Positions 1 to 29,216 of a stretch of DNA of 29,216 bases are shown piece after piece; the stretch's first letter is position 1, and the number at the start of each line of letters is the position of its first letter. The DNA is taken from the IMG/VR virus record IMGVR_UViG_3300026077_000016, positions 1 to 29,216 of that record. One strand, written 5' to 3'. Origin of the DNA: a virus. Made by a program: the position numbers and the translations under genes. Below the pieces are notes generated by a model that was not told where the DNA came from, ran no database searches, and saw only the letters and a list, made by a program, of their open reading frames with translations.

Positions 1-68
1 ATAATATTTGTTGGATCACCTTTGTACTTTCTAGGAAAGGATGGATAGTATTTTCCCCTATAAGCCAT
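1..68 (-). CDS. 4: gp4-like head completion protein (5' end only, partial)
   Basis: An ATG on the minus strand at 68-66 opens a frame that runs off the left edge without a stop, giving 22 residues that begin MAYRGKYYPSFPRKYKGD. This N-terminus resembles the start of T4-like gp4 (also called gp50/4), the head completion protein that finishes the packaged capsid before tail joining; the family start typically carries Y-x-G-K/R-Y-x-P-x-x-P-x-K-Y-x-G-D. The gene is divergent from the tail gene that starts at 99, and a CTAAATA late-promoter-like box on the minus strand (97-91) lies at a suitable distance. Only the first 22 codons are visible, so the identity rests on the motif and on my memory of the family. 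Confidence 0.62.
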   Translation of the reverse strand, partial: MAYRGKYYPSFPRKYKGDPTNI

Positions 69-75
69 CTAAATA
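69..75 (+). promoter_or_regulatory. late-promoter-like box CTAAATA (rightward)
   Basis: CTAAATA lies in the 30-bp gap between the divergent gp4-like and tail-tube-like genes. It resembles the T4-type late -10 element (TATAAATA) and sits about 24 bp before the GTG at 99. A mirror copy on the other strand (91-97) forms an inverted repeat with it, so a hairpin role is the alternative. Confidence 0.4.
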
Positions 76-90
76 ACTATACTATAGAAG

Positions 91-97
91 TATTTAG
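91..97 (-). promoter_or_regulatory. late-promoter-like box CTAAATA (leftward)
   Basis: TATTTAG on the plus strand reads CTAAATA on the minus strand, 23 bp before the gp4-like ATG at 68. It mirrors the plus-strand box at 69-75, so each box would fire past the other toward its own gene, giving overlapping divergent late promoters. Confidence 0.4.
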
Positions 98-98
98 A

Positions 99-935
99 GT
101 GCCAGCACCAAGACCAAGAGGAATATCAGATATAATGCCTAAGTTACAGAATGTAGCTCAGACATCCCAGTTTTTAGTAAAATTTGTTTTGCCAAGAGGT
201 GATTGTCGTAGATTTTTAAGACAGAAGGGTATAAATGATCGTTTTATTGCAGATAATGTAGGATTGCTATGTAGTGATGCAGTATTACCAGGCAGTGCTA
301 TGGCGACTCTTAATACTGCAGGTGATTATCAAGGGTTGATTGAAAGATTTGCTCATACAAGAAATTTCACACAAGTTAATTTTGATTTCTATGTTGATAA
401 TGAGTATAAGTCATTAAAATTTTTAGAACATTGGATGGAATTCATATCAAGTGGTGCGATAGCTGACCCTTCATCTGATACTTATCATTTTAAAATGAAG
501 TATCCAGATGAATACAAATCCAATGATACAAGAGTTGTAAAGTTTGAAAGAAATTATTCTCAATTTTTAGAGTATAGATTTATCGGTATGTTCCCTCTAT
601 CTTTAAATTCAACCAGAGTATCATATCAAAATTCTCAAATATTAAAAGCAACCGCAACATTTAGTTTTGACAGATATATTTGTGGTGAATCAAATTCATT
701 AGCGAGAGCATTAGGTTTAGACTTTAATAATCAACCTGCAAGAGATGCAAGAGCATCAGCAAGACAAACCGAAAGGAATAATAATACTTTATCTAGAATA
801 ATGAATGATGATTTAGCATTATTAAATGAAAATACTGGATATAGAAACTTACCTGTCAATTTAGTTCAGGGTGGAATTACGAGGAGATTTGGAACAAATA
901 CCACTGTTTATCAAAGTAATGACTACGAATCATAA
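99..935 (+). CDS. tail-tube-fold baseplate protein (gp48/gp54-like tube cap or initiator)
   Basis: A 278-aa protein starting at a GTG (99); the next in-frame ATG is at 135. I prefer the GTG because the PxPRGISDI N-terminus looks like the start of marine T4-like homologues. It has the pattern of tail-tube-fold proteins: an LPGS segment near residue 63, a hydrophobic DFYVDNEYKSLKFLEHWME block near residues 95-113 and a C-terminal beta segment (ATATFSFDRY). In T4, gp48 and gp54 cap the baseplate and start tube polymerisation. Being first in the run ahead of the gp26, gp27 and gp5 homologues fits that role. It could instead be another tube-fold structural protein; the exact T4 equivalent is uncertain, so no symbol is given. 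Confidence 0.6.
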   Translation: MPAPRPRGISDIMPKLQNVAQTSQFLVKFVLPRGDCRRFLRQKGINDRFIADNVGLLCSDAVLPGSAMATLNTAGDYQGLIERFAHTRNFTQVNFDFYVDNEYKSLKFLEHWMEFISSGAIADPSSDTYHFKMKYPDEYKSNDTRVVKFERNYSQFLEYRFIGMFPLSLNSTRVSYQNSQILKATATFSFDRYICGESNSLARALGLDFNNQPARDARASARQTERNNNTLSRIMNDDLALLNENTGYRNLPVNLVQGGITRRFGTNTTVYQSNDYES

Positions 936-957
936 AAAAAATATCTTTCAGAAACGT

Positions 958-966
958 CTATAAATA
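958..966 (+). promoter_or_regulatory. T4-type late promoter CTATAAATA
   Basis: An exact CTATAAATA lies in the 56-bp gap ahead of the gp26-like gene, 25 bp before its ATG at 992. It matches the T4 late consensus TATAAATA, recognised by the gp55/gp33/gp45 system in T4. It would drive the frameshift gene pair and the coupled genes downstream. Confidence 0.7.
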
Positions 967-991
967 AAGATACTGAAGTGCTGTAATTATT

Positions 992-1711
992 ATGCCTTTA
1001 CCAACCATATCAACTCCAACTTATGAGTTGACTTTACCATCGTCAAGTAGAAAAATTAAATATCGCCCCTTTTTAGTAAAAGAGGAAAAGATTTTAATTA
1101 TTGCGATGGAATCACAGGATACTAAACAAATTGCTAGAGCAGTCAAAGATGTTTTAGCAAAGTGTATATTGACAAAAGGTATCAAAGTTGAAAAACTTGC
1201 CACCTTTGATATTGAATACTTATTTTTGAATATTCGTGGTAAATCTGTCGGAGAACATATTGAAGTGATGGTTACTTGTCCCGACGATAATAAAACACAA
1301 GTTCCGATGTCAATCAATATCGATGACATCAAGGTTCAAAAAGATAAAAGTCATTCTTCTGACATAGTTTTGGATGATACTTATACTTTAAAAATGAAAT
1401 ATCCTTCCTTGAACGAATTTATTAAAACAAATTTTGATCAAGTTGAAAACATGAAAGTTGATGACACATTTGATTTAATCTCATCTTGTATCGATCAAGT
1501 ATATTCTGATGAAGAAACTTGGTCACATCAAGAGTGTACTAAGAAAGAACTAACAGACTTTGTTGAATCACTTAATACAACTCAATTTAAAATGGTAGAG
1601 AATTTCTTTACAACAATGCCTAAATTATCTCATATAGTAAAGGTAACGAATCCAAATACAAAAGTTGATAGTGAAATTAAATTAGAGGGGCTGCAGAGTT
1701 TTTTCGGATAA
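992..1711 (+). CDS. 26: gp26/gp51-type baseplate hub protein; candidate tail assembly chaperone (zero-frame product)
   Basis: A 239-aa protein of the T4 baseplate family (gp26/gp51 type, usually 208-243 aa), which T4 needs to assemble the hub. Visible features are an N-terminal YELTLPSSSRKIKYRPF beta segment, a helical segment KQIARAVKDVLAKCI (about 45-59) and a C-terminal helical half. The last codons contain a T TTT TTC heptamer in slippery phase followed by a stem-loop. A -1 slip would skip the stop at 1709-1711 and fuse residue 238 to Arg-Ile-Ser and the 60-aa ORF at 1714, making about 301 aa. The gene is immediately upstream of tape-measure-like genes, which is where G/GT tail assembly chaperones lie in other tailed phages. 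Family membership is recognition; the chaperone role is inference. Confidence 0.72.
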   Translation: MPLPTISTPTYELTLPSSSRKIKYRPFLVKEEKILIIAMESQDTKQIARAVKDVLAKCILTKGIKVEKLATFDIEYLFLNIRGKSVGEHIEVMVTCPDDNKTQVPMSINIDDIKVQKDKSHSSDIVLDDTYTLKMKYPSLNEFIKTNFDQVENMKVDDTFDLISSCIDQVYSDEETWSHQECTKKELTDFVESLNTTQFKMVENFFTTMPKLSHIVKVTNPNTKVDSEIKLEGLQSFFG

Positions 1712-1741
1712 GTATGGCACACGAAGATCTAGTGTCATACT
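1699..1741 (+). promoter_or_regulatory. predicted programmed -1 ribosomal frameshift signal
   Basis: The heptamer T TTT TTC occupies 1699-1705, in X XXY YYZ phase for the frame starting at 992 (codons TTT 1700-1702, TTC 1703-1705). After a 5-nt spacer, AGTATGGCAC (1711-1720) pairs with GTGTCATACT (1732-1741): ten pairs including one G-U, with an 11-nt loop. A -1 slip gives CGG ATA AGT then ATG at 1714, with no stop before 1894. The stem also sequesters the ATG of the downstream ORF, whose upstream region lacks a strong Shine-Dalgarno. The geometry is seen directly; frameshifting itself is predicted. Confidence 0.72.
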
Positions 1742-1896
1742 ATAAGTTAAATTTTGCTCTAATGCAGCATCATAATTATAGTCTAACTGAACTTGAGAAT
1801 ATGATTCCGTGGGAGAGAGAAATTTACGTTTCACTTTTACAACAATATGTTGAAGAGGAAAATCTAAAAGCACAACAAAACAACAATAATGGATGA
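1714..1896 (+). CDS. 60-codon -1-frame partner of the gp26-like gene (gp51/T-like domain)
   Basis: A short acidic, helical ORF (60 aa) with the core YSLTELENMIPWEREIY. A PWxxE/MIPxERE segment in a small ORF just before the tape measure gene is typical of the T part of G/GT-type tail assembly chaperones, although marine T4-like phages often label this position a hub assembly protein. It lies in the -1 frame relative to the gp26-like gene, 2 nt after its stop. Its ATG is inside the predicted frameshift-stimulating stem. It is therefore probably made mainly as the C-terminus of a 301-aa fusion; independent initiation at the ATG remains possible. Its end overlaps the next gene by 8 nt. Confidence 0.65.
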   Translation: MAHEDLVSYYKLNFALMQHHNYSLTELENMIPWEREIYVSLLQQYVEEENLKAQQNNNNG

Positions 1897-3490
1897 GGAA
1901 CAAGGGTTACAATCCCCGTTAGCAGGAGGACTTAGAGGTATTAGAAGAAGCGTATCTTCTGGTATCTTTACAGGTCGTGCTGTTCCACCACCAGTTCAAC
2001 CAGATCCACAAACGACAAGTTTACTTAATCAAAATTCATTAACTTTAACAAGTGTCTCGTCACAACTATCTTCAATTTCAGATCAGATACTTTCTCTTAA
2101 TAATTCTCTTGGAGTTATAAAATCTAATTTAGATGTGAGTGATCAATTAGATAGACAGAGAGAAGCAGCAAAACAAAAAAGAGAAGCACAATTAGCAGAG
2201 CAAGGATTAAGGGAAGGAAAAGAATCAGAATTAGAAAGAAAAATACAAACTGCTTTACTTGCTCCAGTGCGTAGGGTTGCGACTTTTGCTAGAGGTATTT
2301 TAAGTAGATTGGGTGAATTTTTGTTTGTACTTACTGCGGGTTGGTTGACTGACAAAACTTTATCATTCATAAGACTTTCATCAGAGGGAAATATTGATAA
2401 ATTAAATGAATTTAAAAGGAAATTTCTATTTGACCTTGCTATTTTAGGTGGTATTGGTTTAGCAATAACAGTTGGTCTGTCAAAATTAGTAGCAACAATT
2501 GGATCAATTGCAGGACTTGCACTTAAATTTGCATTTTCAACATTATTAGTCGCACCATTTAAAGCAGCAATAAATTTTATAAGATATAATGTTGAAAATT
2601 TTGCTAAATTATTTTTTAAATATGCAAAACAATTAATTACAAATGCACCGAAAAGAATTTTTCAAGGAGGATTAGGAGGTGTATTGACTCCAGCACTGGG
2701 TATAGGTGGTGCGTTGTTATTTCCAAAACAAATAAAAAATTTCTTCAAATCAACATTCGGTAAGAAAGTAACAGGCGAAGCTGTGGAGGGTGTTACTAAG
2801 ACAGGTGCAAAAACGGGATTAAAAACTGGTTTAAAAAAATTAGGACCACTTGGAATAGGTATTGAATTAGCATTATCACCTTTATTCGGATTTTTTGATT
2901 ATAAAGACAGAAAAGAAAATCTAGGTCAAACAGAAGGACAGGCAAAAGCTGGAGCAACTGCAGAACAGCTTGGTGGATTAGCTGGTACTCTAATTGGATT
3001 AACTTTATTACCAGAACCACTAACAAGTGCCACTGGTTTAATAGGTCTTACATTATTAAGTATGTTCGGTGGATTTGGTGCTAGTAGTATAACTGATATA
3101 GTAACTGGGGCTAATCAGAATCAGAATCAGAATCAGGGGGTGCAATATGGTCCTGTTGAAGGAAGAGCAGATGGTGGTCCTGTTGAAGAGCGTAAACCTT
3201 ATAAAGTAGGAGAGAAGGGACCTGAAATATTCACTCCTGATGTATCTGGAATGATAACACCAATAAATTTAAAGAAAGAAACAAAAGTTTCAGAACTCAT
3301 AGCATCATTCGATCAATCAGCTGAAGTAACAGTTATTCCGATGAGCACATCAGAAAAGGGATTGCCAGCAAGTGCAACTATGACAAAGGCTTCAAAAACT
3401 CCGAGTGGTTCACTTCCTAATATTCCATCTTCAGATTTTGCAAATAGTTTCTTAGGATTCTCTGAATCTGTATATAATGTGGTGGTATAA
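1889..3490 (+). CDS. tape-measure-like tail/hub protein
   Basis: A 533-aa protein. Order: Pro-rich N-terminus; coiled-coil-prone Ser/Leu region (about 45-85); charged helix (about 85-118); a GILSRLGEFLFVLTAGWLTD amphipathic hairpin (about 135-155); long hydrophobic stretches (about 178-225 and 355-400); an Asn-Gln repeat; and a C-terminal RADGGPVxxxKPYKVGEKGPEIF motif. The last (GGPV...Y.VGE.GPE.F.P) is typical of tape-measure C-termini in many tailed phages. Tape measures set tail length and help DNA entry through the membrane; in T4 this is gp29, in the same hub cluster. Position after the 26/51-type pair and before gp27 agrees. I do not see direct similarity to T4 gp29, so this is a functional analogue call. 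Confidence 0.55.
   Translation: MDEEQGLQSPLAGGLRGIRRSVSSGIFTGRAVPPPVQPDPQTTSLLNQNSLTLTSVSSQLSSISDQILSLNNSLGVIKSNLDVSDQLDRQREAAKQKREAQLAEQGLREGKESELERKIQTALLAPVRRVATFARGILSRLGEFLFVLTAGWLTDKTLSFIRLSSEGNIDKLNEFKRKFLFDLAILGGIGLAITVGLSKLVATIGSIAGLALKFAFSTLLVAPFKAAINFIRYNVENFAKLFFKYAKQLITNAPKRIFQGGLGGVLTPALGIGGALLFPKQIKNFFKSTFGKKVTGEAVEGVTKTGAKTGLKTGLKKLGPLGIGIELALSPLFGFFDYKDRKENLGQTEGQAKAGATAEQLGGLAGTLIGLTLLPEPLTSATGLIGLTLLSMFGGFGASSITDIVTGANQNQNQNQGVQYGPVEGRADGGPVEERKPYKVGEKGPEIFTPDVSGMITPINLKKETKVSELIASFDQSAEVTVIPMSTSEKGLPASATMTKASKTPSGSLPNIPSSDFANSFLGFSESVYNVVV
3113..3136 (+). repeat. (AATCAG)4 hexamer tandem repeat
   Basis: Four exact copies of AATCAG in frame in the tape-measure-like gene, encoding an alternating Asn-Gln linker just before the GGPV/VGEKGPE motif. 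Copy-number change would keep the frame and alter linker length by two residues per unit. Confidence 0.9.
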
Positions 3491-4887
3491 TGTCTATTAA
3501 GAAAAGAAGAGATTCATTATTAAAATCAAATCTCAGTATTAATAAAATAAGAGATTCAGCGGTAAACTTTACTAAAGGTTTGATGCGTTCAAGACAGACT
3601 GCATCTGAAATTGTAAACAAAACAAATGAAAATAATAAATTCAAGAGAACGTTAATTGGAAATGATAATAGTTTTTTTGTTAAGAGAAGAGAAAATGCAA
3701 GAAGAAGACAGAGAGAAGATGAATTAGAGGCAGCAACAGTTCAAGGAACAACAAAGAGACAAGGTAGTGTTGTTTCAAGAAGTACAAAAGGTTTTCTTGG
3801 TAGAATACTAGATTTCTTTGGTATTGTCTTGATAGGATGGTTTGTCAATACTCTACCTCAAATTTTAAAATCTATTCAGGGATTGATAAAAAGAATACAA
3901 GGAGTGATAACTATTCTTACTGGTTTCATGAATGATATAGGAGATTTTTTGATTGGTATAGGTGGAGGAATATCGACAGCTCTTCAATCATTAAGATCAG
4001 GAGTAGATTTATTGATGTTAAGAAAACAGAATGATGAAAGTCTTGAGTCTGCAAATAATAATTTGAATAAAGTGAGAAAAGATATGTTAACCACAGGTAT
4101 ACTTTATAATAATCCAGCAGCTGCTGGATTGCCTGATTATTCAGGAGAAACATTATTAAGAACACCATTAGATGATGCAGTAGAAGAGGAGAATAAAGAT
4201 GATAGTAAATCACAAGATCAGAAATCTACATCAGATAAAAATGTAGAGGGTAGAGATGATACCAAACAGTTTGATAGTATTACACCAGAGAGTACAAAGA
4301 CTGAAACACAAAAGGATGATGACCCTAATAATGAAAACTTTATTCAAGGAATAAAAGACGACAAAGAAATTAAACAAGATATGTCAGATAAGGCTCAGAG
4401 TAAAGGTGATACTATTGATGAAAGAAATGATGAAAATGATTTAGATAATAAGAAAAAAAATGATGATATTGGACTCGTTCAGGGAGTTAAAAATTTTATA
4501 TCTGGTTTTTTTGGCGGTGATGGACAACAACAGTCAGATAATCAAAAAAGAGAAACAGATAGTAAGAAAGATAATAGTTCGTCAGTAAGTGGTGCTGTAA
4601 CTAAAATAAAACAGATAGCAACTGATGCTGGTAAACAAATGAAAGGTGAGAAGAAAAATTTTAATGTAGAACCTTCAAAGAGAGAAAGAGGTAATATGAA
4701 TACTAATAAAAATAAAAATAGAAATCAAGTTGTCATTATTGAAAAAGGTGTACCAATTAATAATCCAAACCCCCCATCTGGTGGTAGCGGTGGTGGATCT
4801 AGCTTAAATAGTCTTGATGGACTTCAAGATTCTGATGCGATGAAAAAAGGAATTAAAAAACTTCAATCAGTTATACTTGCAAACTAA
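3490..4887 (+). CDS. second tape-measure-like or hub-associated protein, paralogous architecture
   Basis: A 465-aa protein coupled to the previous gene by a TAATG overlap. Its N-terminus is basic with many Arg/Lys (residues 1-90), then a KGFLGRILDFFGIVLIGWFVN segment (about 100-120) that aligns in character with GILSRLGEFLFVLTAGWLTD of the preceding protein, then hydrophobic helices to about 175. From about 225 to 400 it is highly charged, Asp/Lys/Asn-rich and likely disordered, and it ends after a PxPPSGGSGGGSS linker. The shared basic-plus-hairpin architecture suggests duplication or a common partner. It sits where T4 has genes 28/29. I do not recognise a specific family, and function beyond tail interior or hub is inferred. 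Confidence 0.5.
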   Translation: MSIKKRRDSLLKSNLSINKIRDSAVNFTKGLMRSRQTASEIVNKTNENNKFKRTLIGNDNSFFVKRRENARRRQREDELEAATVQGTTKRQGSVVSRSTKGFLGRILDFFGIVLIGWFVNTLPQILKSIQGLIKRIQGVITILTGFMNDIGDFLIGIGGGISTALQSLRSGVDLLMLRKQNDESLESANNNLNKVRKDMLTTGILYNNPAAAGLPDYSGETLLRTPLDDAVEEENKDDSKSQDQKSTSDKNVEGRDDTKQFDSITPESTKTETQKDDDPNNENFIQGIKDDKEIKQDMSDKAQSKGDTIDERNDENDLDNKKKNDDIGLVQGVKNFISGFFGGDGQQQSDNQKRETDSKKDNSSSVSGAVTKIKQIATDAGKQMKGEKKNFNVEPSKRERGNMNTNKNKNRNQVVIIEKGVPINNPNPPSGGSGGGSSLNSLDGLQDSDAMKKGIKKLQSVILAN

Positions 4888-6221
4888 TGGCAGCAATAGA
4901 TAAATCAATTTACGAAAAATTCATTATAGAATCGGCTGATGGTTCAAAAACTGCTGATATAAAAGAGGGTGTTGTTGCGTTTACATATTTTGAAAACATA
5001 TTTTCACCATATTTAACTGCAAGAGTAATTGTAATTAACACAAGTGGTGCTATTACGGGTGATGATGGAAATATGCAGTCAATATATAATGGATTACCTT
5101 TGAGAGGAGGAGAGAGAGTTCAAATAAAAATAGCAGGAAATTCTAGACAAAATAAAGGATTAGATTTTTCAAAAGACCCTGCACAATATTTTTATGTTGC
5201 CTCGATTACAAATGTTTTACTTGACGAAGGTAGTGAAACATTTACATTAAATTTAGTTTCAAGAGAAGCAATTACAAACGAAACCACTAGAGTTGGGAAA
5301 AAATTCCCTACATCACAAAAAATATCTGGATCTGTACAGGATATTCTTAAAAATTATTTACACGCTGATAAAATTGGTGAAGTAGAGGAGACACAAAATA
5401 CTTATGGGTTTATTGGAAATCTTAAAAAACCTTTTTCAATAATTACTTGGTTAGCATCTAAATCAGTATCTGGAAAGGCAAAACCAGGTGAGGATTCAAG
5501 TGCTGGATATGTATTTTTTGAAACTCAAGAGGGTTATAATTTTTTGTCAATTGATAAAATTATGGAATCAGAACCATACGAAAATGATTTTGTGTATAAA
5601 CCAGGCATCGTATCTACAGATGATAAAAATAAAGATTTTAAAATATTAACTTATGCCACTAATAGAAATCAAGATTTGATTGGTAAACTTGAAAGAGGAG
5701 CTTTCAGTAGTGTCCGTTATTATGTAAATCCTGTATCATTCGTGCCAACTATATCAGTATTTAATGCGAATGATTATCAAGGCAAGGCAAATAATTTAGG
5801 TGATAAGGAAATAATGTTGCCTAGAATTGATGATAGAAGTGATAAAACATTAGGAGATTTGCCAAGTCGTATATTTGTTGGTATGCTAGACGTAGGAACT
5901 CTTGAAAAGGATGCAAGTGATGAAGGTTGGAACGATCCAGTTAAAAGAAATGCTGATCCAACTAGAATTCACTCTCAATCTATGATGAGGTATAATCAAA
6001 TTTTTACTCAAGTTATTGAGATACAAATTCCACTTAATACTAATTTGACTGCTGGTTCAGTTATAAGATGTGTATTTCCACAACTATCAAAAGTTAAAAG
6101 AAAACAACCAGATCCTGAAATTAGTGGACTATATATGATTAAAGAACTAGCACATTATTTTGATGGTAAAGGTTCATACACAAAATTAAAAATAGTTAGA
6201 GATTCTTTTGGAAGGAAATGA
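4887..6221 (+). CDS. 27: gp27-like baseplate central hub protein
   Basis: A 444-aa protein (T4 gp27 is about 390 aa). The N-terminus KFIIESADGSKTADIKEGV followed by an FEN-type segment and the sequence VQIKIAG..., FYVASITNVLLDEGSETFTLNLVSRE is typical of gp27-like hub proteins, which form the trimeric torus joining tail tube to the gp5 spike. The C-terminus (NLTAGSVIRCVFP...DPEISGLYMIKELAHYF...YTKLKIVRDS) matches the hub pattern in which a beta-rich tube-like domain ends with a G.YLI..L.H.F...Y.T.L.L.RD signature. It starts at a TAATG overlap and its stop overlaps gp5 by ATGA, consistent with stoichiometric co-translation with gp5. Confidence 0.85.
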   Translation: MAAIDKSIYEKFIIESADGSKTADIKEGVVAFTYFENIFSPYLTARVIVINTSGAITGDDGNMQSIYNGLPLRGGERVQIKIAGNSRQNKGLDFSKDPAQYFYVASITNVLLDEGSETFTLNLVSREAITNETTRVGKKFPTSQKISGSVQDILKNYLHADKIGEVEETQNTYGFIGNLKKPFSIITWLASKSVSGKAKPGEDSSAGYVFFETQEGYNFLSIDKIMESEPYENDFVYKPGIVSTDDKNKDFKILTYATNRNQDLIGKLERGAFSSVRYYVNPVSFVPTISVFNANDYQGKANNLGDKEIMLPRIDDRSDKTLGDLPSRIFVGMLDVGTLEKDASDEGWNDPVKRNADPTRIHSQSMMRYNQIFTQVIEIQIPLNTNLTAGSVIRCVFPQLSKVKRKQPDPEISGLYMIKELAHYFDGKGSYTKLKIVRDSFGRK

Positions 6222-8875
6222 TAGAAAATAATTTACTTAAAACTAATTTTTTAGGAAAAGATGGTTTCCGTTGGTGGATAGGTCAGGTTGCTCCTGAAGC
6301 AGCACAAGGAAATCAAATAAACCAGATTGGTAGCACTTGGGGTTGTAGAATGAAAGTCCGTATTTACGGATATCACCCTGCTGACACAACTGAACTTGCA
6401 GACGAAGATTTACCTTGGGCACAAGTTTTACTTTCATCACAAGGTGGATCTGGAAAAGCAAATCGTGCAAGATCAATTCGTATTTCACCTGGTGACACTG
6501 TGATGGGATTTTTTCTTGATGGTGATGATGCACAACTCCCTGTAATTTTAGGAATATTTGCAAACACTGGATATTATGCAAGCACTGATGAATATAAATC
6601 ACCATTCCAACCATTTACAGGGTATACAAGTAAGATAAAACCAAATAATGAATTCATTGCCAAGAATGAAGGTGGTGATGATTCAAACAAGAGTCAAAAA
6701 TCTCCAAGATTTTTAACAAAAGAAATTGTTGAAGATTTAAATGAAAATTTAGAGAAAGGAAAGGCACAATTAGAACAACTTGTAGACTCTGATGAAATTT
6801 TGGCAAGTGCATCTGCTGCTACTGGAGAATTAAAACAAGTGCTTGACTCAGGTGCTGTTCAAACTGGATTGAAAAATACAGCAGCAAATGCCAAACCGAT
6901 AATTGAAAATTTAAAAAAGAATTTTGAAAATATAGACACTCAAGCATTCAAAGGTATTGGACAAGAGATAATACTTGGTAGTGGAGTTCAAGCAGCTGTT
7001 GCTAATACAAAGTCTACAAATAAAATAAAAAATACTCTCAAGAATACTTTAAAAGAAGTACAGAACTCTATTCCAAAAGATAAATTTAAGGGATTAGCAG
7101 AAGGTGCGTCTGAAATTGTTTCTGCATCGAAACCTATGATTAAAGATATGGTAAACACTACTTTCGATGAATTAGCACCACAATTGAACGGTGGTTTACA
7201 CAATTTATATAAAGATAAGTTTGGTGAGGTGATGAAAAAAACAGGTAATCTTGCTCTTGCAAAGAAAGCAGCACAAGCAGCACAAGTTGCGATGATTGGA
7301 CCTGTTTCAACTCTTCAAAATTTATTACCCTGTGCTGTAAAAAATATCACTGATAAATTAACAGGTGATGTAGGAAATCTTCTTGCAGATTTTGTTAACA
7401 ATGTTGACAATTTTACAGATTGTATAGGTGATCAATTTGTAGGAGCGATATTCAATGATATAATTAAAGGTATCAATAATGAATTAAGTGATGCTATAAA
7501 AGGTGTAGCTAATATTTTCCCAAGCGGTGATATTGAGGGTTTGTTGAGAAGTAAAGCAGAAGGTTTACTTGGTATTGCAAGTGTTTTTGATGATTGTGAT
7601 ATACCAACCGCTGATTTAGGATCAAAGACTAATAAGTGGATTTTAGGTGCTGGTCCTGGCAATTTGAATTTAGAAAATATAGCAGGTAAAGTTTTAGAGA
7701 TTGCTAATGCAGCACAAGAATTAAAAGAGGCAGCAGCGAGTCCTGGTGGAGTATTAGGTAATCTTGGATTATTTGATTTTATGAGACCTGATGTTAGCAC
7801 ACCTGGTTTTAGTAGTACATTAAGTGATTGTTATACAGGGCCACCATTAAATTGTTCTGGTATTAAAGTTAATCTATTTGGTGGTGGAGGTTCAGGAGCA
7901 GAGGTAAATCCAATTTTAGGTGCGATTGTAAGTGATACTTTTGCAAAACAAACCGCAAGTTTAATTGGAATGAGAGTTAAAAATCCTGGTTCTGGTTACA
8001 AGTCTCCTCCCTTTGTAGAGATTGAGGATACTTGTCGAAAAGGTTATGGTGCGATTGCTAGGTCGGTAATTGATTATGACCCATCATCACCAACTTATCA
8101 ACAAGTAACAGATGTTTATATTGTTAGTGGTGGTGAAAACTATCCAGTTATCGAACCAGAGGAGGGAGATGATGGTGTTTATACAGTTGATCATGTTGTG
8201 GTAGTTAAACCTGGTCAAAATTATAAACAAGATGATGTTGTAATTGATGACAAAGGTAATGTTTATGAGAAATTTTTAGATAATCAAGGTAGAATACTTA
8301 ATGTAATACCACCTAATCCATCTAACAATAATTTAGAAACATATAATACATTACCAGAGGTGGAAGTTATTTCATCAACAGGAACAGGAGCTTTGTTAAA
8401 AGCTCAATTAGCACCTAGACCATCATATCAGGGAGTGATAAGACAAGTTATTGATTGTGTTTCTCCTCGTAATACTGATATTGTTGGATTTGTAAATGGT
8501 GAACCTTACTACGGTGATTTCCATGTTCATCCGACAACGGGTGCTAAAATGGTAGGTGCTGCACATACCACTTCACCTCATGCTATAATATATGATACTC
8601 CACAAGAAAGTAGAACTTCTAGAACAATAGAAGTAACATCTACTTCCTATACAACAGTTTCTTCACCACAGGTACAAACAAATGTTTCCGACACCACTAC
8701 AACGAGTCAATCTGATACAAGTAGTATCCCTCAAACTGACCCAGTTGACACATCAAGTCAACAAACGACTGGACAGAGTTACACTCCTCCTCCTTCTAGT
8801 CCTCCTAGTGGTGGCGGGTCTTCGGGATCAGGTGGTGGATCGTCAGGTGGCGGTGGATATGGAGGAGGATACTAA
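6218..8875 (+). CDS. 5: gp5-like baseplate spike base, without recognisable lysozyme domain
   Basis: An 885-aa protein. Residues 1 to about 120 form the gp5 OB-fold pattern (FRWWIGQVAPE...GCRMKVRIYGYHP...LPWAQVLL...PGDTVMGFFLDGDDAQLPVILG), the part of T4 gp5 that docks on gp27. T4 gp5 (575 aa) then carries a lysozyme; here there is a long Ala/Lys/Asn-rich helical region (about 165-420) and I see no T4-lysozyme-type segment. Residues about 590-740 contain beta modules of the NPGSGYxxPPxVxI type. A FHVHPTTGAKMVG segment with His769 and His771 follows, then a Ser/Thr/Pro/Gly-rich tail ending in poly-Gly. ATGA coupling to gp27 supports the role. Peptidoglycan digestion must lie elsewhere, or this tail does without it. 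Confidence 0.82.
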   Translation: MIENNLLKTNFLGKDGFRWWIGQVAPEAAQGNQINQIGSTWGCRMKVRIYGYHPADTTELADEDLPWAQVLLSSQGGSGKANRARSIRISPGDTVMGFFLDGDDAQLPVILGIFANTGYYASTDEYKSPFQPFTGYTSKIKPNNEFIAKNEGGDDSNKSQKSPRFLTKEIVEDLNENLEKGKAQLEQLVDSDEILASASAATGELKQVLDSGAVQTGLKNTAANAKPIIENLKKNFENIDTQAFKGIGQEIILGSGVQAAVANTKSTNKIKNTLKNTLKEVQNSIPKDKFKGLAEGASEIVSASKPMIKDMVNTTFDELAPQLNGGLHNLYKDKFGEVMKKTGNLALAKKAAQAAQVAMIGPVSTLQNLLPCAVKNITDKLTGDVGNLLADFVNNVDNFTDCIGDQFVGAIFNDIIKGINNELSDAIKGVANIFPSGDIEGLLRSKAEGLLGIASVFDDCDIPTADLGSKTNKWILGAGPGNLNLENIAGKVLEIANAAQELKEAAASPGGVLGNLGLFDFMRPDVSTPGFSSTLSDCYTGPPLNCSGIKVNLFGGGGSGAEVNPILGAIVSDTFAKQTASLIGMRVKNPGSGYKSPPFVEIEDTCRKGYGAIARSVIDYDPSSPTYQQVTDVYIVSGGENYPVIEPEEGDDGVYTVDHVVVVKPGQNYKQDDVVIDDKGNVYEKFLDNQGRILNVIPPNPSNNNLETYNTLPEVEVISSTGTGALLKAQLAPRPSYQGVIRQVIDCVSPRNTDIVGFVNGEPYYGDFHVHPTTGAKMVGAAHTTSPHAIIYDTPQESRTSRTIEVTSTSYTTVSSPQVQTNVSDTTTTSQSDTSSIPQTDPVDTSSQQTTGQSYTPPPSSPPSGGGSSGSGGGSSGGGGYGGGY

Positions 8876-8883
8876 ATAATTTT

Positions 8884-9492
8884 ATGACAACACCAGCAGA
8901 AAATCAAAATTGGCAGAAGAGACAATATGACTCTTTTGGTCCACATTTTAGAATAGAGACAGCAAACCCAGAGTTAGGAACTGCGGGTAATATTGCTTAT
9001 AACTTGTATGGATATTCGGATTCAAAGGATGTAAGTAATCTGGGTATGATGGGTGATGGACAGTTCCAAATATTTGCAGATCAATGTATTACAATCGCAG
9101 GTGGAGCAAGTGTTGATGGTGGAGGACTTTGTGTTAATATAGTTGGAACTAAAGGAGATGTTGCAATATCAGCAGAGAAGAATGGTGATATAAGAATCAA
9201 GGGAAGAAATATTTTCTTAGATGCTTCAGAAAACATAGAGTTGACAACAGGTGGTAAAGTTGAAGTAGATTCTGCAGAATTTATAGCAACAACACAAAAC
9301 ACAACTAGAATAAATGCTAGAAATACTAAAGTAAGTGGTAATAATATTGATATCGGTGGTTCAACAGATATTACTTTAATTACACCAAAAGGTTCAATTA
9401 AAGTTAAAAGAATTGTAGCAAGAGAGGTGAATTGGGCAGGTTCAGTATTCGCAAATACCGCTGTACCTGCAAGTGCATTAAGAGGTATATAA
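8884..9492 (+). CDS. gp5C-like beta-helical spike needle protein on a separate gene
   Basis: A 202-aa protein directly after gp5. The N-terminus (QNWQKRQYDSFGPHFRIET) leads to a region (about 80-175) of short alternating hydrophobic/polar repeats such as GDVAISAEKNGDIRIKGRNI, DASENIELTTGGKVEVDSAE and NTKVSGNNIDIGGSTDITL. These resemble the octapeptide-like rungs of the triple-stranded beta-helix in the C-terminal needle of T4 gp5 and VgrG proteins. In T4 the needle is part of gp5 itself; here the gp5-like protein lacks it and this ORF could supply it. A gp5 interaction is inferred from adjacency (8-nt gap) and fold pattern. Confidence 0.6.
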   Translation: MTTPAENQNWQKRQYDSFGPHFRIETANPELGTAGNIAYNLYGYSDSKDVSNLGMMGDGQFQIFADQCITIAGGASVDGGGLCVNIVGTKGDVAISAEKNGDIRIKGRNIFLDASENIELTTGGKVEVDSAEFIATTQNTTRINARNTKVSGNNIDIGGSTDITLITPKGSIKVKRIVAREVNWAGSVFANTAVPASALRGI

Positions 9493-9493
9493 T

Positions 9494-9706
9494 ATGAGTG
9501 ATTTTAAAACAGGGGGAGTTCCTAATCCTGATTATGATAGTGATGATATAAATTATGTTTATCAAAAAACAGAGTTTACTGATGATGTTTTTGTTTATGG
9601 TGATGCCTATGCACAATCATTTAATAATGTTGAGATAAGTGTAGTCGGTTCAACTCTTACATTTACTGTTGCTGGTATTGGTAGCACAAGTCTCACACTC
9701 TCTTGA
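9494..9706 (+). CDS. small unknown protein, likely virion-associated
   Basis: A 70-aa ORF starting 1 nt after the needle gene's stop, so probably co-expressed with it. The N-terminal half is acidic with Asp-Tyr pairs (NPDYDSDDINYVYQKTEF) and the C-terminal half is a beta-prone Ser/Thr/Val stretch (SVVGSTLTFTVAGIGSTSLTL) like those in phage fiber and decoration proteins. I do not recognise a family. Its stop codon lies inside the -35 box of the next promoter. Confidence 0.55.
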   Translation: MSDFKTGGVPNPDYDSDDINYVYQKTEFTDDVFVYGDAYAQSFNNVEISVVGSTLTFTVAGIGSTSLTLS

Positions 9707-9730
9707 CTATTTTTATACATATGCTATAAT
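9703..9730 (+). promoter_or_regulatory. sigma70-type promoter TTGACT-16-TGcTATAAT
   Basis: TTGACT (9703-9708) and TATAAT (9725-9730) are separated by 16 bp, with a TGC extended -10 (9722-9724). The -35 overlaps the stop of the upstream small gene. Predicted transcription starts about 12 nt before the ATG at 9750. It is a host-polymerase-type promoter between blocks of late tail genes. Confidence 0.75.
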
Positions 9731-9749
9731 AAGGAAAAATAATTCTCAT

Positions 9750-9944
9750 ATGGAAGATTTTGTATACGAAGTTATTGTAGACATCTGTGCTAGAACTTTC
9801 AAACTTAAGAGTAGTGATGGAGATAATAAAATAATTGCGTGTGAAGATTCTGCAGAGTTTATGAGAGTTTTAGAAGTATGTGACCAAATGCTAGAACCAC
9901 ATATGATTAAATATGCAGAATTAGCATTAACCACAGATAAATAA
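9750..9944 (+). CDS. small unknown protein, first gene behind a sigma70-type promoter
   Basis: A 64-aa ORF. An upstream in-frame ATG at 9669 exists but would lie ahead of the promoter and inside the preceding gene, so I chose 9750 (MEDFVYEVIVDICARTF). The sequence alternates beta-like (YEVIVDICARTFKLKSS) and helical (EFMRVLEVCDQMLEP) segments and reminds me of small conserved cyanophage proteins without assigned function. The stop abuts the next ATG. Confidence 0.6.
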   Translation: MEDFVYEVIVDICARTFKLKSSDGDNKIIACEDSAEFMRVLEVCDQMLEPHMIKYAELALTTDK

Positions 9945-10241
9945 ATGAAATACAAGATAACCACCAACTTCTGTTGGTTTCGTGGCGGTAGTATGATCGT
10001 TAAAATGTATTTCATTAATGGTATGCCATTTACATTTGATGAATTGCCAGAGGGACATTTAAGAGATCAAGACCTAATTAAAGAAGCAGATAAGCATCGC
10101 ACATACAACGATGACGAGATGTATCAATATTATGGATACCTTGTAGAAGAAGAATTACACCCGTGTTTGTTCCCAGTCGATTTAGAGAACCCAGAAGAAT
10201 TGCCAGATGATATCTCAATTCATATAGACACGGAGGAGTAA
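9945..10241 (+). CDS. small unknown acidic protein
   Basis: A 98-aa ORF if it starts at 9945, directly after the previous stop; an internal ATG at 9993 would give 82 aa (MIVKMYFINGMPFTFDELPE...). The later start looks like a natural protein N-terminus, and the 48 nt before it contain a hairpin (9963-9978), but neither start has a clear Shine-Dalgarno. The protein is acidic (pairs of Glu/Asp; ENPEELPDDI) with Tyr-rich YQYYGYLVEEEL. No family recognised. It shares a promoter with the gene at 9750 and is probably expressed early. Confidence 0.55.
   Translation: MKYKITTNFCWFRGGSMIVKMYFINGMPFTFDELPEGHLRDQDLIKEADKHRTYNDDEMYQYYGYLVEEELHPCLFPVDLENPEELPDDISIHIDTEE
9963..9978 (+). other. stem-loop ACCAAC-TTCT-GTTGGT at an alternative start region
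   Basis: A perfect 6-bp stem with a 4-nt loop, 14 nt before the alternative ATG at 9993. It could be a leader structure affecting initiation if translation begins at 9993, or simply codons of a longer protein if it begins at 9945. Confidence 0.45.
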
Positions 10242-10245
10242 CCAG

Positions 10246-10252
10246 CTAAATA
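10246..10252 (+). promoter_or_regulatory. late-promoter-like box CTAAATA before the large fiber gene
   Basis: CTAAATA, followed by AA, lies 48 bp ahead of the ATG at 10301, in one of the few real intergenic gaps. It repeats the box found between the gp4-like and tube-like genes. It probably serves as a late promoter variant for the fiber module. Confidence 0.4.
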
Positions 10253-10300
10253 AACCTAGTATGTACGGTCTATTGATCTCATTTATTGTAGTTAAAAAAG

Positions 10301-13300
10301 ATGCCTCTTAATAAGTTAGAGAATTTTATAAAGAATACTGAGGGTCGTGTTCTTTATGTAAATCCAAATGATCTTGATTCCACTGATGGTATAGAAAATC
10401 AAGGTAATTCATTAACCAAACCCTTCAAGACGATTCAGAGAGCACTGATAGAGGCTGCTAGATTCTCATATCTTCGTGGAAATGATAACGATTTAGTAGA
10501 AAGAACGACAATATTAATATTTCCAGGCGACCATGTAATTGATAATAGACCAGGATTTGGTATAAGAAACGAGTCTGGTATTGCAAAAGCAATCAGTCCA
10601 AGTGGTTCATCAACAGGTGCACAGAATACATTAACACTTACATTAAACTCTAACTTTGATTTAACACAAGAAGATAATATACTTTACAAATTTAATAGTG
10701 TGAATGGTGGTATAGTTGTACCTAGAGGTACATCTATCGTTGGATTAGATTTAAGAAAAACAAGAATCAGACCGTTATATGTTCCCAACCCAACGGATGA
10801 TAATGTAAAAAGCACTGCGATATTCAGAATTACTGGTGCTTGTTACTTTTGGCAGTTTACATTCTTTGATGGCGATGAAGCAGGTTTAGTATATACAGAC
10901 CCATCAGATTTCAGTGCCAATAATCAATCAAAACCAACATTCTCTCACCACAAAATTACAGCATTTGAATATGCAGATGGTGTTAATACACTTGATCAGT
11001 TTAGTGATTTAACTGACTTAGACATATATTACAGTAAATTAAGTAATGCTTTTAACCGAGCATCAAATCGTGAGATTGATCAAAAATATCCATCTTCTGA
11101 AGCTGCATTTTCACCACAAAGACCAGAATTTGAAATTGTTGGTGCTTTTGCAACTGACCCACTTAACATTACAAATATTGAATCTGGTGACGGAGCGACA
11201 CCAGGTCAAGTTGTAACAGTCACCACACAAGTTAATCATAATCTTACAGGTGGAACACCAATTAAGATTCGTGGTATCAACGTAGCAGATTATAATATAT
11301 CCACAAAAGTATCAAATGTTATTGATGATACTAGATTCCAATATTCACTTCCATTTGTTAGACCAAACTTACCAGCGGGTTCTGCTGGAGGTTTGAGTTC
11401 AGCAAACGGGCAAGTATTAGTTGAAACTGATACAGTAACGGGTGCATCTCCATATATCTTTAACTGCTCAATGCGTTCTGTATATGGTATGCAAGGTTTA
11501 CACGCAGATGGTGCAAAGGCAACTGGTTTCAAATCAATGGTGACTGCACAATTTACAGCAGTATCTCTACAGAAAGATGACAGAGCATTTGTAAAGTATG
11601 ATAAAACAAATAGAAGATATAGTGGTATCGCTTTCTCAAAACAGACAGGTGCATTACTATCTTCTGAATCATCATCAACCAATCCAGAAACAGTATTTCA
11701 TTTAGATCAAGAAGCAAATTACAGAAAAGGATTTAGAACAACACATATTAAAGTATCTAACGATGCGGTTGTACAGATTGTGTCAGTGTTTGCGATTGGT
11801 TTCCACGCACACTTTGAAATGATAAATGGTGCTGACGCATCTATCACCAACTCAAACTCTAACTTTGGTACATTCTCATTACTTGCAGAGGGATTTAAGA
11901 AAGAGGCATTTGCAAAAGATAATAAGGGATTCATAACATCAATCATCACACCTCGTTCAGTTGTAAATGATGAACAACAGATTGAATTTTTACAACTTGA
12001 TCCAACACCTACAACAACCACTAAATTATTCTTATTTGCTCAACCAACTTTAAGTTTACCACCTGCACACATTGCACAGGGTTTTAGAATTGGTGCAAGG
12101 TCAGATGAAAAATTATATATTGATCAAGGTGGAAGCACATTTGAAGCGACAGTTGTAATGCCAAACGGTGCTACGGGGACATCAAATATAGGTGAGAAAA
12201 ATTACGAAGCAATTCACTCAGATGCGAGTGCATCAACTAAATCAGTATTCACAATCAATGCAGGTCACGAATTAGCAAATGGTGAATCTATCAGAATAAT
12301 TGCAAATAATGGTGATTTACCTGAAAATATTGATCCTCATAGAGTATATTTTGCAATTACTAGCACTCAAGATTCAGCATTAGGTGCGAATCAAATTCGT
12401 ATTGCATCATCAAAAACAAACGCAGACTTAGCAGTTCCAGTTTTTGTTGCAACTGTTGCAAGCATAACTGATAAATTTAGAATAATAAGTAGAGTATCAG
12501 ATAAGAAACCAAATGATGCTGGTCATCCAATACAATACGATGCAAGTGCTGGACAATGGTTTGTTCACACATTAGCTTCTGGTAATACCATACATGCAAA
12601 TAAAGGTTCTTTAACAACAGATAGTATCACATACGTTCTTAGAAAGGATGATGATAGAAGTTTAGATGAGAAAATATACAAACTCAGATATGTTGTACCG
12701 AAAGAATTAGTCAATGCTAAAGATCCTACAGATGGATTTGTTCTTCAAGACTCAAGTTCAACGAATGTTCTTGCGAATACTGATTTTAGTAAAACTACAA
12801 TAACTGCAAACGATTACGGTTTTGACCGTAATACTAGATTTATTGCACAAGCAAGTTTTGACAGCACAGAGCAATTAGCAAAAATTCGTTCAGACAAACC
12901 ACATAATTTAGGTGTCGGTGATCAAATTGTTGTTAGGAATGTGCAGAGTTCAACAAACTCAACTGCTCTTGACAATAAAGGATACAACGGTACTTTCATA
13001 GTAGATCAAGTAGTAAATGACAAGGAGTTTAGATATTCTCCAACTGACACATCAGGTGTTACACATACAACTGGTACATTTACAAATAATACACAAACAC
13101 GTTCTACATTACTACCAAGATTTGATCGTAATGACAATAGTGGTAATTTCTTTGTTTATAGGACAGAGGTAATTACACCTTATATTCAAGATGTTCAAGA
13201 TGGTGTATTCCATCTATTTGTGTTAAACAGTAGTAATGCGATGGATGAACCATCAGGTGAATTTTCTGAGAAGAAGTACAACCAAAATATTGTTAATTTA

Positions 13301-16045
13301 TTTCCAGAATATGATCGTGATAATGTAAACGCAAACCCACCAGCAGCAGTATCTTATGCAAAAAGATTTCCAATTGGTGATGTTGTAACTAACGATTTAA
13401 AGAAAAGTATTACTAGAGAGACAACTAACCAATTCTTGAAAAATTTTGATGGTTCAATAGGTATTACATCAGTTGTCAATAATAATACAAATGCTGTAAT
13501 AAACTTAGATAAAGAACATAGTTTTCAATCACTTAAGTTTCATAATACTTTAAATGGTGGTTCTGGACATACAGACGGTACTTATTATAATGTTAGATTA
13601 CTTAATACGAATGCAACCCCTGCGACTGCACCTTGGGATGGTGCGACTGCAAAAGTTGTTGTATCAAGTAATGCAGTTACATCAGTTGAGATTACTGATG
13701 GTGGTTCTGCATACACAAATGGTGAAACATTATTCTTTGACGCACAAACACCTGCTTTAGGTGGAATTGGTGGTTCACCAAATGCAAGTATTACAATTGC
13801 GACTGCTGGTATATCATCAGCGACTGGACACTACATTCAAGTTACTGGTATTACAACTGGAACTGATTCTTATCATCGTATATCAAGTATTAATAGTACT
13901 AAACAAATTACTGTTGCTAAGTCCGCTGCTGATACTTTACTTGATGGACAACAGATTCACGATATGGGTCCTTGGGTTGCGGTTGGAGCTGCAACAACCG
14001 ATAATACTGCAGGAATCACAACATTTACCACATCTGTAGACCACGGACTTGCAGTTGGTAATCAACTTAGATTATTAAACAGTAGTGATACAAATCTTGG
14101 TGATTTTGTAGTTACATCAGTTGTTGGAATTTCACAATTCTCTGTTAAAACAACAGGTAATATCGCAGATCCAAAATACATTCTGAAACATGGTTTATCA
14201 GACAACGAATCAATTTCAGGAGTTGCTGGAGAAAATATAGATGTAAGAGGATTTAATATATTTGATCACGAAACACTTATCTTAAATGAAGCAGTAGGAA
14301 CTGGTGATGCTGCGTTTAAAGTTAAACTTCCTGATGGAAGCACAACTGCTACATCAATTGTAAATCGTTTCCCACTTGGTTCATATATTCAGATTGGTGG
14401 AGAGATTATGCGTGTTGCATCAAGCTCTCTATCTGGTGGAGGTGGAGACGAGATAACAGTGATTCGTGGTTCTCTTGGAACGAACACAGAGACTCATCTT
14501 ATTAATTCTAGAATCAAGAAAGTTAAACCACTACCGATTGAACTCCGTAGACCTTCCATATTAAGGTCATCTGGACACACATTTGAATATGTTGGTTTTG
14601 GTCCAGGTAACTATTCAACTGCTTTACCACAATTACAGAATAGATCACTTACTGAAAGGGAAGAGTTCCTAAACCAAGCACAAGAAACATCTTGCGGTAA
14701 CGTTGTTTACACAGGTATGAATGATAAAGGTGATTTCTATATTGGAAATACCAAGATTGCATCTGCTAGTGGACAACAAACTACATTTGATATACCTGTT
14801 GCAACAGTTACAGGTGAAGATCCAAACCGTTTGAGTGCTGTATTTGATGAAGTAGTTGTTAAAGAAAGACTACTTGTTGAAGGTGGTGCATCAAAACAGA
14901 TACTATCACAGTTTGATGGTCCTGTTACATTCAACAGTGACTTAAGATTATCAGATAATACTAAGCAACTTATTACTGAAGCAGAAATTCGTGCACAAGA
15001 TGCTAAGTTTAGAGATACCACTAACTCAACTGCTGTAACCAATGGTGCAGTAGTTATTGATGGTGGTTTGGGACTTGCTAAAGATCTTGTTATTGGTGGT
15101 AACATAGTTGGTGATGGTGCATCAAATTTATCTGGATTTACCAATATCACTGCAACTAACTTTATTGGTAATGGTGCTCAACTAACAAATACTGGTGCAG
15201 AATTGTCAGCATCAGGTACAAATGGTGATACACAAAGAGTTACATTAACTCACTTGACATCAGGCACAATGACCGCTGCCACTACTGATGCTCAATTAAC
15301 ATTTACATCATCAACTAATACACTTGCTTGTACAACATTTTCTGGTGCGTTAAGTGGTAATTCAACTACATCAACAACTGCAACAAATGTTGTGGGTGAT
15401 GCGAATAGAGTTTTATTTAATAATAATACGGATACAACCACAACATCTGCCGCTCTCACATTTGACGGAACTCAACTTAATGTAACTAATAACGTAAGAG
15501 CAAACAATCTAACACTTGGATTAACTGCTGGTACAACAATTAATACCACAACTGGTGATTTAGTACTAGATTCATCAAACAATAAAGTTCACATTACTGC
15601 AAACGCAGAGGTGGATGGTTCAATGACTATTGATAGTAGTACAAACTCATCAAGTAAAGATACTGGTGCACTTGTAATAACAGCTGGTGGTCTTGGAGTT
15701 GAAGGTAATATTCATGCAGGTGGTGATTTGGTCGCATTTAGTTCATCTGATATCAATCTCAAAAAAGATATATCACCTATACAAAATGCACTTGATATGA
15801 TTAACAGTATTAGTGGTAATACATTTACTTGGAATGTGGGAATGACAGATTTAGCACCATATGAGAATGGTACTAAGGATACTGGTATTCTTGCACAAGA
15901 AGTTGAAGCACTTGGATTACCAGGTGTTACAACTACAAGAGGTGATGGTGTGAAAGCAGTTCGTTATGATAGATTAATTCCAGTCTTAATCGAAGCAGTT
16001 AAAGAACTAACTGCAAAAGTTAAGTCACTTGAATCAAATAAATAA
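10301..16045 (+). CDS. giant tail fiber/tailspike with C-terminal Peptidase_S74 chaperone domain
   Basis: A 1914-aa structural protein. The N-terminus (GRVLYVNPN...GNSLTKPFKTIQRALIEAARF, about 15-55) has the PFKTIQxAL signature that opens right-handed beta-helix (pectate-lyase-like) spikes. A long beta-rich body follows with Thr/Asn/Gly-rich repeats; about 1600-1800 has TNATNFIGNGAQLT-type fiber sequence. The last ~100 residues (from about 1814) are a Peptidase_S74 domain: SSSDINLKKDI with Ser1816-Asp1817 and a Lys, then TGILAQEVEALGLP and a C-terminal coiled coil. In this family the domain drives trimerisation and cuts itself off just before the Ser. The mature fiber would thus lose its C-terminal ~100 residues. 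Host-recognition role inferred. Confidence 0.85.
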   Translation: MPLNKLENFIKNTEGRVLYVNPNDLDSTDGIENQGNSLTKPFKTIQRALIEAARFSYLRGNDNDLVERTTILIFPGDHVIDNRPGFGIRNESGIAKAISPSGSSTGAQNTLTLTLNSNFDLTQEDNILYKFNSVNGGIVVPRGTSIVGLDLRKTRIRPLYVPNPTDDNVKSTAIFRITGACYFWQFTFFDGDEAGLVYTDPSDFSANNQSKPTFSHHKITAFEYADGVNTLDQFSDLTDLDIYYSKLSNAFNRASNREIDQKYPSSEAAFSPQRPEFEIVGAFATDPLNITNIESGDGATPGQVVTVTTQVNHNLTGGTPIKIRGINVADYNISTKVSNVIDDTRFQYSLPFVRPNLPAGSAGGLSSANGQVLVETDTVTGASPYIFNCSMRSVYGMQGLHADGAKATGFKSMVTAQFTAVSLQKDDRAFVKYDKTNRRYSGIAFSKQTGALLSSESSSTNPETVFHLDQEANYRKGFRTTHIKVSNDAVVQIVSVFAIGFHAHFEMINGADASITNSNSNFGTFSLLAEGFKKEAFAKDNKGFITSIITPRSVVNDEQQIEFLQLDPTPTTTTKLFLFAQPTLSLPPAHIAQGFRIGARSDEKLYIDQGGSTFEATVVMPNGATGTSNIGEKNYEAIHSDASASTKSVFTINAGHELANGESIRIIANNGDLPENIDPHRVYFAITSTQDSALGANQIRIASSKTNADLAVPVFVATVASITDKFRIISRVSDKKPNDAGHPIQYDASAGQWFVHTLASGNTIHANKGSLTTDSITYVLRKDDDRSLDEKIYKLRYVVPKELVNAKDPTDGFVLQDSSSTNVLANTDFSKTTITANDYGFDRNTRFIAQASFDSTEQLAKIRSDKPHNLGVGDQIVVRNVQSSTNSTALDNKGYNGTFIVDQVVNDKEFRYSPTDTSGVTHTTGTFTNNTQTRSTLLPRFDRNDNSGNFFVYRTEVITPYIQDVQDGVFHLFVLNSSNAMDEPSGEFSEKKYNQNIVNLFPEYDRDNVNANPPAAVSYAKRFPIGDVVTNDLKKSITRETTNQFLKNFDGSIGITSVVNNNTNAVINLDKEHSFQSLKFHNTLNGGSGHTDGTYYNVRLLNTNATPATAPWDGATAKVVVSSNAVTSVEITDGGSAYTNGETLFFDAQTPALGGIGGSPNASITIATAGISSATGHYIQVTGITTGTDSYHRISSINSTKQITVAKSAADTLLDGQQIHDMGPWVAVGAATTDNTAGITTFTTSVDHGLAVGNQLRLLNSSDTNLGDFVVTSVVGISQFSVKTTGNIADPKYILKHGLSDNESISGVAGENIDVRGFNIFDHETLILNEAVGTGDAAFKVKLPDGSTTATSIVNRFPLGSYIQIGGEIMRVASSSLSGGGGDEITVIRGSLGTNTETHLINSRIKKVKPLPIELRRPSILRSSGHTFEYVGFGPGNYSTALPQLQNRSLTEREEFLNQAQETSCGNVVYTGMNDKGDFYIGNTKIASASGQQTTFDIPVATVTGEDPNRLSAVFDEVVVKERLLVEGGASKQILSQFDGPVTFNSDLRLSDNTKQLITEAEIRAQDAKFRDTTNSTAVTNGAVVIDGGLGLAKDLVIGGNIVGDGASNLSGFTNITATNFIGNGAQLTNTGAELSASGTNGDTQRVTLTHLTSGTMTAATTDAQLTFTSSTNTLACTTFSGALSGNSTTSTTATNVVGDANRVLFNNNTDTTTTSAALTFDGTQLNVTNNVRANNLTLGLTAGTTINTTTGDLVLDSSNNKVHITANAEVDGSMTIDSSTNSSSKDTGALVITAGGLGVEGNIHAGGDLVAFSSSDINLKKDISPIQNALDMINSISGNTFTWNVGMTDLAPYENGTKDTGILAQEVEALGLPGVTTTRGDGVKAVRYDRLIPVLIEAVKELTAKVKSLESNK

Positions 16046-16060
16046 CTAAAAAAATAACTG

Positions 16061-18214
16061 ATGGCAAATATCAAGAAGAATTTTAATTTTCGTAACGGGG
16101 TTCAGGTAGATGATGACAACCTGTTAGTGACCGATACTGGTCTGGTAGGTATTGGAACCACCATACCAAATGAAGCTCTTGATGTCAGAGGTAATGTTGT
16201 CGTTACTGGTTTTACTAGTACAACTACCGCACAAATTGGAGTATTAACAGTAACAACATTCGTACCAAACCAGATTACTGGTGCAGGACTTAGTGTTTTT
16301 AGTGGGATAGTTACAGCACAAGGAGCTGGTATATTAACATACTTTGGTGATGCAAGAAATTTACAGGGTATGCCAACTTCTCAATGGGAAGATAAAGATG
16401 TTGGATTAGGATTCACAAGTATATACAACACAGGAGGCAATGTCGGTGTGGGAACCGAAGATCCCCGTTCGACCTTCCAAGTTGGTAATAATGCAGATGC
16501 TGGAGAAAAAGGTGTAGGTATTAGTTCAGTCGGTAATATTAATATGACTGGTATTCTGACTGCATCTAGTTTTATAGGTGATGTCACAGGTGATGTCACA
16601 GGAAGAATTACTGGTGATTTAGTTGGAAATATAAATTCTGTAGGTGTTTCTACATTTACTACATTAGATGTGAATGGTGATGTAGATTTTGATGGACATA
16701 CTCACATTGATAATATGAGTATCTCAGGTGTTTCTACGTTCACTGGACTTGTAGACGCTAATGGTGGAGCAACTATTGATAATGTTCAGATTGGAATTAC
16801 AGATGATAATGAAATTGATACATCAACGGGTAATTTAACGATTGATTCTGCTGGTGGTCAAGTTATTATAAGTGATAATTTATCAGTTACAGGAGTCTCT
16901 ACATTTGAAGGTGTGATAGAGGCACCTGCTGGAATGAATAAAATTCCATCATTGTATATGAATCAGAGTAATTTACCTAGTGCATCTGATTATCATGGTA
17001 TGTTTGCTCACGTTCATAGCACTGGTAGAGGTTATTATTCACACGCAAATAATTGGTATGAATTAGTTAATAAAGATTTATTTGGAGTTGTTGGTACTGG
17101 AACAGAGAGATATAATCTTGGAGTGTCAACTATATCAAATTTAATAGTATCTGGTATTGCGACATTCAATCATAATATTGATGCAGGATTTGTTGGTGCA
17201 TCATCCACATCATTTGCGTTAAAAATGGGAGTTGGAACAACAGAGGCTCCAGTAAATGATATTCAAGTTAGAAAATCAGGTGATGCTGAAATTCAGATTA
17301 CAAGTGAAACTGGTTCTGCTGGTCTTACAGTTGGAAGGGAAACAGGAAATCTAGATTCAAACAACGCTGAATTTAGATATGGTGAAGTATCAGCTGGAGT
17401 TCCATATAGTTCTGCACAATCACTTGATATATTAAACTATGGTACAGGTAATTTTAATTATCATATAAGTGCTAATAATGCAGGTGCGATTAATGGAGAT
17501 TTCCACTGGCATAAGGGTAAGAACTCAGCAAGATTAATGACACTTACTGGGATTGGTGGTTCACTTGGAATAGGTAAAACACAACCCGCAAAAGAATTGG
17601 ATGTAGAAGGAGCAGGTGCATTTAGTGGAAATCTTAATGTTGGAAATAATCTTACAGTCGGTGGATTATTAGTTGGTAATGTTCAAGGTACACTAACAGG
17701 TAACGTTTCTGGAACTCTTGCAGGTAATGCAAACGCAACAGTCGGTATATCAACTTTAAATAACCTCTCAGTTGCAGGGATTACAACTACAACAAGACTT
17801 GTAGCATCAAATAAAGTTGCTATCGGTACCGATTCAGATGAACATACTTTTGTTGTAAATGATCTTGAAGATAATGCTTTTGATGAATCCCCACAAGTAT
17901 TCATAACAAATAGTGGTTCTATTGGTATTAGAACTACAAGTGAGTTACCTAACGTAAGTATAAATGCACACGAGTGTGGAGTTGTTGTTGGTGGTCTTGG
18001 AGTAGGTTCAACTGTAGTTGTTGGAGCAGTTGATATGAGAGCAGCAGGTAGAACTGCAGCAACTAGATTCATGTTACCACCACAAGTCACTACAACACAA
18101 AGAAATAATTTAACTGGACTTATTGCGGGTGCGATGGTTTATAATACTAGTTTAAATAGATTGGAACTTTATACAGGTTCATCTTGGAAGAAAATTGATA
18201 TGTCTAATATTTAA
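16061..18214 (+). CDS. tail fiber protein with GIGTT-P-LDV-G repeats
   Basis: A 717-aa protein 15 nt after the large fiber. It contains repeated segments of the form VGIGTTxPxEALDVRGNV, GVSTFTTLDVNGDV and VSTISNLIVSGIATF, typical of trimeric marine phage fibers. A DYHGMFAHVHSTGRGYY...NNWYELVNK module (about 309-335) resembles one recurring in cyanophage fibers. The C-terminus (RFMLPPQVTTTQRNNLTGLIAGAMVYNTSLNRLELYTGSSWKKI) is the common fiber-end module with an AMVYNT...Y.G..W pattern. It has no S74 domain of its own. Likely a partner or extension fiber of its neighbours. Confidence 0.75.
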   Translation: MANIKKNFNFRNGVQVDDDNLLVTDTGLVGIGTTIPNEALDVRGNVVVTGFTSTTTAQIGVLTVTTFVPNQITGAGLSVFSGIVTAQGAGILTYFGDARNLQGMPTSQWEDKDVGLGFTSIYNTGGNVGVGTEDPRSTFQVGNNADAGEKGVGISSVGNINMTGILTASSFIGDVTGDVTGRITGDLVGNINSVGVSTFTTLDVNGDVDFDGHTHIDNMSISGVSTFTGLVDANGGATIDNVQIGITDDNEIDTSTGNLTIDSAGGQVIISDNLSVTGVSTFEGVIEAPAGMNKIPSLYMNQSNLPSASDYHGMFAHVHSTGRGYYSHANNWYELVNKDLFGVVGTGTERYNLGVSTISNLIVSGIATFNHNIDAGFVGASSTSFALKMGVGTTEAPVNDIQVRKSGDAEIQITSETGSAGLTVGRETGNLDSNNAEFRYGEVSAGVPYSSAQSLDILNYGTGNFNYHISANNAGAINGDFHWHKGKNSARLMTLTGIGGSLGIGKTQPAKELDVEGAGAFSGNLNVGNNLTVGGLLVGNVQGTLTGNVSGTLAGNANATVGISTLNNLSVAGITTTTRLVASNKVAIGTDSDEHTFVVNDLEDNAFDESPQVFITNSGSIGIRTTSELPNVSINAHECGVVVGGLGVGSTVVVGAVDMRAAGRTAATRFMLPPQVTTTQRNNLTGLIAGAMVYNTSLNRLELYTGSSWKKIDMSNI
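16577..16600 (+). repeat. 12-bp tandem duplication in the fiber gene
   Basis: GGTGATGTCACA occurs twice in tandem, encoding GDVT-GDVT within the repeat-rich fiber gene, and a related GDLVGN segment follows. It is in frame and looks like slippage-driven growth of fiber repeats. Confidence 0.85.
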
Positions 18215-18225
18215 TCTTACTAACT

Positions 18226-19209
18226 ATGGCATTACAAGGATCTGGTTCGATATCATTTTCTCAAATAGAGAATGAATTTGGTGCAAATGGTGAGAGGTCG
18301 TTAGGAGACTACAGAATTACACAAAGTGTTGGTGAATTATCCAATTTACCTTTAGATTCTGGTATTCCAACATCAGGAACTATAAAGTTTAGTGATTTTT
18401 ATGGTAAAAAATTAAATGTAGTGGTAGATATGTACTCTGGTGGAACTGAGTTTCGTAAGAGTGCGAAGACTGATAAGTGGAATAATAATCAAGTAACTGT
18501 TATTGGTGGGTTTAGGAGCAAAAGAGAAAGTGGAAGTAGAATCATTATCCATATAAACAAAAAATTTGGTTCAGATAAAAGTAGTGTTAATAATGTTGCA
18601 GTAAAAACAGGTTCTTGGAGTGCGTCATCAGTTCAAGTTGATGTTGGTGGTGAAGGAGAAGTTTTAGGTGCTGGTGGTGATGGTGGAAGAGGTGGTGAGT
18701 GTTTAAATGGTGGACAAGCTGGTTTTAGTGGTACAAGTGGATTAGGAATAGAACATAATGGTATTACTGTTAATGTTTTATCTGGAGGTATAATTCGTGC
18801 TGGCTTCGGTGGAGGCGGTGGCGGTGGCGGTGGCCGTCAAACTGATAAGGGTTCAGACAGAAGAGCGTCAGGTGGTGGCGGTGGAGGAGGAGCTGGATTC
18901 CCTAATGGTTCTGGTGGAGCACAAGTAGGTGGATGTGGTGGTGGTGGAAACACTGGTGGAACAAATTCATCTGATACAGTCGCTGGAGATGGTGGTAGTG
19001 GTGCTAATAATGGAAACCAAGCATATGGTGCTGGTGGAGGAGAAGGTGGTCAATTTGGTGAAAATGCAGATAATGGAGGAAGTTCTCAAGCTGGTGGTGG
19101 AGCAGGTGGAGGAAATGGAGCTGCGATAAGGAGAAATTCAGGATTTAGTGTCACGATAAACAATAGTGGTACAATACAAGGAGATACAAATGCCACTGGG
19201 GTTGGTTAA
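18226..19209 (+). CDS. poly-glycine tail adhesin (gp38-like architecture)
   Basis: A 327-aa protein. The N-terminus MALQGSGSISFSQIENEFG, with SGTIKFSDFYGK near residue 50, is a recurring N-terminal module of marine phage tail proteins. Residues about 140-300 are dominated by Gly runs (GGGGGGGG, GGGGGGAGF, GGGGNTGG, GGGEGG) with short polar loops between. This organisation resembles the polyglycine type II sandwich of T2/S16-type gp38 adhesins, which sit at the long tail fiber tip, with variable loops between Gly stretches binding the receptor. Position last in the fiber module fits. Direct homology to gp38 is not claimed; the call rests on architecture. Confidence 0.68.
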   Translation: MALQGSGSISFSQIENEFGANGERSLGDYRITQSVGELSNLPLDSGIPTSGTIKFSDFYGKKLNVVVDMYSGGTEFRKSAKTDKWNNNQVTVIGGFRSKRESGSRIIIHINKKFGSDKSSVNNVAVKTGSWSASSVQVDVGGEGEVLGAGGDGGRGGECLNGGQAGFSGTSGLGIEHNGITVNVLSGGIIRAGFGGGGGGGGGRQTDKGSDRRASGGGGGGGAGFPNGSGGAQVGGCGGGGNTGGTNSSDTVAGDGGSGANNGNQAYGAGGGEGGQFGENADNGGSSQAGGGAGGGNGAAIRRNSGFSVTINNSGTIQGDTNATGVG

Positions 19210-19210
19210 G

Positions 19211-19239
19211 TTTACAAACTAGAAAAATACTGTTATAAT
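19211..19239 (+). promoter_or_regulatory. sigma70-type promoter TTTACA-17-TGtTATAAT
   Basis: TTTACA (19211-19216) and TATAAT (19234-19239) with the ideal 17-bp spacer and a TGT extended -10 (19231-19233), just after the adhesin stop at 19209. A start site near 19247 leaves a leader of about 15 nt before the ATG at 19262. It separates the late fiber genes from the oxygenase island. Confidence 0.8.
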
Positions 19240-19261
19240 TAAATTATGTGCTGTCTAGAAT

Positions 19262-19834
19262 ATGACATTAGAATCTGACTTAATAAGACGTTATAGAGGA
19301 GCGTTTACTTCACAGGATTGTGAGGAGTGTATAAAATATATTGACCAGTTCGATAAAAATAATCTTTTAACTTACGATACAGAAAAATTAAATGAAGTTG
19401 ATAATAAAACTATAAATCTCACACATAGTTATAATCTAGCATCATATTCTTACTTAGCAGATTTGATTTTACCTAAATTTAAACCTTGCATAGATGAATA
19501 TATCGAAGCGGTAAGTATACTAAGGGATTACAAATTTTTAACTTATGATTTGAAAATTAAAAAGATACCGATGGGTGGTGGATTTCACTCTTGGCATTTT
19601 GAAAACGGATCATTACCATATAGTCAAAGAAAGTTTGTGATACAACTATATTTAAATGATAATTTTGAGGGTGGTGAGACAGAATTTTTGTATCAAAATA
19701 GAAGAGAATTACCAAAACAGGGTGATGTTTTAATATTTCCTGCAGGATTTACACATACTCATCGAGGAAATCCACCTATAGATGGTGACAAATATTTGAT
19801 TACCTCTTGGGGGTTGACACAAGATCATGATTAA
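19262..19834 (+). CDS. 2OG-Fe(II) oxygenase, prolyl 4-hydroxylase-like
   Basis: A 190-aa protein of the 2-oxoglutarate/Fe(II) dioxygenase superfamily, which couples 2OG decarboxylation to substrate hydroxylation. The double-stranded beta-helix core is visible: GGGFHSWHFEN (about 106-115) supplies the proximal HxE pair (His112, Glu114) in place of the common HxD; FVIQLYLNDNFEGGETEF follows; LPKQGDVLIFPAGFTHTHRGNPP gives the distal His (165 or 167). Lys177 in GDKYLITSW takes the place where the 2OG-binding Lys/Arg usually lies. First gene after the sigma70-type promoter; overlaps the next gene by 8 nt. Substrate unknown. Similar phage proteins are often annotated as hydroxylases without known targets. 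Confidence 0.8.
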   Translation: MTLESDLIRRYRGAFTSQDCEECIKYIDQFDKNNLLTYDTEKLNEVDNKTINLTHSYNLASYSYLADLILPKFKPCIDEYIEAVSILRDYKFLTYDLKIKKIPMGGGFHSWHFENGSLPYSQRKFVIQLYLNDNFEGGETEFLYQNRRELPKQGDVLIFPAGFTHTHRGNPPIDGDKYLITSWGLTQDHD

Positions 19835-20537
19835 CCGAGAGATTTACAATATATTTCCTACTACAATTTATGTGGGTGAAATGGAAAATCACGAAGATTA
19901 TAAAACTAGATTTAACAAATTATATTCCAAATATGATTATGAACAAAAATCTGTTCGAGATAATGAAGAATGGTTTAATACGACAAGTGAAAATGCAGGT
20001 AATCCTTTTATACATCTAGAAGAAAGTTTATCTGATTTATTTCAACAAGTAATTGATAACGTTAAAATTTATACCCTTGAAGTATTAAAATATCAGGATA
20101 TTTTTGATTACATTATTACTAAAACTTGGTTATCCAGATCCAGAGCGACATATGAAAATATTAAATGGCACTCACACTCGACAAGTCATATATCTTTTTC
20201 ATATTACTTAAGTACCCCACAAAATTCACATGTGCTAAAATTTGCTAATCCACATAATACTAATAGTTTGTTTGTAGGATTAAATAATAGTGACGTTAAA
20301 GATGGTGTTGCAGAGAGGAATGAACTCAACGCTTCAACCTTTCATCTGGAACCTAAAGAGGGTTCTTTAATTTTATTTCCAAGTTCATTAGAACATAGCA
20401 CTCAATGTATTCATAATACTTTTAATGGTGAAAGACTTGCCATAGTTGGTGATGTAACATTGGTTCATAAAGAAGATGGTACAAATGACTACTCTATGGG
20501 TTATATAAATCCTAATTATTGGAGAATTTACAAATGA
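19827..20537 (+). CDS. 2OG-Fe(II) oxygenase of the HxH type (PF13759-like)
   Basis: A 236-aa protein. The N-terminus IYNIFPTTIYVGEM matches the usual opening (xxFPTxIY) of this phage/marine oxygenase family. The metal site is WHSHSTSHISFSYYL, with the family's H-x-H pair (His115, His117) in place of HxD; EGSLILFPSSLEHSTQ gives the distal His190 and ERLAIVGDV gives Arg203 for 2OG. Overlaps the upstream oxygenase by 8 nt and the next gene by ATGA. A different subfamily from its neighbour, so the two probably act on different substrates or positions rather than being a recent duplication. Confidence 0.82.
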   Translation: MINREIYNIFPTTIYVGEMENHEDYKTRFNKLYSKYDYEQKSVRDNEEWFNTTSENAGNPFIHLEESLSDLFQQVIDNVKIYTLEVLKYQDIFDYIITKTWLSRSRATYENIKWHSHSTSHISFSYYLSTPQNSHVLKFANPHNTNSLFVGLNNSDVKDGVAERNELNASTFHLEPKEGSLILFPSSLEHSTQCIHNTFNGERLAIVGDVTLVHKEDGTNDYSMGYINPNYWRIYK

Positions 20538-20881
20538 AGGCAATTATTAAAATAGATGAGTATCTTTCTGATAGAGATAGTATTGTAGTGAAGATTTGTA
20601 ATTTACACTCTCAAAAACCAATTGACGAATATAGTGCAAAAATTGTTGATTGTGACGATTTAGATAAAACTGATGTTGAAATGTTTGTAGATGGTCTTAT
20701 GAAAAAAAGTGGTGCTAGAAGAATAAAAACTCAGGAAGAAAAATTACCAATTTTAAAAGAAAATATGCCAGAACAATTTAGTGGTGAAGTCAATATAGAA
20801 AATTTAATTGGAAAGGTGATAGAGGGAAAAGTTGATGATTGGAGAAAGAAATCATTAAAAATGAGAAAGGTTGAATTATGA
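20534..20881 (+). CDS. small conserved-looking protein of unknown function
   Basis: A 115-aa protein starting at the ATG of the ATGA overlap (20534), with GGAG at 20521-20524 as ribosome binding site; an upstream in-frame start at 20519 is less likely. The N-terminus is beta-like (MKAIIKIDEYLSDRDSIVVKICNL), followed by an Asp/Glu-rich stretch and a basic C-terminal helix (WRKKSLKMRKVEL). No domain recognised. It is translationally coupled to an oxygenase on one side and to another unknown gene on the other. Confidence 0.6.
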   Translation: MKAIIKIDEYLSDRDSIVVKICNLHSQKPIDEYSAKIVDCDDLDKTDVEMFVDGLMKKSGARRIKTQEEKLPILKENMPEQFSGEVNIENLIGKVIEGKVDDWRKKSLKMRKVEL

Positions 20882-21351
20882 ATTGCCAACATTATTTTAA
20901 AAAATTAGACAAGTTTGCTGTATGTGCATTTCAAGCAGAAAAAGGTATGCTTGAAATTGAACCAAAATCTGAAAGTTGTGGAATATATCATTATGTTTTT
21001 TATGGTTCAGCAAAAATAGGAAAACCATTTAAATCAGAGTTTGAGATTGTCAAGAAAGGAGATTTTTTTGATATGAAGGACTATCTGAATCAACCTAGAT
21101 TATATGAAGCACTTGAAGATTTTTATGTATGGGGTTTTAACACGTTTCCAAATGAGGATTGGGATGCAAGATTATTAACAGATGAGGTGTTTACTGTTGA
21201 GAAAGACTCTGTGCTTGTTTGTCTAGATGGCAAACCAGTTGTTAATGATATATCTTTAAGAAGATTTGACTATAGTGAACTATCTACAGAGAAATCATAT
21301 AATGTAAATTTAGGTGACGGGGTGATTGCCCTATTCACCCGTAGTAAGTAA
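20878..21351 (+). CDS. unknown protein in the oxygenase operon (beta-rich)
   Basis: A 157-aa protein coupled by ATGA to the gene before. It is beta-rich, with segments FAVCAFQAEKGMLEI, YHYVFYGSAKIG and VLVCLDGKPVVNDISLRRFDY, and a final VNLGDGVIALFTRSK that recalls the closing strand of cupin-like domains. No metal-binding cupin motif is evident, so this is only a weak fold guess. Its 3' end overlaps the 3' end of the minus-strand halogenase-like gene by 17 nt. Confidence 0.6.
   Translation: MNCQHYFKKLDKFAVCAFQAEKGMLEIEPKSESCGIYHYVFYGSAKIGKPFKSEFEIVKKGDFFDMKDYLNQPRLYEALEDFYVWGFNTFPNEDWDARLLTDEVFTVEKDSVLVCLDGKPVVNDISLRRFDYSELSTEKSYNVNLGDGVIALFTRSK
21317..21342. other. stem-loop at the convergent gene ends
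   Basis: ACGGGGTGA (21317-21325, one bulged G) pairs with TCACCCGT (21335-21342) across a 9-nt loop. It sits exactly where the plus-strand unknown gene and the minus-strand halogenase gene end. Neither strand has a T-run after it, so it is at best a weak bidirectional terminator or a transcript-end stabiliser. Confidence 0.4.
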
Positions 21352-22507
21352 ATTCGTTAAAGTACACACCTAAAGTTGCCCATATTGCATTTGAAAATAA
21401 ATTAGTCTTTTTATTTTTTTTATTACGATAATTTTCCCAGAGTGATTTTCTTACATCAAATTGACTGTAGTATTTCCAAAATTCAGTATCAGTTCGACTG
21501 CTAAGTTTGTAGTGATGTAATATAAAATCAGAGTTACCTTTCCATATTCTTCTCATATTACGATTATATACATCTTGTGACTTGTTCTTCAATATACAGT
21601 CAACAAGAGAAGTAATACCATATACAGTCATATACAAAGCATTTGCTTCTAGTGGGTCAATAAATCCACAAGAGTTTCCTATTGCTACTACATCATCACT
21701 CCAAGCATTTGTTAATATATTTGGTTTCCATTTCAACAATCTAGGTTGACCGATTGGAATTAAATGTGAATTATATTGTTTGAATTGCTCTAGTGCATCA
21801 TCATAAGATATGTGATGACTTGAGAAAACATATCCATTACCAATTTTATTTGTCAAGTCTATTACAAATTGCCATCCATACTCTCTTGCGATTGATTTAG
21901 TATAGTTTTCTATCTTGTCAGTTTGTTTAAATGGACATACCCAAGCACTATCAACTAAATGGTCATCAAATATAGTTTCAGATTTATCTTTGATAAATTT
22001 ACGAGCGAATCCAGTACAATCAACATATAAATCATATCCTTTTGGTAATTCCGATAATGTCTCAATCTTATGATTCACATTATCACAATGATTTTTCATA
22101 ATTGTATTAGCTTTCTCTGCATCTAGGTGATAAGCAATTGAACCCCATTCACCCTTTGAATACAATTCATTTAATTGATGTTTTGTTTTATTCTGTTGAT
22201 ACCACTTCTCAAATTTATTATCATCATCGTGCCAAAAAGTAAATGTAAATGGTTTACCATCAATCTTATCCCAACCTGTTTTTATATTTCCATACTTGTA
22301 AATAGCGTTACATTCTTCCATCCACTCTGATTCCTCTACACCTATGGCATCAAAGAAAGTTTTAATTTGTGGTAATGATGATTCTCCAACACCTAATATT
22401 GGTATATCATTACTTTCTATGAGTGTAATTTCAGCATCAAGAAATTTATTCATATAGGCAGCACACCACCATCCTGAGACACCACCACCGATAATACAGA
22501 TTTTCAT
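21335..22507 (-). CDS. flavin-dependent halogenase-family protein (tryptophan halogenase-like, VirX1-like)
   Basis: A 390-aa protein starting at the ATG of an ATGA overlap with the upstream gene (22507). The FAD site GGGVSGW (7-13) is at the N-terminus; GVGESSLPQIKTFFDAIG (39-56) follows, then NAIYKYGNIKTGW with Lys71 where tryptophan halogenases have the catalytic Lys79; a DCTGF segment (163-167); and GNSCGFIDPLEANALYM (277-293) with Glu287 at the place of the catalytic Glu346. These enzymes use FADH2 and O2 to make hypohalous acid that reacts through the lysine. Two signatures are altered: WxWxIP reads WQFVID, and F..P..S.G reads FIDPLEANA. A cyanophage Syn10 member (VirX1) is known to iodinate. 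Activity here is inferred; a non-halogenating monooxygenase is the alternative. Confidence 0.78.
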   Translation of the reverse strand: MKICIIGGGVSGWWCAAYMNKFLDAEITLIESNDIPILGVGESSLPQIKTFFDAIGVEESEWMEECNAIYKYGNIKTGWDKIDGKPFTFTFWHDDDNKFEKWYQQNKTKHQLNELYSKGEWGSIAYHLDAEKANTIMKNHCDNVNHKIETLSELPKGYDLYVDCTGFARKFIKDKSETIFDDHLVDSAWVCPFKQTDKIENYTKSIAREYGWQFVIDLTNKIGNGYVFSSHHISYDDALEQFKQYNSHLIPIGQPRLLKWKPNILTNAWSDDVVAIGNSCGFIDPLEANALYMTVYGITSLVDCILKNKSQDVYNRNMRRIWKGNSDFILHHYKLSSRTDTEFWKYYSQFDVRKSLWENYRNKKNKKTNLFSNAIWATLGVYFNEFTYYG

Positions 22508-23073
22508 TCGTGGTCTATGCAATTAGGAAGCAAGTTTGTAACAACTTTGAAGTTGTGAGGGTTTATATAAATTCCCATCAAAATATGGTAGATGTCATCA
22601 ACCATCGCAAATGAACCGTGTTGTTTTTTAGTATTTAATAAGTATGCTCTACCTGCCTTGAGTTCAACTATATTTTTATCGTATATAAATGCAAATTCGT
22701 GTAATTCTGTTTTGTTAAGTGGGATAAAAATTCTCATTTGTTGAGTTGTCTTATATGCGTCACGATGCAATCGAAAGAAACTACCACTATTCATATTGAC
22801 TGCGTGACATTTAGCAAGACTGTTCCATAATTTAAAAAAATCTATGAGTGAAGGGCATTTTTTTAAATTATCATTTATACTGCAATCATTTCTTTTTGTG
22901 AGTTCTAAGTCATCTATGCTTCCAGTTAATGTTAATCCTTTTTTATTATTAGAACCATCCATCCATTTATCAATACATTTAAGTTCATCAATTATAGATG
23001 GAACATCAAATTGATAGTCAAGTTCAACTATATCTCCGTAACTATTCAATATCGTTAGGTAAGTATCGTTCAT
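22504..23073 (-). CDS. 2OG-Fe(II)/aspartyl-asparaginyl hydroxylase-like protein
   Basis: A 189-aa protein starting at the ATG at 23073; a TTG further upstream (23100) would extend it by nine residues but lacks support. The core FFRLHRDAYKTTQQMRIFIPLN (about 99-120) gives an HxD pair (His103, Asp105) and an Arg114; VELKAGRAYLLNTKKQHGSFAMVDD gives the distal His152, with a following ILMGIYINP strand. The arrangement H-x-D ... R-x-x-I-P-L ... G-x-x-x-x-x-N ... H resembles the aspartyl/asparaginyl beta-hydroxylase branch. It overlaps the DUF6356-like gene at its start and the halogenase gene at its end (ATGA), so the three are one minus-strand operon. Substrate unknown. Confidence 0.75.
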   Translation of the reverse strand: MNDTYLTILNSYGDIVELDYQFDVPSIIDELKCIDKWMDGSNNKKGLTLTGSIDDLELTKRNDCSINDNLKKCPSLIDFFKLWNSLAKCHAVNMNSGSFFRLHRDAYKTTQQMRIFIPLNKTELHEFAFIYDKNIVELKAGRAYLLNTKKQHGSFAMVDDIYHILMGIYINPHNFKVVTNLLPNCIDHE

Positions 23074-23323
23074 TTTTTGGATATTTACGGAGTTTGTCAA
23101 GTTTTTGTATGTGTTGTATTTTCATAATTTCGTGGTATAATACAATTACACCTTTGGGTGCATCTGATTTCCACATAAATGGTAGTAAACCATGAACTAG
23201 ACTCTTAAACGAGATTTTTATTAATTTATAAGAGTTTACGAGAGAGTGTTTTAGATGAAACCAATAAGTCCATCCAGTTTCTACTTCTAAGTGGTATTTG
23301 GATTCCTTAAAAATATTTCTCAT
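23042..23323 (-). CDS. DUF6356-like small protein, first gene of the inverted operon
   Basis: A 93-aa protein starting at MRNIFKES (23323). The pattern GWTYWFHLKHSLVNSYKLIK...SLVHGLLPFMWKSDAP (about 20-58) matches what I know of DUF6356-type proteins: an aromatic/His-rich amphipathic region followed by a hydrophobic helix ending in H-x-LLPF. It is probably membrane-associated. Its 3' end overlaps the hydroxylase gene by 32 nt in another frame. The protein is partly covered by a longer frame beginning at 23341, but the later start sits right after a good -10 box, leaving almost no leader. Function unknown; such genes recur in marine phages. Confidence 0.68.
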   Translation of the reverse strand: MRNIFKESKYHLEVETGWTYWFHLKHSLVNSYKLIKISFKSLVHGLLPFMWKSDAPKGVIVLYHEIMKIQHIQKLDKLRKYPKNERYLPNDIE

Positions 23324-23329
23324 AATTAT

Positions 23330-23358
23330 ATTATAACACAACTATCTAGTAATGCAAA
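23330..23358 (-). promoter_or_regulatory. sigma70-type promoter of the inverted operon, TTTGCA-17-TGtTATAAT
   Basis: On the minus strand TTTGCA (23358-23353) and TATAAT (23335-23330) are 17 bp apart, with a TGT extended -10 identical to that of the promoter at 19231-19239. The predicted start coincides nearly with the ATG at 23323, implying a leaderless or almost leaderless mRNA. The -35 lies inside the first codons of the divergent oxygenase gene at 23352. Confidence 0.62.
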
Positions 23359-23969
23359 ACATCTCTGCCGATGCCAATCTAGAACCATTCCCACATATTA
23401 TATTTCATAATTTTTATGATGATTATGAACTAGAACTAATATGGGAAGAATTGAATTTTTATACTAAACCTAAAAAACTTTTTGATGTAGAAGATTATCA
23501 GGGTGTTGTTGGATTTACAAAGGCAAAAGCTATTCAATTAGACTCGGTATATCAGGGTAAAAATAGAATTTTATCAAATATTTTGAGTGTGTCAAGGAAG
23601 GTATTTAATAATCAAATTTTACAACCATTTTGCAATTTACATGATTCTTGCTCTGTTGCTGACAAATCTAACTACGATATAACTAAAGTAAGATATTATC
23701 ATAATGGAGATTTTTATAAACCACATAAAGATATATCTTTTGATTTTTTAGCATTTTCTTATTTTTATAAAGAACCAAAAAAATTTGAGGGTGGTAATTT
23801 AATATTTCCAAAATATAATTATGAATTTAATTGTAACCATAATTCATTGATAATGATGCCATCTTGGGTAGAACATGGGGTTAGTGAAGTCAGTATTAAA
23901 GACTCTGATTACTATGATGGATATGGTAGGTATGCGATTACTCACTTCTTTGGACACAAGGAATTATGA
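23352..23969 (+). CDS. 2OG-Fe(II) oxygenase, prolyl 4-hydroxylase-like
   Basis: A 205-aa protein. The opening LEPFPHIIFHNFYDD is the common 'PFP..v..dFl' N-terminus of P4H-like oxygenases. The metal ligands are clear: YYHNGDFYKPHKDISF gives His125-x-Asp127, FEGGNLIFP follows, and NSLIMMPSWVEHGVSEV gives distal His175; GRYAITHFFG gives Arg193 for 2OG. All key residues are present, so it should be active. Divergent from the DUF6356-like operon with only 28 bp between starts, and coupled by ATGA to the next oxygenase. Substrate unknown. Confidence 0.85.
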   Translation: MQNISADANLEPFPHIIFHNFYDDYELELIWEELNFYTKPKKLFDVEDYQGVVGFTKAKAIQLDSVYQGKNRILSNILSVSRKVFNNQILQPFCNLHDSCSVADKSNYDITKVRYYHNGDFYKPHKDISFDFLAFSYFYKEPKKFEGGNLIFPKYNYEFNCNHNSLIMMPSWVEHGVSEVSIKDSDYYDGYGRYAITHFFGHKEL

Positions 23970-24505
23970 ATAACTACAAACCACCGTACTGGTATCACGG
24001 AAACATAAAATTTTCTAGTGAAGAACTTAATAATTTTAAAAAAATATTGGATGATTTAGGTTCTGAAAAATATGCAGAGAAAAAACAATGTATTACTACA
24101 TTCTTTTTGGATGAAACTCTAAGACCAGAAATGAAATATAGAGACAAGTATATTGATATAGTCGAAGAAATTACAAAAAATGCGGGAATTTACCATAAAA
24201 TAGAGTATAAATGCACTTATTGGTCACAATTATATGATAATAATATGAGTCATAATCCACATCATCACGCAAAACTTGACCCAAACTTCAATGATATTAT
24301 ATCTTGGGTTCATTTTATTGATGTTCCAGAGCAAAAATGTTTTAGATTTACTGATACAAAAGGAAATACTTTTGTTCCTGATGAACAATGCACAGGAGAC
24401 TTGATATGTTTTCCATCGTGGTCTTGGCACGAAGTAGTACCAAATAAAACTAACCATAGGAGATTAATTATATCAGGCAATATATCTGTAACCCATTATG
24501 ATTGA
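23966..24505 (+). CDS. 2OG-Fe(II) oxygenase-like protein with HHH cluster
   Basis: A 179-aa protein following the P4H-like gene by ATGA overlap. SHNPHHHAKLDPNFNDIISWVHFIDVP (about 95-121) resembles the proximal-ligand strand and turn of HxH-type oxygenases (His99 to His101), and CTGDLICFPSWSWHEVVPN...RRLIISGNI supplies distal His155 and Arg165/Arg166. The proximal ligands are less certain than in the other four enzymes, because the run PHHHAKLDP offers more than one choice. Last gene of the island; the twin hairpins and terminator begin at its stop codon. Confidence 0.72.
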   Translation: MNNYKPPYWYHGNIKFSSEELNNFKKILDDLGSEKYAEKKQCITTFFLDETLRPEMKYRDKYIDIVEEITKNAGIYHKIEYKCTYWSQLYDNNMSHNPHHHAKLDPNFNDIISWVHFIDVPEQKCFRFTDTKGNTFVPDEQCTGDLICFPSWSWHEVVPNKTNHRRLIISGNISVTHYD

Positions 24506-24522
24506 CAGTATGGAAACTGTCA
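24503..24522 (+). other. stem-loop at the oxygenase stop codon
   Basis: TGACAGT (24503-24509) pairs perfectly with ACTGTCA (24516-24522), with a 6-nt loop; the stem begins with the TGA stop codon. It stands 2 nt before the stronger terminator stem and may protect the 3' end or assist termination. Confidence 0.6.
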
Positions 24523-24524
24523 CA

Positions 24525-24550
24525 ACCCCCTGCACAGGGGGTATTTTTAT
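24525..24550 (+). terminator. rho-independent terminator
   Basis: ACCCCCT (24525-24531) pairs with AGGGGGT (24536-24542) around a GCAC loop, followed by ATTTTTAT. A GC-rich 7-bp stem plus a T-run is a canonical intrinsic terminator and closes the oxygenase island just before the helicase promoter. It is conspicuous in such AT-rich DNA. Confidence 0.92.
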
Positions 24551-24558
24551 GCTACAAT
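24550..24558 (+). promoter_or_regulatory. extended -10 promoter TGcTACAAT for the helicase operon
   Basis: TGC-TACAAT lies directly after the terminator, 21 bp before the ATG at 24580, giving a leader of about 14 nt. No convincing -35 is present because the matching position falls in the terminator stem; extended -10 promoters often lack one. Confidence 0.6.
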
Positions 24559-24579
24559 ATAGACATCTAAAGAAAACTA

Positions 24580-25767
24580 ATGCAACTAAGACCACATCAA
24601 GAGCAAGCAATACAATCAATGTTAGACAATGACAAAGGACAAGTCATTGTTCCTACTGGTGGTGGTAAGACCATCTGTATGATTATGGATGCTGTCAAGC
24701 AGTTGGAAGATTATGGTACAGTTGTAGTCGTTGCACCACGCATATTACTTGCAGAGCAACTATGCAAAGAGTTTATGGAAATCATTGATAAGAAATACAA
24801 TGATGTAGATGTGATGCACGTTCATAGTGGTAAAATCAAGGGTATGTTCAGCACCACTAATCCACTTGAGATACAGGGATTTGTTGAACAGAATTTAGTA
24901 AATTTCTTCAGTAGAACTATTATATTTACAACATATCATTCATTACACAGGATTGAAGAAAGTGGTATTGATGTTGATACTATCTACTTTGATGAAGCAC
25001 ACAACTCAGTACAGAAAAACTTTTTCCCTGCTACTGATTACTTCTCACAGTATGCAGGTAGATGCTATTTCTTTACAGCAACACCAAAGCATAGTCGTTC
25101 TCCTGTCAAGGCAGGGATGAACTGGACAGAGGTGTATGGTGGTGTGATATGTCAAGTACCTGCACCAAAGTTAGTCAAGCAAGGTTACATCCTACCACCT
25201 AAAGTCAAGGTGTATCGTTCAAGAATACTCAAGAAAGATGAGTTAGTTGCAGACAGAGACAATGAGCAAATGATTGGTGCGATTGACAATCTTGATAAGG
25301 ACAAAGTATTGATATGTGCTAAGTCAACCAGACAGATTGTTGCACTTGTATCACAGACAGATTTCGTACAGCAACTTGCTATTCGTGGTTACTCTTATAT
25401 GTTTATCACAGCAAAGACAGGTGCGATGATTGATGGAGAGAAGGTTGACAGAGAGACATTCTTTGATACACTAAATCAATGGGGTAGAACAGACAAAAAG
25501 TTTGTTGTATTGCATCACAGCATACTCTCAGAGGGTATCAATGTCAATGGTCTTGAAGCAGTATTGTTTATGCGTTCGATGGATTACATAGGTATTAGTC
25601 AGACAATCGGTAGAGTTATTCGTAAGGGCGATGCTGACAAAGTATTTGGTCTTGTATGTGTACCAGTATATTCAAATGTTGGTATTACTACCGCAAGAAA
25701 GGTCGAAGCAGTTGTTGATACAATATTCAACAAAGGACAGGCAGCAACTACAGTTATTACACGATGA
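24580..25767 (+). CDS. SF2 DNA/RNA helicase, UvsW-like
   Basis: A 395-aa protein with a full set of superfamily 2 motifs: LRPHQEQAI (Q-motif region, 3-11), PTGGGKT (Walker A, 25-31), APRILLAEQL, TTYHSL, DEAH (138-141), TATP (166-169), LHHSILSEGINV and QTIGRVIR (341-348, with the arginine fingers). It has both RecA-like domains but is much shorter than T4 UvsW (about 587 aa), with no N-terminal DNA-binding extension. UvsW unwinds R-loops and branched DNA in replication and recombination and shuts off origin-dependent initiation. That role is plausible here, but another SF2 helicase type is possible. First of four ATGA-coupled genes. Confidence 0.72.
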   Translation: MQLRPHQEQAIQSMLDNDKGQVIVPTGGGKTICMIMDAVKQLEDYGTVVVVAPRILLAEQLCKEFMEIIDKKYNDVDVMHVHSGKIKGMFSTTNPLEIQGFVEQNLVNFFSRTIIFTTYHSLHRIEESGIDVDTIYFDEAHNSVQKNFFPATDYFSQYAGRCYFFTATPKHSRSPVKAGMNWTEVYGGVICQVPAPKLVKQGYILPPKVKVYRSRILKKDELVADRDNEQMIGAIDNLDKDKVLICAKSTRQIVALVSQTDFVQQLAIRGYSYMFITAKTGAMIDGEKVDRETFFDTLNQWGRTDKKFVVLHHSILSEGINVNGLEAVLFMRSMDYIGISQTIGRVIRKGDADKVFGLVCVPVYSNVGITTARKVEAVVDTIFNKGQAATTVITR

Positions 25768-26201
25768 GTAAAATAGTATTAGTCACAGGTGGATTTGACC
25801 CCATACATACAGGTCATATCTCATACTTTAAAAATGCGAAAGAGTTATATCCAAACACACCTCTATGTGTAGGATTAAATTCTGATGATTGGTTAATTCG
25901 TAAGAAAGGAAAGTATTTCCTACCAATGACAGAGAGAAGAGCGATAGTCAAAGAACTTAAACCAGTTGACTTGACAATCACTTATGACGATACTGACAAC
26001 TCATCTTGTATGGCAATCTACAAGTGTTTACAAATGTATGATAAAGTGATATTTTGTAATGGAGGAGACAGAGTAAACACAAATGTACCAGAGTATCTTA
26101 AATTCCAAGAGAATGAAAGAGTTATCTTTGAGTGGGGTGTTGGTGGCGATGATAAGATGAATAGTAGTAGTTGGATTTTAAATGAGTTTTTGAAACGATG
26201 A
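25764..26201 (+). CDS. cytidylyltransferase-fold nucleotidyltransferase
   Basis: A 145-aa protein with the nucleotidyltransferase alpha/beta phosphodiesterase signature: GGFDPIHTGHISYF (9-22, with HxGH at 15-18) and a C-terminal SSS segment (NSSSWIL, near 133-139) in place of the usual ISSTxxR. The length and motifs fit the glycerol-3-phosphate cytidylyltransferase/HldE-C/PF01467 group, which joins CTP or ATP to a phosphorylated sugar or alcohol. The substrate cannot be read from sequence. It is coupled by ATGA on both sides to helicase and zinc-ribbon genes, an odd setting for cell-envelope sugar metabolism. Confidence 0.78.
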   Translation: MSKIVLVTGGFDPIHTGHISYFKNAKELYPNTPLCVGLNSDDWLIRKKGKYFLPMTERRAIVKELKPVDLTITYDDTDNSSCMAIYKCLQMYDKVIFCNGGDRVNTNVPEYLKFQENERVIFEWGVGGDDKMNSSSWILNEFLKR

Positions 26202-26614
26202 AATTACAAAAAGCAGAATTTGTTTACAAAATGGTACAAGGGGGTTATAATTATGAAGATATTGCTCGTGTTATTAAGATAAAAAAACTTAATATACCAT
26301 CTGACAATTTTACACTCAAAACATTATATGCCTTGTACAGAGACTCAAATAAATGCGTAAATCCAGTTTTTAATTCATACATTGATAGATTAATCGAACA
26401 AGAAAGTAAATCAGAGGAGGAAACTTGGCAAGAATTATTTGGAGAGCAAGAGAGAACTATGGATTGGAAAGTTAAATTTGCTTGTAATGACCCTGAGTGT
26501 GATTCTCTATACAGTAGAGATATAAAAATGCACGATGGTCACGCACATTATGGTCAAAGAAGATGCCTAGTGTGTGATAAACATATAAAATGGATACCCT
26601 ACCCAATATTATGA
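26198..26614 (+). CDS. putative zinc-ribbon/HTH protein
   Basis: A 138-aa protein. The N-terminus (FVYKMVQGGYNYEDIARVIKIKK, 8-30) looks like a short helix-turn-helix, of the kind in which a helix is followed by GYS..EIA..L. The C-terminus carries CNDPEC (96-101) and CLVCDKHIKWIP (123-134), four cysteines able to hold zinc, with an intervening HDGHAHYG histidine cluster. It may bind DNA or be a small accessory to the methyltransferase that follows by ATGA overlap. No family recognised. Confidence 0.6.
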   Translation: MKLQKAEFVYKMVQGGYNYEDIARVIKIKKLNIPSDNFTLKTLYALYRDSNKCVNPVFNSYIDRLIEQESKSEEETWQELFGEQERTMDWKVKFACNDPECDSLYSRDIKMHDGHAHYGQRRCLVCDKHIKWIPYPIL

Positions 26615-27732
26615 AAAACAAAATTTTATTTGGAAACTGCCAAGAAACATTAAAACAATTTGCACCTAATAGTGCAAGAACTTGTGTTACTTCTCCACCA
26701 TATTATGGATTGAGAGATTATGGAACTGCTACTTGGATAGGTGGCGACCCTAATTGTTCTCACAAGAGAGATAGTAAGGTTAAAGCAGAGAATTGTAACA
26801 CAGGACATAAGAACCACGATGATATGGCAGGGGTAGGCGATGCCATATACAAAACAGTATGCCCGAAGTGTGGTGCAATCAGGCAAGATAGTCAGATTGG
26901 ATTGGAAGAAACACCAGAGGAATATGTCGAAAAACTTGTAAACGTATTTAAGGAGGTGCGAAATGTGCTTACAGATGATGGAACTTGTTGGGTTAATCTT
27001 GGGGATAGTTACTATAATTACAGACCTGGAAAAGGACAAGGACTACCAAAACAAAGTGTCTCAACTACTAAACAAGACTTACCAGATATGTGTTCTCGCA
27101 GAGGAAATCGAATCGAAGGACTCAAAGAAAAAGACCTTATTGGAATCCCATGGCTCTTCGCTTTCGCAATGAGAAATGATGGGTGGTATCTACGTCAGGA
27201 TATTATATGGCATAAACCAAATCCAATGCCAGAGAGTGTGAGAGACAGATGTACGAAGTCTCACGAATATATATTTTTGTTCAGTAAAAACAGAAAATAT
27301 CACTACGATAATGAAGCAATCAAAGAACCCGCAAAAGATTGGGGAACAAGAGACAGAACCAACGGAAAATATCACAACGAAGGAACAGGACTATCGCCAC
27401 ATACAGGACTTACAAAATCATATCCAACAAAGAATAAACGCTCTGTCTGGTCAGTAACAGTAAAACCATATAAGGAAGCACATTTTGCAACATATCCACC
27501 TGACTTGATTGAACCTTGCATATTAGCAGGGAGTGAGAAAGGAGACACAGTACTTGACCCATTTATGGGTGCAGGAACCACAGCTGCAGTAGCAAAGGCA
27601 CTTGGTAGAAATTATATTGGATGTGAACTTAATGAAAACTATGGTAGTCTAATTGAAAAAAGAATCAATGATTATCAACCAGTTAAAGAAGTGGCACAAG
27701 AACCTTGCATAAACATCTTGGATATTATATAA
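26611..27732 (+). CDS. DNA methyltransferase, beta-class with TSPPYY motif, zinc-finger insert
   Basis: A 373-aa protein starting at the ATGA overlap (26611). Motif IV TSPPYYGLRDY (27-37) precedes motif I DPFMGAGTT (316-324), the beta-class order. SPPY is typical of N4-cytosine enzymes, while D/NPPY marks most N6-adenine ones, so N4-cytosine is favoured but not certain. An insert after motif IV (about 45-92) has Cys49, His51, Cys62 and CPKC (84-87), suggesting a zinc-binding part. C-terminal YPPDLIEPCILAGSEKGDTVLDPFMGAGTTAAVAKALGRNYIGCELNENY is standard. No restriction endonuclease is near; an orphan phage enzyme protecting DNA or marking it for regulation is likely. Confidence 0.85.
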   Translation: MKNKILFGNCQETLKQFAPNSARTCVTSPPYYGLRDYGTATWIGGDPNCSHKRDSKVKAENCNTGHKNHDDMAGVGDAIYKTVCPKCGAIRQDSQIGLEETPEEYVEKLVNVFKEVRNVLTDDGTCWVNLGDSYYNYRPGKGQGLPKQSVSTTKQDLPDMCSRRGNRIEGLKEKDLIGIPWLFAFAMRNDGWYLRQDIIWHKPNPMPESVRDRCTKSHEYIFLFSKNRKYHYDNEAIKEPAKDWGTRDRTNGKYHNEGTGLSPHTGLTKSYPTKNKRSVWSVTVKPYKEAHFATYPPDLIEPCILAGSEKGDTVLDPFMGAGTTAAVAKALGRNYIGCELNENYGSLIEKRINDYQPVKEVAQEPCINILDII

Positions 27733-27733
27733 T
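27705..27733 (+). promoter_or_regulatory. sigma70-type promoter TTGCAT-17-TATAAT
   Basis: TTGCAT (27705-27710) and TATAAT (27728-27733) with a 17-bp spacer, embedded in the last codons and stop of the methyltransferase gene. It would drive the small genes from 27759 through purN with a leader of about 19 nt containing the strong ribosome binding site AAAGGAGA (27747-27754). Confidence 0.72.
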
Positions 27734-27758
27734 AGAGGAGTAAACAAAAGGAGATACT

Positions 27759-27857
27759 ATGATTGAAGGATTTGTATTGACACTCGCATTGATGACATTT
27801 TGTATTGGTTCATCATTTGCAATCGTAAACTTTGCGTCTAAAGGGAGGTTTTTCTAA
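27759..27857 (+). CDS. 32-aa single-pass membrane microprotein
   Basis: A short ORF, MIEGFVLTLALMTFCIGSSF then AIVNFASKGRFF, behind a strong Shine-Dalgarno (AAAGGAGA, 5 nt before the ATG) and a sigma70-type promoter. It is almost entirely one hydrophobic helix (residues 4-25) with a basic C-terminal tail, so probably an inner-membrane peptide. A TAATG overlap couples it to the next ORF. Reasons to believe it is real: the ribosome site, the coupling and the coherent membrane profile. Function unknown. Confidence 0.7.
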   Translation: MIEGFVLTLALMTFCIGSSFAIVNFASKGRFF

Positions 27858-27997
27858 TGCGTTGTAAAGTACAACTAATTGTAGCAGGTCAAGTTTTTAC
27901 TGAAGAAGTAAGGGCAGTTGACTATCAGGAAGCAAGGCAAGTCGCACTTGCAAGAAATCCAAATGCCACAGTTGTAAGTGTTACTGCTGTATTTTAA
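27857..27997 (+). CDS. 46-aa conserved-looking microprotein
   Basis: A short ORF, MRCKVQLIVAGQVFTEEVRA then VDYQEARQVALARNPNATVV and SVTAVF. It begins at the TAATG overlap and has GGGAGG 8 nt upstream (27843-27848) inside the previous gene. The beta-alpha-beta pattern (KVQLIVAG...FTEEV / YQEARQVALARNP / ATVVSVTAVF) is a compact folded mini-domain that I associate with small cyanophage proteins. Its own stop overlaps the next start (TAATG). Function unknown. Confidence 0.72.
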   Translation: MRCKVQLIVAGQVFTEEVRAVDYQEARQVALARNPNATVVSVTAVF

Positions 27998-28260
27998 TGG
28001 CAAGAGGAGATAACTACCAATCTTTTTATCCAACTAAGAATCTGACTTTGCTTAATGCAAAGGTAGGACAACCAAATGGTTGGGTATCTAAAGATGGTAT
28101 GTGGGCAGCAGTACCATCCAACGGAAGAAAGTTTGCCATTGTTCATAATGGTGTCGTAGAACACTTTTCAAAGAACTTTGAATGTGCTATGACATACATA
28201 AAAAAGGGTATTCAAAAGGAGAAGAAAAATGCACGATCAAGGGTCAGTAACAAAGGATGA
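27997..28260 (+). CDS. small unknown protein
   Basis: An 87-aa ORF coupled by TAATG to the microprotein before. Contains GWVSKDGMWAAVPSNGRKFAIVHNGVVEHF (about 28-57), a beta-rich region, then a basic C-terminus (KKGIQKEKKNARSRVSNKG). Its last 32 nt overlap the next gene. No family recognised; the basic tail might contact nucleic acid. Confidence 0.65.
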   Translation: MARGDNYQSFYPTKNLTLLNAKVGQPNGWVSKDGMWAAVPSNGRKFAIVHNGVVEHFSKNFECAMTYIKKGIQKEKKNARSRVSNKG

Positions 28261-28531
28261 AAGTCCATCCGTAAAATATCAACGAGCGTTAGATTTATTT
28301 ACTGAATCAGTATTAAAACCTGACCACAACTTGCGTGGTTGTGCATATAATCAAGGATGCTATGAAGACTTGATGGAAATAAGAGAACACGTTTTAGAAT
28401 ACCTTAAAACATTAAAAGAAGTAACACATCATACAAATGCAGATGAGAGTGACGAATTGGAAACAGCAAAATTAATTGAAGTCAAAGATAGAATCGCTGT
28501 AGAGTCAAAACAATTCACAAAGTGGAGATAG
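28229..28531 (+). CDS. small unknown helical protein
   Basis: A 100-aa ORF with an excellent ribosome binding site AAGGAG (28216-28221) 7 nt before its ATG, located inside the previous gene. The product is mostly helical (VKYQRALDLFTESVLKP, YEDLMEIREHVLEYLKTL) with acidic character and a central CAYNQGCYEDLMEIREH. Its stop directly abuts the purN start. No domain recognised. Confidence 0.65.
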   Translation: MHDQGSVTKDESPSVKYQRALDLFTESVLKPDHNLRGCAYNQGCYEDLMEIREHVLEYLKTLKEVTHHTNADESDELETAKLIEVKDRIAVESKQFTKWR

Positions 28532-29089
28532 ATGAGAATAGGAGTTATGTGTTCTGGTAACGGAACAAACTTCGAGAACATAGTCCGTTCTTGCCGAGAG
28601 GATGAAGTTGTATTGATGATATACAACAAGAGAAACTGCGGTGCTAAGAAAAGAGCAACCAAGTTAGGCATCCCGAATGTTTGTATCAAGAGTGCAGACG
28701 AAGATGACATCATCAAACTATTTCAAACTTATGAAGTTGACCTGATAGTATTAGCAGGGTGGATGAGAGTTATATCATCCAAGTTTGTCAATGCGTTTCC
28801 ACGAAGAATAATTAATCTACACCCATCACTACTACCAAAATATAAGGGATTACACGCTATCGAGCAAGCGTTTTATAGTGATGATAAGATAACAGGATGC
28901 ACAGTTCATTTCGTGAATGAGGAACTGGATGGAGGAGAGATAATTTTACAGGAAGAAGTACCCATACTCAAAGATGATACCATAGAGTCACTTACAAAGG
29001 CAGTTCAAAGAAGAGAGTATTATGTTTTACCACAGGCAATAAAGAAGTTTAAGGAGACAACTTTGTGTGTATTAGATGACAAAAAATAA
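28532..29089 (+). CDS. purN: phosphoribosylglycinamide formyltransferase (GAR transformylase)
   Basis: A 185-aa PurN, which moves a formyl group from 10-formyl-tetrahydrofolate to GAR in purine synthesis. SGNGTNF (8-14) is the phosphate-binding start, NLHPSLLPKYKGLHA (95-109) supplies Asn95 and His97, and TGCTVHFVNEELDGGEIILQ supplies Asp133: the same Asn/His/Asp set as E. coli Asn106/His108/Asp144, so the enzyme should be active. Shorter than E. coli PurN (212 aa) at the C-terminus. GGAG (28524-28527) is its ribosome site. Carriage by cyanophages is a known way to boost nucleotide supply for phage DNA replication. Confidence 0.92.
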   Translation: MRIGVMCSGNGTNFENIVRSCREDEVVLMIYNKRNCGAKKRATKLGIPNVCIKSADEDDIIKLFQTYEVDLIVLAGWMRVISSKFVNAFPRRIINLHPSLLPKYKGLHAIEQAFYSDDKITGCTVHFVNEELDGGEIILQEEVPILKDDTIESLTKAVQRREYYVLPQAIKKFKETTLCVLDDKK

Positions 29090-29104
29090 AGCATACATAA
29101 AGAA

Positions 29105-29112
29105 AATAAATA
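29105..29112 (+). promoter_or_regulatory. late-promoter-like box AATAAATA
   Basis: AATAAATA lies in the 42-bp gap after purN, 19 bp before the ATG at 29132. It differs from the T4 late TATAAATA by one base. In AT-rich DNA such a match may be chance. Confidence 0.3.
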
Positions 29113-29131
29113 CATCAGATTAGATTTTCTT

Positions 29132-29216
29132 ATGCTATCAACCCAATACCGTTTAAGACTTGAAGCAATTTGTAAAGACATTGCATCAGGCACAGAAGTA
29201 AGTTTACCAGATATGA
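29132..29216 (+). CDS. unknown protein, 5' end only (partial)
   Basis: An ATG at 29132 opens a frame to the right edge with 28 codons and no stop: MLSTQYRLRLEAICKDIASG then TEVSLPDM. The amphipathic helix followed by an acidic loop (SGTEVSLPDM) resembles the start of a small, widely shared cyanophage protein of unknown role, based on memory only. No clear Shine-Dalgarno is visible. Confidence 0.5.
   Translation, partial: MLSTQYRLRLEAICKDIASGTEVSLPDM

Follow-up and report, generated by a model that had tools for sequence, protein, structure and literature searches.

The window, a 29,216-nt (29.2 kb) stretch of marine phage DNA from virus record IMGVR_UViG_3300026077_000016, carries on its plus strand a gp26-like gene (992..1711) encoding 239 amino acids. 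This gene belongs to the PF12322 T4_baseplate family (E = 3.2e-73; score 246.5 bits, cut-off 24.5) and matches the baseplate hub family phrog_150 (E = 2e-77), and its protein is matched by 692 phage records at E ≤ 1e-3; we read it as the short form of a tail assembly chaperone (TAC-N). It ends T TTT TTC GGA TAA, with the stop codon at 1709–1711, and a 60-codon ORF (1714–1896, stop at 1894–1896) lies in the -1 frame. From the heptamer T TTT TTC (1699..1705), whose 0-frame codons are TTT (1700–1702) and TTC (1703–1705), the -1 frame remains open through the junction and gives an extension (1705..1896) of 63 codons plus a stop, which is conserved and matches the baseplate hub assembly catalyst family phrog_634 (E = 5.1e-28). 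This extension would form the C-terminal domain of a long form (TAC-NC) of 238 + 63 = 301 aa, with SFFRISMAHEDL as the predicted peptide spanning the junction. Upstream of the heptamer is the Shine-Dalgarno-like sequence GAGG (1685..1688); downstream, a 5-nt spacer (1706..1710) that takes in the first bases of the gp26 stop codon leads into a stem (arms at 1711..1720 and 1732..1741), and a 533-aa gene (1889..3490) follows, all on the plus strand. The earlier note had described the heptamer in the slippery phase of the 992 frame, the ORF at 1714 in the -1 frame with no stop between, and products of 239 and 301 aa, and on these points its observation is correct.

The heptamer is invariant among close relatives. 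When the window was compared with the nearest 80 of at least 600 contigs encoding relatives (64–95% identical, and thus not a random draw), TTTTTTC was found in phase just before the gp26 stop in 81 of 81 sequences, and the -1 frame was open at the junction in the 80 close contigs, two of which end shortly past it. No codon of the gene is better conserved than the two phenylalanine codons, F237 and F238: they are invariant in 78 of 78 distinct genes and rank first and second among 104 columns of conserved degenerate codons (median 74%). At other Phe-Phe sites of these genes, the spelling TTTTTC occurs in 4 of 81 cases. A pseudogene or a sequencing frameshift was rejected because the same frame layout recurs in more than 100 loci from many contigs and isolates. 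T runs can also provoke slippage of RNA polymerase, which would place an extra U in some transcripts of the T6 run and leave the ribosome out of the event altogether, and the run is seven T long rather than six in phages pf16, Atu_ph04, and phiN3. Sequence alone cannot fully separate the two processes. Six T are nevertheless short for transcriptional slippage, and the strict reading phase, the C that always comes next in the 81 close sequences, the fixed distance of GAGG, and the downstream stem all fit slippage by the ribosome, so we regard polymerase slippage as very improbable.

A ribosomal slip must also be weighed against the reading found in the databases, in which the 60-codon ORF stands as a gene of its own (gp51), expressed by re-initiation at the ATG at 1714, 2 nt after the gp26 stop, and the T run is incidental. 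An ATG does follow the stop directly in the window and in most close relatives, public records annotate the -1 ORF as "gp51" started at the ATG equivalent to 1714 (e.g., P-SSM2 gp51), and none of the public records that we examined joins both frames. However, the heptamer is invariant down to silent bases, and not every lineage has the ATG. Three of the 80 contigs (L067, L068, and L075) have none in the 12 nt past the gp26 stop, and the same is true of pf16, Aeromonas avDM6, and Variovorax V45v66; nor is there one near the junction in eight reference cyanophages of eight genera (S-CAM8, S-RIM50, ACG-2014b, ACG-2014d, S-RIM2, P-TIM40, S-MbCM100, and Syn19). The first ATG in these reference cyanophages comes 53–95 nt after the stop; P-TIM40 has a TTG 8 nt after it. 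Because conservation of the C-domain in 22 relatives begins with the first residues past the slip, the whole domain would be reachable in lineages with no junction ATG only by a change of frame. In the records of these lineages the second gene is annotated as truncated or is absent, and the C-domain is thus left truncated or unannotated. By the same reading, the small annotated cyanophage "gp51" genes would be the tail end of a longer protein.

The T4-type proteins point the same way. In RB3, a relative of T4, genes 26 and 51 are encoded on opposite strands, and T4-type gp51 itself carries the gp26 domain in frame, matching PF12322 over residues 1–201 with the C-domain after that; T4-type gp26, also a match to PF12322, stops where the short form does. 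A C-domain profile built without T4 matched gp51 residues 200–247 at E = 1.9e-5 (best of 1000 shuffles, 0.36). Since gp51 thus consists of the N-domain and the C-domain in frame and gp26 of the N-domain, the comparison supports equating T4-type gp51 with an in-frame version of the fusion, and gp26 with the short form. Cyanophage gp51 has been described as being without ∼200 N-terminal residues (Sullivan et al., PMC3037559), which would be absent because the frameshift supplies them. Together with the burial of the ATG in a conserved stem (see below), these findings make a separate gp51 gene a poor explanation, to which we give very little credence; where the ATG exists, it may still yield a small extra amount of free C-domain.

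In the window, AGTATGGCAC (1711–1720) pairs with GTGTCATACT (1732–1741) to form 10 bp, one of them G-U, around an 11-nt loop, which confirms the bases, the 5-nt spacer, and the stem that had been proposed. The ATG at 1714 lies within the conserved 5′ arm, so the stem does cover the start of the 60-codon ORF, as the same proposal held. The 47-nt hairpin segment has a predicted free energy of −12.8 kcal/mol (z = −3.6), matched by 1 of 200 shuffles, and no other of the 261 slippery-type heptamers that the contig carries on its two strands is followed by a 31-nt fold as stable as that after 1699–1705. Across 43 distinct junctions, 92.1% of cells are paired, as compared to 23–51% (maximum 50.5%) in slid controls. 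Covariation reached 0.188 versus 0.110 in shuffles, a value attained in 0 of 500 shuffles, but it rests mostly on one position, because double changes occur only at 1719/1733 and in one further cell. That pair alternates among A-U, U-A, and G-C, with 20 double changes, and it joins the silent third base of an Ala codon (1719) to the second base of codon 1732–1734 (Val, Glu, or Ala); RNA pairing rather than protein sequence thus accounts for its covariation.

The stem is not a general feature, as had been expected of it, and that expectation was rejected: it is missing in many cyanophage lineages that keep the heptamer, and so it is not essential everywhere. Alignment of homologues, which the earlier note had put forward as a check, therefore upheld the slippery site through its invariance, the compensatory stem pair, and the ATG-less relatives, and did not uphold the stem as a constant partner. 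Loss of the stem lends no support to a separate 60-aa protein, because those stem-less lineages also lack the ATG, as the three contigs and the eight reference cyanophages do. Within the frameshift model, the stem could instead serve mainly in translation control or mRNA processing, blocking the ATG, with heptamer and GAGG sufficient for the slip, given that many stem-less lineages keep both and that stem and ATG tend to co-occur. Its start 5 nt after the heptamer is, however, a typical stimulator distance, and phage B23 has the ATG without a clear stem; we consider such a restricted role unlikely, if still worth keeping in mind. As a separate observation, in S-H34-like phages (L082, L093, L096–L098, and L100) the same heptamer leads into another stem, of 9 bp (ATGATGCAC/GTGCATCAT), and its TTC is directly followed by the stop codon.

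A further correction to the account in the earlier note concerns the GAGG, which it omitted. This sequence sits exactly 10 nt upstream of the heptamer in the window and in 12 of 14 other cyanophage references checked, including those with no stem, and its Glu codon is strongly biased toward GAG (74:7, versus 552:1277 elsewhere in the gene). Kept more widely than the stem, it seems to be the most general accessory element in Kyanoviridae. Because the Glu-Gly motif is also conserved at the protein level, codon bias and fixed position are only suggestive of an internal Shine-Dalgarno stimulator.

Further from the window, T TTT TTN was found in phase in every cyanophage reference examined, and also in phages of Pseudomonas (pf16), Stenotrophomonas (YB07 group and DLP6), Aeromonas, Vibrio (EniLVp02), Variovorax, Agrobacterium, Rhizobium, and Sinorhizobium; the second ORF is open in the shifted frame across the junction in homologues, as expected of a frameshifted tail assembly chaperone of the lambda G/GT type. 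The -1 C-domain is kept in the Vibrio D506, VAP7, and Kuttervirus relatives with no canonical heptamer and with only 4–5 T, and Kuttervirus has no junction ATG either. The gp26 3′ ends of these relatives (L086, L087, L090, and L106–L115) read CTTTTC, GTTTTTC, or ATTTTC, and GTTTTT is reported as the motif in Vandenendeviridae (PMC12846349). No matches came from scanning the contigs with gp26 of Vibrio D506 and of Agrobacterium. In Campylobacter CP21, gp26 lacks a long -1 extension and the following gene is not gp51-like.

The 533-aa gene lies directly downstream of the pair; its identity comes from weak family matches, position, and length variation, and we call it a probable tape measure protein. 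Its own match is weak (phrog_10574, E = 1.3e-5), a homologue (L063) matches phrog_167 at E = 4.6e-14, and homologues range from 426 to 729 aa. It has no detectable similarity to T4-type gp29; a gp29 homologue was therefore rejected, and the tape measure identity is held to be probable and not firmer. Two relatives show how this gene varies: in L060 (3146–5332) an N-terminal coiled-coil segment is repeated in tandem, which apparently stretches the protein to 729 aa, and the L079 version (1844–3688) includes an endolysin-type domain (phrog_1200, E = 1.3e-15) that the window copy lacks. Tape measure proteins often carry endolysin domains. Elsewhere in the window, at 24580–27732 and not far downstream of the tail genes, a DNA helicase gene of fragment size (395 aa) aligns with the central part of phrog_16; after it come small ORFs and a gene for a DNA methyltransferase. 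The predicted structure of gp26 is a good model (pLDDT 88.5) that matches other phage gp26 proteins; a fold search of the PDB gave as its top hit HK97 gp13 (2ob9), a tail assembly chaperone, at a non-significant E = 0.74, and searching PDB sequences with the gp26 profile gave no match.

Taken together, the invariant heptamer, the compensatory stem pair, and the ATG-less relatives back the programmed -1 frameshift claimed by the earlier note, and we hold with high confidence that a minority slip fuses the gp26-like gene to the short second ORF, yielding a short and a long tail chaperone. Most ribosomes would stop at 1709–1711 and release the 239-aa form; a minority would move one base back while tRNA-Phe occupies TTT and TTC, and would read the -1 frame into the 301-aa form, which would thereby gain a small C-terminal domain. 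Pairing of GAGG with 16S rRNA 10 nt upstream probably aids the slip, as the downstream stem probably does, and the stem would also hide the only nearby ATG. The slip, its efficiency, and the part of each stimulator are deduced from sequence; from homology, position, and analogy with lambda G/GT we infer chaperone action, in which the abundant short form would coat the tape measure protein and the scarce long form would recruit the tail tube protein. This is in keeping with the view that genes 26 and 51 of T4, known for years as hub assembly factors with no clear role, are the two forms of a tape-measure chaperone. More tentatively, and with somewhat more doubt than belief, cyanophage tail chaperones might share a three-part dnaX-like signal in which GAGG and heptamer are ancestral and the stem is lineage-specific, with an accidental ATG, both stimulating the slip and preventing a lone C-domain, Ackermannviridae-type relatives having shifted to a different, non-canonical slip site.

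In Escherichia coli dnaX, a Shine-Dalgarno-like element lies ∼10 nt upstream of a slippery heptamer, with a stem a few nt downstream. The window shares this layout of upstream element, heptamer, and downstream stem with dnaX, but the heptamer and the gene are different, and the stem is not universal in cyanophages. The slippery site of phage lambda is G GGA AAG, as compared to T TTT TTC in the window. Frameshifting reportedly appears conserved in several T4-like groups, with T4 said to use genes 26 and 51. Like the window, T4 has an N-domain protein (gp26) and a protein with N-domain plus C-domain (gp51); unlike it, T4 encodes them as two separate genes with no frameshift between them. In lambda gpG/gpGT (Xu, Hendrix & Duda 2004), as in the window, the frames overlap; a -1 slip near the end of the first, as proposed for the window, puts the C-domain in the minor product only, and the pair sits before the tape measure gene, the probable identity of the next gene in the window. 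Lambda gpG and T4 gp26 would both be counterparts of the short form; no sequence similarity has been shown between the lambda and window proteins. Closest of all, tail assembly chaperones in T4-like phages have been reported by Vladimirov, Gautam & Davidson (2022, Virology 566:9–15, PMID 34826709), and these reportedly share with the arrangement proposed for the window a gp26-like short form alongside a longer one that bears a C-terminal domain, some groups using frameshifting and T4's group separate genes. Two articles citing it describe some T4-like phages with a short and a long gene in place of frameshifting (PMC10885494) and poly-T slippery sequences in TAC-N genes of T4-like phages (PMC12846349). 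Given the 2022 precedent, the window arrangement is correctly identified but of an already published kind; the covarying stem, the upstream GAGG, the AUG-less lineages, and the non-canonical sites in Ackermannviridae-type relatives are likely additions to it.

Follow-up and report, generated by a model that had tools for sequence, protein, structure and literature searches.

The window, i.e., the whole analyzed stretch of 29,216 nucleotides of DNA from a marine cyanophage, carries between positions 19262 and 24505 an island of five genes of the 2OG-oxygenase superfamily, a gene of the PF04820 flavin-halogenase family (HAL), a DUF6356 gene (D6356), and two genes initially listed as unknown. The island is flanked by a Gly-rich adhesin on one side and a UvsW-like helicase on the other.

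Organization and Transcription Signals

Two plus-strand operons surround the minus-strand operon DUF6356–ASPH–HAL, the only clear minus-strand operon in the window, and genes inside the operons are joined by ATGA overlaps. The earlier note had described a single island running from promoter to terminator; this is wrong, since HAL, ASPH, and DUF6356 are transcribed in the opposite direction and have their own extended −10 site (TTTGCA-17-TATAAT, 23330–23358, minus strand). The sigma70-type promoter proposed at the left end was recovered as an extended −10 site ahead of the first plus-strand operon (TTTACA-17-TATAAT, 19211–19239, plus strand), and sites of this type are clearly above chance: three in the window score at least 11 out of 12, with 0.15 expected. 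At the right end, the intrinsic-terminator-like hairpin ACCCCCTGCACAGGGGGT followed by ATTTTTA (24525–24542, plus strand) is indeed the strongest of five found, although sites of this kind are no more frequent in the region than expected by chance. The island is A+T-richer than its surroundings (GC content 29–31% vs. 35–37% in the flanks). The dN/dS values of all island genes lie between 0.04 and 0.37 and the catalytic residues are invariant; the genes are under purifying selection.

2OG-Superfamily Oxygenases

All five oxygenase candidates lie where proposed, at 19262, 19827, 22504 (minus strand), 23352, and 23966, and are identified by Pfam matches or by the predicted fold; their density and subfamily diversity are confirmed. 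P4H1 (19262–19834, plus strand; PF13640, 8e-10) has the residues H112-x-E114…H165…K177, invariant among 26 relatives, and P4H5 (23352–23969, plus strand; PF13640, 9e-7) has H125-x-D127…H175…R193. Like ASPH, these proteins combine the traits expected of 2OG-Fe(II) oxygenases: the profile or fold of the double-stranded β-helix (DSBH), the HxD/E…H triad for the metal, and, for 2OG, a basic residue. In two PF13759 proteins, HxH2 (19827–20537, plus strand; 2e-14, 54 bits) and HxH6 (23966–24505, plus strand; 6e-7, 30 bits; cut-off 27 for both), the canonical HxD/E of the 2-His-1-carboxylate triad is replaced by HxH or HHH: HxH2 carries H115-x-H117…H190…R203, invariant among 16 proteins, and HxH6 carries HHH…H155…R166 and is under the weakest constraint of all island genes (dN/dS 0.37).

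ASPH (22504–23073, minus strand; H103-R-D105…H152, R114), whose gene overlaps that of HAL by ATGA, was assigned by its predicted fold. It has no match in Pfam, including the AspH profile PF05118, and a sequence search against PDB yielded nothing credible; the AlphaFold model (pLDDT 85) is a 2OG double-stranded β-helix with structural matches (Z 13–16) to L-proline cis-4-hydroxylase, a nucleoside-antibiotic hydroxylase, AspH, and PHD2, and the metal and 2OG residues are invariant in homologues. We do not assign it to AspH itself, given the unmatched PF05118 profile, a fold equally close to L-proline cis-4-hydroxylase and PHD2, and the HRD triad; human AspH has a two-His metal site. ASPH was absent from the scanned bacterial genome contigs and had a single match, at 24% identity, in annotated phages.

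The five oxygenases share no meaningful pairwise BLAST similarity (the best match spans 16 aa, E 0.006), and hence recent gene duplication, already disfavored in the earlier note, is excluded as their source.

HAL and the Small Proteins

HAL (21335–22507, minus strand) is a short, 390-aa protein that belongs to the tryptophan-halogenase family, as suggested earlier (PF04820, 1e-73; 249 bits with a cut-off of 21), and to phrog_2928 (2e-84), with RebH and VirX1 among its PDB matches. The flavin motif GxGxxG (GGGVSGW; GGGxxGW), K71, which corresponds to the catalytic lysine K79 of RebH/VirX1, and the active-site glutamate E287 are invariant in 18 aligned proteins. Two further motifs are degenerate. 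In place of WxWxIP, the window HAL reads GWQFVID (generally GWQF in the short form); this motif is also missing from some active FDHs (PMC8407142). The tunnel motif Fx.Px.Sx.G (F-P-S-G), said to mark active FDHs, is replaced by FIDPLEANA in the window HAL and at locus L005, and by FIDPLESNG at loci L029 and L030. Given the altered tunnel motif, we class HAL by homology, as a member of the family, and not by activity, as a halogenase. Bacteria yielded only one close match to short HAL (L100, 44%), on a short contig from a "Chloroflexi" MAG, where the neighboring genes look phage-like; the three other bacterial matches are ordinary Trp-halogenase relatives (29–32%).

D6356 (23042–23323, minus strand; 93 aa), the first gene of the minus-strand operon, matches the DUF6356 profile PF19883, as had been supposed (7e-8, 32.9 bits, above the gathering score of 24.4), and has five histidines invariant in 30 relatives. 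DUF6356 was not found in the annotated phages searched, in Syn10 and five like phages, or in the three bacterial genomes searched. Of the two unknowns, unk3 (20534–20881, plus strand; the listed ORF begins at TTG 20519), a small conserved protein whose gene has ATGA overlaps with both neighbors, indeed has no family, but cup4 (20878–21351, plus strand) is predicted to be a bicupin-like β protein. It has no invariant histidine despite this fold, and was rejected as a metal cupin enzyme. We suggest that cup4 and DUF6356 may act as non-catalytic partners.

The Adhesin and Conservation of the Island

The product of the gene preceding the island (18226–19209, plus strand) is a Gp38-like tail adhesin of 327 aa with 28% Gly (PHROG tail fiber protein, 3.7e-13; the match to PF05268 GP38, E 0.004, is below the cut-off), a candidate substrate of the island enzymes, although poor in Tyr (1.2%), Trp (0.6%), and Pro (0.9%).

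In the clade of the window, 29 IMG/VR contigs retain, wholly or partly, the order adhesin – P4H – (2OG) – cup4 > < HAL – (ASPH) – DUF6356 – 2OG – UvsW. In 26 out of 26 contigs, cup4 converges on a HAL-family gene, with the adhesin and P4H1 present, and in 23 out of 23 HAL has DUF6356 upstream of it, either immediately or with ASPH in between. P4H1, cup4, HAL, and DUF6356 vary neither in kind nor in order or strand; the flanking 2OG genes differ from locus to locus, and a sulfotransferase is added in some islands (in L030 and, by position, in L031). For the HAL slot there are two alternative forms, which share about 30% identity, and in L031 and L033 the slot has been swapped while D6356 and ASPH are kept at about 90% identity.

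The divergence of HAL tracks that of the adhesin (Mantel rho 0.68), also when D6356 is controlled for (rho = 0.54, p 0.002), and does not track that of the adjacent ASPH (0.13, not significant). Such co-divergence of neighboring genes can stem from recombination of a linked block, and strict co-evolution is weakened by loci L029 and L030, whose HAL proteins are 96% identical and adhesins only 50% identical. With one HAL allele found alongside two highly dissimilar adhesins, and with degenerate WxWxIP and F-P-S-G motifs in the window enzyme, halogenation by the short form is uncertain.

Other Phages and Bacteria

In 17 annotated phages, 51 2OG genes lie within 8 kb of halogenase genes, with 20 expected (p ~5e-5), and most of the excess comes from eight phages, including Syn10, in which the halogenase follows Gly-rich adhesins. 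These eight isolates share a second arrangement: fiber – Gly-rich adhesins – halogenase(s) – a run of 2OG/JmjC enzymes. Linkage to adhesins is not universal, since nine out of the 17 phages carry the halogenase elsewhere.

VirX1 (Syn10, CPUG_00131, PDB:6QGM) belongs to the second, adhesin-linked arrangement, with genes for Gly_rich_2 proteins upstream and PF13759, JmjC_2, PF13640, and DUF6445 genes downstream. The studied members of JmjC_2 hydroxylate ribosomal proteins. Like this operon, the window has a Gly-rich adhesin, a PF04820 gene, and several diverse 2OG enzymes in a contiguous stretch. The differences are that VirX1 has 531 aa and canonical WxWxIP and F-P-S-G motifs, HAL being only ~30% identical to it, and that the stretch in Syn10 is co-directional, unlike the window island.

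Several unrelated 2OG-superfamily enzymes and one flavin-halogenase-family enzyme are kept together beside host-recognition proteins in many phages, in at least two arrangements. The earlier note had named singly scattered genes in related phages as evidence against its proposal; instead, the genes are linked on the 29 contigs and in the eight isolates, with 2OG genes enriched around halogenases.

A similar linkage is seen in bacteria. In three of them, seven out of 14 genes of the 2OG-type family DUF6445 have a PF04820 gene within 1 kb, with 0.24 expected, and one halogenase pair lies between TonB receptors. These Trp-halogenase-like/DUF6445/Cupin_8-JmjC/TonB-receptor clusters (Paraglaciecola, Asticcacaulis) resemble the island in linking PF04820 to 2OG-type enzymes and, at one locus, to surface proteins, but the genomes contain dozens of PF04820 genes, and receptors take the place of adhesins.

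Discussion

Of the explanations considered, we tentatively prefer, at somewhat less than even confidence, that the island, as a conserved adhesin-linked module of T4-like cyanophages, serves the oxidative tailoring of a macromolecule at a surface, the likeliest target being the adhesin or fiber of the phage itself. During virion production, the 2OG enzymes would hydroxylate residues of this macromolecule and the flavoenzyme would halogenate or otherwise oxidize them, which may change receptor binding, stability, or sensitivity to host defenses. The suggestions in the earlier note of successive steps in a single pathway, or of a fiber or adhesin as the modified target, are still inferences. The more specific proposal, that marine cyanophages hydroxylate and halogenate (or flavin-oxidize) their own tail adhesins via a dedicated swappable cassette, and that viral halogenases of the VirX1 type natively serve this purpose, is considerably more doubtful. 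If true, phages would tune receptor binding chemically, after translation, and adhesin tailoring would constitute a chemical diversification layer for host recognition, undescribed in the literature cited here on these genes.

Viral halogenases have already been crystallized and have served as biocatalysts, and few genes of marine cyanophages are as multiplied as those of 2OG oxygenases; the cited literature identifies a demonstrated native substrate for neither of them. By pointing to host-recognition proteins, the conserved linkage offers one specific prediction in place of guesses such as antibiotic protection, DNA repair, or nitrogen signaling. Published descriptions of "auxiliary metabolic genes" in T4-like cyanophages, namely prnA and those of 2OG-Fe(II) oxygenases, involve the same protein families and phage type, but discuss the genes one by one, as belonging to metabolism, antibiotics, or repair (PMC3037559, PMC2984593, PMC9964418), while in the window they form one adhesin-linked unit. 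An expression-timing study (PMC7238727) does not mention the island genes, the literature titles and abstracts retrieved contained nothing relevant on phage tail fibers with hydroxylation and dioxygenase, and no paper joining collagen-like, prolyl hydroxylase, and tail fiber was found.

A rather unlikely alternative is modification of a host surface polymer or receptor (O-antigen, outer-membrane protein) during infection, e.g., to block superinfection or release progeny from debris, the adhesin being adjacent as both concern the receptor. This would account for one HAL allele with two adhesins, and agrees with the sulfotransferase of some islands, the bacterial PF04820/2OG genes adjoining outer-membrane receptors, and the host-type sigma70 promoter. 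However, the island genes come after late tail genes, profile searches found no transporter or glycosyltransferase family among those of the window, and the co-divergence of HAL and the adhesin would be accounted for only if both followed the receptor. If the host surface is the target, these gene sets would mark out a large class of systems that modify the envelope in the course of infection.

It is less probable still that the region is a hot spot, with accessory genes of unrelated kinds piling up between tail and replication genes and no functional meaning to their co-residence. While the lower GC content of the island, the locus-to-locus variability of flanking 2OG genes, and the abundance of 2OG genes in these phages (6–19 per genome in the 17) could be so explained, the fixed core of P4H1, cup4, HAL, and DUF6356, the refilling of the HAL slot by a member of the same family, and the recurrence of the linkage at another genomic place in the isolates argue otherwise.

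We regard it as improbable that a small molecule is the product or target of the enzymes (as auxiliary metabolism, e.g., a halogenated protective compound). The island has no assembly-line, CoA-ligase, or transporter gene, its adhesin linkage is constant, and the JmjC_2 enzyme of the VirX1 operon comes from a family known for protein substrates. Consistent with a small molecule are the AMP-binding and nitroreductase genes near the HAL homologue of the phage-like locus L100, the in vitro halogenation of many small aromatic compounds by VirX1 (PMC8407142), and the antibiotic protection suggested in print for phage prnA (PMC2984593, PMC9964418).

Finally, it is very improbable that the 2OG enzymes, encoded next to uvsW and the DNA methyltransferase, take part in repairing DNA or modifying its bases. 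HxH6 lies directly upstream of UvsW, 2OG genes near uvs genes have been taken as repair enzymes (discussed in PMC9146016), and P4H5 has a sub-threshold Tet_JBP match (E 0.04), but the families are PF13640, PF13759, and AspH-like rather than AlkB, repair offers no role for the halogenase and DUF6356, and the constant neighbor of P4H1 is the adhesin.

A partial parallel to the island is provided by Pelagibacter phage Mosig EXVC030M. Its genome, in which no halogenase was found, differs from the island in having aminotransferase, carbamoyltransferase, and nitroreductase genes, but encodes an Asp_Arg_Hydrox protein 24% identical to ASPH, located near tail-fiber genes amid tailoring enzymes.

Gene layout of the island

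On the 29.2-kb virus contig, a T4-like tail module comprises genes for the tail tube, baseplate hub, hub/lysozyme, and fibres; a gene for a glycine-rich Gp38-like adhesin of 327 aa comes next, and beside it lies the block of enzyme genes at 19262–24505 (hereafter, the island). Beyond the island are genes for a UvsW-like helicase, a cytidylyltransferase, and a DNA methyltransferase. Contigs of three close relatives of the island (L029, L037, L040) bear photosystem II genes, which makes it very probable that we are dealing with a cyanophage. The GC content is 29–31% in the island vs. 35–37% in the flanks, a difference that accords with an accessory block.

The earlier note had placed a promoter at the left end of the island and a terminator at the right, but the genes between them are not one unit. 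Two blocks on the plus strand, P4H1–HxH2–unk3–cup4 and P4H5–HxH6, have overlapping start and stop codons; unk3 (20534–20881) encodes a small familyless protein. The genes of DUF6356 (a 93-aa PF19883 protein, 23042–23323), ASPH, and the flavin-halogenase-family protein HAL (21335–22507) overlap as well, and form the only clear minus-strand operon of the window, with its own extended −10 site at 23358–23330 (−). The convergent genes cup4 (20878–21351, +) and HAL overlap by 17 bases.

Conservation of the module

Scanning IMG/VR with HAL, ASPH, DUF6356, and cup4 as queries yielded the module, whole or partial, on 29 distinct contigs. The order from the adhesin side, with optional genes in brackets, is fibre, adhesin, (extra small 2OG), P4H1, (second 2OG), (unk3), cup4, then convergently HAL, (ASPH), DUF6356, then divergently 2OG genes and UvsW. 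In all contigs covering the respective regions, cup4 faces the PF04820 gene (26 out of 26), and DUF6356 is upstream of the latter, directly or via ASPH (23 out of 23).

The PF04820 slot is filled by a short form or by a form of 505–511 aa, about 30% identical to each other; the long form of L031 and L033 stands behind DUF6356 and ASPH about 90% identical to those of the window. ASPH is missing from islands L069, L070, L078, and L081–L084, a sulfotransferase takes the place of P4H5 in L030 (2503–3207, −; PF00685) and, by position and size, in L031 (996–1706, −), and the L036 island has DUF6445-type 2OG proteins. In a second phage group (L007, L014, and others), on whose searched contigs psbA was not found, HAL lies about 7 kb downstream of DUF6356–ASPH, and in L023 HAL is followed by DUF6356; thus, the trio travels together in more than one setting. 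DUF6356, here the constant companion of the halogenase gene, has five invariant histidines and one glutamate in 30 phage relatives, a pattern resembling a metal site.

Enzymes of the island

Five 2OG oxygenase candidates had been suggested in the earlier note, and all are borne out as 2OG-superfamily proteins. Four match Pfam profiles, PF13640 for P4H1 (19262, +) and P4H5 (23352, +), and PF13759 for HxH2 (19827, +) and HxH6 (23966, +). ASPH (22504, −) had no match in the Pfam search, and is assigned by its predicted structure, a 2OG-oxygenase double-stranded beta-helix (pLDDT 85), whose best structural matches are L-proline cis-4-hydroxylase, a nucleoside-antibiotic hydroxylase, proline 3-hydroxylase, human AspH, and PHD2. 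Pairwise comparison of the five revealed no meaningful similarity.

The following metal/2OG residues do not vary among homologues: H112-x-E114...H165...K177 in P4H1 (26 sequences), H115-x-H117...H190...R203 in HxH2, H125-x-D127...H175...R193 in P4H5, and H103-R-D105...H152 in ASPH. Both PF13759 proteins have histidine in place of the canonical carboxylate, and hence their chemistry is less certain. The protein cup4, predicted to be a bicupin-like beta protein, has no invariant histidine among its homologues, and a role as a metalloenzyme is therefore unlikely. Purifying selection acts on every gene of the island (dN/dS 0.04–0.37 relative to the nearest relative, L005).

HAL matches PF04820 at 1e-73, and its GxGxxG motif, catalytic lysine K71, and active-site glutamate E287 are invariant in an alignment including VirX1, the crystallised halogenase of cyanophage Syn10. 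However, VirX1 has about 530 aa, whereas HAL has 390 aa and lacks the post-lysine segment and the C-terminal region. Of the quoted halogenase marks, WxWxIP (absent from some active enzymes; PMC8407142) is replaced by GWQFVID, and the F-P-S-G tunnel motif, by FIDPLEANA. Given its length and these altered motifs, we class HAL as a PF04820 family homologue, with halogenation or other flavin-dependent oxidation as candidate activities only.

Halogenase loci of characterised phages

In eight isolates (S-RIM44, Syn10, P-TIM40, S-CREM1, Sf-FR1, S-WAM1, S-SZBM1, P-RSM6), genes of the glycine-rich adhesin type are closely followed by one or two halogenase genes and then by a series of genes for 2OG-type enzymes. 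In Syn10, the second halogenase, which bears the annotation "hypothetical protein," is VirX1 (full-length match to PDB 6QGM); two Gly_rich_2 genes are upstream, and PF13759, JmjC_2, PF13640, and DUF6445 proteins are encoded among the next genes downstream.

Within 8 kb of halogenases we observed 51 2OG genes vs. 20.0 expected if the halogenase is placed at random (20 loci, 17 phages; p about 5e-5, only a guide, as related phages are not independent). The enrichment is strongest for the eight adhesin-adjacent loci, 33 vs. 8.0, compared with 18 vs. 12 for the other twelve. Since halogenases also lie amid auxiliary genes (S-PM2, Syn1, S-MbCM6, S-ShM2) or between terminase genes (HTVC008M), adhesin linkage is common, not universal.

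In the S-PM2 record (L051, 7001–8155), an in-frame TAA interrupts the halogenase frame, which looks decayed. In S-SCSM2R (L048, 1–8425), inosamine amidinotransferase and glycosyltransferase genes share an 8-kb stretch with two 2OG genes and a PrnA gene. In Pelagibacter phage Mosig (L044, 2791–14807), aminotransferase, carbamoyltransferase, nitroreductase, MoaA-like, and 2OG genes adjoin tail-fibre genes, possibly a halogenase-free analogue.

Possible function

The analysis shows conserved gene order, operon structure, and catalytic residues, purifying selection, and 2OG enrichment at halogenases, above all at those beside adhesins; the earlier interpretation is partly supported, and we infer that the enzymes would modify a surface macromolecule. 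The phage's own adhesin or fibre is our tentative choice of substrate. Aromatic residues and proline are scarce in the adhesin, and therefore, if it is the target, there are few sites, other residues are modified, or larger fibres are the real substrate. The host surface is a less likely target, and that the locus is a mere hot spot seems rather improbable.

Over up to 22 loci, mean distances are 0.40–0.49 for P4H1, cup4, HAL, adhesin, and fibre vs. 0.21–0.24 for DUF6356, ASPH, and UvsW, so that the first group has diverged at about double the rate. HAL distances track those of the adhesin (rho 0.68; 0.54 with DUF6356 controlled for, p 0.002), but not those of its immediate neighbour ASPH (0.13, n.s.), which would fit a functional block, although a linked block exchanged by recombination would give much the same picture. 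As HAL of L029 and L030 are 96% identical and their adhesins only 50%, we do not claim enzyme–adhesin specificity.

A small molecule is a doubtful target; antibiotic protection has been proposed for phage prnA (PMC2984593; PMC9964418). Effects on 2OG level or nitrogen are another published reading (PMC3037559). DNA is a very improbable target; a DNA-repair reading of 2OG genes, based on proximity to uvs genes, is discussed in PMC9146016. All these studies treat halogenase and 2OG genes singly, and in the literature searched, with the primary VirX1 paper outside its scope, halogenase, oxygenases, and adhesin are nowhere joined as one unit. The 2OG genes of S-SZBM1 have been called scattered (PMC9146016), whereas in that genome the halogenase and adhesin-type genes are followed by a cupin gene and two of the 2OG genes. 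The families are already known; new is their conserved adhesin-linked assembly, with its DUF6356–ASPH–short HAL version.

Bacterial relatives

The bacterial relatives found are few, namely, Paraglaciecola and Asticcacaulis (L101–L103, genomes G019–G021), with an expansion to 26–32 PF04820 matches per genome, often directly beside DUF6445 genes. In these genomes, seven out of 14 DUF6445 genes have a PF04820 gene within 1 kb, vs. 0.24 expected, and in L101 two PF04820 genes are flanked by TonB-dependent receptors and have a Cupin_8/JmjC protein in the vicinity. The combination of PF04820 with 2OG-type enzymes near surface proteins may thus extend beyond phages; the bacterial setting is a parallel, not a proof of common function. 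In a "Chloroflexi" MAG, one contig of phage-like content (L100; PAAV01000010.1, 547–9363) encodes a short HAL homologue (44%) surrounded by carbamoyltransferase-like, AMP-binding, nitroreductase, and 2OG genes, and probably stems from a wrongly binned virus that has a tailoring cluster.
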